A stretch of 64,000 nucleotides of DNA from Saprospiraceae bacterium. GTDB lineage: Bacteria; Bacteroidota; Bacteroidia; Chitinophagales; Saprospiraceae. The stretch is taken from assembly GCA_958295895.1 (NCBI GenBank), contig CATQHI010000007.1:1-64000 (forward strand). Direction: 5' to 3'. How positions within the stretch are numbered: position 1 is the first letter of the stretch; every line of letters starts with the position of its first letter. A program made the position numbers and the translations under genes. This document shows positions 1-64,000 of this stretch, in pieces. Under the pieces are notes generated by a model that was not told the DNA's origin, searched no databases, and saw nothing but the letters and a program-made list of their open reading frames with translations.

Positions 1-129
1 CACCTGACGCTCTATGCCCTGGAAGCAAAACTGGAGTTAACCGGTGCCGCCCCACCTCCTAAAGTGATCTTTATGGCGCAGCCGCACCTGCTGGCGAAGG
101 CGGGCTTGGTAGCGTTTTATGGGCGGTAG
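1..129 (+). CDS. C-terminal end of an unidentified protein (partial)
   Basis: An open frame runs from the first base to a TAG at 127-129 and encodes the last 42 residues of a protein whose start lies outside the window. The tail reads as an ordinary soluble C-terminus ending in FYGR. I do not recognise the family. It converges on the amidase gene, whose stop lies three bases further on, so the two transcripts probably end against each other. Confidence 0.45.
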   Translation, partial: HLTLYALEAKLELTGAAPPPKVIFMAQPHLLAKAGLVAFYGR

Positions 130-132
130 AAG

Positions 133-1017
133 CTAATCCACCCACCGCCGCAGCAGATCCCCGTACGCATCGATCCGCCGGTCCCGAAAGAAGGGCCAGA
201 TGCGCCGCACCTGTGCCGTCCGCTGCCGGTCCACTACCACCACGGCCACGTCTTCCTCCTCCTCCGGCGAGCGGTACAGGAATTCCCCCTGCGGCCCGGT
301 CACGAAGCTGCTGCCCCAGAACTGTATGCCCTCGGTCACCTCACTCGGGTCGGGCTCAAAACCCGTCCGGTTCACCGCCACCACGGGCAGCCCGTTTGCC
401 ACCGCGTGTCCCCGCTGGGAGATGATCCACGCCTCCCGCTGCCGCCCCCGCTCCGGCGCATCGTCGGCCAGTTCGTAGCCGATGGCCGTGGGGTAGATCA
501 GCACCTCCGCCCCGCCGAGGGCCATGAGCCGGGCGGCCTCCGGGTACCACTGGTCCCAGCATACGAGCACGCCGAGCTTGCCCACGCTGGTCTGCACCGG
601 CTTAAAGCCCAGATCACCCGGCGTGAAGTAGAACTTCTCGTAGTAGGCCGGATCGTCCGGAATGTGCATTTTCCGGTAGCGCCCCGCAAGGCTGCCGTCG
701 CGCTCGATGACGACGGCGGTATTGTGGCATAAGCCCGGTGCCCGGTTTTCGAAGAGGCTTAGCACCAGCACGAGGTCAAGTTCCTTGGCCAGCGCTCCAA
801 AGTAGTCCGTACTGGGTCCGGGTATCGGCTCCGCCTGGTCGAAGACCTCGGGGGCCTCGGTCTGGCAGAAGTAGAGGCCGGTGTGAAGCTCCTGGAGCAC
901 GACTAGTTCCGCACCTCTGGCTTTGCACCTGCGTATACCGGCTGCGCTTTTTTCCAGGTTAGCTGCTCGGTCGCCGGTGTTGGACTGTTGGACTAGGCCG
1001 ATGTGTAGGGGTTTCAT
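133..1017 (-). CDS. aguB: N-carbamoylputrescine amidase (nitrilase superfamily)
   Basis: This 294-residue carbon-nitrogen hydrolase most likely converts N-carbamoylputrescine to putrescine, CO2 and ammonia in the agmatine route to polyamines. The nitrilase catalytic triad is visible: Glu43 (LQE), Lys116 (YRKMHIP) and Cys153 in LVCWDQWYPE. The CWDQWYPE motif and the LQELHTGLYFCQ segment are typical of the AguB branch. Length is normal for the family. The usual partner, agmatine deiminase, is not in the window. A TAnnTTTG promoter element lies only four bases before the ATG, so the mRNA may be leaderless. The substrate is inferred from family resemblance; another omega-amidase activity is possible. 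Confidence 0.88.
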   Translation of the reverse strand: MKPLHIGLVQQSNTGDRAANLEKSAAGIRRCKARGAELVVLQELHTGLYFCQTEAPEVFDQAEPIPGPSTDYFGALAKELDLVLVLSLFENRAPGLCHNTAVVIERDGSLAGRYRKMHIPDDPAYYEKFYFTPGDLGFKPVQTSVGKLGVLVCWDQWYPEAARLMALGGAEVLIYPTAIGYELADDAPERGRQREAWIISQRGHAVANGLPVVAVNRTGFEPDPSEVTEGIQFWGSSFVTGPQGEFLYRSPEEEEDVAVVVVDRQRTAQVRRIWPFFRDRRIDAYGDLLRRWVD

Positions 1018-1021
1018 GGCG

Positions 1022-1029
1022 CAAAGGTA
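1022..1029 (-). promoter_or_regulatory. Bacteroidetes -7 promoter element for aguB
   Basis: The minus strand reads TACCTTTG, an exact match to the Bacteroidetes -7 consensus TAnnTTTG. It ends four bases before the aguB ATG, which places the expected transcription start at or next to the start codon. No clear -33 TTG is visible at the right spacing. Confidence 0.55.
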
Positions 1030-1036
1030 ACTACCC

Positions 1037-1516
1037 CTACTCCGCGTCGTACTCGTAGGGGAGCCGCTTTACGTCCTTGACCGTACTTAGCGTCATCAGG
1101 GTCTTGAGCCGTTCAATCTCGTCGATCTGCTGCAGGGTCTTGAAGAGCAAGCGCTCGTAGGTGGGAATGTCCTGGCAGATGATCTTGATCAGAAAGTCCG
1201 CCTCGCCGGTGATGATGTAGCACTCGGTGATCTCCTCGATGCTCTGCACCTGCTCCAGGAAGTTCTCCCGGGCCTGGTTCTTGCGCCAGTCGAGACTGAC
1301 CAGCACGAAGGTCTTCACCATGAGCCCGATGGACTCTGGATTGACCTGCGCGTGGTAACTCTGGACCACGTCGTTCTGCTCCAGCTTTTTGACCCGTTCC
1401 AGGGTGGGTGCCGGGCTGAGTCCGATGCGCTTGCTCAGGTCCAGGTTAGTAATCTTACTGTTGTCCTGGAGAATCTTTAGGATGCTCAGGTCGATCTTAT
1501 CGAGTTTGTCAGACAT
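1037..1516 (-). CDS. Lrp/AsnC family transcriptional regulator
   Basis: A 159-residue protein with the two-part Lrp architecture: an N-terminal winged helix-turn-helix (DKIDLSILKILQDNSKITN to about residue 60) and a C-terminal RAM ligand-binding domain (about 70-150, with ITGEADFLIKI). Such proteins sense amino acids and form octamers that bend DNA. It lies between aguB and glutamate dehydrogenase, all on the minus strand, so control of nitrogen metabolism is a reasonable guess. The effector cannot be read from the sequence. A TAnnTTTG element lies 26 bases upstream of the ATG. Confidence 0.93.
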   Translation of the reverse strand: MSDKLDKIDLSILKILQDNSKITNLDLSKRIGLSPAPTLERVKKLEQNDVVQSYHAQVNPESIGLMVKTFVLVSLDWRKNQARENFLEQVQSIEEITECYIITGEADFLIKIICQDIPTYERLLFKTLQQIDEIERLKTLMTLSTVKDVKRLPYEYDAE

Positions 1517-1542
1517 AATAGCGCATAGCGGTGGTGAGGCGG

Positions 1543-1550
1543 CAAAGATA
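1543..1550 (-). promoter_or_regulatory. -7 promoter element for the Lrp gene
   Basis: The minus strand reads TATCTTTG, matching TAnnTTTG. It lies 26 bases before the regulator's ATG in a 96-base gap that is more AT-rich than its surroundings. It implies a leader of about 20 bases. Confidence 0.55.
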
Positions 1551-1612
1551 GCAGCACCAACAATTATTTCACAGTTTAGGCGAAATAAGTATTTTATTCG
1601 CCGCCGCTGCCC

Positions 1613-3031
1613 CTACGGCCAAATCCCCAAACTGATGTAGTCATTCGATATCTTGCTGATGGCCAGGGCGAAAGCTGCGGTACGCAGGTCCTTGATACCC
1701 TCCTTGGACTTGTACAGGTCGTAGATGCCCTGGAAGCCGGTGATCATGGTTTCTTCCAGGCCGGAGCGCACCAGATCAATTTCGTCCGCTCCGTGAATGA
1801 TCATACTCCGGTCCCGGTCGCTGATCACCTTACCGGTAGTTTCCTCAATCTGCTGCACGATGCGCCGGTAGTTCTGCTCGTCAAACCGCTTCTGCAGCCG
1901 TCCGAAGCGCATGTGGCTCAGGTTCTTGAGCCATTCGAAGTAGCTTACGGTCACTCCCCCCGCGTTAAGGTAAATATCCGGTAGTACCACGATCCCACGC
2001 TCGGCCAGCACCCGCGAGCCCCCGGCCGTAACCGGTCCGTTCGCCCCCTCGGCCACGATTTTCGCCCGCACATTCGGTGCGTTGTGCTCGTCGATCTGGT
2101 TTTCCAGCGCGGCTGGTACCAAAATGTCACATTCGAACTCCATGACGGAGCGCCGGTCATCTTTCCCGTACGCCTCTACCCCCGGAAAGGATAAGATACT
2201 GCCGTGCTTCACCCGGTGCGCGATCACTTCATGGATGTCGAAGCCCTCCGGACTATAGATGGCCCCTTCCACTTCGGAGACACCGATAATCTTCACGCCA
2301 CCCTCATCCTGGCTGATGGTCGCCGTATGGGACCCCACGTTACCGAGCCCCTGCACGACCATGGTTTTTCCCTCGATGCCCAGGTTCAGTCCCAGCCGGT
2401 CCATCAGGTCCTGCTGATTACACGCCTCGCGAATGCCGTAGAACACCCCCCGCCCGGTAGCTTCGGTGCGCCCCCGCACCCCATTCTGGCTTACGGGTTT
2501 ACCCGTCACGCAGCCGGCCGCATTGATATCATCGGGGTGAAAGGAGCGGTAGGTATCGTAGATCCAGGCCATCTCCCGCGGTCCGGTACCGTAGTCGGGC
2601 GCCGGCACGTCGATGGCCGGTCCGATAAACTTACGGCGGATCAGCTCCGTCGTGTAGCGCCGCGTAATTTTTTCCAGGTCCGCCTCGCTGTACTCCCAGG
2701 GGTTGATACGCACCCCGCCCTTAGCCCCTCCGAAGGGCACGTCCACGATGGCACATTTATAGGACATCAGCGTAGCCAGGGCCACCACCTCTTCCTGATT
2801 CACGTGGTTAGAGTAGCGGATACCGCCCTTGGTGGGGCTGCGGTGGTGCGAGTGCTGGGCTCGGTAGGCCTCAATTACCTTCACCTCCCCATCGATTTTG
2901 ACCGGGAAGTAAATCTGGTACACGGAGTTGCAGACCTTTATCTGCTTCAGCAGGCCCTCGGGCAGGCCGGTGTGGGGAGCAGCATTATCAAAGTACTGTC
3001 CCACACTATCTAAAAACGTCTTGTCAGGCAT
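1613..3031 (-). CDS. gdhA: Glu/Leu/Phe/Val dehydrogenase (glutamate dehydrogenase)
   Basis: A 472-residue dehydrogenase interconverting glutamate with 2-oxoglutarate plus ammonia. The glycine-rich PFGGAKGG motif holds the active-site lysine (about residue 104), with further conserved lysines in the PTKGGIRY and MSYKCA segments. The conserved APDYGTG aspartate region and a Rossmann GLGNVG motif follow. I place the start at the ATG at 3031, beginning MPDKTFLD, rather than seven codons earlier: this ATG overlaps the stop of the upstream CcmD-like gene (ATGCCTGA), as expected for translational coupling. Branched-chain amino acids are an alternative substrate, but the length and the LPEGLLKQI start fit glutamate dehydrogenase. 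Confidence 0.92.
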   Translation of the reverse strand: MPDKTFLDSVGQYFDNAAPHTGLPEGLLKQIKVCNSVYQIYFPVKIDGEVKVIEAYRAQHSHHRSPTKGGIRYSNHVNQEEVVALATLMSYKCAIVDVPFGGAKGGVRINPWEYSEADLEKITRRYTTELIRRKFIGPAIDVPAPDYGTGPREMAWIYDTYRSFHPDDINAAGCVTGKPVSQNGVRGRTEATGRGVFYGIREACNQQDLMDRLGLNLGIEGKTMVVQGLGNVGSHTATISQDEGGVKIIGVSEVEGAIYSPEGFDIHEVIAHRVKHGSILSFPGVEAYGKDDRRSVMEFECDILVPAALENQIDEHNAPNVRAKIVAEGANGPVTAGGSRVLAERGIVVLPDIYLNAGGVTVSYFEWLKNLSHMRFGRLQKRFDEQNYRRIVQQIEETTGKVISDRDRSMIIHGADEIDLVRSGLEETMITGFQGIYDLYKSKEGIKDLRTAAFALAISKISNDYISLGIWP

Positions 3032-3257
3032 GATCGTCAATCTGGTTTTCAATATCGGTTAGGCGTCGGTCCAGCCGCCACAGGTACAGGGCGAGTCCGA
3101 GAAAAACAACGACGATAACCGCCACCACCACGTACATCTTCCCGATACTCCGCAGAAAATCCGGGGCCACCGCCGCCTCCCCTCCCTGGGCGAATAGACA
3201 GAGGGCGGGGCCGCAGGTGCAGAGCAAAATGAGAAGGCAACGCAGCAGGCTGGGCAT
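3024..3257 (-). CDS. CcmD-like small membrane protein
   Basis: A 77-residue peptide with a cleavable-looking N-terminal hydrophobic segment (1-23, ending CLFAQ), a short linker with FLRSIGKMYVVV, one transmembrane helix (about 40-63) and a charged tail RLDRRLTDIENQ. This layout matches the CcmD-family proteins of Bacteroidetes, which go with the CcmC haem export machinery of cytochrome c maturation. No other ccm gene is in the window, so the haem role is inferred. Its stop overlaps the start of glutamate dehydrogenase, an unrelated partner. Confidence 0.7.
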   Translation of the reverse strand: MPSLLRCLLILLCTCGPALCLFAQGGEAAVAPDFLRSIGKMYVVVAVIVVVFLGLALYLWRLDRRLTDIENQIDDHA

Positions 3258-3449
3258 ATCATCGGCTGGTTAGGCGCCACAATGTACGACGCGGTCTAGA
3301 GTACAATGCGGTCTCCGACCGCGCCAGTAAAATGCAGCCTCTGGCTGCACAGCGCCTTCATCGAATTTCCTACCCCATTCGTCCACCAATCTTTACGCTA
3401 AGCACCCCCCCACCCGACCTTTATCCTATAACTCCCCAACCTTTCCCCC
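3258..3449. repeat. Intergenic region with two short hairpin repeats
   Basis: The 192 bases between divergent genes hold two perfect short inverted repeats one after the other: GCGGTCtccGACCGC (3308-3322) and GCAGCCtctGGCTGC (3334-3348). Both follow AATG and have the same stem-3-stem design with different stem sequences. A third unit of this design is at 10806-10818. Upstream there is an imperfect extra half copy (GCGGTCT near 3291). No exact TAnnTTTG element is visible. Confidence 0.55.
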
Positions 3450-3824
3450 ATGCGCCTCCTCTCCCTCCCCATCAACGACGACCTTCTCGAAGTCCACAAC
3501 AGCATGTGGTCCGGCGTAGAGTCCGTCTACTTCAACGGCCAACTCGCCAGCTCCGGCTTCAGCATCTTCGGCCGCCACCACTACTTTACCGTTGATGCAG
3601 CCGACGGCGAAGGCATCGACAAGTTCCGCGTCGAGATCGGCATGACCTGGTCCGGCATCGTGGTCGATGTGTTCCGTAACGACCGCTGCTTACTGGCCAG
3701 CAGTAGAACACCCATTAGCCGCGTCGACAACCGGCTACTGCCGGAGGGCGATACCAAGCCCTTTCACCTCAAACGCGTAGCGCGCGAAGAGCTCCGATCG
3801 CTCGACGACGAGTTCTTCGTCTAG
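3450..3824 (+). CDS. Conserved-looking hypothetical protein, 124 aa
   Basis: A soluble 124-residue protein without signal peptide or membrane segment. Its N-terminal half looks all-beta (VHNSMWSGVESVYFNGQL, then HHYFTVDAADGEGIDKFRVEIG) and it ends in an acidic and aromatic tail, DDEFFV. The pattern of short strands with GRHHYF is what one would expect of a small beta-sandwich. I do not recognise a family. It lies 30 bases before purB on the same strand and may be co-transcribed with it. Confidence 0.6.
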   Translation: MRLLSLPINDDLLEVHNSMWSGVESVYFNGQLASSGFSIFGRHHYFTVDAADGEGIDKFRVEIGMTWSGIVVDVFRNDRCLLASSRTPISRVDNRLLPEGDTKPFHLKRVAREELRSLDDEFFV

Positions 3825-3854
3825 TGTACCTTCGCCGGCCTAGCCCCGCCGCCT

Positions 3855-5198
3855 ATGCCCACCGCCCTTGCCGCCATCAGCCCCATCGACGGGCGCTACG
3901 CCAGTAAGACCGCCCCGCTGGCTGCCTATTTCAGTGAGTATGCTTTAATTAAATACCGCGTGGTGGTGGAAGTACGCTACCTACAGGCGCTGCACCGCTT
4001 AGGTATACCGCAGCTACAGGCTGCTAGTGAAGATCAGATGAGTGGATTAGATGAAATCATCCACGACTTCACCGAGTCTGAGGCGGAGTCCATTAAGGCT
4101 ACGGAGCGCATCACCAATCACGACGTAAAGGCCGTTGAATATTACGTCAAGGAACAGTTGAAGTCACACGGACTAGAAGACATTTTAGAGTTCACCCACT
4201 TCGGCCTCACCAGTCAGGATATCAACAACACCGCCATCCCACTGAGCCTAAAGGAGGGGTTAAGCGAGGTCATCTACCCCGCCTTCGAAGCACTATTGGA
4301 ACGTCTGGATAAACTAGTCGAGGAATGGAAAGACATCCCATGCTAGCCCGCACCCACGGTCAGCCGGCCTCCCCTACCCTACTCGGCAAGGAATTTGCCG
4401 TCTGGACCACCCGACTGCGGGAGCAACTGCGGCAACTTAAGGAAGTACCTTTCTCGGCAAAATTTGGGGGGAGCAACCGGCAACATGAATGCCCACTACG
4501 TCAGCTATCCCAACCGCGACTGGCACGGTTTTGCCTCCCGCTTCGTGGAAGATGATTTGGGCCTTAAGCGCAGCTACCCCACCACCCAGATCGAGCACTA
4601 CGACAACCTAGCTGCCCTCTTCCACGCCCTCAACCGTTGCTGCACCATCCTGATCGACCTGTGCCGCGATGCCTGGGCCTACATCAGTATGGAATACTTC
4701 CGCCAGCGCACGGTGGCCGGCGAGATCGGTAGCTCAGCTATGCCCCATAAGGTCAACCCCATCGATTTTGAGAATGCGGAGGGTAATCTGGGTATCGCCC
4801 GGGCGCTATTCACCCACCTGGCAGACAAACTACCCATCAGCCGCCTCCAGCGTGACCTGACGGACTCGACCGTGCTCCGTAATATCGGCGTCCCCCTGGC
4901 CCACCTGCTCATTGCCCTCCAGGCTACCGACAAGGGCCTAAGCAAACTACTTCTCAATCGCGAAAAGCTGGCCGCCGACCTTGCGGCTAATTGGATGGTG
5001 ACGGCTGAGGCGATCCAGAATATTCTTCGCCGCGAAGGGTATCCTCAGCCCTATGAGGCGCTAAAGGCGCTGACGCGGGGGCGGGCAAACGTTGATGAGT
5101 TAGTCATTCATAATTTCATCGATGCGCTGGACGTGAGGGAGGCCCTCAAGCGGGAGTTAAAGGCGGTCCGGCCGGAAAACTACACCGGCGCGCTTTGA
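3855..5198 (+). CDS. purB: Adenylosuccinate lyase (two compensating frameshifts)
   Basis: Adenylosuccinate lyase acts twice in purine synthesis, releasing fumarate from SAICAR and from adenylosuccinate. The N-terminus (ISPIDGRYASKT), the TSQDINNTA region and the signature GEIGSSAMPHKVNPIDFEN, with the catalytic-loop serines, are present. The frame breaks twice. At the C run 4337-4339 one C appears missing, since LARTHGQPASPT continues in another frame. At the G run near 4460 one G appears extra, restoring FGGATGNMNAHY. Between the breaks about 40 conserved residues remain readable, so a consensus error is much likelier than decay. The corrected length is about 447 residues, normal for the family. 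The stop overlaps the next gene's TTG start. Confidence 0.9.
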
Positions 5199-6040
5199 AA
5201 GCCTACGTCACCCTACTATCTACAGATGCCTACCTGGAGGGTGTCCTTTGTTTGGCCCTGTCCCTGCGAGCTACCTCGACCACCTACCCACTCTACGTAC
5301 TCTTGACCCCTGGGGTCAGCGAGCGTGTATGGGCTAGACTTGCTGCCTTCGATCTACCGACCCTATCGGTGGGTACTGCCTTCAGTATACCGGAGGCTAT
5401 CCTAACGGAATCATCGAGACCCAACTGGAAGTATACCTTTGCTAAGCTGGCAATATTTGAACTGACTCAGTTTGAACGGCTGGTTTTCTTAGATGCCGAC
5501 CTACTCATTACTGCCTCTATCGACCGATTATTTGACGAAGTCCATGCGGCTTCGGTAGTTTATCACGGGCGCCTGCCCCCCTACGCGCACTGGAACTTCC
5601 CTAACTCCGGAGTACTGGTAGTACACCCGCAGGAAGGCTTAGGAAAGAAAATTTTTGCTGATTGGCCGGCCGTGGCCGCTCAGACCAAGACGTTCAGCGA
5701 CCAGGACCTGATTCATCGATTTTACGCGGAGTTATACCGCGAAAAGTATGAAGAATGGGACCTGCCCATTAGGTACAATACTTGTGTATTCATGATTGAT
5801 AAGGTGTGCAGAGCTTACAATTTGAATGTCAGATTTAATACACCTGATGAGCGTACCGTGGCGGTACTTCACTTTAGTTCTACTACCAAACCTTGGATGA
5901 TGTCGGTTGGATTCCGGGCCAATCGCTATATCCGTAAAGCTGTGACCGGCAAATGGGGCGAACTGCGTGCCTACTATCATTACTTTGGTTATCTTCGTAA
6001 AGTAAGACGATGGCTAAACCACCTTGCCCGGCAAGATTGA
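5195..6040 (+). CDS. GT8-like glycosyltransferase
   Basis: A 281-residue GT-A glycosyltransferase resembling the GT8 (glycogenin/LPS galactosyltransferase) group. It opens with KAYVTLLSTDAYLEGVLCLA, a nucleotide-sugar-binding start, and carries the metal-binding DxD in FLDADLLI (about residue 103), followed by NSGVLVVHP, which is typical of GT8. No signal peptide is present, so it is cytoplasmic. The start is a TTG overlapping the purB stop (TTGA), the only good start consistent with the conserved N-terminus. Its 3' end overlaps the convergent GT2 gene by 27 bases. It is the first of three sugar transferases whose base composition is lower in GC than the surroundings. Sugar and acceptor are unknown. 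Confidence 0.78.
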   Translation: MKAYVTLLSTDAYLEGVLCLALSLRATSTTYPLYVLLTPGVSERVWARLAAFDLPTLSVGTAFSIPEAILTESSRPNWKYTFAKLAIFELTQFERLVFLDADLLITASIDRLFDEVHAASVVYHGRLPPYAHWNFPNSGVLVVHPQEGLGKKIFADWPAVAAQTKTFSDQDLIHRFYAELYREKYEEWDLPIRYNTCVFMIDKVCRAYNLNVRFNTPDERTVAVLHFSSTTKPWMMSVGFRANRYIRKAVTGKWGELRAYYHYFGYLRKVRRWLNHLARQD

Positions 6041-6922
6041 CCGGACCAGCGTCAGGCACGTATAGACTACCTCGCGGATGGTATAACGGGAAAAGTAGAT
6101 ATTACCCTGCCCAAAGGCCCATAGCGCGCTTTCATACTCACGTGCCCGCAGGCATTGCCGCACCCAGTGCAGGCACTGGTGGGTTATCATCTTATGGTAT
6201 AGCCAGCGTGGCACCCGCTCGGCCATGCCGGGTACTTCGTACAAAGAGCGCACTGCGGTAAGCCGTCCGGTAAGTGCCTCGCGGTCTAGTATTGCCCGCG
6301 TGCGGTTAGTCCGGTGCCAGCGGTACACTACGGTATAGGCGCTGATCTGTACCACTGGGAGCCGTAGCATCAGCCTTCCTAACCAGTTGAAGTCTTCCGA
6401 AAAGTAATACTGTTTACTGGGCTCTACCTGTGCCGTCGACCGAGGAACGGCGTATGGGAACATACTGTCCGCATGTGTCCAGTGTTGGGGTAGCGCGGGA
6501 CGGTGGTTGTCGTACAGAGACGAGTATTGTGGAGAAGCGTTATCCTCAATGCGAACGATACCCGATTTGTACAAAGCAAGGCACTCACCATTAGCTTTGA
6601 TCGCCCGGTCAAGCACGAGTAAGTGGTGGGGCAAGAAATAGTCATCATCATCCAGGTAGCACAAGTACTGCCCCCGGGCCAGCTCAACGCCGCACTGTCG
6701 GGCGGCCCCCAGTCCCATGTTTTGTTGATAGTGATACCTTAATCGTTCGTCCCGAGCCACCGAATGGACAAGGTGCCGGGCGGGGGGATACGATCCATCG
6801 TCCACAATAAGCAGCTCCCAATCGCTGAAGGTCTGGGCATAGACGCTGTCAATGGCCTCTACAAGATAGTCCTGCCGATTGTAGGTAGGGATGATAACTG
6901 TAAAGCGGTAGTGGGGCATCAA
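6014..6922 (-). CDS. GT2 family glycosyltransferase
   Basis: A 302-residue family 2 transferase of the GT-A fold. The start FTVIIPTYNRQDYLVEAIDSV is the classical nucleotide-binding strand; VDDGS and the YLDDDDYF DxD motif follow at about 45 and 95. The C-terminal third is helical and lacks membrane helices. Such enzymes add sugars to cell-surface polysaccharide or lipid-linked precursors. It is convergent with the GT8-like gene (27-base overlap) and divergent from the GT-B-like gene at 6983. The donor sugar is not predictable. Confidence 0.88.
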   Translation of the reverse strand: MMPHYRFTVIIPTYNRQDYLVEAIDSVYAQTFSDWELLIVDDGSYPPARHLVHSVARDERLRYHYQQNMGLGAARQCGVELARGQYLCYLDDDDYFLPHHLLVLDRAIKANGECLALYKSGIVRIEDNASPQYSSLYDNHRPALPQHWTHADSMFPYAVPRSTAQVEPSKQYYFSEDFNWLGRLMLRLPVVQISAYTVVYRWHRTNRTRAILDREALTGRLTAVRSLYEVPGMAERVPRWLYHKMITHQCLHWVRQCLRAREYESALWAFGQGNIYFSRYTIREVVYTCLTLVRSILPGKVV

Positions 6923-6982
6923 ACCAGGGGCTGTCGTGCGAAGGAACCTCTAAGTTCGTAATATTATGTTAGCCTTGCTTCA

Positions 6983-8137
6983 ATGAAGTCACCCCATCGC
7001 ACCCTTCACTACATCGAAGCCTTCGATCACTTCGAATTGCTAGAGCGGTGGCTGCCTACCCTCGCTTGCCTCCAAAATTGGCAAATTACCTGTCACCTAG
7101 GTGAAACGTACCGCCGGAGCTTCGCTGCCCGATACGTGGATACCTCGACCACATTTACCGGTCCCCGATCTTCCACCCACTGGGCACATTACCTCCAAAC
7201 GTTAACCTTCGATATAGAAGACGTAGTAGTGATCGCCACCATCGGTCGTAGACCGCGGTATTTCCTGCCGCTTATCGGTCGGGTGCGGTACTACCTTGTG
7301 CTCCATAACCTCAACTACTGCTTCAACCAGTCCAACGATCGTGATCTTTCTAGTATCCGACCTGCTTGGTACTCCCTACTAAATCGCATCAACCAGCCTA
7401 CACTAAGGCGATTGCTACACGGTGCCTCCGGTTACCTATACCCCAGTCCAGATTTGCAACAGGTTGGAGGTAGCCGCTGTCTGGATAATCACATACAGCA
7501 CTATGTGGTCCCCTTCTCCGCGCAATCTAGCGTACCATCAGCCGAAGAAAAAATACACGCCCCCCTGCGTATCGTGGTACCGGGGGCCGTGAATTCGTGC
7601 ACCAAAGACTACACCTTACTGCGTGAACTCCTACGTAAACTAGCAGAATATAAGCTTGCGGCAACAATTTACCTAGCCGGCAGGGTCAGCGATCAGCGCA
7701 CAATCCGAGCGTTACTACGAGTTGCTGCCACTGCCAATCGGCGGCACCAAGGTGCACTGACACTACAGTGCTATCCGGATGGGTTGTCACCTACCGCTTT
7801 TGCCAATCTGCTTACCGAGGCGGACGTCCTCCTTGCCCCCCTGCGTCGGACCGTCTCCGTGGGCGGTTACCGGGAAACCATTGGCCTCACTAAAGTGTCG
7901 GGATCCATTTACGATGCGGTTTACTTCGGCAAACCCATCTTCGTTCCAAGCTGGTATACGCAGACTGAGGTCCAACTGTGTCGTTTTGAAGATGTCGACC
8001 ATCTGATTAGTCAGTTCAAAGTGATAATAGATCGTGGCTCATTACCCCAAGCAACATATCCTACGCACACGAACCGGGTGTTGCACGATAGCTGGCTAGC
8101 TGTACTCGAGGGTAGTAGCGCTGAACAGCCGCCCTAA
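6983..8137 (+). CDS. Probable GT-B glycosyltransferase
   Basis: A 384-residue protein that I assign to the GT-B fold on its general pattern: an N-terminal acceptor-like half, then the second Rossmann-like half beginning APLRIVVPGAVNSCTKDY, an internal ATIYLAGRVSD strand, and a donor-binding-like segment LLAPLRRTVSVGGYRET followed by SGSIYDAVYFGKPIFVPS, where GT4 enzymes carry E-x7-E. The usual glutamates are not obvious. The N-terminal part (VLHNLNYCFN) resembles proteins in exopolysaccharide clusters. The last four bases overlap the convergent PBP gene. GC content is lower than in its neighbours, as with the other two transferases here. Confidence 0.6.
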   Translation: MKSPHRTLHYIEAFDHFELLERWLPTLACLQNWQITCHLGETYRRSFAARYVDTSTTFTGPRSSTHWAHYLQTLTFDIEDVVVIATIGRRPRYFLPLIGRVRYYLVLHNLNYCFNQSNDRDLSSIRPAWYSLLNRINQPTLRRLLHGASGYLYPSPDLQQVGGSRCLDNHIQHYVVPFSAQSSVPSAEEKIHAPLRIVVPGAVNSCTKDYTLLRELLRKLAEYKLAATIYLAGRVSDQRTIRALLRVAATANRRHQGALTLQCYPDGLSPTAFANLLTEADVLLAPLRRTVSVGGYRETIGLTKVSGSIYDAVYFGKPIFVPSWYTQTEVQLCRFEDVDHLISQFKVIIDRGSLPQATYPTHTNRVLHDSWLAVLEGSSAEQPP

Positions 8138-10665
8138 AAGTCAGGACTGTTCCCAAAGGGATCATTATTACTCGGTCCGATCTCCGTATTCTCGTAGGGG
8201 CTTTCGTAGACGTCGCAGTTCATCTCGATACCGATCTCACCGGCCGGCTTGGTCCAGCCCCGTTCCGTGTCCCAGCCGACGGCCTCGTCCTCCTGGGCGG
8301 CGCGCACGAAGCGGCGGAAGAAGGGCTTGGCCATGTTGGAGCCGGCACCGAGGCGGAGGTTACGAAAGCGGATCCAGCGGTCGTCACCCCCCACCCAGGT
8401 ACCTACGATAAGCTCGGGCGTGAGGCCCATGTACCAGCCGTCGGTCTGGTCGTTGGTGGTGCCGGTCTTGCCGCCCACGGGGCCCTTGACGCCGCCTAGA
8501 TTGCCGACCGAGGCCTTGGAGAGCATGTTGACCATCACGTAGTTGGCCTGGGGATTGATGGCCGGCCGCTCCTCGGGCAGGTACTCGTAGATGAGCTGGC
8601 CGCTGCGGTCGCGGATCTCGGTCAGGTAGACCGGGCGGGTGAACACCCCATTGTTACCGAAGGTGGTGTAGGCACCGGTCAACTGCTGTACGGTGAGGTC
8701 CACCGAGCCGAGGGCAATGGAGGGGGCGTCGGGGATTTCCGACTTCGGGATGCCCATGATCGCCACCATATTGCGCACCGGTTCCGTACTAGCTAGCTCC
8801 TTCATTAGGTAGGCGGAAATAGAATTGACGGAGTTTTTGAGGCCCTGGTAGAGGGTGTAGTCCTTGTAGGAATAAACCCCCTCTGAGTTACGCGGCGTCC
8901 ACTCGCGCTGGAGGTGGAAGTTGCCGTCCCCGGGGCCAATGGTGACCGGCTGGTCGACCACCTTTAGGCAGGGCGTGATGCCCCGCAGCGCAATCGAGGC
9001 CGCGTAGATGAAGGGCTTAAAGGTGGACCCCACCTGCCGCCGCGTCGTGACGTGGTCGAACTGGAACCACTTGAAGTTGCTGCCCCCCACCCAGGTGCGC
9101 ACGAAACCGGTGCTGGGCTCGACGGACATGCTACCGATCTGCAGGATCATCTTGTGGTAGCGCACACTGTCGAGGGGGCTCATCAGGGTGTCCGTCTCGT
9201 TGCGCGCATTGCCGTAGGTAAACACGCGCATTTCCGTCTCCTGGTCGAATCCGGCTCTGACGGTGCGCTGTAGCTCGGCCCAGGCTTGTTGTAGCTCCTG
9301 AAACTCCGGTAGCCGCATCACCTCGCGGTGGCTTTTGGCAAACTCCTCGGAGATCAGATTACGGCTCACGGCATCGGCAATCACCCCGGGCGTCCTGGCC
9401 TCCTCCACCATACGTTCCACTTCGCGGTCGGTGCGACTAAAGCGAAAGTCGCGCTGGGCGGAAATCTTGCGCAGTACGGGAGAGAGAATGCTGCGGCGGT
9501 ACAGTTGGTAGCGGTCGGAATTGCGGATGGCGTTACGCAGGCTCTCCTGCCGGCGCTCCACCCGCACCTCGGTCTCGGAACCGGGGTTGGTGTAGGTCCA
9601 GGGGTCCATATTCTTCCAGTGCTTGAAGAACTCGTCCTGCAACTGCGCCATGTGCACCCGGGCCTCCTCCTCGGCGTGGCGCTGCAGCAGCGGATCGATG
9701 GTAGTCTGAAAGGTAAGGCCGTCGCGGTAGATATCGTAGGCGCTGCCGTCGCTCTTGCGGTAGGCCTCCTGGGCCAGGAGCTTTTTTGCTTCCTCGGCCA
9801 GTACCATACGGAAGTAGGGGGCTAGCCCGTCGTCGTGCCGCTGCCGGGTAAGGGTCACGCCGAGGGGTAGTGTGGACAGAGAGTCAAAGGCTGACTTAGT
9901 GATACGGTCGTTGCGCAGCATCTGGGCCAGCACCTGATTGCGGCGGCTTTCGGTGCGCTCGGGAAACCGACGGGGATTATAGAACGAGGCGTTCTTTAGC
10001 ATACCCACCAGCATAGCGGCTTCCTGTACATCGAGATCAGCCGGCCGCTTGCCGTCGAAATAGTTCTCCGCCGCCGACCGAATGCCCTGTGCCCCGTTGA
10101 TGAAGTCGTAGCGGTTGAGGTACATCGCGATGATCTCCTGCTTGGTGTACTTGCGCTCCAGGCGCACGGCGATGATCCACTCCTTGAGCTTCTGAAACCC
10201 TCGCTCCACCATGTTGGCGCTCACCTGCTCGGTAAAGAGCAGTTTAGCTAGCTGCTGCGTGATCGTAGAGCCACCCCCAGCCGATTCATCCCCCAGGAGG
10301 GCCGTCTTAATCACTACCCGTGGCAGGCTCTGCCAGTCAATGCCACTGTGGTCGTAGTAGCGCTCGTCTTCCGTGCTCACCAGGGCGGCCTCCAGGTGGG
10401 GCCCTAGATCATTGAAGTTGACCATCACGCGGTTCTCCACGAAAAAGCGGCCGAGCACGGTACCGTCGCTGGCCAGTACGGGGCTGGCCTCGTTGTTTTT
10501 TGGATTCTCCAACTCGACCACCGAGGGGAGATCGGTGAAACTCAGGGCTGTGAAGACTATTATGATGCCTACTGGGATAGCTAGGACTAATAGCCAGAAC
10601 ACTTTGAGAGCGGTGCGTAGCCAGCCTTGGGTGGTGCCCAATAGGAAATGATTCAGTCTTGACAT
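8134..10665 (-). CDS. mrcA: Bifunctional penicillin-binding protein 1A
   Basis: A class A PBP that polymerises glycan strands and cross-links peptides in the periplasm. It has one N-terminal membrane anchor (about 20-42). The GT51 transglycosylase domain shows Glu99 in STEDERYYDHSGID and GGSTITQQLAKLL. The transpeptidase domain shows Ser547/Lys550 in STFKPF, Ser612/Asn614 in NSVNS and Lys733 in KTGTTND. At 843 residues it has a long insertion (about 320-480) between the domains, rich in Arg and Glu, that I do not recognise. It lies 200 bases downstream of lepA on the same strand, separated by a palindromic repeat. Confidence 0.95.
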   Translation of the reverse strand: MSRLNHFLLGTTQGWLRTALKVFWLLVLAIPVGIIIVFTALSFTDLPSVVELENPKNNEASPVLASDGTVLGRFFVENRVMVNFNDLGPHLEAALVSTEDERYYDHSGIDWQSLPRVVIKTALLGDESAGGGSTITQQLAKLLFTEQVSANMVERGFQKLKEWIIAVRLERKYTKQEIIAMYLNRYDFINGAQGIRSAAENYFDGKRPADLDVQEAAMLVGMLKNASFYNPRRFPERTESRRNQVLAQMLRNDRITKSAFDSLSTLPLGVTLTRQRHDDGLAPYFRMVLAEEAKKLLAQEAYRKSDGSAYDIYRDGLTFQTTIDPLLQRHAEEEARVHMAQLQDEFFKHWKNMDPWTYTNPGSETEVRVERRQESLRNAIRNSDRYQLYRRSILSPVLRKISAQRDFRFSRTDREVERMVEEARTPGVIADAVSRNLISEEFAKSHREVMRLPEFQELQQAWAELQRTVRAGFDQETEMRVFTYGNARNETDTLMSPLDSVRYHKMILQIGSMSVEPSTGFVRTWVGGSNFKWFQFDHVTTRRQVGSTFKPFIYAASIALRGITPCLKVVDQPVTIGPGDGNFHLQREWTPRNSEGVYSYKDYTLYQGLKNSVNSISAYLMKELASTEPVRNMVAIMGIPKSEIPDAPSIALGSVDLTVQQLTGAYTTFGNNGVFTRPVYLTEIRDRSGQLIYEYLPEERPAINPQANYVMVNMLSKASVGNLGGVKGPVGGKTGTTNDQTDGWYMGLTPELIVGTWVGGDDRWIRFRNLRLGAGSNMAKPFFRRFVRAAQEDEAVGWDTERGWTKPAGEIGIEMNCDVYESPYENTEIGPSNNDPFGNSPDF

Positions 10666-10868
10666 CCGGTGTAGTTAGGTAAGTGGATCGCCTTCGCGCT
10701 ACGCGCTCAATTTATGATCAACCACAGAGCGCGCAGATGGCCGCAGAGATGTATCAGGTGAACCTCTGCGGTCCTCTGCGTCCTCTGTGGTTCAAAACAC
10801 CTGCAGCGACGGAGTCGCACAGTAAATAACGCAATTGGTAGTAAAGATAATATACCACAGTCTACGCC
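10666..10868. repeat. Palindromic REP-like repeat between lepA and the PBP gene
   Basis: Two arms of about 29 bases (10720-10748 and 10763-10792) are near-perfect inverted repeats starting AACCACAGAG, with internal CGCAGA-type units, around a 14-base loop. This is the CTCTGCG/CTCTGTGGTT type of repeat found scattered through many environmental bacterial genomes. It is followed by the short hairpin GCGACggaGTCGC (10806-10818) and preceded by GCGCTACGCGC (10698-10708). A TATCTTTA at 10842-10849 on the minus strand is one mismatch from a -7 element and could serve the PBP gene. Confidence 0.7.
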
Positions 10869-12656
10869 CTAGTCCAGCTTGAGCACATCCAGAAACGCCT
10901 TCTGCGGTACCTCCACCTTACCGAACTGCCGCATCTTTCGCTTACCCGCCTTCTGCTTCTCCAACAGCTTACGCTTGCGGCTAATGTCGCCACCGTAGCA
11001 CTTCGCGGTCACATCCTTACGCATAGCTGAGAGCGTCTCACGGGCGATCACCTTGGCACCGATGGCCGCCTGGATGGCGATCATAAATTGCTGCCGGGGT
11101 AAGAGCTCGCGCAGTTTCTTGCACATCTGCCGGCCAATCTGCTCGGCCTTGCTGCGGTGCACGAGGGCGGAAAGGGCGTCCACGTTCTCGCCGTTGAGCT
11201 TGATGTCGAGGCGGACCAGGTCGGTCTCCTGGTAGTCCTTGGGTTGATAGTCGAAGCTGGCGTAGCCCCGGCTCATACTCTTGAGTCGATCGTAGAAGTC
11301 AAAAACGATCTCGGCCAGCGGCAGGATGAAGTGTAGCTCCACCCGCTCGGGGCTCAGGTAGGTCTGCTTGGTGAGCGTGCCGCGCTTATCAATGCAGAGC
11401 GTCATGATAGCTCCGATGTATTCCGTGGTGGTGATGATCTGGGCGGTGATCATCGGCTCTTCCACGCTGGCGCGGTGGTTGACGTCGGGCAGCTCGGCGG
11501 GGTTGCGGATCTCGGTGATGTTGCCCTTCGTGTCCATTACTTTGTAGGTCACGTTGGGTACCGTGGTGATCACGTCCATGTTGAATTCGCGAAAGAGCCG
11601 CTCCTGTACGATCTCCAGGTGTAGCATGCCCAGGAAGCCACAGCGGAAGCCGTACCCCAGCGCCGCCGAGGTCTCCGGCTCGAAAACCAGGCTGGCATCA
11701 TTGAGCTGTAGTTTTTCCAGGCTATCCCGCAGGGGCTCAAAGTCGTCGTTGTCGAGCGGGAAGATGCCGGCAAAGACCATCGGCTTGACCTCCTCGAAGC
11801 CCGCCAGCATCTGGCCGGGGCGGTCCTCCAGGGTCACCGTATCGCCTACCTTGATCTCGGAGCTTGTTTTTAGTCCGGTGACGATGTAGCCCACGTTGCC
11901 ACAGCTGATTTTGTCCTGCGGTTTGGGAGTGATCTCCATTGCGCCCACCTCATTGGCCTCGTATACCGATTCGGTGGCAATGAAGCGCAGCGTATCGCCC
12001 TTATTGAGTTCTCCGTTCATCACCCGCACGTAGGCGATCACCCCGCGGAAGGGGTTGAACACGGAGTCGAAAATCAGCGCCTGTAAGGGCGCCTCAGGAT
12101 CTCCCTTTGGCGGCGGGATACGTTCCACCACGGCCCGCATGATCTCCGGTACGCCGATGCCCGTCTTACCGCTGGCCAGGATGATGTCGCCGCGTTCACA
12201 GCCCGTCAGGTCGATCATCTGGTCGGCCATCTCCTCGATCATGGCCGTTTCCATATCCACCTTATTGAGCACCGGGATGATCTCCAGCTCGTGCTCCAGG
12301 GCCAGAAAGAGGTTCGAGATCGTCTGCGCCTGGATGCCCTGCGTAGCGTCCACCAGCAGCAGCGCGCCCTCACAGGCGGCAATGGAACGGCTCACCTCGT
12401 AGCTGAAGTCCACGTGGCCCGGCGTGTCGATCATATTAAAGGTATAGGCCTGGCCGTCGGTATGCGTATAGTGCATCTGGATGGCGTGGCTTTTGATCGT
12501 GATGCCGCGCTCGCGCTCCAGGTCCATATCGTCGAGCTGCTGGTCCATCCTTTCGCGCTCGTTCACCGACTGGGTAAAATCGAGCAGCCGGTCCGACAGG
12601 GTACTCTTGCCGTGGTCGATGTGGGCGATGACGCAAAAATTCCGAATGTGCTTCAA
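10869..12656 (-). CDS. lepA: Elongation factor 4 (LepA)
   Basis: A ribosomal back-translocase GTPase of 595 residues, the usual size. The G domain has the P-loop AHIDHGKST, the DTPGH switch and NKVDM. The LepA-specific C-terminus ([21 protein letters not shown], then [13 protein letters not shown]) is complete. I choose the TTG at 12656, giving [18 protein letters not shown], because it aligns with the family N-terminus and because the upstream alternative TTG at 12704 lies inside the promoter element at 12702-12709. Confidence 0.96.
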
Positions 12657-12701
12657 GGGGTAAGGGCGTATAGGGGTAAGGGAGGGGCGGCTCCGGGCGC
12701 G

Positions 12702-12709
12702 CAAAGATA
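12702..12709 (-). promoter_or_regulatory. -7 promoter element for lepA
   Basis: The minus strand reads TATCTTTG, an exact TAnnTTTG match, 45 bases before the TTG start. It rules out the longer reading of lepA. A GC-rich repeated 20-mer lies at 12744-12763, just upstream. Confidence 0.6.
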
Positions 12710-12743
12710 CAACACCCGGCAGGCGGCATCGGGTTGTGCAAGG

Positions 12744-12763
12744 GGGCGGGGGCGCAGGTGCAA
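12744..12763 (+). repeat. Copy of the dispersed GGGCGGGGnCGCAGGTGCAA element
   Basis: This copy reads with G at the variable position and is identical at all other positions to the copy at 27341-27360. It lies in the lepA upstream region. The stretch 12710-13078 otherwise holds a 38-codon frame and a reverse copy of the same element (12987-13005, with GCGGGTGC). Confidence 0.55.
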
Positions 12764-12865
12764 GGCATACCGAATGCGCTAAAGTTGCGTTAATGGTGTA
12801 TACCCGACCGGCTATTTGCTGATTGAGACTGTTCCCTATCTATTACATCCCACGATCTTGCTACC

Positions 12866-12982
12866 ATGTCCAAGCTGAACGATTTTCTTCAGGAACTGCT
12901 CAACAGTCTCTTTCCCGCGCCGCAGCCCGCCCCCCAACCCGTACGGGTCCCCGACCGGCAGCAGGGACCGCCCCGCAGGTAA
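12866..12982 (+). CDS. Possible small protein, 38 aa
   Basis: An ATG opens a 38-codon frame ending in TAA. The product would have an amphipathic N-terminal helix (MSKLNDFLQELLNSLF) and a Pro/Gln/Arg-rich tail. It lies alone between lepA and tamB on the tamB strand. No Shine-Dalgarno sequence or exact promoter motif is visible, so coding is only a possibility; the helix followed by a disordered tail is at least protein-like. Confidence 0.3.
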   Translation: MSKLNDFLQELLNSLFPAPQPAPQPVRVPDRQQGPPRR

Positions 12983-13078
12983 GCCCGCACCCGCGCCCCC
13001 GCCCCGTAACACTGCCGGGGCTCATGACGTTACTACTGCTAGTCCGGCCCCTGGTCGCCGCCGCCGCCGCTTTCCCGC

Positions 13079-16000
13079 ATGCCCGAACAGCCCACTCCAC
13101 CGCCCGCCCCAACGCCGCGCCGTAAAGGCCGCTGGTGGAAGCTGCTGCGCCGGGTGATCGTCTGGAGCATCGTAGGCGTCATGTTTTTACTGGGCCTGCT
13201 GCAACTACCTGACTTTCAGAATTGGCTGCTTCGTCAGGTGACGGAGGGCATCTCCGATACCCTAGAAACCGAGGTGCGCGTAGACTACGTGCGCCTTTCG
13301 TGGTTTGATGAACTCACGCTGGAGGGACTCTTCGTGGAGGATAAATACGGCGATACGCTACTGTACGGACAGCGGCTACAGGCGGACCTGAATCTCCTTT
13401 CCCTGCTCGACAACGCCGTAGAGATCGAGGCGCTCACCATCGCCGATACCAAATTTACTATTCGGCGCGACCTGGGCGACGCGGAGACCAATCTACAAAC
13501 CACCCTACGCAAACTCTTTCCCCCCCGCGACGCGCCCGGCAAGCCGATCAACCTGGCGCTGGACCGGCTGGACCTGGAAAACATTAGCTTCGTGCAGAAC
13601 GACAGCGTGCGCGGGCAGCGCTTCGACGTGAGTCTGGAGTCAGCCGTGGTACGCATGGATCGGCTCGATCTGGCGGAGCGCGTGATCGCCGTAGCTAACG
13701 CCGAGATTCGCCGCCCGGTGGTGCACCAGACCACTTTCGCACCCACCCCGCTGACGAATGTGCCGGAGCTAGACGCCGCCATCCGCCAATTGGACACCGC
13801 TACGGTAGACAGTACCACCGCCAGCCTGCAGATCCTGGCCGAGAGCATTGAGATCATCGATGGCTCCTTCGTCCTGGATAACTTTCGCAAGGAGGCCATC
13901 GAGACGGCCGAACTGGCCTCCGTGGATTTCGGGCGGCTCAGTACCCACGACGTAGACCTGGAGCTGACGGAGGTCGACTTCCAGAACGGGGAGTTTCGCG
14001 GTAAGCTCAAGCACCTCAGCCTGGAGGAGCAGAGTGGTTTTGTGCTTAACCGCCTGAGCGTGGAGGATCTACTCGTCACGCCCACCGAGCTACAACTCTA
14101 CGACCTGGTGCTGACCACGCCGGCCAGCGAGCTGTCGGACTCGCTGCGCTTTACCTTCCCCGGGGGCTGGGGCGACTGGGGCGACTTCAACGACCGGGTG
14201 CGGATGGACATCGGGCTTAACCCCAGTACGCTGGCTATACGTGACCTGTTGTACTTCGCCCGTAAGCTGCGGTCTAACCCCTTCTTCATGGACAACCGGG
14301 AGCGGAGTATCCGGCTCGGGGGAGACTTCAGCGGTCGGGTCAATAACCTGCGGGCTACCGACGTGGTGCTGGGGCTCGACGACAACAACTACCTAGAGGG
14401 CAGCTTCAGTAGCCGTAACCTGGCCCAGCCGGGCTCCGAGGCCCTGAACCTGAAGCTGGACGTACTGAAGTCGAACGTGACGACGCTGCGCCGACTGATC
14501 CCCCGAATGAACCTGCCGCCTAACTTTTCCAAACTCGGACGGCTCGATTTCAACGGGCAGTTCGACGGCTTCTTCACCGACTTTGCCGCCAAGGGGGATC
14601 TGCGCACCGACATCGGGCGGGCGGTGCTGGACATGCGCATGAACATCGAGGGCGGGGCCCGCCGGGCGGAGTATAGTGGGACGCTCTCCCTCGACGACTT
14701 TGCCCTGGGACGCTGGACGGACAATGCCCAGCTTGGCAACGTGAACTTTAGTGCCGCGATCGACGACGGCGTCAGTCTCTTCCCCGAAACCGCCAGCGCT
14801 AATCTCAACGCGACGGTAGAAACGCTGACGTTCCGCGGCTACCGCTACGAAAATGCCCGCATCAACGGTCGGCTCGAACAGCAGTTCTTTAACGGCAGCT
14901 TCGAGATCGCCGACGATAACATCGACCTCAACTTCCTGGGGGAGCTCGACTTTCGCGATACCGTTCCCGTATTCGACTTCCTGGCCGAGATCAATAAAAT
15001 GGACCTGCGGGCCCTCAACCTGAGCGAGCGGCTGGTGGTGCTCTCCGGGGACGTAGACCTGAACCTACGCAACCTCGTCTTCAGCGAGATGGAGGGCCGG
15101 GTGGAGCTCGACAGCTTCCAGATCGTGCGCGATACCGCCGTAATCGAGATCGGCCGCCTGCTGGCCTATTCTAACTTCAATGCCGCGGGACAAAAGGTCG
15201 TCAAGCTCGAAAGCGACGTAGCGGAGGGCGAGATCATTGGTCGCTTCGACATCAATGAGGTGACGACCAGTCTGACGGACTACCTGGTGACCTACTACCC
15301 GGGCTGGGCGCGACGCCTGAAAATTAAGGCCCCACGCACCGTGCCGGAGCCCAACCGCTTCAGCTTCGACCTCACGGTGCTCGATTCTAAGGGACTGAAC
15401 CGGCTCATCGATCCGAAGCTCGGTCCGCTCGTCGATGTGCACCTAACGGGCAGCTACGATGGCTTCAAGGACCGGCTTGACGCCGAGCTGCTGGCCCCGC
15501 GCTTCACCTTCGATAACCTCAGCCTGGTCGACCTCATCGTACGTACCAAGGGCGAGGGCTCCGAGGGCGAGCTGGACCTGGTCATCGATACCACCCTGAT
15601 CAACGGCAATCCGTTGCTGGACCAGCTCACACTCCTCAGCCTGATCGACCGCGACACCATCACCTTCGGGATCAATTACGGCGGTAACGTGGGGGTATTC
15701 CTGGATAAACTTAACCTGAACGGGGAGATTACCCTGCCGGATAGTGCCAATTACGCTATACGCTTCGATGAGTCAGACCTAGTGCTCTTCCAGGAGCCGT
15801 GGACGATCCGCCGCGATAACCGCATCGTGGTCGGCCCGCAGTTCATCGATACCCGCAACTTCAGTCTACGGAGCGGCGACCGTCGTATTCGGCTCGCCAA
15901 ACAGGGCACCCGCGGACTGGAGCTTGACCTGGAGAACATGGCCCTCGGACTCGTGGATTCCGTCTGGGCCTACAAGCCACTAGACTTCAGTGGACGGGTA

Positions 16001-17947
16001 AACGTACACCTGGGTGTAGATGATGTATTCAAGCTCCAGGGACTGAGTGCTGAGGTACGCAGCGATAGCTTCCTCATTAACGGGGACAGCTACGGCGACA
16101 TGCGTATGGACCTGCGCGCGCCCAACACCAGGGGCCGCCTGACCGCCTACATGAATCTGGACCGCGATACCTCCCAGCTTATTGCCGAGGCGACCTATAA
16201 CCTGGGCGACCTTACCGAGGACCCCCGCGTGGACCAGGCCAAGAACTACCTCGACCTCACGGTGGACCTCACCGGCTACCCCCTCGACATTGCCCGTTAC
16301 TGGGTGGGTGGAGCGGTATCGAGCATCGTCGGCAAGATCGACGGCCAGCTCAACGTGACGGGGCCGGCCGGTAAGCCCGACGTCAAGGGTTACATCGACG
16401 CTACGGCGGGCGCCTTTACGCTTGACTACCTCCAGACGCGCTACCACTTCGACGATAGTCGGGTACGCATCACCAATACGCTCTTCGACCTGGCCGGCAC
16501 TCAGTTGCTGGATCGTTACAATAATGTGGCCCGCCTCACCGGGGGCATCACCCACGACCGGCTCAAGAACCTGGGTATCAACGCCCGCCTCCAGACGGAT
16601 CGCTTCCTGGCGCTCGACCTGGCCCCGGGGCAGAATCCTACCTTCTACGGCCGGGCGCTCGGGCGGGGCACGGTCAGCTTTACGGGTAACTTCCGGCAGA
16701 CGGACATCTACGTGCGGGCTACGGTGGGCAACGAGTCGCGGCTGTCCATCCCGGTAGCCGCCGGCAGTGGGGCCGGGGCCATCGACAACGTCCGCTTCGT
16801 AAACCGCAGGGTGTACCAGGAGGAGGAAGCGGAAACGGCCGTGGCCGACCCCATCGGGGTGAGTCTGGAGATGGAGATCGAGGTCACCGACCAGGCCATT
16901 GGGGAGATCATCTTCGACGAGGACGTGGGTGACGTGCTGCGGGGGCAGGGCAATGGCGATCTGACCATCCGTATCCCCCGCGACGGTGATCTACAGATGT
17001 ACGGCACCATCGCCCTCACGGAGGGGGACTATCTTTTTACCCTCTACAAGGTGGTAAACAAAGAATTTACCGTACGGCCCGGCGGTACCGTGACCTGGTC
17101 GGGCGATCCCTTCGCCGCCCAGATCGATATTCAGGCTGACTACCAGAATCTGAAGACACCGATCCTGCCCTTCATTCGGGAGTACATTCCGGCTTCGAGT
17201 ACCGATGCCGGCAACCGGGATTTGCAGCAAACGGCCGCCCGTGCTACGGATGTCGACCTTACGCTGAAGCTTTCCGGTATTCTGACTCAACCCAATATTG
17301 CCTTCGACATTGCCTTCCCATCGCTCGACGGCATCCTGGAAAACTACGCCAACAACAAGCGCCGGCAGCTACTGCTCGACCAGAGCGAGCTTAATCGGCA
17401 GGTATTCGGCCTAATTGCCGTAGGGCAGTTTCTTCCCTCCGACCTCAGCTTCAACGTAGCCGATGTGGCCGTCAATACCGTCAGCGAGTGGCTCGGAAAC
17501 TACCTCAGCTTGCTGCTCAACGATCTGCTCCGGGATGCCTTCGGGGAGGATGCGTTCATCTCCGGTTTCGACTTCGACATCGACTACAATAACTATACGT
17601 CCAGTACTACCACCGGTAATTCTACGGACGTGGTCAGCGGACAGGCGGTAGAATTTTCCTTCCGGCGCGATCTAAACAACCGCCTTACCCTACGCGGCGA
17701 CGTAAACGTGCTGAACAACCGCGTCAGCAGCACGGCCACTACCGGCACCTTCGTGGGTAACGACATCGTGCTGGAGTACGTACTCAACGATAGCCGTTCC
17801 CTCAAACTGCGGGTCTACCAGCGGCGGCAGCCCGACATCGCCAATACGCGCCGCCTCCAGGTGGGCACCGGACTGAGCTGGAAACGGGAGTTCGACAACC
17901 TGGACGAGTTCTTCGCCGCCTTCCGTAAGGACACCGGAAAACGCTAG
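13079..17947 (+). CDS. tamB: TamB-like translocation and assembly module protein
   Basis: A 1622-residue protein of the TamB/AsmA-like family: a cytoplasmic Pro-rich and basic N-terminus, one membrane helix (about 25-45), a very long stretch of repeated beta-strand units with alternating hydrophobic residues, and the conserved C-terminal TamB (DUF490) domain from about residue 1150 (GNGDLTIRIPRDGDLQMYGTIALTEGDYLFTL). Such proteins span the periplasm as a hydrophobic groove and move lipids or help outer-membrane protein insertion. The TamA partner is not next to it; the barrel protein at 42.6 kb is a different architecture. The TAG stop overlaps the promoter of the next gene. Confidence 0.92.
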   Translation: MPEQPTPPPAPTPRRKGRWWKLLRRVIVWSIVGVMFLLGLLQLPDFQNWLLRQVTEGISDTLETEVRVDYVRLSWFDELTLEGLFVEDKYGDTLLYGQRLQADLNLLSLLDNAVEIEALTIADTKFTIRRDLGDAETNLQTTLRKLFPPRDAPGKPINLALDRLDLENISFVQNDSVRGQRFDVSLESAVVRMDRLDLAERVIAVANAEIRRPVVHQTTFAPTPLTNVPELDAAIRQLDTATVDSTTASLQILAESIEIIDGSFVLDNFRKEAIETAELASVDFGRLSTHDVDLELTEVDFQNGEFRGKLKHLSLEEQSGFVLNRLSVEDLLVTPTELQLYDLVLTTPASELSDSLRFTFPGGWGDWGDFNDRVRMDIGLNPSTLAIRDLLYFARKLRSNPFFMDNRERSIRLGGDFSGRVNNLRATDVVLGLDDNNYLEGSFSSRNLAQPGSEALNLKLDVLKSNVTTLRRLIPRMNLPPNFSKLGRLDFNGQFDGFFTDFAAKGDLRTDIGRAVLDMRMNIEGGARRAEYSGTLSLDDFALGRWTDNAQLGNVNFSAAIDDGVSLFPETASANLNATVETLTFRGYRYENARINGRLEQQFFNGSFEIADDNIDLNFLGELDFRDTVPVFDFLAEINKMDLRALNLSERLVVLSGDVDLNLRNLVFSEMEGRVELDSFQIVRDTAVIEIGRLLAYSNFNAAGQKVVKLESDVAEGEIIGRFDINEVTTSLTDYLVTYYPGWARRLKIKAPRTVPEPNRFSFDLTVLDSKGLNRLIDPKLGPLVDVHLTGSYDGFKDRLDAELLAPRFTFDNLSLVDLIVRTKGEGSEGELDLVIDTTLINGNPLLDQLTLLSLIDRDTITFGINYGGNVGVFLDKLNLNGEITLPDSANYAIRFDESDLVLFQEPWTIRRDNRIVVGPQFIDTRNFSLRSGDRRIRLAKQGTRGLELDLENMALGLVDSVWAYKPLDFSGRVNVHLGVDDVFKLQGLSAEVRSDSFLINGDSYGDMRMDLRAPNTRGRLTAYMNLDRDTSQLIAEATYNLGDLTEDPRVDQAKNYLDLTVDLTGYPLDIARYWVGGAVSSIVGKIDGQLNVTGPAGKPDVKGYIDATAGAFTLDYLQTRYHFDDSRVRITNTLFDLAGTQLLDRYNNVARLTGGITHDRLKNLGINARLQTDRFLALDLAPGQNPTFYGRALGRGTVSFTGNFRQTDIYVRATVGNESRLSIPVAAGSGAGAIDNVRFVNRRVYQEEEAETAVADPIGVSLEMEIEVTDQAIGEIIFDEDVGDVLRGQGNGDLTIRIPRDGDLQMYGTIALTEGDYLFTLYKVVNKEFTVRPGGTVTWSGDPFAAQIDIQADYQNLKTPILPFIREYIPASSTDAGNRDLQQTAARATDVDLTLKLSGILTQPNIAFDIAFPSLDGILENYANNKRRQLLLDQSELNRQVFGLIAVGQFLPSDLSFNVADVAVNTVSEWLGNYLSLLLNDLLRDAFGEDAFISGFDFDIDYNNYTSSTTTGNSTDVVSGQAVEFSFRRDLNNRLTLRGDVNVLNNRVSSTATTGTFVGNDIVLEYVLNDSRSLKLRVYQRRQPDIANTRRLQVGTGLSWKREFDNLDEFFAAFRKDTGKR

Positions 17948-17952
17948 GTTTG
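17945..17952 (+). promoter_or_regulatory. -7 promoter element overlapping the tamB stop codon
   Basis: TAGGTTTG matches TAnnTTTG exactly. Its first three bases are the tamB stop codon, and the GH130 ATG follows five bases after its end. If used, transcription would start at or next to the ATG, making the GH130 mRNA leaderless and independent of tamB. Confidence 0.5.
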
Positions 17953-17957
17953 CGCGC

Positions 17958-19121
17958 ATGAATTTTGATCAGCGTAAGAGCGCCCTCGAGCAGCTCCACA
18001 CTCAGCTCATCGAGCGCCCCAATACCCCCGTCGAACCCGGCAACGGCATCTACACCCGCTACCAGCACCCCATCCTCACCGCCGACCATACCCCCCTGTT
18101 CTGGCGCTACGACCTCAGCGAGGAGCGCAACCCCTACCTGATGGAACGACAGGGCATCAACGCCGCCTTCAACGCCGGGGCCATCCTCTGGGAGGGTAAG
18201 TATCTATTAGCGGTGCGCGTGGAGGGCAACGACCGCAAGAGCTTCTTCGCCATCGCCGAGAGCCCCAACGGTATCGATAACTTCCGCTTCTGGGACTACC
18301 CCATCACCATGCCCGAGGTCGGTCGTGACACCACCAACGTCTACGACATGCGGCTGACCCACCACGAGGACGGCTACGTGTACGGCCTCTTCTGCGCCGA
18401 GCGCAAGGACCTCGACCAGCCCGATAACCTCAGCGCCGCCGAGGCCCAGTGCGGTATCGCCCGCACCAAGGACCTGAAAACCTGGGAGCGCCTCCCCGAC
18501 CTGATCACCTACAGCGGCCAGCAGCGCAACGTCGTGCTTCACCCCGAATTCGTCGACGGCAAGTACGCCATGTACACCCGCCCCCAGGACGGCTTCATCT
18601 CCGTGGGCAGCGGCGGCGGCATCGGCTGGGGACTGAGTGAGTCCATGGACGGTGCCGAGATTAAGGACGAGGTCATTGTAGACGCCAAGGCCTACCACAC
18701 CATCAAGGAAATTAAAAACGGCCAGGGCCCCGCGCCCCTCAAAACCCCGGAGGGTTGGATCCACCTCGCTCATGCCGTGCGCAACACCGCCGCCGGCCTG
18801 CGCTACGTGCTCTACCTCTTCGTCACCGAGCCCGACCGCCCCTGGCAGATCAGGTACGCCCCGGCCGGCCATCTCATTGCACCCCAGGGCGCCGAGCGCG
18901 TTGGCGACGTCAGTAACGTCACCTTCACCAACGGCTGGATCCGCAACCAGCAGGACGAGGTGTTTATCTACTACGCCAGCTCCGACACCCGCATGCACGT
19001 GGCCACCACCACCGTGGCTCAGCTCCTCGACTACGCCAAGCACACCCCACCCGACGGCCTCACCTCCGGGGCCAGCGTCCGCACCCGCTCCGCCCTCATC
19101 CGCCAGAACCTGGGAGCTTAG
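17958..19121 (+). CDS. GH130 beta-mannoside phosphorylase
   Basis: A 387-residue five-bladed propeller enzyme of glycoside hydrolase family 130. These enzymes use inorganic phosphate to split beta-1,4-mannosides such as mannosylglucose or mannooligosaccharides into mannose 1-phosphate and the remaining sugar. Family features include NPYLMERQGINAAFNAGAI, YDMRLTHHEDGYVYG with the likely proton-donor aspartate, LHPEFVDGKYAMYTRPQDG and the GGGIGWGLS loop. No signal peptide is seen, so it acts in the cytoplasm. The specific substrate cannot be fixed. It converges on the GT2 chimera with a four-base overlap. Confidence 0.88.
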   Translation: MNFDQRKSALEQLHTQLIERPNTPVEPGNGIYTRYQHPILTADHTPLFWRYDLSEERNPYLMERQGINAAFNAGAILWEGKYLLAVRVEGNDRKSFFAIAESPNGIDNFRFWDYPITMPEVGRDTTNVYDMRLTHHEDGYVYGLFCAERKDLDQPDNLSAAEAQCGIARTKDLKTWERLPDLITYSGQQRNVVLHPEFVDGKYAMYTRPQDGFISVGSGGGIGWGLSESMDGAEIKDEVIVDAKAYHTIKEIKNGQGPAPLKTPEGWIHLAHAVRNTAAGLRYVLYLFVTEPDRPWQIRYAPAGHLIAPQGAERVGDVSNVTFTNGWIRNQQDEVFIYYASSDTRMHVATTTVAQLLDYAKHTPPDGLTSGASVRTRSALIRQNLGA

Positions 19122-21075
19122 TTGCCGAGGAGGGGGAGGTGGCCCACCACCATCCGCCAGTCCTCCCCCACCCCGTAGTCCCGTGCGTAGAGCAGGTTCA
19201 GGTGGTGCAGCGTATCTGTATCCAGCTCGGTAGCCCCCACCCCCGGCCACAGCACCCCGGGTCGCAGCCGCGGCAGCAGGTCCCGCTGCGGATCGTCCGG
19301 GTGGTAGCCGACCCAGCTACGGCGGCCCAGCAGTACCAAGAAAGTATTTCGCAGATATCCACCCTTATCCCGCACAAACCAGATGAGCAGTGGGGCTAGC
19401 AACAGCAGCACCACCGCCCCCAGCCGGTCGAACAGCCACTTCCCCCGCCGGTAGGTCGGATCGCTGATGCGCAGGTTCACGTCAATGGTATACAGGGTAC
19501 CCCGCTGGTCGCGCCGGTGACTCCCGATGATGCTGCCACTGGCTTCGGGCAGGATGCGGTACTGTATATCCGGGCCCAGCCGGGTCATCCATCCCTGAAT
19601 GGCTGTATTATCCAGGTCGGCCGAACAGAAGATGAGTTCCTCGACGCGGTAGAGCCGGGCCAGGGTCTCGAGGCGGTCCGTGCTGCCGATCGATTCGTCG
19701 GCACCTGCGGCCCCGCCCCAGGGTTCGCCTGCCGGAGCGATGCGGCCGAGGTAGTTGCGGGTGGCCCCGGCGCGCTGGAGGAGGCTGAGCGTGCGCTGGG
19801 TTTCGGCACGGCCGCCTACGATGATGAGGCGGCGCTCGTGGGACTGGTCAATACTGCCGTAAGTAAGCGCACTAGCCGTAGCCCGTACCCCCAGGGTCCA
19901 GACCGTCGCCCAGGCAGCGCCCAGCACGAGCAGCGCCCTACTGGGACGAAATTCCTCCGGCAGCAGCCCGTAGCTAGCAAGCAGCAACAGCGTACCCACC
20001 GCCAGACTGCGCAGTAACCGCCCGTAATCGTACGGCCGGTCGTAGCCGCCGCCGAGAAAAATACTGCCCGTCCACAGCAGCACGTAGGCCGGAAAGTGTA
20101 CGTAGTGGATGGTCTCCGGAAAGTAGTCCGGGTCGCCAAAGTGGTAGGCCGACCAGAACCGTTTGAGCAGCCGCAGGCCTACGTAGATGCCAAGGGCGTC
20201 GGTGAGCGGGAAGCGGAGGCGCTGCCAGAGGTTGCCGACCACGGTGAGTACGGCGCGCAGGTACACGGCCAGTTGCATCATCCACACCAGCAGCCGGGCC
20301 TGGGAGCCGGCGAAGTGCTTGCGTGCAAAGATGATCATGGCCTGGTAGAAGACGCGCACGTAGTTCAGGCTGCCGCGCTTGGTGCTCTCGCCCTTATAGT
20401 GGATGATGCGGGATTCGGGCAGATAGTAGTTTTCGTAGCCGCCCTGCAGCAGACGGTAGCTGAGGTCAATGTCCTCGCCGTACATGAAAAAGGCCTCATC
20501 GAGTAGGCCCACCTCCTCCAGGGCGGAGGCGCGCATCCACATGAAGGCACCGGCCAGCACCTCGATGCGGTGGGTCTCGTCGGCCGGCAGGTAGCCCAGG
20601 TGGTAGTGGTTAAAGCGGCGGGAGCGGGGAAAGAGCCGGGCCAGTCCGAAGGCTTTCGTGAAGGCGACCCAGGGGGTGGGCAGTCCCCGCTTACTCTCGG
20701 GCAGAAAGCGGCCGCTGCCGTCGATCATGGTCACCCCCAGTCCGCCCAGCCGGGGGTGGGCCTCGGCGAAGGCGTAGCAGCGGCGGAAGGTATCCTCCTG
20801 CACCACGGTATCGGGATTGAGTAGTAGCACGTACTTGCCGCGGGCCTGGCGAAGGGCCTGGTTGTTGGCCACCGAGAAGCCGGGGTTACCGGTATTGGCG
20901 ATCAGCCGCACCCGGGGAAGCGGCGGCGCACCAGCTCGACGGAGCCGTCGGCGGAGTTATTATCCACTACCCAGGTCTCGGTATCCATGCCCTCCGTCGC
21001 CCGTTCCACGCTCAGCAGGCACTGCTCCAGGAAGTAGCGCACGTTGTAGTTCACGATGACGATGGAAAGCTGCAC
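19118..21075 (-). CDS. GT2 glycosyltransferase fused to phosphoglycosyltransferase-like membrane region (one frameshift)
   Basis: About 652 residues once a frameshift near 20914-20917 is corrected: a C run one base short splits VQLSIVIVNYNVRYFLEQ from LIANTGNPGFSVANNQALR. Residues 1-250 are a GT2 domain of the rhamnosyltransferase type (VVDNNSADGS, LLNPDTVV, GEDIDLSYRL). Then come several membrane helices, a Rossmann-like sensor region (RRLIIVGGRAETQRTL), and a C-terminal piece resembling a polyprenyl-phosphate sugar transferase (KWLFDRLGAVVLLLLAPLL, LGRRSWVGYHPDD, LRPGVLWPG) that lacks the central catalytic stretch. I choose the GTG at 21075, just downstream of a -7 element. It probably builds lipid-linked surface polysaccharide. 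Confidence 0.75.
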
Positions 21076-21081
21076 GGCCGG

Positions 21082-21089
21082 CAAAGGTA
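21082..21089 (-). promoter_or_regulatory. -7 promoter element for the GT2 chimera
   Basis: The minus strand reads TACCTTTG (TAnnTTTG), ending six bases before the GTG start at 21075. A copy of the GC-rich dispersed element sits at 21096-21115, directly upstream. Confidence 0.55.
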
Positions 21090-21095
21090 GCACCG

Positions 21096-21115
21096 GGGCG
21101 GGGCCGCGGGTGCAA
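21096..21115 (+). repeat. Copy of the dispersed GC-rich 20-mer
   Basis: GGGCGGGG followed by C and CGCGGGTGCAA; it differs from the copies at 12744 and 27341 only at the variable base and by A to G in CGCAGG. It lies between the divergent GT2 chimera and CPBP protease genes. Confidence 0.5.
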
Positions 21116-21151
21116 ACAACTGGGTACCCTGCCGTCGTTCCCCCCGTAGCC

Positions 21152-22021
21152 ATGACCGATCCCTTTCGCCACACGACCCTACGCTTACTGCTGTTCACGG
21201 TCCTCAGTCTGCTGACGATGTTCCTGCTCGGCGGCGGGGTGGTGGCCGCGCTGGCGCTGCACTACGGCATCCCGATCGGGCAGGAGGGGGTAGCCTACAC
21301 CACTATGGCCGAGCGGCAGCACCTCGGCTCATCCTGCTGGTCAATAACCTGGCGACCCTTCGGGCTTTCGGCCGCCCTGGCGCTGTGGCTCAGTTATCGG
21401 GACCGTTGGAATGAGGCGGCGGGACTGGTGCAGCCCACGCGACCGAAGCTGGTCACCACCGCCATCGGCACCTTCCTTATCGGCCTACCCCTGATCGGTC
21501 TAGCTGCCTACTTCAATCTCCAGATCCCGCTACCCGACTGGATGGTCCGCTCCGAGGCGACCGGCAACGCTATGCTAGAGGGGGTGCTGACCTTCGAGCA
21601 GCTGCCAGAGTTGCTGATGGCCCTATTGACGGTGGCCGTAGTACCTGCCCTGAGTGAGGAGCTGATGTTTCGTGGCTTACTACAGGGGCGTCTGCTGCGG
21701 GGGGTGATGTCAGAGCACGCGGCGGTGTGGGTAGCCGCGGCGATCTTCTCGGCAATTCACGTAGAGTTTGCCGGGTTCTTTCCGCGCCTCTTGTTGGGCG
21801 CCCTACTGGGCTACGCCTACCGCTGGACGGGCTCGCTGTGGATACCGATCCTGCTCCACCTACTCTTCAACGGCATCCAGGTGGGCATGACCTATGCGGA
21901 TGGGGACTTTACGCCGGATACGGAGATGGACGTATCGCTGGTCCCACTCTTTATCGTGGGAGCTCTGAGTGCACTGGCTACGGGGTATCTGGTGGTAAAA
22001 AATGAGCGAGCACTAGAGTAG
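21152..22021 (+). CDS. CPBP family intramembrane metalloprotease (compensated local frameshift)
   Basis: A 289-residue membrane protein of the CAAX-protease/bacteriocin-processing (CPBP) family, related to Rce1. The three motifs are present: EELMFRG (EExxxR), a histidine motif in FSAIHVEFAGFFPR, and HLLFNG near the end. About seven membrane helices can be traced. The segment GSSCWSITWRPF interrupts helix 2: reading the next frame between about 21325 and 21357 gives LILLVNNLAT joined smoothly to GLSAALALWL. A missing C near 21325 and an extra C at 21356-21358 explain this. The start is the ATG at 21152 (MTDPFRHTTLR). The substrate is unknown. Confidence 0.85.
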   Translation: MTDPFRHTTLRLLLFTVLSLLTMFLLGGGVVAALALHYGIPIGQEGVAYTTMAERQHLGSSCWSITWRPFGLSAALALWLSYRDRWNEAAGLVQPTRPKLVTTAIGTFLIGLPLIGLAAYFNLQIPLPDWMVRSEATGNAMLEGVLTFEQLPELLMALLTVAVVPALSEELMFRGLLQGRLLRGVMSEHAAVWVAAAIFSAIHVEFAGFFPRLLLGALLGYAYRWTGSLWIPILLHLLFNGIQVGMTYADGDFTPDTEMDVSLVPLFIVGALSALATGYLVVKNERALE

Positions 22022-22035
22022 CTCTCGCCTCCACC

Positions 22036-23221
22036 CTATCGGTAGCGCTCACTATCCGCAAACACCTGCCGGAACACCCCCTCCTCAAACGCCCCGAACG
22101 TTTCCCCCCGCCGGTTCAGCACCCGTTCGGCCGTAGCCATCGCCTTCTCCAGCCGGTAGGTGGTCAGTCCCCCGCCCCACCCCACTGAAGGAGGGCAGAA
22201 AGGCCGGTGGAAATCCCGCCCCGAATACGTTGCTCGAAAAACCTATGACGGTACCCGTATTGAGCGTCGTACCGATGCCGGTCTTGCAGTGATCCCCCAT
22301 GATGAGACCGTGAAACTGTAGCCCGCTGGGTTGCATTGCCCCCTGTGCGTACGACCACACCTTCACCTCGCCGTAGTCGTTTTTGAGGTTGGAGGCGTCG
22401 GTGCCGGCCCCAAGGTTGCACCACTCACCAATGACGGCGTTGCCGAGGTAGCCATCGTGGCCCTTGTTACTATTGGCCTGAAAAACGACGTTGCTGATCT
22501 CGCCCCCTACCTTGCAGCGGTCGCCGATGGTGGTGCCGCCGTAGAGCTTAGCGCCCATTTTCACGATCGCTCCGGCGTTGATCGCTACCGGCCCCCGGAA
22601 CATACGCCTTCCAGTACGACGGCCTCCCGGCCGATGTAGATCGGGCCGCTACGGGTATTCAGGGTGCAGCCCTCGATGTCCACACCGGGCTCAATAAAGA
22701 GCTGATCGGCCGGACGATCAGCCGGTTGCTCTCGGGCGGGGCGGCGGAAATCCGTCCGTTAGTAAGTAGCTCGAAATCGTCGCGGAGGGCGCGGTCGTTG
22801 TGGAAAAATAGGTCGGCCGGTCGGGTGACGCGCAGTAGGGGGAGGTGGGGAAGTTCGTGCCGTGGCAAAGCTAGTGCCTCACCCTGCGCGTAACTGGCCA
22901 GGTGCTCCGGATCGAGGTGGGCGACGATCAGCTTCTCCGCGGCGTAGTAAGCCGTGTTAGGGGGCAATTCCTTTACGAACGACAGGAGTTCTACAGTAGG
23001 CAGCAGACTACCGTCAATGAGCAGGTTCGACTGTCCGGACTGAAGTGGATACCGCTCGCGTAGGTGGTCCTGCGTCAGGTAGCTGACCGGGCACTCCAGT
23101 TGCCGGCCCACTTTTCGGCGATGGTGAGGCTGCCCACCCGGAGATCGGCTACGGGGCGGGTGTAGGTGAGTGGCAGCAGGGCAGTGCGTACTTCGGCGGA
23201 ATCGAATAGTACAAGCTGCAT
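22036..23221 (-). CDS. GlmU-like sugar nucleotidyltransferase (several frameshifts)
   Basis: The Bacteroidetes GlmU-family protein, about 395 residues when corrected: an N-terminal degenerate nucleotidyltransferase domain (MQLVLFDSAEVRTALLPLTYTR, the typical opening) and a left-handed beta-helix of hexapeptide repeats (GPVAINAGAIVKMGAKLYGGTTIG). The frame breaks near 23105, 22715, 22603 and 22190, each time with conserved sequence continuing in another frame. The last break moves the true end to the TAG at 22036-22038 (ending FADSERYR). Such proteins probably activate sugar 1-phosphates for envelope synthesis; acetylation is inferred from the fold only. It follows purD by three bases. Confidence 0.78.
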
Positions 23222-23224
23222 AGC

Positions 23225-24493
23225 CTAGAGATCGAAGCCGATATCGGACCGGTAGGTCTTTCCCTCAAATTGAATTAGCTCGGCGGATGCGTAGCAGCGC
23301 TCCAGCGCCTCCTCGACGGTAGCTCCGTAGCTAGTCAGGGAGAGTACCCGACCGCCATTAGTAACTATCTGATTCTGCTCATCCAGTCGCGTACCGGCGT
23401 GGAAGACCATACTGTCCGTCACTGCGTCGATACCGGAAATGACCTTTCCCTTCTCGTACTCTCCCGGGTACCCACTACTGGTGAGCACCACGGTGGCTGC
23501 CTGCCGATCGTCCATCTTGATGACCGCCCCGGTGAGTCCCCCCTCGGCGGTCTCCAGCAGCAACTGCATCAGGTCATTGTCGAGCCGGACCAGTACGGAC
23601 TGCGTCTCCGGATCGCCCAGGCGGCAGTTGTACTCGATCACCTGCGGCTCGCCCTCCACTACGATGAGGCCGATGAAGATGAAGCCCCGGTAGTCCAGCT
23701 TACGCGCCTGAATGCCGTGTAGCGTGGGCTGGATGACCGCCTGCTCCACCTTGCGCAGCAGGTCGGCGTCACGAAGGGCGGATGGCTCACGCTGCCCATA
23801 CCCCCGGTGTTCGGGCCGGTATCACCCGCCCCGGCACGCTTGTAATCCTTGGCTACCGGGAGGATGCGGTAGCTCTTCCCGTCGGTGAGGACGAAGACGG
23901 AAAACTCCGTGCCATCGAGAAAGTCCTCCACCACCACCTTACTACTAGCCTCTCCAAACTTACCACCGAGCATAGCGCGTAGTTCCTGCTTAGCTTCCTC
24001 TACCCCGTCGACGATCACCACGCCCTTACCCGCCGCCAGTCCATCGGCTTTGATTACGAAAGGTCCCTCGCGCGAAGCCAGATAGTCTTCCCCATCCGCT
24101 ACTTCCTCCGCGGTAAACCGCCGGTAGGCCGCCGTCGGAATATCGTATTCCTGCATAAAGGCCTTGGCGTAGGCCTTACTGCCCTCCAGCCGGGCGGCCT
24201 CCTTACTCGGGTCGATGAAGTACACCGCCTTAAGGTCCTCATCGGTACTGAAGTAATCCTGTAGCCCCCCGCACCAGCGGCTCCTCCGGCCCGCACACCA
24301 CTAGGCGAATGTTGTTGTCCAGCACGAGCTGTCGTACGGCATCGAAATCATTGGGGTCTACGGCTAGGTTGGTGCCGTAGGCTGCCGTACCGGCATTACG
24401 GGTGCGATGTAGAGCGCGGCGCAGAGGGGCTTTGGACAGTCGCCACGCCAGGGCGTGTTCGCGGCCGCCGCTACCGAGGAGTAGGACGTTCAT
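23225..24493 (-). CDS. purD: Phosphoribosylamine-glycine ligase (frameshifted)
   Basis: GAR synthetase, the second step of purine synthesis, of normal length (about 422 residues) after correction. It starts MNVLLLGSGGREHALAWRL, and carries the ATP-grasp signatures PFVIKADGLAAGKGVV and YNCRLGDPETQ. Frame breaks: an extra G in the G run near 24268 (LVRG then DYFSTDEDL), a missing C near 23780 (PFVTP then EQAVIQPTL), and a compensated pair near 24402-24430 that replaces the expected APGNAGTA by RTRNAGTA. All are single-base changes, so the organism very likely has an intact gene. The ATG overlaps the stop of the upstream lipoprotein gene (ATGA). Confidence 0.9.
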
Positions 24494-25151
24494 GGGGCTG
24501 AGGTTAGGGGCGGCGCTAAGGTAGGGTGCTTATTCCACGACCAGGGGCCGGGCGGGGTAAAGTACTCGGCCAGCAGGCTCACTTTAAGGTAATGCTGCTG
24601 GTCGCGAAAGCGCTGTTGTTTGATTAGGTAGGCACGGTAGCTACCGGGTGTGATATCGCGCAGCATAGCGGAAGTGAGGGTCACGCTGCCCTGCCCCGTG
24701 GGACCGGTGAGCAAAATGCGTTTTTCATCCCCGCTGTCTACCGGTTGCAGGTTCACTACCAGACTTTCGTTCTCCGCTAGCCCCCGGTCGGCGATCGTGA
24801 ACTGCACGGTAGAATCCCTGCGTAGGGTATCGGGCAGGGAATCTAGAGACACCGGTAGCATACGCAGCGAAAAGCGGCCGGCTTTCTGCCCCGGTTCCTC
24901 CACCGTAAACCGAATGGGGCGACGGAGATCCACCTCCCGAGCAAAGCGAAAGCGCCGGGCCGGCAGGACTGCGCAGCGGCTCCATAATTTTGCCCTGAAA
25001 GATGGGTGGGACGCGTCGTAGAGTCAGGCAGGATAAGATCGGCCACGAGGTAGTCGCGGTCTGATTGGTAGCGGAGATGCCCGGTCACGAGCTGTACTTC
25101 CTGAATGGGTTCAGGCTCGGAGGGCTCGCAACTAAAGGAGAGTAGGAGCAA
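24490..25151 (-). CDS. Putative lipoprotein of unknown function (two frameshifts)
   Basis: A secreted lipoprotein of about 220 residues with a lipobox-like LLLLSFSCEPSEPEP at the N-terminus. The true start is unclear: no ATG precedes it, and translation may begin inside the end of ung. The frame changes near 25005 and near 24962, joining HLRYQSDRDYLVADLILPDS, FQGKIMEPLRS and FAREVDLRRPIRFTVEE. The body looks like beta-sandwich domains, and the end reads YLKVSLLAEYFTPPGP. I do not recognise a family. Its stop overlaps purD. Confidence 0.6.
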
Positions 25152-25171
25152 TAGGAAGCAGCAGCCACGTA

Positions 25172-25853
25172 TCAGTCCAGGCTCCAGTCGATCGGGGTTT
25201 TGCCGTGAGCCTCCAGGTACTCGTTGGCCTGCTTAAAGTGGTGGTTGCCGAAGAAGCCCTTGTCGGCCGAAAACGGCGAGGGGTGGGCGCTCTCCAGCAC
25301 CAGGTGTTTGCCGCCATCGATCAATTCGGCCTTTTTACGGGCAAACGCCCCCCAGAGCATGAACACAGAGTGCTCCGTACGGTCATTAACCGCCTGGATA
25401 CTGGCGTCGGTAAAGTACTGCCAACCCGACCGCTTGTGGCTCCCCGGCTGGTTGCGTTCCACGGTGAGCATAGAGTTAAGGAAAGACTCCCTGCTCGGCC
25501 CACTTGGTCAGGTCACCATGGTTGGGTTTGGGGACATCGAGGCTGTCCTCGATCTCCTTGTAGATGTTGCGTAGACTGGGCGGCGGCGTTACGCCGCGCG
25601 GCACACTGAAACTGAGCCCCATGGCCTGCCCTGGGTTGTGGTAGGGGTCCTGGCCCAGGATGACCACCTTCACCCGATCGAGCGGCGTGGTGTTGTAGGC
25701 ATTGAAAATAAGCGAGCCGGGCGGGTAGACGGTTTTTCCGTCGGTCTTCTCCTGCTTGATAAAGTCGATCAGGGTGTTGAAGTAAGGCTTACTGAATTCA
25801 GGCTCCAGGGCCTCTTTCCAGGAAGGCTCTATCTGTACGTTAGTGGCGGCCAT
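25172..25853 (-). CDS. ung: Uracil-DNA glycosylase (one frameshift)
   Basis: Family 1 uracil-DNA glycosylase, which removes uracil from DNA at the start of base excision repair. Visible are the catalytic motif [20 protein letters not shown], the WGAFARKK region and the [13 protein letters not shown] leucine-loop motif. The frame breaks near 25480: the first part ends WAEQGVFP and the second resumes [16 protein letters not shown] one-base change in TTTCC explains it. The corrected length is about 227 residues, normal for the family. Confidence 0.92.
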
Positions 25854-25916
25854 AGTAGGTGGTAGGTGATCGAAGGGTGCACTGGCCTAAGAACGATACC
25901 GACCAAAATGTTTGCT

Positions 25917-27302
<1,386 letters not shown>

Positions 27303-27340
27303 AATGCGGCTTTTGCCCGATAAGATAAGGAAAAAACTAC

Positions 27341-27360
27341 GGGCGGGGTCGCAGGTGCAA
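27341..27360 (+). repeat. Copy of the dispersed GC-rich 20-mer
   Basis: GGGCGGGGTCGCAGGTGCAA, ending five bases before the pxpA ATG, in the divergent gap between the oxidoreductase and pxpA. It differs from the copy at 12744-12763 at one position only. Confidence 0.55.
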
Positions 27361-27365
27361 GGTGT

Positions 27366-28127
27366 ATGAAGCAGCTTCCTATCTTAACCCCTATGCTTCT
27401 CCTCAACGCAGACCTCGGCGAATCCTGGTACGACCGGCAGATCGGTGACGACGCCGGTTTGATGCCCTACCTAGATCTTTGTAACCTGGCCTGCGGTTTC
27501 CACGGCGGGGATGCGCTGACGATGCAGCGTACGATCGCTCTGGCCCTAGAGCACGGCGTGAAGATCGGCGCCCACCCCAGCTTCCCCGACCGGGCCAACT
27601 TCGGAAGGCAGGTGATGGAACTACCCGCCGACCGGTTAGAAGCTTTGCTGCTCTACCAGGTAGCCGCGCTGCAGGGAATGGCGCGAACGGCAGGAGCCGA
27701 TCCCCTATACCACCTCAAGCCCCACGGGGCACTCTACCACTACGCCAACGCGCACCCCTCAGCGGCAGGTGCGGTGGCGGGTGTCGCAGCTAAGCTCGGT
27801 ATCCCCCACCTACTCGGCCCGCCCACCGGCGAGTTGCGGCGTGCGGCGGACGCCGAGGGGCTGGGGTTTTTGGCGGAAGGATTTGCGGACCGGCGGTACG
27901 ATTCCAGCCTGCACCTGCGACCCCGGACGGAAGCTGATGCCTGTATAGACGGTGTAGCGGAGGCTGTCGAGCAAGCGCTGTTACTTGCCGAAGGGCGGGT
28001 ACGAACTACGGATGGATGTAGCCGGGAGCTGCGGATAGCAACGCTTTGTCTACACGGCGATCATGCCGGAGCAGTCGAGCGTGCACGGGCCATCAGGGAG
28101 GCGTTGGACGCTATTCCTCCTCAATGA
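27366..28127 (+). CDS. pxpA: 5-oxoprolinase subunit A (LamB/YcsF family)
   Basis: A 253-residue LamB/YcsF protein. PxpA works with PxpB and PxpC to hydrolyse 5-oxoproline with ATP. The family opening NADLGESWYDRQIGDDAGLMP, CGFHGGD, GAHPSFPDR and the late CLHGD are present. An internal ATG at 27393 (MLLLNADLGE) aligns better with the family start and may be the true one. pxpB and pxpC are not adjacent. The 3' end overlaps the convergent helical protein by 17 bases. Confidence 0.9.
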   Translation: MKQLPILTPMLLLNADLGESWYDRQIGDDAGLMPYLDLCNLACGFHGGDALTMQRTIALALEHGVKIGAHPSFPDRANFGRQVMELPADRLEALLLYQVAALQGMARTAGADPLYHLKPHGALYHYANAHPSAAGAVAGVAAKLGIPHLLGPPTGELRRAADAEGLGFLAEGFADRRYDSSLHLRPRTEADACIDGVAEAVEQALLLAEGRVRTTDGCSRELRIATLCLHGDHAGAVERARAIREALDAIPPQ

Positions 28128-28987
28128 TGGCATCGTCAATGAGACTGTCGCCGTCGCCGTCAGTATCCAGGAATCCGGCTATGAGATCGCTCTTTTTCTT
28201 GGGTTGGTAGTCGGGATCGTCCTGTACGCGCACCTCCTTACCACCCTCGTTGTGGTAGTCACCGCTAGCGAAGCGGTCGGCCCGGTCGAAGAAACTATCG
28301 GTGCCGCTGAGGGTAGAGTTACCGGCCTTGCGCTCCCCCTCCTTGCCGTCGAATGCCCGTGCCCGTGCTTCGGCCTGCTCGGCGGCGGCCTTGGCCTCGC
28401 GGATAGAGTCCTCGAGTTTCATCTTTTCGGCCTCGCGGTTGGCGTGATCGATGAAGGCATCGGTTTTGCCCTTCAGACTGGCACCGGCCTTGGCGGCGCG
28501 GTCGAGGATTTCGTCACCGAGCTTACCGGCCTGCTCCTTAGCGGCTAGCCCGGTGCGGGGCGGCAGCATCCAGGCCGGCATCGGCCACCTGGCGAAGGGC
28601 GGAGGGTTCCTTGGGGGTGATCGGGTCAGCTTCCTCTAGCTCATCCTCGAAGTCGATACTGCCCGACTTCGGGGCGTCCCGCTCGCGGGTCAGATCGAGG
28701 TTACCGAAATTGAGCTCGTCGTCGATAATCTCCTTTGCCTGCTTCGTAGAGGGTTCCGGGGAAGGCTCCGGCTCCTTAAATACGGCATCGCCGAGCTCCT
28801 CCAGGGCGTCTTTTCCCCTCTGGATGTACTCGGGCGCGCGGTCGGCAACTACGGCGGCAGCGCGCTTGCCCATTTCCAGGAGCTCGTCTCCCTGGGTGGT
28901 TAGTTCCTCTTCTACCTTACCGGCCTGGTGCTTGGCCACGGACTTGGCGCCGAAAAAGATTTTCTTAAGGTCGTTAAGGAGGGGCAT
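28111..28987 (-). CDS. Amphipathic helical protein of unknown function (one frameshift)
   Basis: About 291 residues after joining two overlapping frames at the C run near 28560 (VADAGLDAAA then TGLAAKEQAGKLGDEIL). The whole protein is charged and helical, with repeated segments such as KVEEELTTQGDELLEMGKR and REAEKMKLEDSIREAKAAAE, resembling YtxH/apolipophorin-like stress proteins. There is no signal peptide or membrane helix. It ends in an acidic tail, DTDGDGDSLIDDAIIEEE, in which DTDGDGD looks like a single calcium-binding loop. No function is proposed. Confidence 0.65.
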
Positions 28988-29019
28988 GATGGGAAATTTA
29001 CGATTTAAAGGTGGTACAT

Positions 29020-30156
29020 CTACACCACCACGTTGCCGGGGGTTTCACGGCCTACTTTCCTTTCTTTCTGTGCTTCGGTAGCGGAGGGGACCTCGCCGTC
29101 TTTGTACTTATAGAAGCCGTAGTGCTTCTCCTTATCGAGGGTAAGGCCGGGCCCGCCAAACCAAATGCGCCACCAGGCCTTGGGATGGCGGTAGGTGTTC
29201 ATGTCGCGGAACATGTCGACGTGCTCGTGAAAGACGAGTTTAACGGGGTTGTAACTATTGACCGGTTTTAGGATACCGTAGTTGGGCGTTTCCTGCTCGG
29301 GGCAGAAGGTGCCGAATAGGCGGTCCCAGATGATGAGGCTGGAGCCGTAGTTCTTATCCAAATATTTCTCCTCCGTAGCGTGGTGCACGCGGTGGTGGCT
29401 GGGCGTGACGAACACAAACTCGATGGGTGCCCACATGCGGTCGATAAGCTCGGTATGGATCCAGAACTGGTAGAGGACGCCGATCTGCATGCAGATAAAG
29501 AACACGAAGGGGTCGAAGCCAAGCAGGGCGGCGGGGATGAAGAAGATAACTTTGATGTGCTGCGTCCAGCTCAGGCGGAAGGACACGGTAAAGTTGTACT
29601 GCTCGGAGCTGTGGTGGGTCACGTGGGTAGCCCAGAGGAAGCGCTGCTCGTGGCTCACGCGGTGCGCCCAGTAGCGGCAAAAGTCGACGACCACGAAACA
29701 AAGCACGAAACTCCACCAGGTGGTGGGAATGTAAAGGGGAGTCAGGTTGTAAAAGAACAGGATGATCCCGAAGGTCGCGGCCTTCACCAGGGCGGTGCTG
29801 ATGAGGTTACCGACGCCTACCCCGGCGGCGGCCAGGCCGTCCTTAATGTCGTAGTTATGCTTCTCGGCGCGACTCTGCCCGGCGTGATCGGCGATGTAGG
29901 CCTTCATCTCCTCGGCGTAGGCGTTGCGGCGCTGGGTGTAGCGGACGGGGTTGTAGTCCGAGTTGGCGAAGGTGGGGGCGTAGTCGGTCAGGAAGCCGAG
30001 GGACTGAGCGGCCTCCTCGAGCTCGTGAATGTACTCGCGCCGGCGCAGGAACCACTCGACGATAGTCAGAGCCACCATGACGGGTACGGCGTAGACGATC
30101 ACCGGGGGGAACTCCAGGTTCTGGATATCGTCGAAGGTATAGAGCGGCTTGGTCAT
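29020..30156 (-). CDS. Sterol desaturase/fatty acid hydroxylase family protein
   Basis: A 378-residue integral membrane di-iron enzyme of the fatty acid hydroxylase superfamily. The histidine boxes are seen as HRVSH, HVTHHSSEQYN and HRVHHATEEKYLDKNYG. Four membrane segments can be traced, starting with PPVIVYAVPVMVALTIVEWFL. Bacterial members hydroxylate fatty acyl chains or carotenoids; the substrate here is unknown. It starts eight bases after the stop of the M28 peptidase and is probably co-transcribed. Confidence 0.9.
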   Translation of the reverse strand: MTKPLYTFDDIQNLEFPPVIVYAVPVMVALTIVEWFLRRREYIHELEEAAQSLGFLTDYAPTFANSDYNPVRYTQRRNAYAEEMKAYIADHAGQSRAEKHNYDIKDGLAAAGVGVGNLISTALVKAATFGIILFFYNLTPLYIPTTWWSFVLCFVVVDFCRYWAHRVSHEQRFLWATHVTHHSSEQYNFTVSFRLSWTQHIKVIFFIPAALLGFDPFVFFICMQIGVLYQFWIHTELIDRMWAPIEFVFVTPSHHRVHHATEEKYLDKNYGSSLIIWDRLFGTFCPEQETPNYGILKPVNSYNPVKLVFHEHVDMFRDMNTYRHPKAWWRIWFGGPGLTLDKEKHYGFYKYKDGEVPSATEAQKERKVGRETPGNVVV

Positions 30157-30163
30157 AGCAACA

Positions 30164-31682
30164 TTACTTGCGGGAGCCGTAAAGTGTTTTTCCGGCGGCC
30201 TCGTATTTATCTCCCTCCACCCAGAACGGCACGCTGTCGCGGTTGGCGATCAGGCGCGCGGCCAGGGTGAATACCTGGCAGTACTCCCTGAGGTACTGCA
30301 TGTTGATCGTCTCGGGGTTATCGACCACCTGGTGGTAGTAACGCATAATGTCATCGGAAAAGCCGGTGGTGCCCCCACTAAACGTCAGGGCGGGCACGCC
30401 GAGTGCGGCGAAGCTTACATTGTCCGAGCGGTCGAAGAGCCCCTGCTCCGGGGCCGGGTCATTGATTACTGACTTACCGAAGGCGGCGGCGGCAGCTTGC
30501 ACCTGCGGGTCGATGCCCGTACGGTTGGCGCCGATGAGGGATACGGCGGAGGTATCGTCGTAGCCGGCCCCGTCGGTATTGAAGTTGAATACCGTCTGAT
30601 CGAGGGGCACCAGTGGGTTCTCGGCGTAGTACTTGCTGCCCAGTAGTCCGAGCTCCTCACCCGTCACGGCCAGAATGATCACGGAGCGGCGGGGTGGTAC
30701 TTCGGCAAAGGCCCGGGCGGCGGCCAGCAGACTGATGGTGCCAAAGGCGTTGTCGCGCGCGCCGTTGAAAATGCTATCCTCGGCGGAGTAAAACCCTCCC
30801 CCCCTGGGCCCCTACCCCGACGTGGTCGAAGTGGGCGGTCATGAGTAGGTACTCATCCGCCAGCTCCGGGTCGCTGCCCCGTAGGATACCGCCCACGTTA
30901 CGGCTCCCCATGTCCTCTACCCGCATACCGCTACTCATCACCTGACCGGGTAGGCCGCTGGGGGCATCCTGTAGGTCATGCACCGAGGCGTTAGCGAAGT
31001 TAACAAAGCCGTAGGGGATGCTGGCCGGCTCGCTCCCGTTGCTCACGCTCATGCGCTCCCCCCCGAGGTAGCCCCGGAAGCCCTCCCAGGGATAGGGCAG
31101 GGAGTAGATCTCGAAAACCGCTACTGCACCTGCGGCCGCGGCCAGCTCGGCCTTCTGACCTATGCCCTTAAAAATTCCTTGCTGGCCGGGATCGCCCGGA
31201 ATACCGGCACGGGTAACCACGATCTTGCCCCGTACGTCGAGGTTCTCGTAGTCGTTGTGGCCGCTTTCCTCATCCACCCAGCCGTAGTTGGCGTACACGA
31301 CCTGGGCGGTAGCCTCGGCGGCCGGTCCGCGCAGCACGATGATGTCCTCGCCCAGCACGTAGGTGCTATCCCCGATGCGCAGGCTTGCCTCCAGTGGCGG
31401 GTTCACCCGGCTAAGGGGTACGGTCTGAAAGTAGCTGCTGTCGGCCCCGTTGATGGGTGCGTAGCCATAGCCCCGTAGTTGGGCGGCGATGTACTCGGCG
31501 GCTACGTCGTTGCCGATAGAGCCGGTGCGGCGACCGGCTAGGTAGTCAGAGGCCAGAAAGTACATCTGTCCGGCCAGCTCCAACCGGTCGAAGTCGAACT
31601 CGGGCAGGTTGCGATCGATGGTCTCCTGGGCGGAGACGGTCATGGCTAGTAGCAGGACAACGGGTAGGAGCAATCGGGTCAC
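30164..31682 (-). CDS. Secreted M28 family zinc peptidase with PA domain (one frameshift)
   Basis: An exported aminopeptidase-like enzyme of about 505 residues, with a GTG start and a signal peptide ending VSAQE. A protease-associated domain (about 130-250) is inserted in the M28 catalytic domain. Zinc ligands can be followed: His in TAHFDHVG, Asp in GARDNAFG, Glu pair in VTGEELGLLG, Asp in NTDGAG and His in MRYYHQVVD. The frame breaks in the C run 30798-30804, between GVGAQGG and FYSAEDSIFNGARDN. Both halves are fully conserved, so I regard the gene as intact in the organism. Confidence 0.88.
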
Positions 31683-31718
31683 GTAGCACGAATTGTAGAC
31701 GAAACGGGAGGGAATGGA

Positions 31719-32801
31719 TTAGGCAAAGGCCTCGGCGACCTCCTCGTATACGATCTCGCCGTGTACGATATTGAGGCCGGCCTTGAGACCGGGGTTCTCG
31801 TCCGTGGCCCGCTCCCATCCCTTCTGGGCGATCTGGAGAAGGTAGGGGAAGGTGGCGTTGGTCAGGGCCAGCGTACTGGTGAAGGGTACGGCACCGGGCA
31901 TATTGGCGACGCAGTAGTGGATCACGCCATCGATGACGTAGGTCGGATCCTCGTGGGTGGTGGGGTGGCAGGTCTCGATGCAGCCGCCCTGGTCGACGGC
32001 CACGTCGATCACCACGCTACCGTCGCGCATCTCGCTGAGCATCTGGCGGGTGATGAGGTGGGGGGCCTTAGCCCCGGGGATGAGCACGGCGCCAATGATC
32101 AGGTCGACGCGGTCGAGCTCGCGGCGGATGTTGTACTCGCTGCTGAAAACTAGGGTCACGTTGGCCGGAAGGATGTTAGCCAGGTAGCGCAGGCGGTCGA
32201 GGTTGATGTCCATCAGCGTGACGTTGGCGTGCAGGCCGGCAGCCATCTTGGCGGCTTCGGTACCGACTATGCCGGCGCCCAGAATGAGCACACGGGCGGG
32301 GGGTACCCCGGGTACGCCGCCGAGTAGAATACCGCGGCCTCCGGCGTGCCGTTCGAGGTACTTGGCGCCCTCCTGTACCGACATGCGGCCAGCGACCTCG
32401 CTCATGGGTACCAGCAGGGGAAGGCTACCATCGGGGGCCTTGACGGTTTCGTACGCCAGGCAGACCGCGCCGCTGTGCACCATCGCTTCGGTGAGGGGGC
32501 GGGAACTGGCGAAGTGGAAGTAGGTGAAGAGTAGCTGCCCCTCGCGTATCAGGGCGTACTCCTCCTCGATGGGTTCTTTGACCTTGACGATGGTTTCTGC
32601 CCTGGCGTATACCGATTGGATATCGGGCTGGATCTCGGCGCCAGCTTGCACATAATCGGCATCGCTGTAGCCACTGTTGGCACCGGCCTGGGTCTGTACC
32701 AGCACGGTGTGGCCGCGGCGCACGAGTTCGAGGGCACCGCCGGGGGTAAGGGCGACGCGGTTCTCGTTGTTCTTAATTTCTTTCGGGCATCCGATGATCA
32801 T
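31719..32801 (-). CDS. ald: Alanine dehydrogenase
   Basis: A 360-residue NAD-dependent enzyme interconverting alanine with pyruvate and ammonia. It begins MIIGCPKEIKNNENRVALTP, the family signature. Catalytic Lys is in VKVKEP, His in FTYFHFA and Asp in VIDVAVDQGG. The NAD site is VLILGAGIVGTEAAK. It starts a run of tightly spaced minus-strand genes extending upstream to 37.9 kb, although the functions are not obviously related. Confidence 0.95.
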   Translation of the reverse strand: MIIGCPKEIKNNENRVALTPGGALELVRRGHTVLVQTQAGANSGYSDADYVQAGAEIQPDIQSVYARAETIVKVKEPIEEEYALIREGQLLFTYFHFASSRPLTEAMVHSGAVCLAYETVKAPDGSLPLLVPMSEVAGRMSVQEGAKYLERHAGGRGILLGGVPGVPPARVLILGAGIVGTEAAKMAAGLHANVTLMDINLDRLRYLANILPANVTLVFSSEYNIRRELDRVDLIIGAVLIPGAKAPHLITRQMLSEMRDGSVVIDVAVDQGGCIETCHPTTHEDPTYVIDGVIHYCVANMPGAVPFTSTLALTNATFPYLLQIAQKGWERATDENPGLKAGLNIVHGEIVYEEVAEAFA

Positions 32802-32842
32802 GGGGGTAGGGCTTGGTTAGGGCGAAGGGGAAAAGGGATAGA

Positions 32843-33736
32843 CTACTCGGCCACGAGGGCGAGCTGGTTTTGTCCGTTGTAGGCCAGGCGACTGATGCGC
32901 TCCAGGCCGTAAAAACTTAGGTCGACTACCTCGCGCCAGGTGCCGGTACCGTTTGCAGGGTCGAGGCGGTAGAGGCGACTGCCGCTGCCGGCCAGGAAGG
33001 TACCGTCGGGGAGTAGGATGAAGTCCTCGGTCTCGGGGGCCATGGGGGCAATGACGCGGGGGGCTTCCTCCAGGCGGTAGAGGTTTTGTTCGACTAGGTT
33101 GTAGGGTACGCTGCTCTTATCGACGTAGACCAGGTTACCGTTATTTAGCCGTGTGAAGGACCGACCGGTATTCGTGGCCAGGGTGCGGGGGGCGTCGCCG
33201 CTGGTGGAGGCTAGGACCAGCTGATTTGGACTGGCATTGATAAAGAGCGCAAGCTGCGCGTTGTTGAGCCACTCGTAGTAGCCCACGCCGTTGGTGCCGG
33301 GCAGCACCGGTGTGCCGTTGTCGGATAGATCGGCCGGAAACTCCCAGAGGCGCAGCACGGTATCCTGACCTACGTACTCCTGCCGCACGGCCGAAAACTG
33401 GCTACCACCGGTCATCTTCTTGGGGCTGTACTCACCCGCCTCGGTGTCGGTGAGGCGCTGGCGGGTATTGTTGCTCAGATCGAAACGGTACACATCGGGC
33501 TGCGCCATGTCCGGCAGCGTGACGGAGGCGTAGAGGATGTTGCGGTCCGCCCAGTTGGGGTGATTGTTGTAGCCCGTGGGATTGAAGGCGGAGAGGTAGC
33601 GCGGATTATTTACCGTGAGTGAGGTATCGTTCATGCGCACGTCGAAAACATAGAGCTGGGTCCGCGGGGCTTGCGCCTTCACGCCTGCGGTGGCAGTTAA
33701 ACAGATAGCGAGGCAGAGCAGAAGGCAGCGGATCAT
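32843..33736 (-). CDS. Secreted beta-propeller-like protein
   Basis: A 297-residue protein with a signal peptide (MIRCLLLCLAICLTATAGVKAQ). The mature part has repeated units such as YLSAFNPTGYNNHPNWADRN and VYRFDLSNNTRQRLTDTEAGE, typical of TolB/DPP-IV-like WD40 propellers (blades with D-x-N-x-x-R). I chose the ATG at 33736 because it gives a clean signal peptide. A TATCTTTA at 33765-33772 on the minus strand is one base off the -7 consensus. No catalytic residues are seen; a binding role is likely. Confidence 0.75.
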   Translation of the reverse strand: MIRCLLLCLAICLTATAGVKAQAPRTQLYVFDVRMNDTSLTVNNPRYLSAFNPTGYNNHPNWADRNILYASVTLPDMAQPDVYRFDLSNNTRQRLTDTEAGEYSPKKMTGGSQFSAVRQEYVGQDTVLRLWEFPADLSDNGTPVLPGTNGVGYYEWLNNAQLALFINASPNQLVLASTSGDAPRTLATNTGRSFTRLNNGNLVYVDKSSVPYNLVEQNLYRLEEAPRVIAPMAPETEDFILLPDGTFLAGSGSRLYRLDPANGTGTWREVVDLSFYGLERISRLAYNGQNQLALVAE

Positions 33737-33781
33737 GCACGGAGGCTTTGGGAAAACGAGGGGGTAAAGATAACGCAAGGG

Positions 33782-34462
33782 CTACGGCTCGGCGAGTAAA
33801 TCGCGCATGGTGTATACCCCCCGGCGACCGGGTAGCCAGCGGGCGGCGGTCAGGGCACCCCGGGCGAAGCCCTCGCGGGAGTGCGCCGTGTGGGTCAACT
33901 CCAGGGTGTCGATCGGGGAGTGGAACCGGAGGAGGTGGGTACCGGGCACGTCGGGCTCCCGGTGGGAGGTGATGGGAACAGCATAGCCTAGCGCACCGCG
34001 AACTTCCTCCGCCAGCGTCAGCGCGGTACCCGAGGGGGCGTCGAGCTTCTCGGTGTGGTGGGTCTCCTCAATGGTGGCGGTGTAGCCCGACTGCTGGTGC
34101 AGGGCGGCGGCCAACTGACGGGCGGCGGCAAAGAAAATATTGACCCCAACGCTAAAGTTGGAGGCCCAGAAGAGTGCACCGCCAGTGGCCTCTACCCGCT
34201 CCGTGACCTTATCTAGGCGATCTAGCCAGCCCGTAGTACCGACTACCAGGGGAATGCCCGCATCCAACACCCATTCGATATTAGCCACCGCCGCATCCGG
34301 GCGCGAGAACTCGATGGCTACCTCGGCGGTCCGGAGCTGCTCCCGGGTGATGTGGTCGCGGTTATCGGCGTCGATGCGCAGCACCACCTCGTCACCCGCT
34401 TCTGTAGCCAGGCGGTCGATGTAACGGCCCATCTTACCGTAGCCCAGTAATGCGATCCTCAT
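33782..34462 (-). CDS. dapB: 4-hydroxy-tetrahydrodipicolinate reductase
   Basis: DapB reduces the dihydrodipicolinate precursor in lysine and diaminopimelate synthesis. The 226 residues begin MRIALLGYGKMGRYI, the nucleotide-binding loop. The catalytic region EETHHTEKLDAPSGTAL contains the histidine pair and lysine. It is shorter than the E. coli enzyme, as usual in Bacteroidetes. The ATG at 34462 is preferred: a TTG nine bases earlier falls in a promoter-like TATTTTG (34469-34475). Confidence 0.94.
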   Translation of the reverse strand: MRIALLGYGKMGRYIDRLATEAGDEVVLRIDADNRDHITREQLRTAEVAIEFSRPDAAVANIEWVLDAGIPLVVGTTGWLDRLDKVTERVEATGGALFWASNFSVGVNIFFAAARQLAAALHQQSGYTATIEETHHTEKLDAPSGTALTLAEEVRGALGYAVPITSHREPDVPGTHLLRFHSPIDTLELTHTAHSREGFARGALTAARWLPGRRGVYTMRDLLAEP

Positions 34463-34477
34463 GCCCGCCAAAATACG

Positions 34478-35977
34478 CTAGACCAGGGAGAGCACCCCCT
34501 TGAGGGGAATGGGCAGCCACTCCGGACGGCTGTTGAGTTCGTAGGCTACCTCGTATACTGCCTTCTCCAGGATGAATAGATCGAGCAGTGCCCGGCGGTC
34601 CCCGTCGTCGGCGGGCAGGAAGCTAGCGTCGCCACAGGCATCGAAGTAGGCATCTAGGTACGCATCACTCACCGTGCGGTACCACACCTCGGCCCGTTGG
34701 CTCAGGTCACGGCCGCCGTAGCGCTCCGGGTTCAGCAGCAACTGCCCCTGGGCGGCGTAGTGAAAGGAGCGGACCATGCCCCCGACGTCCTTCAGCGGCG
34801 GACGCTTCCGCCGCCGCTCCGGAATGGTCAGTAGCGGCTCGCCCTCGAAGTCGATGATGTAAAAATCGTCATCGGTATATAGCACTTGGCCCAGGTGGTA
34901 ATCGCCATGGATACGGGTCAGCTGGGCCGTCAGCGGCCGGTCGCGCAGGGCACCGAGCTGTTGCTCCAGGTGCCGGCGGGCACCGAGCACCTCGCGGGCC
35001 AGCGACTGCCTGGACTCCCCTAGTTCGGAGAGTCGACTTTCCAGTTGGGTGAACTGCCGGTCGAGCAGCCTGAGGGCGGCCTGGGTAATCTCCCCCCGGT
35101 ACTCAGCGGTCAGGGGCTCGGGCACCAGATCCGGTCGGTCCTCCCCCGCGGAGGCCAGCGCCCGGTGCATTTCGGCGGTGCGCCGGCCCAGGAGACGCGC
35201 CCGAGCCAGGGTTTCTTCGTCGACCCCGTCGTCGTCGCCGGCGAAGTAGCGCTCCGTCAGGTCCTGGAAAAGCGACCAGGCATCCCCCCGGTTGTCCACC
35301 TTGCCGGACATCAGGCCCAGGTTCAGGTAGTGGTCGGATTCCATGTCTCCGATCCCGAGGCTACCACCGTAGGGGGGGCAGTGGTGGAAATCCGTCCGCT
35401 CGCTCAGAAAGCGGACCAACTCCAGATCGGGATTTAGCCCCGGATCGAGCTTGCGGAACAGCTTAAAGAAGAAGCTATCGTTGTAGATGATGGCGGTATT
35501 GCTCGTATCGACGGCCGGCACCACGCTTTCCGCCTCCTCGCTGGCGTGCGTCAGCACGCGACCGGCCTCGGCCTTCAGCCCCGATGCCCGTTCCTCACTG
35601 CAGAATACCAGTTTATACAGGGCGGCCCGGAAGTCAGCCCGCGGCACGGCATCGGCCAGTAGCCCGGTTTCGGTGATCTCCCCCAGGATCAGTCCCGGAT
35701 GCTTAGTTTGGTAAAAGGCCCGCTGCTCGGTGCCTACGTTGAGGGAAAGGGGCAGTTGGTAGAGCTCGCGGCTGGCGTCGGAAAAGTGCACCTCGACCAG
35801 GGCAATACCTGCGTTCTCCAGCACGGGGTGAAAGGCCTGCACCCGCGTGCCCGCCACGGTCTTACCCTTGCTGGTAAACCAGCGCTGCTGCGGCAGGTAG
35901 GCGGGTAGCAGCATGGTGGTGAAGGCTTCGAGAAACTCGGAATCGGCGAAGAGGTCAGCGAGGTGGCTGTGGGGCAT
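34478..35977 (-). CDS. Maltokinase-like phosphotransferase
   Basis: A 499-residue protein of the maltokinase (Mak/Pep2) group, which makes maltose 1-phosphate for the GlgE glucan pathway. The N-terminal cap domain contains the characteristic LLPAYLPQQRWFTSKGK. The aminoglycoside-phosphotransferase-like C-lobe has the catalytic RIHGDYHLGQVL and the metal-binding YIIDFEGEP. The trehalose synthase and GlgE genes normally next to it are absent from the window. It is separated from dapB by 15 bases. Confidence 0.85.
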   Translation of the reverse strand: MPHSHLADLFADSEFLEAFTTMLLPAYLPQQRWFTSKGKTVAGTRVQAFHPVLENAGIALVEVHFSDASRELYQLPLSLNVGTEQRAFYQTKHPGLILGEITETGLLADAVPRADFRAALYKLVFCSEERASGLKAEAGRVLTHASEEAESVVPAVDTSNTAIIYNDSFFFKLFRKLDPGLNPDLELVRFLSERTDFHHCPPYGGSLGIGDMESDHYLNLGLMSGKVDNRGDAWSLFQDLTERYFAGDDDGVDEETLARARLLGRRTAEMHRALASAGEDRPDLVPEPLTAEYRGEITQAALRLLDRQFTQLESRLSELGESRQSLAREVLGARRHLEQQLGALRDRPLTAQLTRIHGDYHLGQVLYTDDDFYIIDFEGEPLLTIPERRRKRPPLKDVGGMVRSFHYAAQGQLLLNPERYGGRDLSQRAEVWYRTVSDAYLDAYFDACGDASFLPADDGDRRALLDLFILEKAVYEVAYELNSRPEWLPIPLKGVLSLV

Positions 35978-36007
35978 GGGGGTGGGGGTGGTTGAATTAC
36001 TGCAATA

Positions 36008-36442
36008 CTACTGAGCGGCCTTGATGAGGGTGTACATGCGCTGGATGTCGTAGCGGTTGGCCGGGAAGGCCCAATTGCGGCGGTCGCGGGTCTGGAGGAG
36101 GAGGACGCGCTCGCCGCTGTTGAGCCCAAATCCCATCGCCTCCAGTCGCACATTGGCCAGGCGCGGCAGGGGCTGCACCTCATTTCCAATCGTGATCTCG
36201 GCCGGAGCGATGGTCACCGTCGGATACTTAAAGGTAGTCCAGAACGCCCCCAGGAAGGCCATCAGGGCCAGCAAGCCACCGAAGTAAGCCAGCATGGGCA
36301 GCAGCACGCGCCGCCGCGGATCGGTGTGCTGCTGCTTACTGGCGCGCAGTCCGAGGTAGACCATCAGCGCGATCAGCGCTCCGCAGACCGCCATGGTCAG
36401 GTACAGATCGCCGAGCTCGGGGTCGAAGGAGGCCGGTTCCAT
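36008..36442 (-). CDS. Small membrane protein of unknown function
   Basis: A 144-residue protein with two membrane helices (about 15-33 and 48-68) followed by a soluble region of about 75 residues that looks like a small PH-like beta domain (ITIGNEVQPLPRLANVRLEAMGFGLNSGERVLLLQT). It abuts the thioredoxin-like gene with no spacing, so the two are probably translated from one mRNA. No family is recognised. Confidence 0.65.
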   Translation of the reverse strand: MEPASFDPELGDLYLTMAVCGALIALMVYLGLRASKQQHTDPRRRVLLPMLAYFGGLLALMAFLGAFWTTFKYPTVTIAPAEITIGNEVQPLPRLANVRLEAMGFGLNSGERVLLLQTRDRRNWAFPANRYDIQRMYTLIKAAQ

Positions 36443-37885
36443 CTACTTGCCGGCCGCGGCGGCGGCAGCTTTCGCATTTTCCAGATTGGTGAGCACCTCG
36501 TCCAGCTGCTCGGCCCCGATGCGCTTACTCAGTATTTGCTTGTTGCGGTCCAGCAAGAAGATGCTCGGCGTACTCTTGATGTCGTACGACTTGTAATAGC
36601 GCTGGTAGGGGTCGGCCACCTGCACCCAGTCGCCCGTCTGCTGCTCGTCGACGTAGTCCCAGCACTTACCGAGCTCATCCTCGCCCTTGGTACAGACGGA
36701 GAAGATCTTCACCCCCCTATCCTTCCATTTGGCGTAGAAGTCCTTCATGTAGGGCGTCGATTTCTTGCAGGCCGGGCAGTCGTAGCGCCAGAAGTACAGT
36801 ACCGTGTAGTCGGCATCCACGTCGTAGAGCGTGGTCGGCTCCCCGGCCCGGGTGACCATCTTCAGGTCGGGGGCGGTCTGGCCGATCAGCAGGGGGCGTA
36901 GCCGGTCGGTGGTTTCGATCATCTTGGCAATCTGCTCCTCGTCACTCCAGTAGGCCTTGCCCGTGCGGTAGTAGGCATCCACTAGGTGCACGTAGAGGGC
37001 GTCCATGCCGACGATGTTACTCGCCGCGGCCTCGTTGGTGAAGTGCACGGTGAAAAACTTGAAGGCTTCACCCTGGGGATCGAATTTTGAGAGCACGAAG
37101 TCGATGGCCTTCGCCAGGGTATCCGGGTGGCGGACCTGTAGCGTATTGACGTAGTAGTTGACCCGCTCGAAAAAGAAGGGGGTACGCAGCAGGCGCTCGT
37201 CGTTCAGGTCTAGCCCATCGAAATAGTGCTCCTGCAACCACCGCCACTGTAGCTCCCGGCGCGACTCCTGGTCGGCTACGTCAGCGAAATCCGGGGGTAG
37301 GGCCGGCCGGTTAGCCCTGATGATGGCCGACACGAAGGCATCCGGGTGATCAGCAATCACCTCGGCCTGATAGGCCTTCACTTCCGCATCCAGGGCTTCC
37401 ATCTCGGCACGCACTTGGGCCGCGGTCGCCGGTGCAAGGGTAGTATCCGCCAGCTGCTCGCGCAAGGGGGCACTCTCCCGCTGCTTTTCGTCTAGATAAC
37501 CCAGGTACCCATAGAAGAGCGTATTCTCCTCGCTGCCCTCCACATCCATGTCGTTCAGTTCACCCAGTTTGGTGCGAAAGCGCATCTTCTGGTCGGCATC
37601 ATCCCCCACTAGCAACTGGAAGTACTCGTTGTTGGGGCTCAGCACCATGATGTAAATGCCACGGGGCAGACCGGCCGTATCGCTCGCAAAGACATACTCG
37701 CCGGCATCGTCGCGGTAGGCCGTATCGACGATGTACTGGTTGTCGAGCAGATAATAGCCGAGGGTGAGGATATCCTGCTCGTACCCTTCGATACCGACCG
37801 TGATCCGGTAGCTTCCTCCCGCTTCGGGCTGGGCGGCAAGGGAAAGGGAGGTAAACAGACCGAGCAGCAGGAGAAAACGATACAT
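36443..37885 (-). CDS. Exported thioredoxin-like protein (DUF4369/DUF5106 type)
   Basis: A 480-residue protein with a signal peptide (MYRFLLLLGLFTSLSLAAQ), an N-terminal beta domain of the DUF4369 type (YRITVGIEGYEQDILTLGYYL), a helical middle domain (about 150-330) and a C-terminal thioredoxin/TlpA-like domain with the redox motif FWRYDCPACKKSTPYM (CPAC). Such Bacteroidetes proteins reduce or isomerise disulfides in the periplasm. The ATG at 37885 gives the signal peptide and lies 19 bases after a TAnnTTTG element. Confidence 0.85.
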   Translation of the reverse strand: MYRFLLLLGLFTSLSLAAQPEAGGSYRITVGIEGYEQDILTLGYYLLDNQYIVDTAYRDDAGEYVFASDTAGLPRGIYIMVLSPNNEYFQLLVGDDADQKMRFRTKLGELNDMDVEGSEENTLFYGYLGYLDEKQRESAPLREQLADTTLAPATAAQVRAEMEALDAEVKAYQAEVIADHPDAFVSAIIRANRPALPPDFADVADQESRRELQWRWLQEHYFDGLDLNDERLLRTPFFFERVNYYVNTLQVRHPDTLAKAIDFVLSKFDPQGEAFKFFTVHFTNEAAASNIVGMDALYVHLVDAYYRTGKAYWSDEEQIAKMIETTDRLRPLLIGQTAPDLKMVTRAGEPTTLYDVDADYTVLYFWRYDCPACKKSTPYMKDFYAKWKDRGVKIFSVCTKGEDELGKCWDYVDEQQTGDWVQVADPYQRYYKSYDIKSTPSIFLLDRNKQILSKRIGAEQLDEVLTNLENAKAAAAAAGK

Positions 37886-37904
37886 AAGGTACGGTTGGGA
37901 CTCA

Positions 37905-37912
37905 CAAAGGTA
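37905..37912 (-). promoter_or_regulatory. -7 promoter element for the thioredoxin-like gene
   Basis: The minus strand reads TACCTTTG (TAnnTTTG), 19 bases before the ATG at 37885. It heads the minus-strand gene run from 37.9 down to 31.7 kb. Confidence 0.55.
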
Positions 37913-38006
37913 AGCCGGGGTGGGAAGCGAACACCTAGAATAGTGCTTTCGTTGGGTAAACGTCCGCCCGCCGGGCTTTTTGTACATCCTTTAACTTCTC
38001 CCAACC

Positions 38007-38483
38007 ATGCGCACTTTCACTGCCTTTACCGGAATTACCCCCGAAAACTCCCGCTACCGCAATTCCGATCACCTCTTCGATATCCAGCGCCGCCGGCTTT
38101 ACGGCGATCAGACGATGGACGGCGATTTTGAGTTCAGCATACCGGGTGCCAATATCACCGAAGTCGACGAGGAAGACCGCGGTGGCTACCTGATCGAACT
38201 GGCCGCCCCCGGCTACGAAAAGGAAGACTTTCACGTCAGCGTCCATAATGACGTGATGACCATCAAGGGCGAGCTGCACCCCGACCGCGTACGCTCCCAC
38301 GATTCCTACCACCGGCGCGAGCACAACTACCACACCTTCACCCGCAGCTTCAGCCTGCCCGACAGCGTGGATGAGGACAACATTACGGCCAAGTATACCA
38401 ACGGCATCCTGCACGTCTTCGTCCCCGTGCTCAAACCCGTCGAGCAGACCCAGACGCCCCGCCGCATCGAGGTAGGCGCCTAG
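38007..38483 (+). CDS. Hsp20/alpha-crystallin small heat shock protein
   Basis: A 158-residue ATP-independent chaperone that holds unfolding proteins. The alpha-crystallin domain spans about 50-145: YLIELAAPGYEKEDFHVSVHNDVMTIKGEL, then FTRSFSLPDSVDEDNITAKYTNGILHVFVP, with the A-x-x-x-N-G-[IL]-L signature. Its last four bases overlap the convergent aroB. No heat-shock operator is recognisable in the 120-base gap upstream. Confidence 0.94.
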   Translation: MRTFTAFTGITPENSRYRNSDHLFDIQRRRLYGDQTMDGDFEFSIPGANITEVDEEDRGGYLIELAAPGYEKEDFHVSVHNDVMTIKGELHPDRVRSHDSYHRREHNYHTFTRSFSLPDSVDEDNITAKYTNGILHVFVPVLKPVEQTQTPRRIEVGA

Positions 38484-39556
38484 TCCCCCGGCGACGCCAA
38501 TGAATTATAGTATTGCAGCGACCGCGTGATCTCCTCCGCGGTCGCTGTTTGATTTACCACCGCCCTTCCCGGCTCGGCCAACAAGGTAAAATTGATCTCA
38601 TCCGCCTCGTTCTTCTTATCCTGCCGCATCAGTGCCAGCAACGTGGGGTAGCAACTGGGAGGAATAGCCTGGTGCCCGTACAGCTTGAGGCAATAATCAG
38701 TGATCTCACGCAGCTCCCGCTCCGAAAGCGTACCCAGCGTACAACTGAGCCAGGATTCGGTAATCATGCCGATGGCGACCCCCTCCCCGTGCAGCAACCG
38801 GTTCTCCCGCTCCAGAAAATAGCTCTCAACGGCGTGACCGATGGTGTGTCCGAAGTTCAGGGCCTTGCGCCGCCCGTGCTCGAAGGGATCCGCCAGTACG
38901 ATATCCCGTTTAATGACTACGCTACCGGCGATCACCTCCGCCCAGTCCGCGCCCGCCGCCAGATTCACCCACTGCCGTAGGTCCACCCACTGCCCCCGGT
39001 CGGCAACCAGCGCGTGCTTGATAATCTCGGCGAAGCCCGAGCGTAACTCTCGCTCGGGTAGCGTCCGTAGAAAGCGCACATCCACCCACACCGCCCGCGG
39101 GTTGGCGAATAAGCCGATACTATTCTTTACCCCATAAAAGTCGATGCCCAGCTTCCCCCCCACGCTGGCATCCACCTGACTGAGCAGGGTGGTCGGGACC
39201 TGCACGAAGTCCATGCCCCGTTTAAAGGTACTAGCCGCAAAGCCCCCCATGTCACCGATCACTCCGCCCCCGAGATTAAGGCAGCACCAGCGCCGCCCCA
39301 CCCCGCCCCGGAACATTTCCTCCCAGATGTAGCGGCAGGTGTCGAGGTGCTTGAAGCGCTCCCCGGCGGGCACCTCGATAATAACTACCGGTAGACCGGT
39401 AAGCTCGTGCTCGATCAGCGGAAGGCAGTGCTTGCGGGTCCGATCGTCGACCAGTAGTACCCAACCGGCGTAGTTTTTCGCCCGCAGCCAGGTGAAGTGG
39501 TCGGGGCCGATGGAGTCGATGCGGATGTCGTAGTCGCTGCCTACCTCAATTACCAC
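38480..39556 (-). CDS. aroB: 3-dehydroquinate synthase
   Basis: The second enzyme of the shikimate pathway, using NAD and zinc to close the ring of DAHP. The 358 residues carry NLGGGVIGDMGGFAAST (NAD binding), VDASVGGKLGIDF, GFAEIIKHALV and the zinc-ligand motif HTIGHAVE with GEGVAIGM. It begins with GTG and overlaps the end of the upstream membrane protein gene by seven bases. Confidence 0.95.
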   Translation of the reverse strand: MVIEVGSDYDIRIDSIGPDHFTWLRAKNYAGWVLLVDDRTRKHCLPLIEHELTGLPVVIIEVPAGERFKHLDTCRYIWEEMFRGGVGRRWCCLNLGGGVIGDMGGFAASTFKRGMDFVQVPTTLLSQVDASVGGKLGIDFYGVKNSIGLFANPRAVWVDVRFLRTLPERELRSGFAEIIKHALVADRGQWVDLRQWVNLAAGADWAEVIAGSVVIKRDIVLADPFEHGRRKALNFGHTIGHAVESYFLERENRLLHGEGVAIGMITESWLSCTLGTLSERELREITDYCLKLYGHQAIPPSCYPTLLALMRQDKKNEADEINFTLLAEPGRAVVNQTATAEEITRSLQYYNSLASPGD

Positions 39557-40350
39557 CGCTTCCCGATCGACAGATTAATGAACAGGCTCAGGTACACCGG
39601 CGGGTTGCTCACGCCCGGTGTCAGCTCACTCTCCACCATGATGTCGGTGTTACCCAGGAAATAGTCGGCCATCAAGCCGGCTTCCAGGGATTTGGCCGTC
39701 TCGTCGAATGCCCCGAAGCCGAAGTGCGTAGCCACCTTAGCGTGTACCCCGGGGCGTATTCCGATCTCATCGAGGCCCACCGTCCAGGCCGAAGCGCCGA
39801 AAACGTTGTTTTGGGTGCCGACGAACACGTCGAGATTATCCCCCGTGTAGCGCACGTCGATCGGGGCGGCATCGTTGCGCTCGATTTCGAGGTAGTAGGG
39901 TTTGAGTATGCCCAGCGAGGGGCCGAACTCGTAGCTGTACCCCACGGCCACGCCCCGTTCCTTGGCTTTTTCTGATAGCAGCTTCTTCATACCAAAGCCA
40001 AGCCGCAGGGCGTAGAGTTGGTTCTGCTTTCCGAACACGTAGGCGCGGCTGACGCGGTTGCTGACCACGTTGACGCGGTCGGGGTTTTCGCGCCGCTCGC
40101 GGCTGTGGCGGATGTCGCCGAAGGTGAGGCTCCAGTAGCGGGTCTTATCGTAGGTGATGATCTTCCCGGACCGTACCCCGAAGAAAAAATTGCGCGGGGT
40201 GGCCAGCGCGACGTTGAACGTCAGCTCGTTGTTGTACACGATGCCGATGTCCTTGGCGTCGTAGATATTGCGGTTACCGGGGAGCTCCTGCTGCGCGCTT
40301 AGCCCCAAAGAGAGCAAAAACCCGCAGCAGGCAAGTAGGACTCTGTGCAT
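39550..40350 (-). CDS. Outer-membrane beta-barrel-like protein
   Basis: A 266-residue protein with a signal peptide (MHRVLLACCGFLLSLGLSAQQ) and a body of alternating amphipathic strands (YDKTRYWSLTFGDIRH, LYALRLGFGMKKLL, GVAVGYSYEFGPSLG). It ends SIGKRW, with the aromatic final residue typical of barrel proteins. The ATG at 40350 lies five bases after TATCTTTA (40356-40363), one mismatch from the -7 consensus. Its function is unknown; it is translationally coupled to aroB. Confidence 0.75.
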   Translation of the reverse strand: MHRVLLACCGFLLSLGLSAQQELPGNRNIYDAKDIGIVYNNELTFNVALATPRNFFFGVRSGKIITYDKTRYWSLTFGDIRHSRERRENPDRVNVVSNRVSRAYVFGKQNQLYALRLGFGMKKLLSEKAKERGVAVGYSYEFGPSLGILKPYYLEIERNDAAPIDVRYTGDNLDVFVGTQNNVFGASAWTVGLDEIGIRPGVHAKVATHFGFGAFDETAKSLEAGLMADYFLGNTDIMVESELTPGVSNPPVYLSLFINLSIGKRW

Positions 40351-40433
40351 GCCTATAAAGATATACCCAAAGTACAGCACCGCCCACTCCTTTGTTGTTA
40401 CCGCCTACCTTTAGTCGCACAATTGTCCTCCCG

Positions 40434-41708
40434 TTGTCCCCCCCCCGCATCACCGTCACCACCGCCATACGCCACCCGCGCCTGCGCTACGTGCTGCGGG
40501 TCGTGGGCGACGATCTGGGCTACGATTTTCGCTTCCACAACGACCGCTCCGTCTTCGGTACCCCGGCCCCCCGGTTCGGGATTACTTACGGCGGCGACGG
40601 GCCGAACACCCTGCCCCACCACGAATTACTATCCGGCAGGGCGTTTGCACCTGCGTCCGCGCGCCCCCTATCCTACCGTGGCGTTCCCGCGTTCTGCTCG
40701 ACCCCGCAGGGCCCCGACCTCCTGGCCTGTATTTTCTTTGCCCTGAGCCGTTACGAGGAGTATCAGTCCTTCACCCCCGATGCGCACGGTCGCTTTCCCG
40801 GGGCAGGTTCCCACGCGGCGCGTTACGGCTACCTACACCGCCCCATCGTGCGGGAATGGACGGCCCTCATCGGCCAGCAGCTACGGGAGTGGTTTCCCGA
40901 TCTACCGCCGCCGCGCCGCCGGTCCCTCACGCTACAGCCTACCTACGATATCGACCTACTCTGGGCTTATCGCTACCGGGGCTGGCGGGGACTGGCGCGC
41001 GGGGCTAAGGACCTGCTGACCGGTCAGGCCCGCCGCGCTCTGCACCGACTGGCCGCTACCGACCGCAACGATCCCTTCCATACCATGGATCGGCTGGAGC
41101 ATTTTCACCGCGAGGCGGGACTGCGGGCCACCTACTTCTGGCTGCTTTCCGACGGTAGCCACCGCTTCGATCCCAACCCCTACCCCCTGCCGGCGGCCCA
41201 GCAGGAAGTGATGCGGACCCTCGAAGCTACTGCCGAGCAGGGCATCCACCCCAGCTACCGCAGTACCGACGAGCCGAAGCTCATCGGCCGGGAGCGCGAG
41301 CGCATGGAGCACGTACTGGGCCGCCCCGTCACCCGTTCGCGCCAGCATTTTCTCCGGCTTACGCTACCGCAGACCTACCGCCAGCTCCTGGCCCACGGCA
41401 TCACCGACGACCACAGTATGGGCTACGCCGACCGTGTGGGCTGGCGCGCGGGCACGAACCTGCCCTTCGCCTGGTACGATCTGGAACGCGAGCGGGAGAC
41501 GGAGCTTACGATCCACCCCTTCGCCGCCATGGACGTCACGCTTAAAAACTACCTGGGCCTTACGGGCGGGGCCGCCGGTGCTACCCTTTTGGAACTCCGC
41601 TCCGCCCTTGAGCCCTTCGGTGGCCCCTTCCCGTTGCTGTGGCACAATAGCAGCTTTGCGGCCGATTACGGGTGGGCGGGCTGGTGGGAGATGTACAGCG
41701 ACCTTTGA
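40434..41708 (+). CDS. Polysaccharide deacetylase-like protein
   Basis: A 424-residue protein of a Bacteroidetes family annotated as polysaccharide deacetylase with an extra N-terminal domain. The NodB-like part begins LTLQPTYDIDLLW, where the DxD would bind metal, and runs through ATYFWLLSDGSHRFDPNPY, GIHPSYRST (the H-P-S motif) and HPFAAMDVT. I place the start at the TTG at 40434; the region upstream carries a TACCTTTA promoter-like element (40405-40412). No signal peptide is evident, so the substrate is probably a lipid-linked or cytoplasmic glycan. Confidence 0.75.
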   Translation: MSPPRITVTTAIRHPRLRYVLRVVGDDLGYDFRFHNDRSVFGTPAPRFGITYGGDGPNTLPHHELLSGRAFAPASARPLSYRGVPAFCSTPQGPDLLACIFFALSRYEEYQSFTPDAHGRFPGAGSHAARYGYLHRPIVREWTALIGQQLREWFPDLPPPRRRSLTLQPTYDIDLLWAYRYRGWRGLARGAKDLLTGQARRALHRLAATDRNDPFHTMDRLEHFHREAGLRATYFWLLSDGSHRFDPNPYPLPAAQQEVMRTLEATAEQGIHPSYRSTDEPKLIGRERERMEHVLGRPVTRSRQHFLRLTLPQTYRQLLAHGITDDHSMGYADRVGWRAGTNLPFAWYDLERERETELTIHPFAAMDVTLKNYLGLTGGAAGATLLELRSALEPFGGPFPLLWHNSSFAADYGWAGWWEMYSDL

Positions 41709-41723
41709 GCGTCCGGTCGAGTC

Positions 41724-42455
41724 TCAGTCCAGCAGCAACAAATCCCGCACCCCGGGCTGCCGGCTCACATTAAAGCCCTCCGCCAGCTCGTACCCGGCCT
41801 CCCGACCCAGCGCACGCGCCCTGGCGTGGAGGTAATCCATAAAGTCCTTGCCGCTGATGGGCGTAGTGGGCTCCTGACTGTAGTCGCTGGTTTCGTGGTC
41901 GTTGAACTGCGAGGTGTAGCAGGCGATGGCCTCTACCTTTTGCTGGAAGTGCCCGGTGATGTCGACCACGAAATCGGGGGTGCGGTTCCTATCCTGGATG
42001 TAGTGGTACACGGCCCGGGGGCGCCATTTTTGCTGCTCGTCGCCTTCGATGTTGTAGGTTTCGATCTTCCGTAGGCCGCTGTAGTAACAGGCATCGGCCA
42101 CGAGCTTGGCGGCGCGGCCGTGGTCGGGGTGGCGGTCGCTGAGCGCGTTGGCCAGCACGATATCGGGCTGGCAGTCGCGAAGGGCAGAAATGATCTTGAG
42201 CATGGTCTGCTTGTCGTCGCGTAGGAAGCCATCGGGCAGATCGAGGTTTTCGCGGAAGCGGGCACCGAGCTTTTCGGCGGCGGCAAAGGCTTCCTGGGTG
42301 CGGATGTCGGCCGTGCCGCGCGTGCCGAGCTCGCCGCGGGTGAGGTCGAGCAGCCCAAACGTGTGGCCTAGGGCGGCGTGGTGTAGCAGGGTGCCGGCGC
42401 AGCTCAGTTCGATGTCGTCGGGGTGTGCGCCTACGGCGAGGATGTTAACTTTCAT
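41724..42455 (-). CDS. bshB1: Bacillithiol biosynthesis deacetylase BshB1
   Basis: A 243-residue LmbE-type zinc deacetylase removing acetate from GlcNAc-malate in bacillithiol synthesis. The zinc motif AHPDDIELSCAGT, the LTRGELGTRGT loop, and DRHPDHGRAAKLV match the BshB1 branch, as does CYTSQFNDH near the C-terminus. BshA and BshC are not in the window. A TACCTTTA at 42493-42500 (minus strand) is a near match to the -7 element. Confidence 0.93.
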   Translation of the reverse strand: MKVNILAVGAHPDDIELSCAGTLLHHAALGHTFGLLDLTRGELGTRGTADIRTQEAFAAAEKLGARFRENLDLPDGFLRDDKQTMLKIISALRDCQPDIVLANALSDRHPDHGRAAKLVADACYYSGLRKIETYNIEGDEQQKWRPRAVYHYIQDRNRTPDFVVDITGHFQQKVEAIACYTSQFNDHETSDYSQEPTTPISGKDFMDYLHARARALGREAGYELAEGFNVSRQPGVRDLLLLD

Positions 42456-42608
42456 GTGGTAGCGTGGGTGTTTATTCGTCCGTGGTGGGCGCTAAAGGTA
42501 GCCGCCCAACAGTTATGGTAGCGCCGCACCGTGGCCGGTGGCCGCCGACGCCCGCCTGACGAACTTGGTGTATCTACATATAGTTATAGTCCGAACATTA
42601 CTAAACCG

Positions 42609-45600
42609 ATGCTTAGAGCTGTTTTTCGATTTTTCGCCCTAGTGGCGAGTTTAACCCTATTCACTCACTGCGCAGACTACAAGCTTCACGAGGCCGAAAT
42701 CGAGGGCCTCACCAGCGAGACCACCCCCAGCGGTGACCTCGAGTACTCCACCTTCCTGGTCGGCGACCTAGGCTACGACTACGCCCGCGGACTCACTACC
42801 CTGGAAACCATGGTGAAGGCCATGCCCCAGAACAAAGCGAAGAGCTCCCTCCTACTACTGGGCGACATCACCGGCAAGGACGGACTTCGCAAGGACGACA
42901 ACGACGACGAGGTCGCTCACCTCGATGCCCTCATCGACCGGCTACAGCGCGTGCCGGGTAAGGTCTTCTACACCCCCGGAGAAAATGAGATCGGCCGCAA
43001 CGGACAGTTCAACCGCCTGGAACGGCTGGAGAAGTACTTCAAAAAACACAGCGGTAAGAAGGTAGAATTTATGCCCAACCGCGCCTGCTCCGGCCCGGAC
43101 GATGAGGAGCTCTACGACCGCGTCGGCCTTATCGGCATCAACACCGCCTGGTACATGGCCGACTGGAACCGCGATGAGGAGGTCAGCGAGGGCTGCGACT
43201 ACACCAACCGCGACGCGATGACCTTTGCCCTGGCCGACGAGATTAAGGGATACCGTGACCAGGTCAAGATCGTGATGATGCACCACCCCCTGCAGGCCAA
43301 CGGCAACCGGGGTGGACAGTATAGCCTCAAGCAGCACCTGTTTCCGTTGGCGGATCTAATTCCCGGTGCCTACGTGCCCCTACCCGTGGTCGGTAGTGTA
43401 TTTCGGCTCATTCAGGGCGTAGGGGGCGGACCGCAGGACCTGCATAATCTACGGTACCAGAATTTCGTGCGCAAGGTCGAGGCCGGCATCGACGACGAGG
43501 TCAACGTGATCTTCGTCAGCGGCCACGAGCATAACATGATGCTGGTACACGAAGGCGAGTACATGCAGGTCGTGGCCGGTTCCGGCAGCGTCCGCGGCCC
43601 CGGTATTGGGGGCAATGACGCGAATTACGTCCAGGGCGCGGTGGGCTACAGCCGCCTAGACTTTTACGACGATGGGGCGGTCTACGTCGGCTTCTATACC
43701 GTAACCGAAGATGGGCAGGAGCAGCGCACCTTTTACCGCCGCATCATCGAGGACCGCTTTCAGCCCCAGGACGTCGAGATCGAAGCCGTACCCACCGAGG
43801 AGGTCAGCGACCGCCTCGTCAAATCCACCATCTACGCCAATGAGGGCGGAGACCGTAGCGGTAGTTACCAAACTACCTTCGGCCGGCACTATCGTCCGCT
43901 GTACTATACGCCGGTTGAGGTACCCGTGGTGGACATCGACACCCTCTTCGGGGGCCTTACGCCCTACCGCCGTGGCGGAGGAATGACGACGATGAGCTTA
44001 CACACGGAAGGGGCCGACGGACACCTCTACCAACTGCGGTCGGTGCGCAAAAACCCGGCGCAGCTACTGCCCTCGCTACTGGAAAATAGCTTTGCCGCCG
44101 AGGTGGCCAAGGACCAGTTTACGGCCATTCAGCCCTATGCCCCCCTTACCCTGCCGCCCATGCAGCAACGGCTCGGCCTGCTCGGAGCCGATCCCCTGCT
44201 ATACTACGTGCCCAAGCAGCCCGGTCTGGGCAGCTTCAACACCAACTTCGGGGGGGAGATGTACTGGGTGGAGCAGCGGCCCGACGAGGACTGGAGTGGT
44301 ACCCGCTTCTTCGGCGGCAGTAAGGAAATCATCAGCAACAGCGACATGCGCGAGGAGCTGCGCGACAGCTGGAAGAACTACGCCGACCAGCACAACTTCG
44401 CCCGGGCCCGGCTCTTTGATTTCCTGATCGGGGACTGGGACCGCCACCGCGACCAGTGGCGCTGGGCGGCCTTTGAGGAAGAGGACGGCCGTACCCGCTA
44501 CGAGGCCGTAGCGCGCGACCGCGATCAGGTATTCTCAAATTTCGACGGAGGCCTCCTGGGGCTAGCCCGCCTATTCGTGCCCGAGGCCCGTAAGCTACGC
44601 CCCTTCACCGGCACCCTGAACAAGGCAAGGTGGCGAGCACTAAACGGGAAGTGGAACGACCGGGTCTTTCTCAACGGCGTGACGCGGGACGAGATGGTCG
44701 CAGAGGCGCGCTACATTCAGCAGAATATCTCTCCCGGGCTCATCGATTCGGCCATGCAACGGATGCCCCACGAGGTACTTCCCTATAGCCTCGACCAGGA
44801 AAACATCGCCGGTAAGCTCAAAGAGCGCCTCACCCAGCTCGACCGCTTTGCCGGGCAGTACTACGAGACCCTCGCCGAGAGCGTCAACGTGCTCGGCACC
44901 GACAATGATGATTATTTCCTGCTGGAGGGACTACCCAACGGCGACCTCCATGTACAGGTCTTCGATGCCGACAAGGAGGGCAATGCCGACGAGCTATTCT
45001 ACGACCGCGTTTTTGACCCCGGAGAAACTAAATCCGTCAACGTCTACGGTCTGGATGGCGACGACCGCTTCGAGCTCACCGGCCCCGATAGCCGCATCAA
45101 CATTCGCCTTATCGGCGGTACCGACGGCGACGAGGCCATCTCCAACGGCCAGCTAGGGGCCCGGGTGTACGACGAAAAAGATGGTATGGAACTGAGCGGT
45201 AGCACCAATAAACTCAAGGACCGCCGCAACAGTAAACGCCCCGAGCTCAATACCTACGACTTCGAGGAGTATTACCCCAACTACACCATCCCGATGCCGT
45301 CCCTGGGGTTTAACGTCGACGATGGGTTCTTCTTCGGCGGTGGCTTCACGACGACCATCAGCGGCTGGAAACCCGATCCCTACGCCCAACGCCATAATCT
45401 GACGGGTACCTACAGCACCAACGAATTCTTCAAATTTACCTATACCGGTGAGCTAAATAACGTCTTCGGTCCCAAAGCCGACCTGGTGGGGGCAGCCCAT
45501 TACTTTAGCCCCGGCTACGTAGCTAACTTTTTTGGATTAGGCAACCAGGGCGTGGGGCAGCCCGCTGACGAGGACCTCGAAACCATCGGCATCAATGACG

Positions 45601-46352
45601 ACCAGACGCTGGAGTACAACCGCGCCCGCCGCCGTGAGATCTATTTTAATCCCATGCTTCGCTTCAGGGGTAACCGCAACCGGACCAGCTTTTCCATCGG
45701 TCCCTTCTACCACAACATCCAACTCGATGATGCGCCGGACTACACCCTGATTGAGAACACCACCGCCATCCCCGACCGCGTATTCAACGCTCAACCCTTC
45801 GCCGGTCTGGCCGCATCACTGACTTCCAACAACTTAGCCGTGCCCCTACTGGCCGACAACGGCGTGAAGTACGAGCTCTTCGCCCGTCGGACCTGGAACC
45901 TCGACAATACGGACCGCTCCACTACGAAGTACGGCGGCAACCTGAGCTTCTACCGCATGCTCACCAAGGCCATTAACTTTGCCACCCGCATCGGCTTCGA
46001 ATTCAACACCGGCGACCCGGAGTTTTACCAACTGGCCTCCATGGGCGGACGCAGCAACTACCGGGCCGCACGGGTGGATCGCTACCTGGGCAACAATATG
46101 GTGTACCAGAACATCGACATCCGCCTGATCGGCTTCGGTATCGGCAAGGGGGAGGTGCCTACGGTGGGCGGCTTCATCCTGGGCCTCGACCACGGGCGGG
46201 TATGGCTCGACGGCGAAGACAGTAGCACCTGGCACGTGGGCTACGGCGGCGGGGTGTGGGTGGCTCCCCTGGGGGCAACTATCCTGAGCCTGACCTATTT
46301 TCTCGATGAGGAGCGGGGCCGGGTCAATTTTGCCGCGGGCTTCCCCTTCTAA
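42609..46352 (+). CDS. Metallophosphoesterase / kinase-like / outer-membrane barrel fusion
   Basis: A 1247-residue protein. It starts with a lipoprotein-like signal (MLRAVFRFFALVASLTLFTHC). Residues about 35-370 form a calcineurin-like phosphoesterase: LLLLGDITG, TPGENEIG where GNHD/E is usual, MMHHPLQ and VSGHEHNMM. Residues about 465-660 are the novelty: LYQLRSVRKNP with Lys481, then DFLIGDWDRHRDQW (Asp609-His613) and ARDRDQVF (Asp637, Asp639). This resembles the D-x-D-x-H...DxD pattern of CotH/Fam20/HipA-type atypical kinases. Residues about 860-1247 are a 16-strand-like D15/BamA-type barrel ending in Phe. The ATG at 42609 is chosen for the signal peptide. It leads a three-gene unit. Confidence 0.8.
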   Translation: MLRAVFRFFALVASLTLFTHCADYKLHEAEIEGLTSETTPSGDLEYSTFLVGDLGYDYARGLTTLETMVKAMPQNKAKSSLLLLGDITGKDGLRKDDNDDEVAHLDALIDRLQRVPGKVFYTPGENEIGRNGQFNRLERLEKYFKKHSGKKVEFMPNRACSGPDDEELYDRVGLIGINTAWYMADWNRDEEVSEGCDYTNRDAMTFALADEIKGYRDQVKIVMMHHPLQANGNRGGQYSLKQHLFPLADLIPGAYVPLPVVGSVFRLIQGVGGGPQDLHNLRYQNFVRKVEAGIDDEVNVIFVSGHEHNMMLVHEGEYMQVVAGSGSVRGPGIGGNDANYVQGAVGYSRLDFYDDGAVYVGFYTVTEDGQEQRTFYRRIIEDRFQPQDVEIEAVPTEEVSDRLVKSTIYANEGGDRSGSYQTTFGRHYRPLYYTPVEVPVVDIDTLFGGLTPYRRGGGMTTMSLHTEGADGHLYQLRSVRKNPAQLLPSLLENSFAAEVAKDQFTAIQPYAPLTLPPMQQRLGLLGADPLLYYVPKQPGLGSFNTNFGGEMYWVEQRPDEDWSGTRFFGGSKEIISNSDMREELRDSWKNYADQHNFARARLFDFLIGDWDRHRDQWRWAAFEEEDGRTRYEAVARDRDQVFSNFDGGLLGLARLFVPEARKLRPFTGTLNKARWRALNGKWNDRVFLNGVTRDEMVAEARYIQQNISPGLIDSAMQRMPHEVLPYSLDQENIAGKLKERLTQLDRFAGQYYETLAESVNVLGTDNDDYFLLEGLPNGDLHVQVFDADKEGNADELFYDRVFDPGETKSVNVYGLDGDDRFELTGPDSRINIRLIGGTDGDEAISNGQLGARVYDEKDGMELSGSTNKLKDRRNSKRPELNTYDFEEYYPNYTIPMPSLGFNVDDGFFFGGGFTTTISGWKPDPYAQRHNLTGTYSTNEFFKFTYTGELNNVFGPKADLVGAAHYFSPGYVANFFGLGNQGVGQPADEDLETIGINDDQTLEYNRARRREIYFNPMLRFRGNRNRTSFSIGPFYHNIQLDDAPDYTLIENTTAIPDRVFNAQPFAGLAASLTSNNLAVPLLADNGVKYELFARRTWNLDNTDRSTTKYGGNLSFYRMLTKAINFATRIGFEFNTGDPEFYQLASMGGRSNYRAARVDRYLGNNMVYQNIDIRLIGFGIGKGEVPTVGGFILGLDHGRVWLDGEDSSTWHVGYGGGVWVAPLGATILSLTYFLDEERGRVNFAAGFPF

Positions 46353-46364
46353 TCGTACTGGCAC

Positions 46365-47309
46365 ATGAACAAAATCTGGGAAAGTCCTAATCTAATCTCC
46401 GTCATCATTCTCGTGGTCGTCCTGGCCATCGCGGCCGGCTATGTCGTCTTTACCCTCAACCAGCGACCGGAGACGGAAAGTTTTACGGTAGACGATGACT
46501 ACTACTTCCCCTACAACTTCGACCGATTGGACCGGGTGGTGAAGTTACCCAACGAGCTAGCCGAGATCAGTGGGCTCTGCCGCGGCTTTGCCCCCGACGA
46601 GGTGTTCGCCGTGCAGGATGAGATCGGTACCGTCTTTCGGGTCAACTCCCGGAGCGGCGAGCTGCTCCAGCAAATCAAGTTCGACAAGGACCTCGACTAC
46701 GAGGGCATTGCACGTAAGGACGACGACATGTACGTGCTGGAGGCCGACGGCGACATCCACTACTTCGCCTACCAGGACACCGCGATCGAGATTCCGTCGC
46801 GGAAGCTGGAAACCAGCTTTAGCTACCGCAACGATACGGAGGGCATCTGCTACGACTCTATCACCAACACCCTACTGATCGTACCCAAGGCGCAGGAGCT
46901 GAACCCCCAGTCGGACAACGAGTCGCGCCGCGGGATCTACACCTACGACCTGCGGCAGGCAGCCCTCAACTCCCAACCCACCTACTACATCGACGAGCTG
47001 GAGGTCGGCCAGATCGTCTTCAATACCAACCGCCCCTACGTCGTTAATCCCAGTGGCATCGCCGTCGACCCCCTGACGGGGGATATTTTCGTGCTCTCGG
47101 CGGCGGGTCACGTGCTGGTGGTCATCGACCGCGATAGCCAGATCAAACACGTCGAGCTTCTGGAAAAGGGCACCTTCGGCCAGCCCGAGGGTATCGCCTT
47201 CGGAGCCAACGGCGACCTCTACGTCAGCAGCGAAGGACGCGGCGGACGCGGCATCATTGCCACCCTCTCCCGCAAGGGGCAACCCACCACCACCGATGAG
47301 CAAAGATGA
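46365..47309 (+). CDS. SdiA-regulated-type beta-propeller, membrane anchored
   Basis: A 314-residue protein with an N-terminal membrane anchor (about 10-31) and a propeller of the SdiA-regulated/SMP-30-like type: LPNELAEISGLCRGFAPDEV, DLDYEGIARKDDDMYVLEADG, NDTEGICYDSITNTLLIVPKA and GTFGQPEGIAFGANGDLYVSSEG. The family is found next to phosphoesterases and barrels in Bacteroidetes and may bind calcium and a nucleotide or sugar ligand. It starts 12 bases after the upstream stop and overlaps the next gene by 14 bases, so the three are surely one unit. Confidence 0.8.
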   Translation: MNKIWESPNLISVIILVVVLAIAAGYVVFTLNQRPETESFTVDDDYYFPYNFDRLDRVVKLPNELAEISGLCRGFAPDEVFAVQDEIGTVFRVNSRSGELLQQIKFDKDLDYEGIARKDDDMYVLEADGDIHYFAYQDTAIEIPSRKLETSFSYRNDTEGICYDSITNTLLIVPKAQELNPQSDNESRRGIYTYDLRQAALNSQPTYYIDELEVGQIVFNTNRPYVVNPSGIAVDPLTGDIFVLSAAGHVLVVIDRDSQIKHVELLEKGTFGQPEGIAFGANGDLYVSSEGRGGRGIIATLSRKGQPTTTDEQR

Positions 47310-48522
47310 AATAGCCAGCGTAGCGGAAATAAAGGAGCCGGAGGAATCTGCGATCGTAGCCACGGCCCGCACCTACGTCCGCTCGCGCTTTAACGAGGAT
47401 CTAGACCCCATCTTCCTCTTCCACAACTTCGCCTACGCCGAGGAGATGGAAGACAAGATGACCGAGCTCGCCGAACTTGCCAAGCTAGACGAACGCACCA
47501 CCGAACGCCTACAACTTGCGGCCCTATTCTACCCCCTGGGCTATGTCGGAGGGGCCGAGGGCTGGGCCGAACGAAGTGCCGGGGAGCTGATACGCTTCGG
47601 CCAGGATGAGGACTACGACCTAGGGGATGCCCCCCGCTGGATCAGTGTTGCACCCGCGGCCGCGCCCCAGAGTGACTACCCGACCAGATTGTTGCACGAC
47701 GTGGCCTGGAACTGGCTGGGACGCAAACGCTACGACCGCCGCTCCGACCTGCTGCAGCTCGAACGCGAGGCCATCGCGGGCAAGGAGGGCGACCCCGTAA
47801 AGTTTGGCGAGGAGATGCAGGACTTTCTGCTGCGCTTTAACTACCTGACGAACGAGGGGAAAAAAGAGTTCGACGGGCGGCGGCGTAAGAACGTCAGTAA
47901 GCAGCAAAGTAATAACTATAAGGTACAGCAAAAGGAGGTCAAGGCCAAAACCGGCAAGAACTTCGGTCGGGGCATCGACACCATGTACCGCACGGCCTTT
48001 CGTAACCACATCAACCTGAGCCGGATCGCCGACGATAAGGCCAATATGATGATCTCGATCAATACGATCATCCTGTCGATCCTGATCGCCGTTTCGGGTG
48101 CCGGACTGAGCTTCTTCGAGGAGCTGGTCTTCGATAGCCCGGAGTTTCTGGCCCCCATTGTGATCCTGCTGATGAGCTCGCTGACGGCGGTGATCTTTGC
48201 CGTCTTCTCCGCCCGCCCGAAGGTGACCGAGTACCGCATTAAGAAGCGTAAACTACTGGAAAGCAAGGAGGCAAGCCTCCTCTACTTCGGTAACTTCCTG
48301 AAGCTAGAGAAGTCAGATTTCATCAAGTACATGTCCAAGATGAAGATGGACCAGGACAGTCTCTACGACGACCTGGGCCGCGACCTTTACGATCTCGGAC
48401 AGGTACTGCACCGCAAGTACCTGCTACTGACCATCAGCTACAATACCTTTATCGGGGGACTGGCACTGGCCGTACTGACCTTTCTGACGGTCTACATCTG
48501 GAACCTGTCGAACATGCAGTAG
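47296..48522 (+). CDS. Pycsar-effector-type membrane protein with degenerate HD domain
   Basis: A 408-residue protein with an N-terminal HD-fold domain (about 20-190) and a C-terminal Pycsar-effector transmembrane domain (from about 232: YRTAFRNHINLSRIADDKANMM, then three membrane helices). The Pycsar effector domain senses cyclic UMP or CMP in antiphage systems, but the HD-fused form is widespread in Bacteroidetes outside obvious defence loci. In HD proteins a His-Asp pair lies in a segment like AALFHDIGY; here it reads AALFYPLGY (Tyr79-Pro80), and the first motif is FHNFAYA (His43). Metal-dependent hydrolysis therefore looks lost. No cyclase is adjacent. The ATG at 47296 overlaps the propeller gene. 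Confidence 0.82.
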   Translation: MSKDEIASVAEIKEPEESAIVATARTYVRSRFNEDLDPIFLFHNFAYAEEMEDKMTELAELAKLDERTTERLQLAALFYPLGYVGGAEGWAERSAGELIRFGQDEDYDLGDAPRWISVAPAAAPQSDYPTRLLHDVAWNWLGRKRYDRRSDLLQLEREAIAGKEGDPVKFGEEMQDFLLRFNYLTNEGKKEFDGRRRKNVSKQQSNNYKVQQKEVKAKTGKNFGRGIDTMYRTAFRNHINLSRIADDKANMMISINTIILSILIAVSGAGLSFFEELVFDSPEFLAPIVILLMSSLTAVIFAVFSARPKVTEYRIKKRKLLESKEASLLYFGNFLKLEKSDFIKYMSKMKMDQDSLYDDLGRDLYDLGQVLHRKYLLLTISYNTFIGGLALAVLTFLTVYIWNLSNMQ

Positions 48523-49362
48523 CTAGTGTGAGGAGGCCCGCGCAAAAAAATCCGCCAGGGTACCGGGGTCCCGCCCGATCAGCCGCCGCCAGTCGGTACG
48601 CGCCATGACCGGCTTCTGAAACCGCTGGATGAAGTGGATACCGGCCACGGCCGCGGCGTAGCCCGCCGAGTCACCCGCCCTGAGTCGGTGGGCGATGAAG
48701 GTGGGTAGACTCACATCCCGGTAGGTGAAGGCTAGCGGGCTGCCCTGCGAGCGTTTTGCTACGCGGTAGTAGTCGAGATTTTCGTAGGTGGCCAGCGTGA
48801 TGCCCTCCCGTGCCTCGGGGTGATTGGGGAAGTCAAGCAGTAGTCGGGCGGCCGCCGCGCCGATATCGCGCACGTCGATCCAGTTAAACACCGCCCGGTT
48901 GGTGGGTAGCTCTACGTGGCCCGTTTTGACCTGGTTGTAGAGCGTGGTGGTGAGGTTCTGCATGAAATAGGTGGGCCGCAGAAAGTAGTGCGGCAGCCCG
49001 CTATCCTCCACCGCCTGCTCGATGCCGTGGTGGGGCAGCAACTTACTATTCTCGGCCCCGTATACGCTGGAATAGACCACCCCCTTTACCCCCGCACGTA
49101 CCGCCTCATCCAGTAGCGGCCTAAACACTTCCTTGACCCCGGCCACCGCGGGCGGGCGGATGAGGAAGAGGTAGTCGATGCCGGCAACCGCCGGCGCGTA
49201 GGTGCTGCGGTCGGCAAAGTCAAAGGGGCGTTTGTCCTGCTCGGCTTCGTCCACGTGGCGGGAGGCCTTGAGCACGGTGACATCATCCTGTCTTTGCTGG
49301 TGTAGCTCGCGGACTACCTCGCTGCCTACGTTGCCCGTCGCTCCGGTTATTAATATCATCAT
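48523..49362 (-). CDS. NmrA-like NAD(P)-binding protein
   Basis: A 279-residue atypical short-chain dehydrogenase of the NmrA/QOR2 group. It begins MILITGATGNVGSEVVREL, the G-x-x-G-x-x-G nucleotide-binding motif, followed by VYSSVYGAENSKLLPHHGIEQA and FLRPTYFMQNLTT, which are family features. The catalytic Tyr-x3-Lys is not conserved, as is usual in NmrA-like proteins, so it may be a redox sensor or a quinone reductase. It is immediately adjacent (no gap) to the convergent Pycsar-type gene. Confidence 0.85.
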   Translation of the reverse strand: MMILITGATGNVGSEVVRELHQQRQDDVTVLKASRHVDEAEQDKRPFDFADRSTYAPAVAGIDYLFLIRPPAVAGVKEVFRPLLDEAVRAGVKGVVYSSVYGAENSKLLPHHGIEQAVEDSGLPHYFLRPTYFMQNLTTTLYNQVKTGHVELPTNRAVFNWIDVRDIGAAAARLLLDFPNHPEAREGITLATYENLDYYRVAKRSQGSPLAFTYRDVSLPTFIAHRLRAGDSAGYAAAVAGIHFIQRFQKPVMARTDWRRLIGRDPGTLADFFARASSH

Positions 49363-49417
49363 GGTTTACCGTTTACTGCTGCACGGCAGCACAGCTGCTA
49401 AAAGTTTTCACCACAGA

Positions 49418-51736
49418 TTAATCCAGCACCTGTAGCTTAGCAAATTTCAGCATAATACGTTTCTCGGGCTGCGGAAGCTCACTAAAGTGAATCGTAGCGA
49501 TACGATTATCCGTCCCCCCATCCACGTGCAGCACCTTCCCCTCGCCAAACTTGAGGTGCATCACCGTACGGCCCACCTCCACCTCATCTGTCGGACTGGG
49601 CTGAAAGGTGGCCGGGTCCACCTTGGGGGCAGCGAAGCGGGCGGTACCGCGACGGTTGCGGGGGGCCACGCCGGTGACCCGTGCGCGGTGCTCCCGCTGA
49701 CGGGCCACCTTATCGAACTCGAAGTCGTTGCTGCGCCGGCCCCCACCGGTAGTATTCTCTACGGCATCGGCCGGCACCTCGGCCAGGAAGCGGCTCGGCT
49801 CGTTCATCACCATCTTGCCGTAGCGGTAGCGGGTATTGGCGTAGCTGAGGGTGAGGTAGAGCTCGGCCCGCGTGATGGCTACGTAAAATAGGCGGCGCTC
49901 CTCGTCGAGTCCGTCGAGGCTGTCCATACTCATCCAGCTGGGGAAGAGCTTTTCCTCTAGGCCCACCACGAAGATCGATTTATACTCCAGTCCCTTGGCG
50001 GCGTGGACCGACATGAGGGTCACCACGTCGGTATTGGTAGCGTCGCCCTCGTCGGCGTCGGTGAGCAGGGCGATGTTTTGGAGGTAGGTGGCTAGCGATT
50101 TATCGGGCAGGGTATCGGTATCGATGACGGTGTCGTCCTCCACGAAGGACTTAATGCCGTCCAGCAGGGCCTCGTGGTTTTCCAGGCGGGCCATGCCCTC
50201 GATCGACTTATCGCTGCGCAGCATGTCGGTGAGGCCGCTCGACTTGGCGATCATATCGGCCACCTCGTAGGCATCGGCACTATCCACCTTGGCCTGGGCC
50301 TTTTCGATCACGTGAATGTAGCCGTCGGCGGCGTGGCGGGTGCGGTTAGGGAGCGCGACGTGCTTGAGGGCCTCGAAGAGGGTCAGCCCTTCCTGACGGG
50401 CCAGGGTGGTCACCTTGGCTACACTGGTGCCGCCGATGCCCCGTTTGGGGTGATTGATCGAGCGGCGGAAGGCCTCCTCGTCATTGGGGTTGACCACCAT
50501 GCGCAGGTAGGCGATCAGGTCCTTGACCTCCTTGCGCTGGTAGAAGCTCTGTCCGCCGTACACCCGGTAGAGGATATTGAAGCGCCGCAGGTACTCCTCG
50601 AAGATCCGCGACTGGGAGTTGGTCCGGTACAGGATGGCGATGTCACTATTCTGCAGGTGGTAGCGGTTCTTCTGCTCCAGGATGGTATCAGCCACCCGGC
50701 GGCCCTCCTCGTTATCGTCAACGGCCTTGATGATGCGGATCTTGTCCCCCACCCCCTTATCGCTCCAGATGCTCTTCTGGATTTGCCGCTTGTTGTAGCT
50801 GATGACGGCGTTAGCGGTATTGACGATATTCTCCGTGCTCCGGTAGTTCTGCTCCAGCTTAAAAGTCTTGATGCCGAAGGTCCCGAAGTCGTTCTCGAAG
50901 TCCAGGATGTTCTGGATCGTCGCGCCCCGAAAGGCGTAGATCGACTGGGCGTCATCGCCCACCACGCAGATATTGCGCGGGCTTTGCGGGTACTGCACCA
51001 GCCGCTTGATGATGGCGTACTGTAGCGTATTGGTGTCCTGAAACTCGTCGACCAAGACATATTTGAATTTCTTGCGGTACTTCTCGACTACCTCCGGCAC
51101 ATTCTGCAGCAGTTCGTATAGGCGGAAAAGCAGGTCATCGAAGTCCATGGCCCCGGCCTGCTTACAGCGCCCTACGTAGGCGGCATATATCTTATAGACC
51201 AGCGGCATATTCGCTAGCTTATCCTGGGCCAGCAATTCTTCGTTTTGCTCGTACAGTTTTGGCGTGATCAGGCTACTCTTAGCTGAGCTGATCCGATTCT
51301 TGATGGCGTTGGCCCCGTACACCTGCTTATCCAGGTTCATCTCCCGGATGATGCTACCGATCAGGCTCTTCGTATCGTCCGTATCGTAGATCGTGAAGTT
51401 GCTGGGGTAGCCGATGTGCTGGGCCTCCACTCGGAGGATACGCGCAAAGAGGCTGTGAAAGGTTCCCGCCCAGATGTAACTGGCTCGCTTGCCGACAACG
51501 GTCTCGATACGTGCCTTCATTTCTCGGGCCGCCTTATTGGTAAAGGTCAGCGCCAGGATCTCGTAGGGTGCCGTGCCTTGTTCAATGATGTGGGCGATGC
51601 GAAAGGTCAGCACCCTCGTTTTTCCTGAGCCCGGGCCGGCCACAACTAGTACGGGTCCATCGGTCGTAGTCACCGCCTGCCGCTGTACGTCGTTGAGAGA
51701 ATCGAGGTAGCTGGTAGTGGTGGGGTCGGCGGCCAT
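49418..51736 (-). CDS. pcrA: UvrD/PcrA-type DNA helicase
   Basis: A 772-residue superfamily 1A 3'-5' helicase for repair and replication restart. Motifs: LNDVQRQAV (Q motif), VAGPGSGKTRVLTFRI (Walker A), TFTNKAAREMKAR, VDEFQDTN (Walker B), VGDDAQSIYAFRGA, LEQNYRSTENIV, MSVHAAKGLEY and YVAITRAE. The C-terminal end, VMHLKFGEGKVLHVDGG, is the Tudor-like RNA polymerase-binding tail of PcrA-type enzymes. The ATG at 51736 (MAADPTTT) is chosen over longer readings because only it yields the family N-terminus. Confidence 0.95.
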   Translation of the reverse strand: MAADPTTTSYLDSLNDVQRQAVTTTDGPVLVVAGPGSGKTRVLTFRIAHIIEQGTAPYEILALTFTNKAAREMKARIETVVGKRASYIWAGTFHSLFARILRVEAQHIGYPSNFTIYDTDDTKSLIGSIIREMNLDKQVYGANAIKNRISSAKSSLITPKLYEQNEELLAQDKLANMPLVYKIYAAYVGRCKQAGAMDFDDLLFRLYELLQNVPEVVEKYRKKFKYVLVDEFQDTNTLQYAIIKRLVQYPQSPRNICVVGDDAQSIYAFRGATIQNILDFENDFGTFGIKTFKLEQNYRSTENIVNTANAVISYNKRQIQKSIWSDKGVGDKIRIIKAVDDNEEGRRVADTILEQKNRYHLQNSDIAILYRTNSQSRIFEEYLRRFNILYRVYGGQSFYQRKEVKDLIAYLRMVVNPNDEEAFRRSINHPKRGIGGTSVAKVTTLARQEGLTLFEALKHVALPNRTRHAADGYIHVIEKAQAKVDSADAYEVADMIAKSSGLTDMLRSDKSIEGMARLENHEALLDGIKSFVEDDTVIDTDTLPDKSLATYLQNIALLTDADEGDATNTDVVTLMSVHAAKGLEYKSIFVVGLEEKLFPSWMSMDSLDGLDEERRLFYVAITRAELYLTLSYANTRYRYGKMVMNEPSRFLAEVPADAVENTTGGGRRSNDFEFDKVARQREHRARVTGVAPRNRRGTARFAAPKVDPATFQPSPTDEVEVGRTVMHLKFGEGKVLHVDGGTDNRIATIHFSELPQPEKRIMLKFAKLQVLD

Positions 51737-51783
51737 GTGGTGTGGGTGTTTCGAGTGGGAGGGGCAAGATAAGCAACAAATTG

Positions 51784-51815
51784 TTTGGCTAGCATACCCC
51801 AAGGATGTATATTTG
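51784..51815 (+). promoter_or_regulatory. Complete Bacteroidetes promoter for the Uma2 gene
   Basis: TTTG (51784-51787) and TATATTTG (51808-51815) are separated by 20 bases. Together they match the Bacteroidetes -33/-7 pattern and form the best promoter in the window. The ATG at 51832 follows 16 bases later. Confidence 0.7.
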
Positions 51816-51831
51816 GGTAAAGCATTGTGCT

Positions 51832-52428
51832 ATGACTGCTACCATCGATCAACAGGTCAGCCTGGAAGAGTATATCGCCACCGAGCAGCGGGAGGGGCAG
51901 CGGTACGAATACCATTATGGAAAACTACGACTGATGCCGGGAGGGACCATACCTCATACTAGAATCTGCACTAATGCTGCGCGTGCGCTAGGCAATATTT
52001 TGGATGAAAGAGAAATTGACTGTGAAGCCTTTAACTCCGAACTGAAAATCGAGATTGAAAATGGTAAGCGCTTTATCTATCCAGACTCCAGTGTAGTATG
52101 TGGCGAGCTAGCAGCGTCTAAGCTGATAATTGGAGCCATAACTAATCCCCAAGTCGTCGTAGAAGTACTATCAAAAGGTTCCATGAACTATGACCTGACG
52201 ACCAAGCAACGGTATTACTTTTCCCTCCCGTCCGTGCAGGAGTATTTACTTGTAAGCCAGACGGAATCCTTTGTTACACTCATTGCTAGGCACACAGAAC
52301 CCGACCTCTATCGCCATAGCTATGCACAGGGTTTAGACGCTACTATACATATTCCAAGCCTCGGTATCGACCTCGCACTAGCAGACATCTACCGTAAGGT
52401 TACTTTTACCGAGGCAAGCGAAGAGTAG
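51832..52428 (+). CDS. Uma2 family endonuclease (DUF820)
   Basis: A 198-residue PD-(D/E)xK nuclease-fold protein of the Uma2 family: VSLEEYIATEQREGQRYEYHYGKLRLMPG, then a conserved core FIYPDSSVVCGE with the P-D motif, PQVVVEVLSKGS (the ExK-like strand) and a C-terminal FYSLPSVQEYLLV-type segment (YYFSLPSVQEYLLVSQTE). The family is common in cyanobacteria and Bacteroidetes, often in many copies, with unknown biological role. The gene is more AT-rich than its neighbours and carries its own strong promoter, consistent with recent acquisition. Confidence 0.87.
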   Translation: MTATIDQQVSLEEYIATEQREGQRYEYHYGKLRLMPGGTIPHTRICTNAARALGNILDEREIDCEAFNSELKIEIENGKRFIYPDSSVVCGELAASKLIIGAITNPQVVVEVLSKGSMNYDLTTKQRYYFSLPSVQEYLLVSQTESFVTLIARHTEPDLYRHSYAQGLDATIHIPSLGIDLALADIYRKVTFTEASEE

Positions 52429-52431
52429 CCC

Positions 52432-52962
52432 CTACACACTCCGCGGCACCTCCTCCCCCGGCCCGGGCAGCCACTCCCCCTTCACCCGCAGCGTCCGCTC
52501 GATCACGTCGCGCACCGCACCTGCGCCCCCGCCTTTATCACTTACGTACTTGGCTAGCGAGAGAATCTCCGGACACGCATCCCCCGGACAGGCCGGAAAC
52601 CCCACCAGCCGCATCACCTCATAGTCCGGCACGTCATCGCCCATGTACAGCACCCCGGCATCATCCAGCTCGTAGAGGTCCATGAATTCACGGTAGGCCT
52701 CGACCTTATCCTTCACCCCGTAGTACACGTCGACCACGCCGAGTCCCTGTAGCCGCTCCACCACGCCCAGGCTCTTGCCGCCCGTGATCACGCACACCCG
52801 GTAGCCCTTCTCTAGCGCCCGCTTGATCGCGTACCCATCGCGCACGTTCATCTGTCGCAGCAGGCTCCCATCTTCTAGAATGATCAGTTGCGAGTTCGTC
52901 AGCACCCCATCGACGTCGAAGATAAAGGTGGTCACGTCGCGGAAGCGCTCTAGTTCGTTCAT
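52432..52962 (-). CDS. kdsC: KdsC-type HAD phosphatase
   Basis: A 176-residue HAD phosphatase that removes phosphate from KDO 8-phosphate in lipopolysaccharide core synthesis. The motifs are FIFDVDGVLTNSQ (nucleophile Asp), VCVITGGKS (Thr/Ser motif II), KVEAYREF (Lys) and YMGDDVPDYEVM (acidic motif IV). Its ATG sits inside the ATGA that also ends iscX. As printed, the two genes are in one open frame, but this is most likely caused by one extra G in iscX. Confidence 0.87.
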   Translation of the reverse strand: MNELERFRDVTTFIFDVDGVLTNSQLIILEDGSLLRQMNVRDGYAIKRALEKGYRVCVITGGKSLGVVERLQGLGVVDVYYGVKDKVEAYREFMDLYELDDAGVLYMGDDVPDYEVMRLVGFPACPGDACPEILSLAKYVSDKGGGAGAVRDVIERTLRVKGEWLPGPGEEVPRSV

Positions 52963-53205
52963 TGATTCTCCCGCCACTCGTACACCCCACTTGGCCTGGA
53001 TCTGCTCCAGGTGCTCCTCCGTGCTCTGCTCACGGGTACCGGTGAACTGGGGGATTTCCACGATCCAGTCCAGCAGATCGGTGAAGCGGATGCGGTAGAT
53101 CCTGTCCTGCCCGAAGTCGTCGCCGAAGCGGTCGTAGAGCGCAATGGCAATGTCCTCGTGGTCGGCCCAGCCGAAGGGAAAGTCGTCGAAGTCTTTGAAA
53201 CTCAT
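52959..53205 (-). CDS. iscX: Fe-S assembly protein IscX (one frameshift)
   Basis: IscX is a small acidic partner of IscS. The sequence WADHEDIAIALYDRFGDDF and RIRFTDLLDWIVEIPQF matches the family well. In the printed sequence the frame runs on as KWGVRVAGES into the KdsC-type phosphatase. Removing one G from the run at 52985-52988 instead gives KWVYEWRENQ and a stop, overlapping the kdsC ATG as ATGA. That ending is typical of Bacteroidetes IscX (about 81 residues), so I annotate two genes. It follows the ferredoxin gene by 11 bases. Confidence 0.82.
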
Positions 53206-53216
53206 GGTGATATATC

Positions 53217-53559
53217 CTAATGTTCGTGGCCGATGATACGCTTCTGATCAGGTATCTCTACCTCGATCACAGCGTCCGCGTCAAGGATGATGGACTGGCA
53301 GCCCAGGCGGCTCTCGATGCGCGGATTGATAGCGCGGTCGATGAAATCTTCCTCCTTATCGCTGATCTCCTGTAGCGCATCCTCCCCCTTGTGCACGTAG
53401 ATGTGGCAGGTGGAGCAGGCGCAGACCTCGCCGCAGTTATGATTGAGGTGGATACCATTTTCCTCCGTGACCTCGAGGATACTCACGTCGGTCTCGACGC
53501 CGGTGACGGTCTTGGGGCGAGATGCTCTTGTCCTCGAAGGTAAAGTGTACGGTGGCCAT
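53217..53559 (-). CDS. fdx: 2Fe-2S ferredoxin (one frameshift)
   Basis: An ISC-type ferredoxin of about 113 residues that supplies electrons to Fe-S assembly. The cluster motif NCGEVCACSTCHIYV plus a distal LGCQ supplies the four cysteines. The N-terminus MATVHFTFEDKSISP is in another frame: one extra base in the G run 53514-53517 (plus strand) breaks it, and the corrected reading continues KTVTGVETDVSILEV. It is followed by iscX, with nfu two genes upstream. Confidence 0.88.
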
Positions 53560-53571
53560 CGGTCAGGGGGG

Positions 53572-54854
53572 TTAAGCGGGGCGCGAAGCTAGCACATAGT
53601 TAACGACCGCGTCGCACAGCAGTTCTAATTGCCGGTCCGTGATCACGTAGGGCGGCATCAGGTACACCAGTTTTCCGAACGGCCGTATCCATACGCCCTG
53701 CTCTACACAGTAGGCCTGGAAGTGCGCTACGTCAACGGGCTCGTGCAGTTCTACCACGCCGATAGCTCCTAGTACACGCACCTCCTTCACGTGTGGTAGG
53801 TGGGCGGCGGCGCGCAGGTGCAGGGTCAGTTGAGCGGCAATACGCTGTACCTCCTCAGACCAGTCTTTGTGTAGCAATAGGTTGATGCTTGCGGCAGCTA
53901 CGGCACAGGCCAGGGGATTACCCATGAAGGTGGGGCCGTGCATAAGTACAACCGGCTTCTCCTTTGCTGATGGTCTCGGCTACCTCCAGGGTAGTTATCG
54001 TAGCGGCCAGGGTCATATACCCCCCGGTGAGGGCCTTGCCGATGCAAACGATGTCGGGCCGGGCCTTAGGATGATGGCTCAAAAACAGCTCGCCGGTACG
54101 CCCGAAACCCGTAGCGATCTCGTCGTAGATCAGGAGTAGCCCGTGCTGATCGCAGAGTCTGCGAAAGATTGGCAGGTACTCAGGGCTGTAAAAGTGCATC
54201 CCCCCGGCTCCCTGCACTACTGGCTCGATAATAAATGCAGCAGCATGTTGAGCATACTCACCAAAGAACTGCTCTAATCCGTTGGTGTAGTGCGGATCTA
54301 ATTCCTCATCGTACCCCCCCGGCGGCCGGTCATAAAAGTGGTGCTGTGGCATAAAGCCAGCAAACAATTGGTGCATCCCCGTCACCGGATCGCAGACCGA
54401 CATGGGTCCGGTCGTATCCCCGTGGTAGCCCACCCCGTAGGGTCAGGAACTTACTCCGTTCGATACCGTAGCCCCGCGTGTGCTGGTACTGCACAGCCAT
54501 TTTCATGGCTACTTCTACGCTCACCGATCCGCTATCGGCCAAAAAGATGCGGTCCAGCCCCTCCGGCATGATGTCCACGAGTCGCTCCCCTAATACGATC
54601 GCCGGCTCGTGCGTAATGCCGCCGAACATGACGTGGCTCATGCGCTGTAACTGCGCAGTGGCCGCTGCATTCAGTTCCGGCACGTTGTAGCCATGAATGG
54701 CGCACCACCAGGAGGACATCCCATCGATGAGCTCTCTACCGTCTGCCAGGTGCAGTACGCAGCCTTCAGCGGAAGCTACCTCGTAGGTCGGCAGCGGATC
54801 GGTCAGGCTAGTGTAGGGGTGCCAGAGGTGGTGGCGGTCGAAGGAATTTACCAT
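53572..54854 (-). CDS. bioA: Adenosylmethionine-8-amino-7-oxononanoate aminotransferase (two frameshifts)
   Basis: BioA transfers the amino group of S-adenosylmethionine to KAPA in biotin synthesis. The N-terminal [17 protein letters not shown], the [11 protein letters not shown] motif, the PLP-site aspartate in [14 protein letters not shown], the lysine in [17 protein letters not shown] and [15 protein letters not shown] are all clear. The frame breaks near 54430 (an extra G between LTLRG and YHGDT) and near 53960 (ISKGE to MHGPT). The corrected length is about 427 residues, normal for the family. The other biotin genes are not here. Confidence 0.92.
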
Positions 54855-55006
54855 GTACCGTTTAAACTGTACCGAGTACCATATATCACGATCTCCTACA
54901 TCACCGCAGGCGGTGGCTTCTGTTTACCCGAATCCGATGAAAGCCTCCGTGTCCTCCGTGAATACCTCAGTGGAGGCTGCCAGACCCTCTGTGTTGAGCC
55001 TAAGCA
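54855..55006. repeat. Intergenic REP-like repeat between bioA and nfu
   Basis: The 152 bases contain CCTCCGTGTCCTCCGTG followed by a downstream GGAGGC, forming a hairpin GCCTCC/GGAGGC (54943-54977), and ACCGCaggCGGT (54903-54914). The CTCCGTG/CTCTGTG units are related in style to the repeat at 10.7 kb. No exact promoter element for bioA is visible here. Confidence 0.5.
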
Positions 55007-55627
55007 CTACCCCATCTCCTGCACCACCTCCTTTACCTGCGGCATCATCCGCTTCAGCATCTGCTCGATACCTGACTTCAGCGTCACGGTAGAGCTAGGG
55101 CAGCCCGAGCAGGCCCCCTGCATGACGACGGTCACGATACCATCGTGGTAGGACTTAAACTCGATATTCCCCCCATCCATCTCTACGGCCGGCTTCACGT
55201 AGGTATCGATGAGTTCCTTGATCTGGGTGACCGTCTCGGCCTCGTCGTCACTATACTCGTAGCTCACGCCGCGCTCCTCCTCGATACGGGCCACCTCCTC
55301 GGCAAAGCCATCCTTGATGATGGGCTTATTCTCCTCCAGGTAGCCCTTTACGAACTCCTTCAGCTTGAGCATGATGTCATCCCAACCGTAGTTGAACTCC
55401 TTGGTAATGGTCACGTAGTTGTTGGCGATATAGACCTTCTTGACGTAAGGGAAATCGTACAACTCGGCGGCTAGTGGCGACCACTCCCGGGCGAACTCCT
55501 CCTCGCGAAACTCCGCTGTGCCGTTGTACAGCATGCGGTTGGTGACGAACTTGAGGGTCTCGGGGTTGGGCGTCTGTTCGGTGTAGAGAAGAACGGGGCG
55601 CTTGGTGGCGGTGGCGGTGGTGCTCAT
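55007..55627 (-). CDS. nfu: NifU/Nfu-family Fe-S scaffold protein
   Basis: A 206-residue Nfu-type protein that carries Fe-S clusters to apoproteins. The N-terminal Nfu domain (VLLYTEQTPNPETLKFVTNR, the conserved TPNP-x-TLKF) is followed by a C-terminal NifU-like domain with the cluster-binding CSGCPSS motif. It lies upstream of bioA, ferredoxin and iscX on the same strand; together these make up a loosely organised Fe-S neighbourhood. BioA is not an Fe-S enzyme, but biotin synthase is. Confidence 0.93.
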   Translation of the reverse strand: MSTTATATKRPVLLYTEQTPNPETLKFVTNRMLYNGTAEFREEEFAREWSPLAAELYDFPYVKKVYIANNYVTITKEFNYGWDDIMLKLKEFVKGYLEENKPIIKDGFAEEVARIEEERGVSYEYSDDEAETVTQIKELIDTYVKPAVEMDGGNIEFKSYHDGIVTVVMQGACSGCPSSTVTLKSGIEQMLKRMMPQVKEVVQEMG

Positions 55628-55715
55628 CGGGCGGGTGGGTCTTTTTTGGGAGAACGTTTGGTACAGAATAGGGTTGAGTGCGTAGTCCTCGCGGCACGGG
55701 TACCCAATGACGGTT

Positions 55716-55758
55716 CAAAAGAAAAGGAGAAACGGCACGCGGTCGTTTCTCCCTTCTT
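55716..55758 (-). terminator. Rho-independent terminator after the susD fragment
   Basis: On the minus strand the stem GGAGAAACG (nine perfect pairs, extendable) closes a nine-base loop and is followed by TTTTCTTTTG. It is placed 30 to 70 bases downstream of the susD stop, where the end of a SusCD operon is expected. Confidence 0.75.
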
Positions 55759-55786
55759 TCCATTGCCCGATCGCAATCCGTACGGG

Positions 55787-56659
55787 TTAGGGAGCTACAT
55801 CCCACCAGACGCGACCATCAATCGAGTCAGTTCCTCCGAACTGGCTCTGAACGGCAGCATTGTAGTTATCCTGATTCAGTGAGAATTCGTCGTTCGTATA
55901 AGCGTGGCGGCGCGGAATTTCTCCGCTACTGTTTAGTGCGGCGGGGGCGGGTGCCAAGTCGGGATAGCCGAGGCGGCGGTATTCACTCCATCCCTCGATA
56001 CCCTGCCAGTAGAGGGCGAGCCACTTCTGGTTGCCGATGGACATTCTGAAGTTGGCAGCATCGTAGGCCACGTCGGGCTGAGCGATGTAAGCGTCGATGG
56101 CAGCCTGGTCGGTGATGCCGTACTGGTTCATGCTGGCGGTGATAGCCTGAGCGTACAGATCTCCGGCATCCCCGTCGGTCCACCCGCGGGCGGCAGCTTC
56201 AGCCTGGTTGAAAAGCACTTCGCTGTAGGTTAGCATGACCAGCGGAGCGCTAACGTTGTAGAAGTAGGTAGAGCCAGGAAAGGAAACGTCGGCGGTGGCA
56301 GTTTCGGCAGCAACGGCCTCGGTAACTCCGTAGGGCTTGCCGGCGTAGATCGGATTGGCAGTACCAGCGCTGTTCTGGGTAGGGTCAGCGTATACCATTA
56401 GGCGGGGGTCATCCAGTTCGATCAAGTAGTCGATCAGCGGCTTGCTCACTACGTAATCAGCCCGCGTCTGGGCGTTCACGTACCAGGGGTTATTAGCCAG
56501 CCCACCGGAGGAACCGTCGTACTGCAGTTTTGCGTTGTCGTCATTCGATTTCATAACACCTCGGCTGAGCGCCAGCTTGGTCCACTCAGAACCCAGGTCA
56601 GGAGCTACGTTAGATACCCGCAGACCAGCTCGAAGAATCAGGCTGTTGGCAAACTTATA
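55787..56659 (-). pseudogene. SusD-like nutrient-binding lipoprotein, 3' fragment cut by IS66
   Basis: The open frame continues upstream of the first internal ATG as far as the IS66 end at 56660 and encodes the last 290 residues of a SusD-like protein. YYKFANSLILRAGLRVSN, corresponding to the conserved KFANSLKLRLALR helix, LMTYSEVLF-type text (VMLTYSEVLFNQAEAAARGW) and the closing QSQFGGTDSIDGRVWWD identify the SusD-like_2 group. The signal peptide and first third are missing, and they do not appear on the other side of the insertion. It ended an outer-membrane glycan or peptide uptake operon; a terminator follows. Confidence 0.85.
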
Positions 56660-56680
56660 GTAAGTACTTAGGTCAATTGT
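56660..56680 (+). repeat. IS66 left terminal inverted repeat
   Basis: GTAAGTACTTAGGTCAATTGT. The partner at 60433-60453 differs at two of 21 positions. Confidence 0.85.
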
Positions 56681-58078
56681 AAGAAAGACGGGCCCTGCTG
56701 CACATTGACTAATTCATCAAATATTACCCGACCGTGCTTTCTTGCCGCGGAGCAAAAGCTCTTGATGCGCGCATATTATTGCGCTCCCTGTAGGGTTCTA
56801 AAGCAGCCGGCCACCTTGAGCTTGGTCTTCCAGGATCGTAGATCACGCTCGCCTAGATTGTTGTTGTAAAAACACTGCGGGATGCCGGCTATAGGCTAAG
56901 ACTGCCTCGCGCCATTTCTCCAGACGGTCGCGTAAGTTGCGCCCCTTGCCTTGCTGGGGTCGTCCGCGCTTACCCCCTTTGGGGGGTGGCTCTTCTCGAT
57001 CCGCCAGAGTCAACAGCTCCGTGTAGCGCCGGTCTAGTTGGGGGAGTTCTTCCATGCTCACTACCCCCTTACCATACTTACTGGCCCGGTAGTAGTCCAT
57101 CAGTAGGGTATGCATCCCCGCCGGCCAGCTCTTCTGGAGAGCTGCGGGCAGCTTCATCAGTGAGCTTAACTCCCGCAGTAAGTGCGCATTGCACAAACTA
57201 TGTTTGACCTCCCCCGGCATGGTTGGTTAGGAGTTTAGGCAGTCGTGAACCAAGTGTCCGGTGTAGTTGGCCAGGTGACTCTTGCCACCGTTGATGACCG
57301 CCCCGCCTCGCTGCGTGCACACTACGTAAAGCGTATGTAACAGGCTGCTAAAGCCGTGCACCCAGTGCAGCCTACCGGCAATACGCGCTCTGGTCTCGTC
57401 CCCGTGCGCCACGCTACTCTTTAATACCGCCTGGTGGGTGATCGCTTCTTCGGTCTCCGACTTGTCATACATACGCGCAACAGCCGCCTGAACGATGGAC
57501 TCATTAATCCCATACCCTGTTAGTCCCGCAAAGAGTTCCTGCACTCGGGCCAGCGGAAGACGTTGCTCCACATTGAGCAACACCGCCAGGTCGCGCACCC
57601 GCTCGCAGTACTGCACCGGAGCGTTCACCTCGCGGGGAAAAGCCACCAGATGATAGCGCTGACAGTCCGGACAGGTCTTGTGCTCCCGCCGGTGTTCGGT
57701 TATCTCTAACAGCGTCGGGGGTAGATCGAATACCTGGCGGCGCTCTGCGTCAAGGTAGGCGGTGACCTGGCTCAGGTCGCAACCACACCCACAGTGTTGC
57801 TCGGTTACCGGGTGAACGAACGAGATCTGGTGATCGGGCTGGGTGGTCATCTTCAAGTTCTTACCGGGATGACCGCCCGGCTTATGCAGGCCGAGCTTAC
57901 GAGGTAGGGTCTCTGCCTGTTTGGTCAACCCATCCTAGCTGGGCGGCTTGTCGCAGTTGCGGCTGTTTTTACTCAATCACTGCTTTATCTCGGCCAACTC
58001 GGCCATTGCTGCGCTAAGCAGGACCCGAAGTTGGTCTACCTCTTGCTGTGAAGCCATAATCTGTTCATCTTTGCTCAT
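56668..58078 (-). pseudogene. IS66 transposase (tnpC) relic with four nonsense codons
   Basis: Starting at the ATG at 58078 (MSKDEQIM), one frame reads through LSKNSRN, KPPS, DGLTKQAETLPRKLG, the zinc-finger CGCGCDLSQV...CPDCQ, the DDE-region VAHGDETRARIAGRLHWVHGF, and SLCNAHLLREL. It is interrupted by TGA (57977-57979), TAG (57935-57937) and TAA (57227-57229). After a one-base shift in the T run near 56870 it continues YNNNLGERDLR and CFRTLQGAQ, then TAA (56776-56778), then YARIKSFCSAARKHGRV, with the final stop inside the inverted repeat. The substitutions, unlike the homopolymer changes elsewhere, show real decay. Confidence 0.85.
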
Positions 58079-58952
58079 CGGTGAACAAAAAATACAATTT
58101 TCCGGGGCGTTGTTGCATAAAGATTCAAGACAAGCTTGGGCTACTATGACCTGAAATTAGGCCACTTTTGGTTTGGAAATAGGCATACCATAGCCAGTCA
58201 TTTGGTTGAGCGCCTTTATCTTCATTTTGTTTTCCTGAATTTGGGTGGATAGTGAGCGGGAGTACTGCCGGGGCCCGAAGATCGTTTTGTAGCGATACAT
58301 CGCCGTCTCGGATAAACTTCGTCGATGGTAGCCGGCCTCCTTTTTCCACTCCGCCCGCCCGATCTCCTCGATGCGTCGGATGGCTACGTTTCGCGGATAA
58401 TCCGCTAGGTCACCTACCTGCGCACGGTACCACTCTACCGCTCCCCGCTGCGGTGGGATAACGGCCTTGATAGTTCTTTCCAATAGCGCATCGATACAGG
58501 CGGCTGAATCGTAGGCGCCGTCTAAATAAACTTCGTCGATTTGATCTTCCACCTGATCGAGCAACTCGCTAATTTGCGATACATCACTCTCCGCGTTGGT
58601 CGTCGTGGTAGGGCAATGAATGAAGTTCGTCTCGGGATCGACTCCCAGATGCAGTTTACGCCACGTCCTGCGCTTACTCCAGCCCTGCTTACGGCACTTC
58701 CATTCCCCTTCACCGTAAACTTTTACGCCCGTAGAGTCGATGGCGATCGTTAACGAACCACGCTTGGGAATAGCGAAGGCGGCGATGTCCAAGGCCCGGA
58801 AGCGGCGATTGATCTGTGTATAGCTCGGTACCTTCAACTCGTCTAGCTGAAGTAAAGACAGCAAGCCTACGGTGAAGCCCCGTACCTGTCGATAAGCCAG
58901 TCCGAAAACGGTTTTAAACCGCATGATCGCTTCAATGCAGGAGGTATCGCTG

Positions 58953-58962
58953 TACTTCTCTT
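58953..58962 (+). repeat. Left target-site duplication of the ISAs1 insertion
   Basis: TACTTCTCTT, repeated as a direct copy at 60115-60124. The last T may belong to the inverted repeat, so the duplication is 9 or 10 bases. Confidence 0.85.
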
Positions 58963-60114
58963 AGGGCAAACGCATCAAATCATAGTTGTAAAAGCTGGTC
59001 GAGATAATCTACGTTCATCGAAGCTTTGAATCGTCGCTTCTTCTGACTTAGCTTCTGGGTGTCTTGTTTGATCCGATGCAAGGCCATCTTGCGCAGGATG
59101 CTCAAATTGACTGCTGCATGGCCCCTGCGTGCTCGACTACCATCTTCATTGAAGGTAACATCCAGGTGCCAGTGCAGCTTGTTCTCTATGCTCCAGTGTC
59201 CGCGGATCAACTTGTTAAGTTTACGGGCGTCAACGTCCGTACTACTGGTGAGATAATACCTTGTCTGGGTGGTAGTTACCTCACCAATCGTACGTTGAGC
59301 AGTCAGTCGTACGAACTGTCGAACGGAGGCCCATCGCTGGGTGAATTTAGGGCTCAGGTACCCCATGGCGGTCATCACCTCACACCGTCTGGTTTCGTAC
59401 CGACCGTGGTCGTACTCCCACTGTTCGTCCGCAGCCTCAATGCGCCCGTAGTGAAAGGCCTCCTGAACTTCTTCGTACAGGTCTCCCTGGTTGCCTTTGA
59501 GTGCCAGGATGTAGTTGGCCTGGGCCTCCACGATCTGATCGGCGATCTCATGCTGGCAACCCATGGCATCGAGGCTGACCGTGCTTCCTTGCAGCTCAAG
59601 TTCGTCGAGCAGTTGGGGAATGGCCGTAATCTCATTGCTTTTATCCATCACCTTAGTTTGCCCGATACATATGCTATGGTCGCTGACCCAGGCGTTGAGA
59701 ATGAATAATCCACTATTTCCCCGACTGGTGGGATTACTCCCTTTTAGCTTCTTACCATCGATATTGATCAACTGACCTTCTAGGCTATCAAGTAAGCGGC
59801 GTCCGTCTTCGGCAAGGCCTTGCTTAAGGTGTTCAGGATCAACGATCTGGAATATCCGATTAAAGGTGTCGTGAGATGGAGTAATACCGGGGTCGGATAA
59901 ACGGTCTGCCAGCCAGTCGCTGCGCTCTTCAGCAAAGAATTGCATATCCTCATAATCCTCACCATTAGCAAGTAAAGTACATAAGGCGATGAATAAAAGA
60001 TCATTAAGCTTGTAGCGGCACCGGCCACTGACACGTGGATCAACTACGCAATCGAACAGGGTGTTTTTGTTTGAATCATGCTGCTAAAGCTACAACTTTG
60101 ATGCGTTTGCCCTA
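58963..60114 (-). mobile_element. ISAs1-family insertion sequence, nearly intact
   Basis: The left end begins AGGGCAAACGCATCAAA (58963-58979) and the right end is its reverse complement (60097-60113), 17 perfect base pairs, extendable by a T on the left and an A on the right. It is flanked by the direct repeat TACTTCTCTT. Size is about 1.15 kb, normal for the family. The perfect ends and duplication mark it as the youngest of the three nested elements. Confidence 0.92.
58980..60079 (-). CDS. ISAs1-family transposase (start in another frame)
   Basis: A DDE transposase of about 366 residues. The catalytic set is in NIDGKKLKGS, STVSLDAMGCQHEI and HWSIENKLHWHLDVTFNEDGSR, the last a hallmark of the family. 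The frame opens upstream through TLFDCVVDPRVSGRCRYKLNDLL without an ATG. Adding one A to the A5 run (minus strand; 60064-60068) joins it to the ATG at 60079 (MIQTK), so the gene is probably intact in the cell. Confidence 0.87.
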
Positions 60115-60124
60115 TACTTCTCTT
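60115..60124 (+). repeat. Right target-site duplication of the ISAs1 insertion
   Basis: TACTTCTCTT, matching 58953-58962 and lying within the split IS5 transposase gene. Confidence 0.85.
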
Positions 60125-60432
60125 GAGCACCCTGCTGAGCCACCGCCTGGCTGTACCAGTCTTCAATGACCTGCTCACTGAACAAGAAAGTGATGTTACC
60201 TCGATGCTCCAACGCTCGGTTGTACTTCGGCCAGTTCAGAATGCGGTACTGCTGCTTATCCGTAGTTGGGGTCTCATCCGTAGGCGTTACCTTTGAAGAC
60301 ATGGGCTGGTCGCTTTTGCTTTAGTTGTGGTAAACCAAAGATAAGGGCGCCAGCCCATCTTGTTCTAGGCCCTCGGAAGGGGCCCCCACGCCAAAAGGTT
60401 CATGCAACAACGCCACCTTCTGGGCGTTTGAC

Positions 60433-60453
60433 ACAGTTGACCTAAGTAGTTAC
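60433..60453 (-). repeat. IS66 right terminal inverted repeat
   Basis: Read on the minus strand it is GTAACTACTTAGGTCAACTGT, pairing with 56660-56680. Confidence 0.85.
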
Positions 60454-60456
60454 CAA

Positions 60457-62505
60457 TTATCTCATTATCTTTAATGATATCACCTCACCATTCACAACGC
60501 CGGTAATAATATATAGTCCAGATTTCAGTGATGATACATCAATTTGACCACTATTTGATTGGGCTATCTTAGCGCCAGAAAAATCATACACGATCATCTC
60601 AACACTTTTGTAATCTTGCAACGAAACTACCTGTGCTTTAGTAAACGAAACGCCCTCACAAGGTATCACAGCATTTTGTATACCATATATATTATTCGAC
60701 GTACTGGATATGGTGAAATTGTTCGTACAACTACTTGGTGGTGCTGGTGTAATAGACTGAAGTAATGTTGTTGTGCCAAATGAATTTGTTGCCGTTATTC
60801 TAACTCGCATATTCCAACCGTTACAATTGCCATTCGCTTGTCCCGAACGGCCACTCCCACTAAAAAAAGATGTACAGCTACCGCCGCCAGATACTTTGCT
60901 CCAAGTTGTGGAGGTTATTCCCTGAACGTTTATGTCGGTACCGTTTGCACCTACCATACGGACATTCACATAATTAAGCCCGACAGGTTGTAGTTCGATA
61001 GTAATCTGTGGGGCTCCTCTCCACGCGGCTCGTTGAACTACGGCTAAAGCATTCACTCTACCAAAACCAAAACTATTATCAAAGCCAGCCGTACCCATAT
61101 CAGTTGCCGTGGTAGTTAAAAGTACCCTAACTTGTTGTTGCGTTAAGTTCGGATTAGCGGACAACGCGAGGGCTACAACTCCTGCAACGACTGGGCAAGC
61201 TGCAGATGTACCGCCAAAACTATCTTCATAGTTGCCCGGTAATCTACCTACCGCTCCCGTTCTATCGGTCGTTCGTACGTTTCCGAGATAATTAGTTTCG
61301 CCTGAGGGAGCCACTAGATCTAATTGAGGACCTCTAGAACTATAATTGAATAAATTCCCACGATTGTCAATAGCCCCAACGGAAATTACATTGTTGTTCC
61401 TTGCAGGATACTCAACACAGCCTCCTGTATTACCTGCTGAAAAAACAACTACCGCACCACGGCCGTTCCTTCCGTTAGTTGCCGCATCTAATATTGCGTT
61501 ATCGATATCGACATCCGTGAAATTACAAGGAGCGTTGGGGAAGGACCACGAATTACTTAGTACATCGGCTCCACGATTAACAGCCCATCGTATGCCATCA
61601 GCGATTTGTCCTCTAGTCGGATTGCCTGCAAAAATATTTACTGACAACAAGTTTACGTTTGGGGCAACTCCCCTCAAACCTATATTATCGTCAGATGCCG
61701 CGATTATGCCTGCACAATTCATTCCGTGCGTAGCAAGGTTAGTTGCAGGAGCCCCATTTCCGTTCGTTGCAGCGGTAAAACCTCCTACAAGGCGATTACC
61801 AAAATCTTCGTGGTTCTCTAAACCTTCATCAAAAACTGCCACTGTCACGTTATTACCAAGACTTATACCCCATGCCTCCAACGCGTTTACATCTATATTA
61901 TTGGTACCCCGCACACCATCTATTACCTGACCCGTATTATGCATCTGGAATTGGAGGGGGAATAATGGATCGTTGACTTGGTTTAGCTCTATGGGGATAT
62001 AAAAGTCTGGAAGCGAAAACTCGGCCAAACCGGTTTCATAAACATCATTTGCAAGCTTCAAAACATCGCGTACGTCTTTCACCTGTATTCTTAAAATCCC
62101 GTACTTTTCAACTGTACTCAATACAAGATTACTGGACATAAACTTCGTGAGACTGGATTTACTGACGCCAGGCTTCAACTTAACTCTTACAGTTTTGGTT
62201 GGAAACATTTTAAAATCTCCCCCGGGAGCTAACGAGAGAGCCGAAGTTATTTGATCAGGATTTCGGCTCATTAATTTATTAATGGAGAAATCCAAACTTT
62301 TTCCTTCTAGAACAGTGAATCCGTTACTGGACGACACCTGAACGTCTTTGAATTGTTTTGTAATGTCATCTATTGGAGCTTCAAAAGAAATGAAAGCGTC
62401 ACTCGACTTGTAGACCGTAACCTTCTCGCTACCATTATAATAGTAATCCTGTGAATGCGCCGCCATAAATCCTAAACAGAGAAACAGAGCATATAGGTAT
62501 TTCAT
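60457..62505 (-). CDS. Secreted subtilisin-like S8 serine peptidase with C-terminal sorting-type domain
   Basis: A 682-residue exported protease with a signal peptide (MKYLYALFLCLGFMAAHSQ), a prodomain (about 30-170) and an S8 catalytic domain: Asp226 in VAVFDEG, His260 in LATHGMNCAG, the oxyanion Asn359 in SAGN and Ser434 in GGTSAACPVVAG. The C-terminus (VYDFSGAKIAQSN, then SSLKSGLYIITG and LKIMR) is the type A sorting pattern of the type IX secretion system. The gene is strikingly AT-rich compared with its neighbours, indicating recent acquisition. The stop codon lies three bases from the IS66 end. Confidence 0.92.
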   Translation of the reverse strand: MKYLYALFLCLGFMAAHSQDYYYNGSEKVTVYKSSDAFISFEAPIDDITKQFKDVQVSSSNGFTVLEGKSLDFSINKLMSRNPDQITSALSLAPGGDFKMFPTKTVRVKLKPGVSKSSLTKFMSSNLVLSTVEKYGILRIQVKDVRDVLKLANDVYETGLAEFSLPDFYIPIELNQVNDPLFPLQFQMHNTGQVIDGVRGTNNIDVNALEAWGISLGNNVTVAVFDEGLENHEDFGNRLVGGFTAATNGNGAPATNLATHGMNCAGIIAASDDNIGLRGVAPNVNLLSVNIFAGNPTRGQIADGIRWAVNRGADVLSNSWSFPNAPCNFTDVDIDNAILDAATNGRNGRGAVVVFSAGNTGGCVEYPARNNNVISVGAIDNRGNLFNYSSRGPQLDLVAPSGETNYLGNVRTTDRTGAVGRLPGNYEDSFGGTSAACPVVAGVVALALSANPNLTQQQVRVLLTTTATDMGTAGFDNSFGFGRVNALAVVQRAAWRGAPQITIELQPVGLNYVNVRMVGANGTDINVQGITSTTWSKVSGGGSCTSFFSGSGRSGQANGNCNGWNMRVRITATNSFGTTTLLQSITPAPPSSCTNNFTISSTSNNIYGIQNAVIPCEGVSFTKAQVVSLQDYKSVEMIVYDFSGAKIAQSNSGQIDVSSLKSGLYIITGVVNGEVISLKIMR

Positions 62506-62974
62506 GATTAGTTGTATTGTATGTTTATCGAGATGTTGATTATGTGAGCATGTTCTCGCTCAGAACATTTAGTGAGGATTGATGTCAGTGCAAAAGTTTT
62601 GTGCATCTTTTGATCTATCTTCACAAGTAGCCACAAGAATTCAATTATGTGGCATTTTATGCAAAATTCAAGATCAGCAACGCGGGTAGAAAAGAAAATT
62701 TGCAAAGGCCTAGTAGAGTCGCTGCTAGGATTAAAGGCTTTGAGAAGCCATCGCTGTAGAGGACTACAAAACAGTTTATTAAGATCGAAGTAAATTTACA
62801 GCTCTCAAAGATTGAAAGCAACAGATCAGAAAGAATCTGCAAAACTTTAACTAAACCCAACCATCCGGGGACGAAGCCACTCTTTTGGTGTACCCCCGGC
62901 CATCCACCCCGCACCCGCGCCCCGCCGCCCCCGTGTCCCACTTTCCCCCCATCTTTACCGCGTAAATCTACCCC
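62506..62974. other. AT-rich upstream region of the subtilase and GC transition
   Basis: A 469-base non-coding stretch. From 62506 to about 62860 it is AT-rich like the subtilase; from about 62865 it turns abruptly GC-rich, ending in a C-rich tract (CCGCACCCGCGCCCC near 62909) that resembles a diverged reverse copy of the dispersed GC-rich element. I see no exact TAnnTTTG match, RNA gene or convincing frame. The transition probably marks the right edge of acquired DNA. Confidence 0.5.
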
Positions 62975-63850
62975 ATGCGCCTACTCCAGTACTGCCTGCT
63001 TCTCCTCCTCCCCGGCACCCTGCTCCACGCCCAGGAGTTCAGTGGAGGCTTCCGGGCCGGACTCAACTTCATCTCCTTCGATGCCGATGCGGAAATGGAC
63101 GCCGATGGTATGACGCTCGAAGAATTCAAGCGCACCACCGGCTTCCACGTCGGGGCCACCTTCGCCTTCGAGATTACGGATTTGGTGGGGCTCAAGGCCG
63201 ACCTGATGTACAGCCAGAAGGGCGGAGAGGTACTGTATGAGGGACCGTCGTACCTGTTTCTCTACGCGCCCGACGGACAGGCCGAACGCATCCAGGGTAG
63301 CCTGCAGAGTGAACGTGATGTGCTCAATAGCTACATCGACATCCCCATCGTGGCCTATTACCGGCTCGGACCGCTGGAACTAGAGGGCGGATTCAGCGCT
63401 GGCCTGCTGGTCAATAGCCGGGCATCGGGTTCTGCCTCCTACTCCAATACGGTAGACCCCCAGGGGCGGGGACTGGGCAACATCGTCTACAACTACGACT
63501 ACAATTACTTCGAGGACGTCACCGGACGGGCAGCCGTACTGGAGTTTTCCGATGGTGCCGGGGGGCTGGCCAATATACCGGCGGTGGTCAATGCCTATTA
63601 CAATTCCACCGACAGTCGCCCACTCTACCGCCGCCTGGATTTCGGTCTGGTAGGAGGCCTATCTTTTTTCCTCAACAACGGACTCTACCTCGGCGCCCGC
63701 TACCAACTGGGACTCACCGACACCACACGGGGCGAAAACGACCAGCGGCTGTATAAAGACCCCAGTAGCGGTGACGATACCCTCGAGTACAACACCGACA
63801 ACAAGGACTACAACCGCGTCATCCAGGCCAGCGTAGGCTTTCGTTTCTAG
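62975..63850 (+). CDS. PorT-like outer-membrane beta-barrel protein
   Basis: A 291-residue protein with a signal peptide (MRLLQYCLLLLLPGTLLHAQ) and an eight-strand-type barrel: GFRAGLNFISFD, GFHVGATFAFEI, VGLKADLMYSQKG, IDIPIVAYYRLG, LELEGGFSAGLLV, and a closing VIQASVGFRF with the C-terminal Phe signal for Bam-dependent insertion. It belongs to the broad PorT/OMP_b-brl_2 group. The role is unknown. It precedes trpD by three bases. Confidence 0.85.
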   Translation: MRLLQYCLLLLLPGTLLHAQEFSGGFRAGLNFISFDADAEMDADGMTLEEFKRTTGFHVGATFAFEITDLVGLKADLMYSQKGGEVLYEGPSYLFLYAPDGQAERIQGSLQSERDVLNSYIDIPIVAYYRLGPLELEGGFSAGLLVNSRASGSASYSNTVDPQGRGLGNIVYNYDYNYFEDVTGRAAVLEFSDGAGGLANIPAVVNAYYNSTDSRPLYRRLDFGLVGGLSFFLNNGLYLGARYQLGLTDTTRGENDQRLYKDPSSGDDTLEYNTDNKDYNRVIQASVGFRF

Positions 63851-63853
63851 GGT

Positions 63854-64000
63854 ATGCAGACGCTCCTTTCCCAACTCTACGCCCGTGAGCCGCTGAGTCG
63901 ACAGACCGCTTACCAGACTCTCCTGCGCATCGCCAACGGAGAGGCCGCCGATCTAGAGATTGCCGCCGTGGTCTCGGCCATCAACATGCGTCCACCCTAC
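63854..64000 (+). CDS. trpD: Anthranilate phosphoribosyltransferase, N-terminus (partial)
   Basis: The first 49 codons of a gene running off the window: MQTLLSQLYAREPLSRQTAYQ, then LLRIANGEAADLEIAAVVSAINMR. This is the helical N-terminal domain shared by the TrpD/thymidine phosphorylase fold, and the text fits TrpD best. TrpD attaches phosphoribose to anthranilate in tryptophan synthesis. Confidence 0.75.
   Translation, partial: MQTLLSQLYAREPLSRQTAYQTLLRIANGEAADLEIAAVVSAINMRPPY

Follow-up and report, generated by a model that had tools for sequence, protein, structure and literature searches.

A predicted lipidated Omp85-barrel protein carrying a phosphoesterase and a CotH/HipA-like kinase domain is linked to PycTM genes in Bacteroidota

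The gene at 42609..46352 of the window (the whole 64,000-nucleotide stretch of Saprospiraceae DNA analyzed here) probably encodes a lipidated outer-membrane enzyme in which a phosphoesterase and a kinase-like domain of the CotH/HipA branch precede an Omp85 barrel, and which would work with a propeller protein and a PycTM protein. We read this protein as an envelope phosphotransfer module. From the N terminus, its 1,247 residues form a lipoprotein signal, a calcineurin-type phosphoesterase, a region of about 350 residues, a small all-beta domain, and a barrel of the Omp85 type. The open reading frame list also gives a longer, mechanical start for the same frame at 42531. The host is a marine bacterium with a Neolewinella-type genome. 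The features of the locus are as follows.

42609..46352, + strand: main open reading frame, ATG at 42609, stop at 46352, 1247 aa
42609..42671, + strand: signal sequence up to Cys21, probable lipid anchor (Cys column in 64/78 homologues)
42744..43772, + strand: calcineurin-type (purple-acid-phosphatase-like) phosphoesterase, residues ~46-388 (Metallophos in relatives, TRAP/PAP match in the PDB, motif counts)
42978-42989, + strand: phosphoesterase motif III, changed to GENE (motif comparison)
43881..44873, + strand: CotH/HipA-like kinase domain, residues ~425-755, limits approximate (hhalign and predicted fold)
44049..44051, + strand: K481, candidate ATP-binding lysine (78/78 phosphoesterase-bearing homologues)
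44433..44447, + strand: D609-W-D611-R-H613, putative catalytic loop (conservation; D611 on the CotH D228 column)
44517..44525, + strand: D637-R-D639 (conservation; D637 on the CotH D251 column)
44874..45248, + strand: all-beta domain between kinase domain and barrel, residues ~756-880 (predicted structure)
45249..46349, + strand: Omp85/ShlB-type barrel, residues 881-1247, last residue F1247
46365..47309, + strand: SdiA-regulated beta-propeller protein (Pfam PF06977, E 1.5e-15), 12 bases downstream of the kinase-like gene
47296..48522, + strand: HD-like and PycTM membrane protein (Pfam PF18967, E 3.6e-24), start overlapping the propeller gene

The middle region has no credible sequence match in Pfam, NCBIfam, or the PDB, whether single proteins or the set A2 are used, and no family model scanned in Pfam or NCBIfam names the domain a kinase. 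The CotH model of Pfam (PF08757) matched neither the window protein nor 14 A2 members at E ≤10 (HMMER filters apply), and the HipA_C model (PF07804) likewise matched neither the window protein nor A2 members. Profile matches in the PDB to gp41 chains (E 0.21 and 0.53) were set aside as chance. PADLOC gave two weak matches to the candidate defense models PDC-M03A, at residues 586-618 and 589-617 (E 0.0036 and 0.0085). In profile-profile comparison with hhalign, the middle region scored 46.4 against CotH and 40.3 against HipA; the maxima over 200 column shuffles were 26.5 and 24.6, respectively, and controls consisting of four non-kinase families and the protein's own phosphoesterase scored 13.5-28.1, the top value coming from a 771-residue neighbor family over 20 columns. 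The APH kinases scored 19.2, at the level of these controls, which counts against the kinase reading. The PI3/PI4 kinases (PF00454) occur in 0 of 198 Bacteroidota genomes and could thus not be used for profile comparison.

The region is predicted to adopt an alpha/beta fold. When the predicted fold was searched against the PDB with Foldseek, the top matches were both chains of the kinase CtkA (probability 1.00, E 1.1e-3 and 1.3e-3), which we take to be a HipA-like kinase; no match reached E 0.001 or better, and unrelated YeaZ chains were among the weak matches. The model is a modest one, with a mean pLDDT of 70 (53-61 in the other four models) and values below 50 at model residues 250-276, the stretch containing the D637 motif. 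The original prediction had likened this region to atypical kinases from the spacing of its motifs and had proposed a structural comparison; the profile scores, the fold search, and the invariance of the named residues described below speak for it, so that a kinase-like domain of the CotH/HipA branch is supported, with phosphotransfer as its presumed activity.

The likeness to CotH lies in the catalytic C-lobe: the alignment spans 166 columns, pairs D611 and D637 with D228 and D251 of CotH, and sets the family's "iPrDRDqaF" opposite "iPyDyDntlG" of CotH. The N-lobe, including K481, is unaligned. The family also differs from CotH in its DWDRH motif where CotH has NxD, in the lack of a Pfam match, and in its fusion to a phosphoesterase and a barrel. 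In HipA, D-x-H-x-x-N stands opposite D611-R-H613-x-x-Q616, whereas HipB and the HipA N-domain were not seen here and the protein is predicted to be exported and lipid-bearing. In Fam20C and the PI3K/PI4K kinases, a D-x4-F motif comes after a loop of the DRH type, which would be a likeness at the level of motif description. CotH has been described as a distant relative of Fam20C, and its D228Q and D251A mutants are inactive, both residues being essential (PMC7821199).

The residues named in the original prediction, K481 (VRKNP), D609-W-D-R-H613, and D637-R-D639 (ARDRDQVF), are present at those positions, and their conservation was followed in two sets. Among 11 diverse sequences, comprising the window protein and ten homologues at 30-53% identity, R477, K481, RLFD601-604, DWDRH609-613, D615, QWRW616-619, and RDRDQ636-640 show no variation. 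Over the 78 homologues that bear a phosphoesterase, window protein included (20 from the genus and 58 from outside it), K481, D604, D609, H613, D637, and D639 are found in 78/78 and D611 in 76/78, while position 616 is Q in 76 and N in 2. Thus, these motifs are not there by chance. When phosphoesterase-less members are included, K481 is kept in 58 of 66 sequences, and several of those members (L087-L095, L098) have broken kinase motifs, so catalysis need not extend to the whole family. Such members would suit a pseudokinase, its fold and most of its motif residues retained, that serves the barrel or the propeller as a binding partner or scaffold, as would the replacement of the usual metal-binding Asn by Gln616. 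We consider this unlikely for the window protein's kind, since the kinase residues are kept more strictly than the phosphoesterase center, which is hard to square with a dead enzyme. Kinase folds can also carry out other chemistry, such as AMP transfer by SelO or glutamylation by SidJ, and the RDRD motif is unusual, standing where DFG or DxD would be expected. Polyglutamylation by the kinase-like SidJ has been reported (PMC6858067), but the nearest families found, CotH and HipA, are phosphotransferases, making this a very unlikely account of the domain.

The phosphoesterase assignment holds: Pfam Metallophos matches 8 of the 11 family members (the window's own copy matches no family), and the profile matches TRAP/PAP chains in the PDB with a best E of 1.4e-6. 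Most relatives retain GDxG, GDN-Y, GNHD, HHP, and GHxH, as in purple acid and tartrate-resistant acid phosphatases, whereas the copy in the window reads GENE and GDITG; the intact GD-GD-GNHD-H-GHxH set is absent from it because of GENE in motif III. Altered chemistry had been proposed on two grounds. The first, GENE, stands: it occurs in 20/20 genus orthologues, and outside the genus the N is kept in 52/58 and the H in 50/58. The second, the DLG of the first motif ("GDLG"), is rejected, as DxG is the family norm (G in 52/58 homologues outside the genus) and is also found in purple acid phosphatases.

The lipoprotein-like signal and the barrel were likewise upheld. Cys is found at the residue 21 column in 64 of 78 homologues and is invariant in the 11 diverse sequences, as is F1247. 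NCBIfam Omp85_fam matches residues 1085-1247 (E 4.3e-8; 33 bits, below the model cut-off of 200), and the C-terminal regions of the family match Pfam Omp85 in 7/11 and ShlB in 8/11, the window's own matching no family. Between kinase domain and barrel, the all-beta domain is modeled as strands with no helix longer than three residues, with block mean pLDDT of 84-96 over residues 758-867. No POTRA family is among the Pfam matches of the window protein, the A2 members, or the family's C-terminal regions. The ShlB similarity could indicate a type Vd-like system in which the N-terminal enzymes are passengers taken to the cell surface through the barrel, much as the patatin-like enzyme of PlpD precedes an Omp85 barrel (PMC4104836). 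However, no POTRA family is listed, the N-terminal lipid would keep the domains at the membrane, and an Omp85 protein lipidated at its N terminus is already known in TamL (PMC12045153); we regard such secretion as improbable. The surface location first proposed did not find support: a lipid anchor and an Omp85 barrel are what is seen, and it is likelier that the enzyme domains face the periplasmic side.

The claim of a new architecture stands in part. Fusions of PF00149 to Omp85 were listed in 2014 by Heinz and Lithgow as the Omp85 "Metallo" subfamily, so the architecture is not fully novel; the subfamily is called a metalloprotease there, and the word "kinase" does not appear in its main text (PMC4104836). 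Searches of open PMC papers turned up none that reports a kinase domain for these proteins. Our family resembles the "Metallo" subfamily by domain composition only; PF00149 and the Omp85 barrel are found in one chain in relatives, the window's copy falling below both Pfam models. An ordinary "Metallo" member, with the middle region a mere linker or POTRA substitute, would fit these known fusions, but the predicted fold and the CotH and HipA scores against controls disfavor that reading. Moreover, with a mean column identity of 54%, the middle region is no less conserved than the other two regions (48% and 46%, in slightly different sets), and it is found without the phosphoesterase, in frames of ~530-590 residues (L082, L083, L104, L107) and, together with the barrel, in an 874-residue frame (G038) matching query residues 423-1245. 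Taken as a whole, the linker reading appears scarcely probable.

The kinase-like domain occurs in 143 of the 395 Bacteroidota genomes sampled, about one third. Five plasmid records carry copies, all from Bacteroidota (Hymenobacter three times, Persicobacter and Parabacteroides once each); the annotation reads "hypothetical protein" for four of the copies, and the fifth has none. No relative was found on viral contigs or in phages. The propeller gene comes next in 18 of 19 genus loci (the 19th contig ends before it) and is often also in the neighborhood of the kinase-like gene elsewhere; the HD-like/PycTM gene follows in 17 of 19, two contigs ending before it. The PycTM membrane domain of this partner is called by both Pfam and PADLOC. 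Most relatives of the partner carry an HD-type domain, which is degenerate in the window's copy, the HD motif being lost in 18/18 genus copies. A PycTM gene lies in the retrieved flanks of 37 of 60 loci, and the other 23 show no such neighbor; eight of the 37 neighbors are short proteins without the HD part. Across the 395 genomes, kinase-like and PycTM genes co-occur strongly (121/22/23/229, with 121 having both, 229 neither, and 45 discordant; Fisher 7e-54), and they do so by genus (170 genera; 66/7/13/84; Fisher 1.4e-25). The kinase-like gene is thus linked to the PycTM gene by neighborhood and by presence and absence, a link that is new here. At two loci (L187, L217), kinase and phosphoesterase are separate adjacent genes.

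The PycTM membrane domain is shared with Pycsar, whereas an HD-type domain on the partner in most relatives and the lack of a cyclase domain among nine window neighbors scanned with Pfam set the locus apart. Cyclase genes of one family turn up close to the kinase-like gene at 4 (or, by the gene clustering, 5) of 60 other loci; L184, where the gene was scanned, has a class III cyclase that also bears TPR repeats. Phage defense as the main role, suggested by PycTM, was set aside, there being no cyclase near the window gene.

The domains, conservation, family link, and gene linkage are established, and the activity, substrate, phosphate donor, and orientation that we infer are these. The N-terminal lipid and the C-terminal barrel would hold both enzyme domains at the membrane, and the kinase domain would most likely pass phosphate to an envelope protein or glycan. 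From the alignment and from what is known of these families, D611 would be the catalytic base, D637 and Q616 metal ligands, and K481 a contact to the nucleotide. In most relatives, the tethered phosphatase would most likely take the phosphate off or process a phosphate-rich ligand, and the kinase-like protein would act together with the propeller and the inner-membrane PycTM protein. In Neolewinella, where the phosphatase and partner HD centers have lost key residues and the kinase center is intact, it is probably the kinase-like part that does the work. In general, no ATP would be expected beyond the inner membrane, which counts against the kinase reading. In six families, a polyphosphate kinase 1 gene adjoins the kinase-like gene. 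A bolder proposal, which we hold to be distinctly unlikely in full, is a phylum-wide envelope phosphorylation module, in which a CotH-like kinase and its same-chain phosphatase would read or write phosphate marks, periplasmic or at the cell surface, and signal through an inner-membrane PycTM protein, often with HD; given the lack of ATP there and the adjoining polyphosphate kinase 1 genes, polyphosphate might then be the donor or ligand.

The tight gene link with the kinase-like gene makes a role for the PycTM domain outside phage defense likely. If the domain is an active kinase, outer-membrane phosphorylation in Gram-negative bacteria would have a dedicated enzyme that comes with a phosphatase of its own, and the choice of phosphate donor in the periplasm could be tested directly.

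The protein under study begins with a lipoprotein signal and continues, in the same open reading frame, with a phosphoesterase, a possible kinase region and a barrel; all four lie where the original prediction had placed them. The gene and its neighbours are as follows.

42609..46352, + strand: 1247-residue protein with lipoprotein signal, phosphoesterase, kinase-like middle region, all-beta domain and Omp85-type barrel
46365..47309, + strand: SdiA-regulated propeller gene, 12 bases downstream of the kinase-like gene
47296..48522, + strand: HD-like PycTM gene, whose start overlaps the propeller gene

Because the full-length homologues (19 records, 53-82% identity) mostly carry the names Neolewinella or Lewinella, we assign the source organism, on sequence, to the Neolewinella group. 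A homologue was present in all 20 same-genus genomes searched; in other genera homologues have about 30-35% identity, and genomes with a match total 37 of 60, genus included. The kinase-like domain was found in 143 of 395 genomes. On a Parabacteroides distasonis plasmid record (L229:5920-8379), a kinase-like protein annotated as hypothetical adjoins galactokinase and aldose epimerase genes. At L104/L107, L100/L108 and L219, divergent kinase-like genes adjoin one another in groups of two or three; each is about 530-590 residues long, too short to include the barrel.

Searching the whole protein against Pfam assigned no family to the middle region at E 0.1, 14 family members searched at E up to 10 gave only isolated scattered matches there, and a PDB sequence search with this region returned no credible match. 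We then compared a middle-region profile (63 diverse sequences) by hhalign with 30 HipA (PF07804) and 30 CotH (PF08757) proteins from Bacteroidota genomes. It scored 46.4 against CotH and 40.3 against HipA, exceeding the maxima of 200 column-shuffled versions (26.5 and 24.6, respectively), the reversed profile (15.3 and 16.0), and four non-kinase families plus the protein's own phosphoesterase (13.5-28.1); APH kinases scored 19.2. Both alignments fall on one stretch, with the RLFD helix, the DWDRHxDQW loop and the PRDRDQxF motif. The kinase-like reading first made from the sequence alone holds at the profile level, and we regard the middle region as kinase-like.

A structural comparison points the same way. 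The best AlphaFold2 model of residues 388-880, built from 20 genus sequences, had a mean pLDDT of 70 and a pTM of 0.75 (the other four models, pLDDT 53-61). Along the chain, strands and then helices lead to two long helices and the DWDRH loop; two strands, the RDRD motif and further helices follow, an order that we read as that of a kinase. In Foldseek searches of the PDB, both chains of the kinase CtkA ranked first (E 1.1e-3 and 1.3e-3, probability 1.00, TM 0.46 on the target); weaker matches included the kinases BTK, SIRK1 and HipT, but also unrelated YeaZ chains. Because confidence is low in the motif regions (model residues 250-276 fall below pLDDT 50, and the block 221-230 averages 57), the model was used for fold only.

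In the profile alignment, the Asp of the CotH 'GNwD' loop aligns with D611 and the first Asp of its 'PyDyD' with D637. The corresponding residues in PDB 5jd9 (spore coat protein H) are 23 apart, the same gap as D228-D251, and by order and spacing would be CotH D228 and D251; the gap in our protein is 26. A passage of PMC7821199 describes D228Q and D251A of Bacillus subtilis CotH as catalytically inactive. Among 78 phosphoesterase-bearing homologues, K481, D604, D609, H613, D637 and D639 are invariant, and D611 and Q616 are each retained in 76. The main rival reading is a pseudokinase rather than an active envelope kinase. In a wider set that includes members without the phosphoesterase, K481 is kept in 58 of 66, D609 in 63 and D637 in 59, and several members without the phosphoesterase look like pseudokinases.

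Pfam Metallophos (PF00149) matched 8 of 11 relatives, whose phosphoesterase also matches TRAP/PAP chains in the PDB. Altered chemistry had been proposed from GENE and DLG. The first part stood: GENE occurs in all 20 genus orthologues, and outside the genus Asn is kept in 52 of 58 and His in 50. DLG was discarded as an anomaly, GDxG being the usual first motif of relatives. The PycTM partner has lost its HD residues in all 18 genus copies (the window's own and 17 orthologues), with H..HT replaced by HN..Y/F and HD by YP and the membrane domain retained. At other loci, 24 of 37 PycTM neighbours have sequence in the HD columns, of which 23 keep the H..H and HD residues (L172 is the exception); of the rest, five have frames truncated where the fetched sequence stops, and eight are short proteins lacking the HD part. 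Given GENE and the HD loss, the genus operon carries two damaged phosphohydrolase centres and an intact kinase centre.

Across 19 genus loci, the propeller gene comes next in 18 and PycTM in 17; elsewhere the contig ends first. We surveyed the fetched flanks of 60 loci from 25 families. PycTM occurred in 37 (18 families), a count that becomes 34 of 57 without three loci (in genomes G028, G115 and G077) picked after a nearby PycTM was seen, and that may be low, since locus L196 holds a PycTM gene missed by labelling. Flanks also contained an SdiA-regulated gene (29/60), a protein of the 771-residue type that belongs to no known family (16/60), polyphosphate kinase 1 (13/60, six families) and a SixA-type phosphatase (9/60). 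The about 770-residue protein (L224:8867-11179 and 15 other loci) lies close to PycTM and kinase-like genes; the one member scanned had no Pfam or NCBIfam match. At L187 and L217, kinase and phosphoesterase are separate adjacent genes.

Separate from this neighbourhood evidence, PycTM (144/395 genomes) co-occurs with the kinase-like domain: 121 genomes have both, 22 the kinase-like domain only, 23 PycTM only and 229 neither (Fisher 7e-54); by genus the counts are 66, 7, 13 and 84 (Fisher 1.4e-25), both probabilities overstating the linkage, since genomes of related organisms are not independent samples. An initial test on 61 of the 395 gave 17 with both, 2 and 2 with one, and 40 with neither. 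The window's genome has two further PycTM matches (C12 and C2).

A 'Metallo' group of Omp85 proteins carries PF00149, termed a metalloprotease by Heinz and Lithgow (2014; PMC4104836); the word 'kinase' is absent from the main text of that paper. TamL is described, in a passage of PMC12045153, as an N-terminally lipidated Omp85 protein of Bacteroidota. By term search, both 'kinase' and 'phosphoesterase' were absent from two Bacteroidota BAM papers, and searches of open PMC papers turned up no description of the kinase-like domain.

Polyphosphate kinase is present in 57 of 61 genomes, so only its position is informative; it is not beside the window's kinase-like gene. The loci with polyphosphate kinase 1 (L188, L190, L199, L207, L209, L210, L212-L215 and L226-L228) often also hold SixA and PycTM. 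The window's genome has one polyphosphate kinase match and a second in three pieces (G000:C3:684602-685120). ATP is expected to be lacking in the periplasm. The domain order, the conservation, the profile relationship and the gene linkage are directly shown by these results. An envelope kinase, whose detailed fold, phosphotransfer, substrate and orientation we infer, is the likeliest reading, and the explanation as a whole seems to us reasonably probable. From gene order and the expected lack of periplasmic ATP, polyphosphate may be the donor or a ligand of such a kinase.
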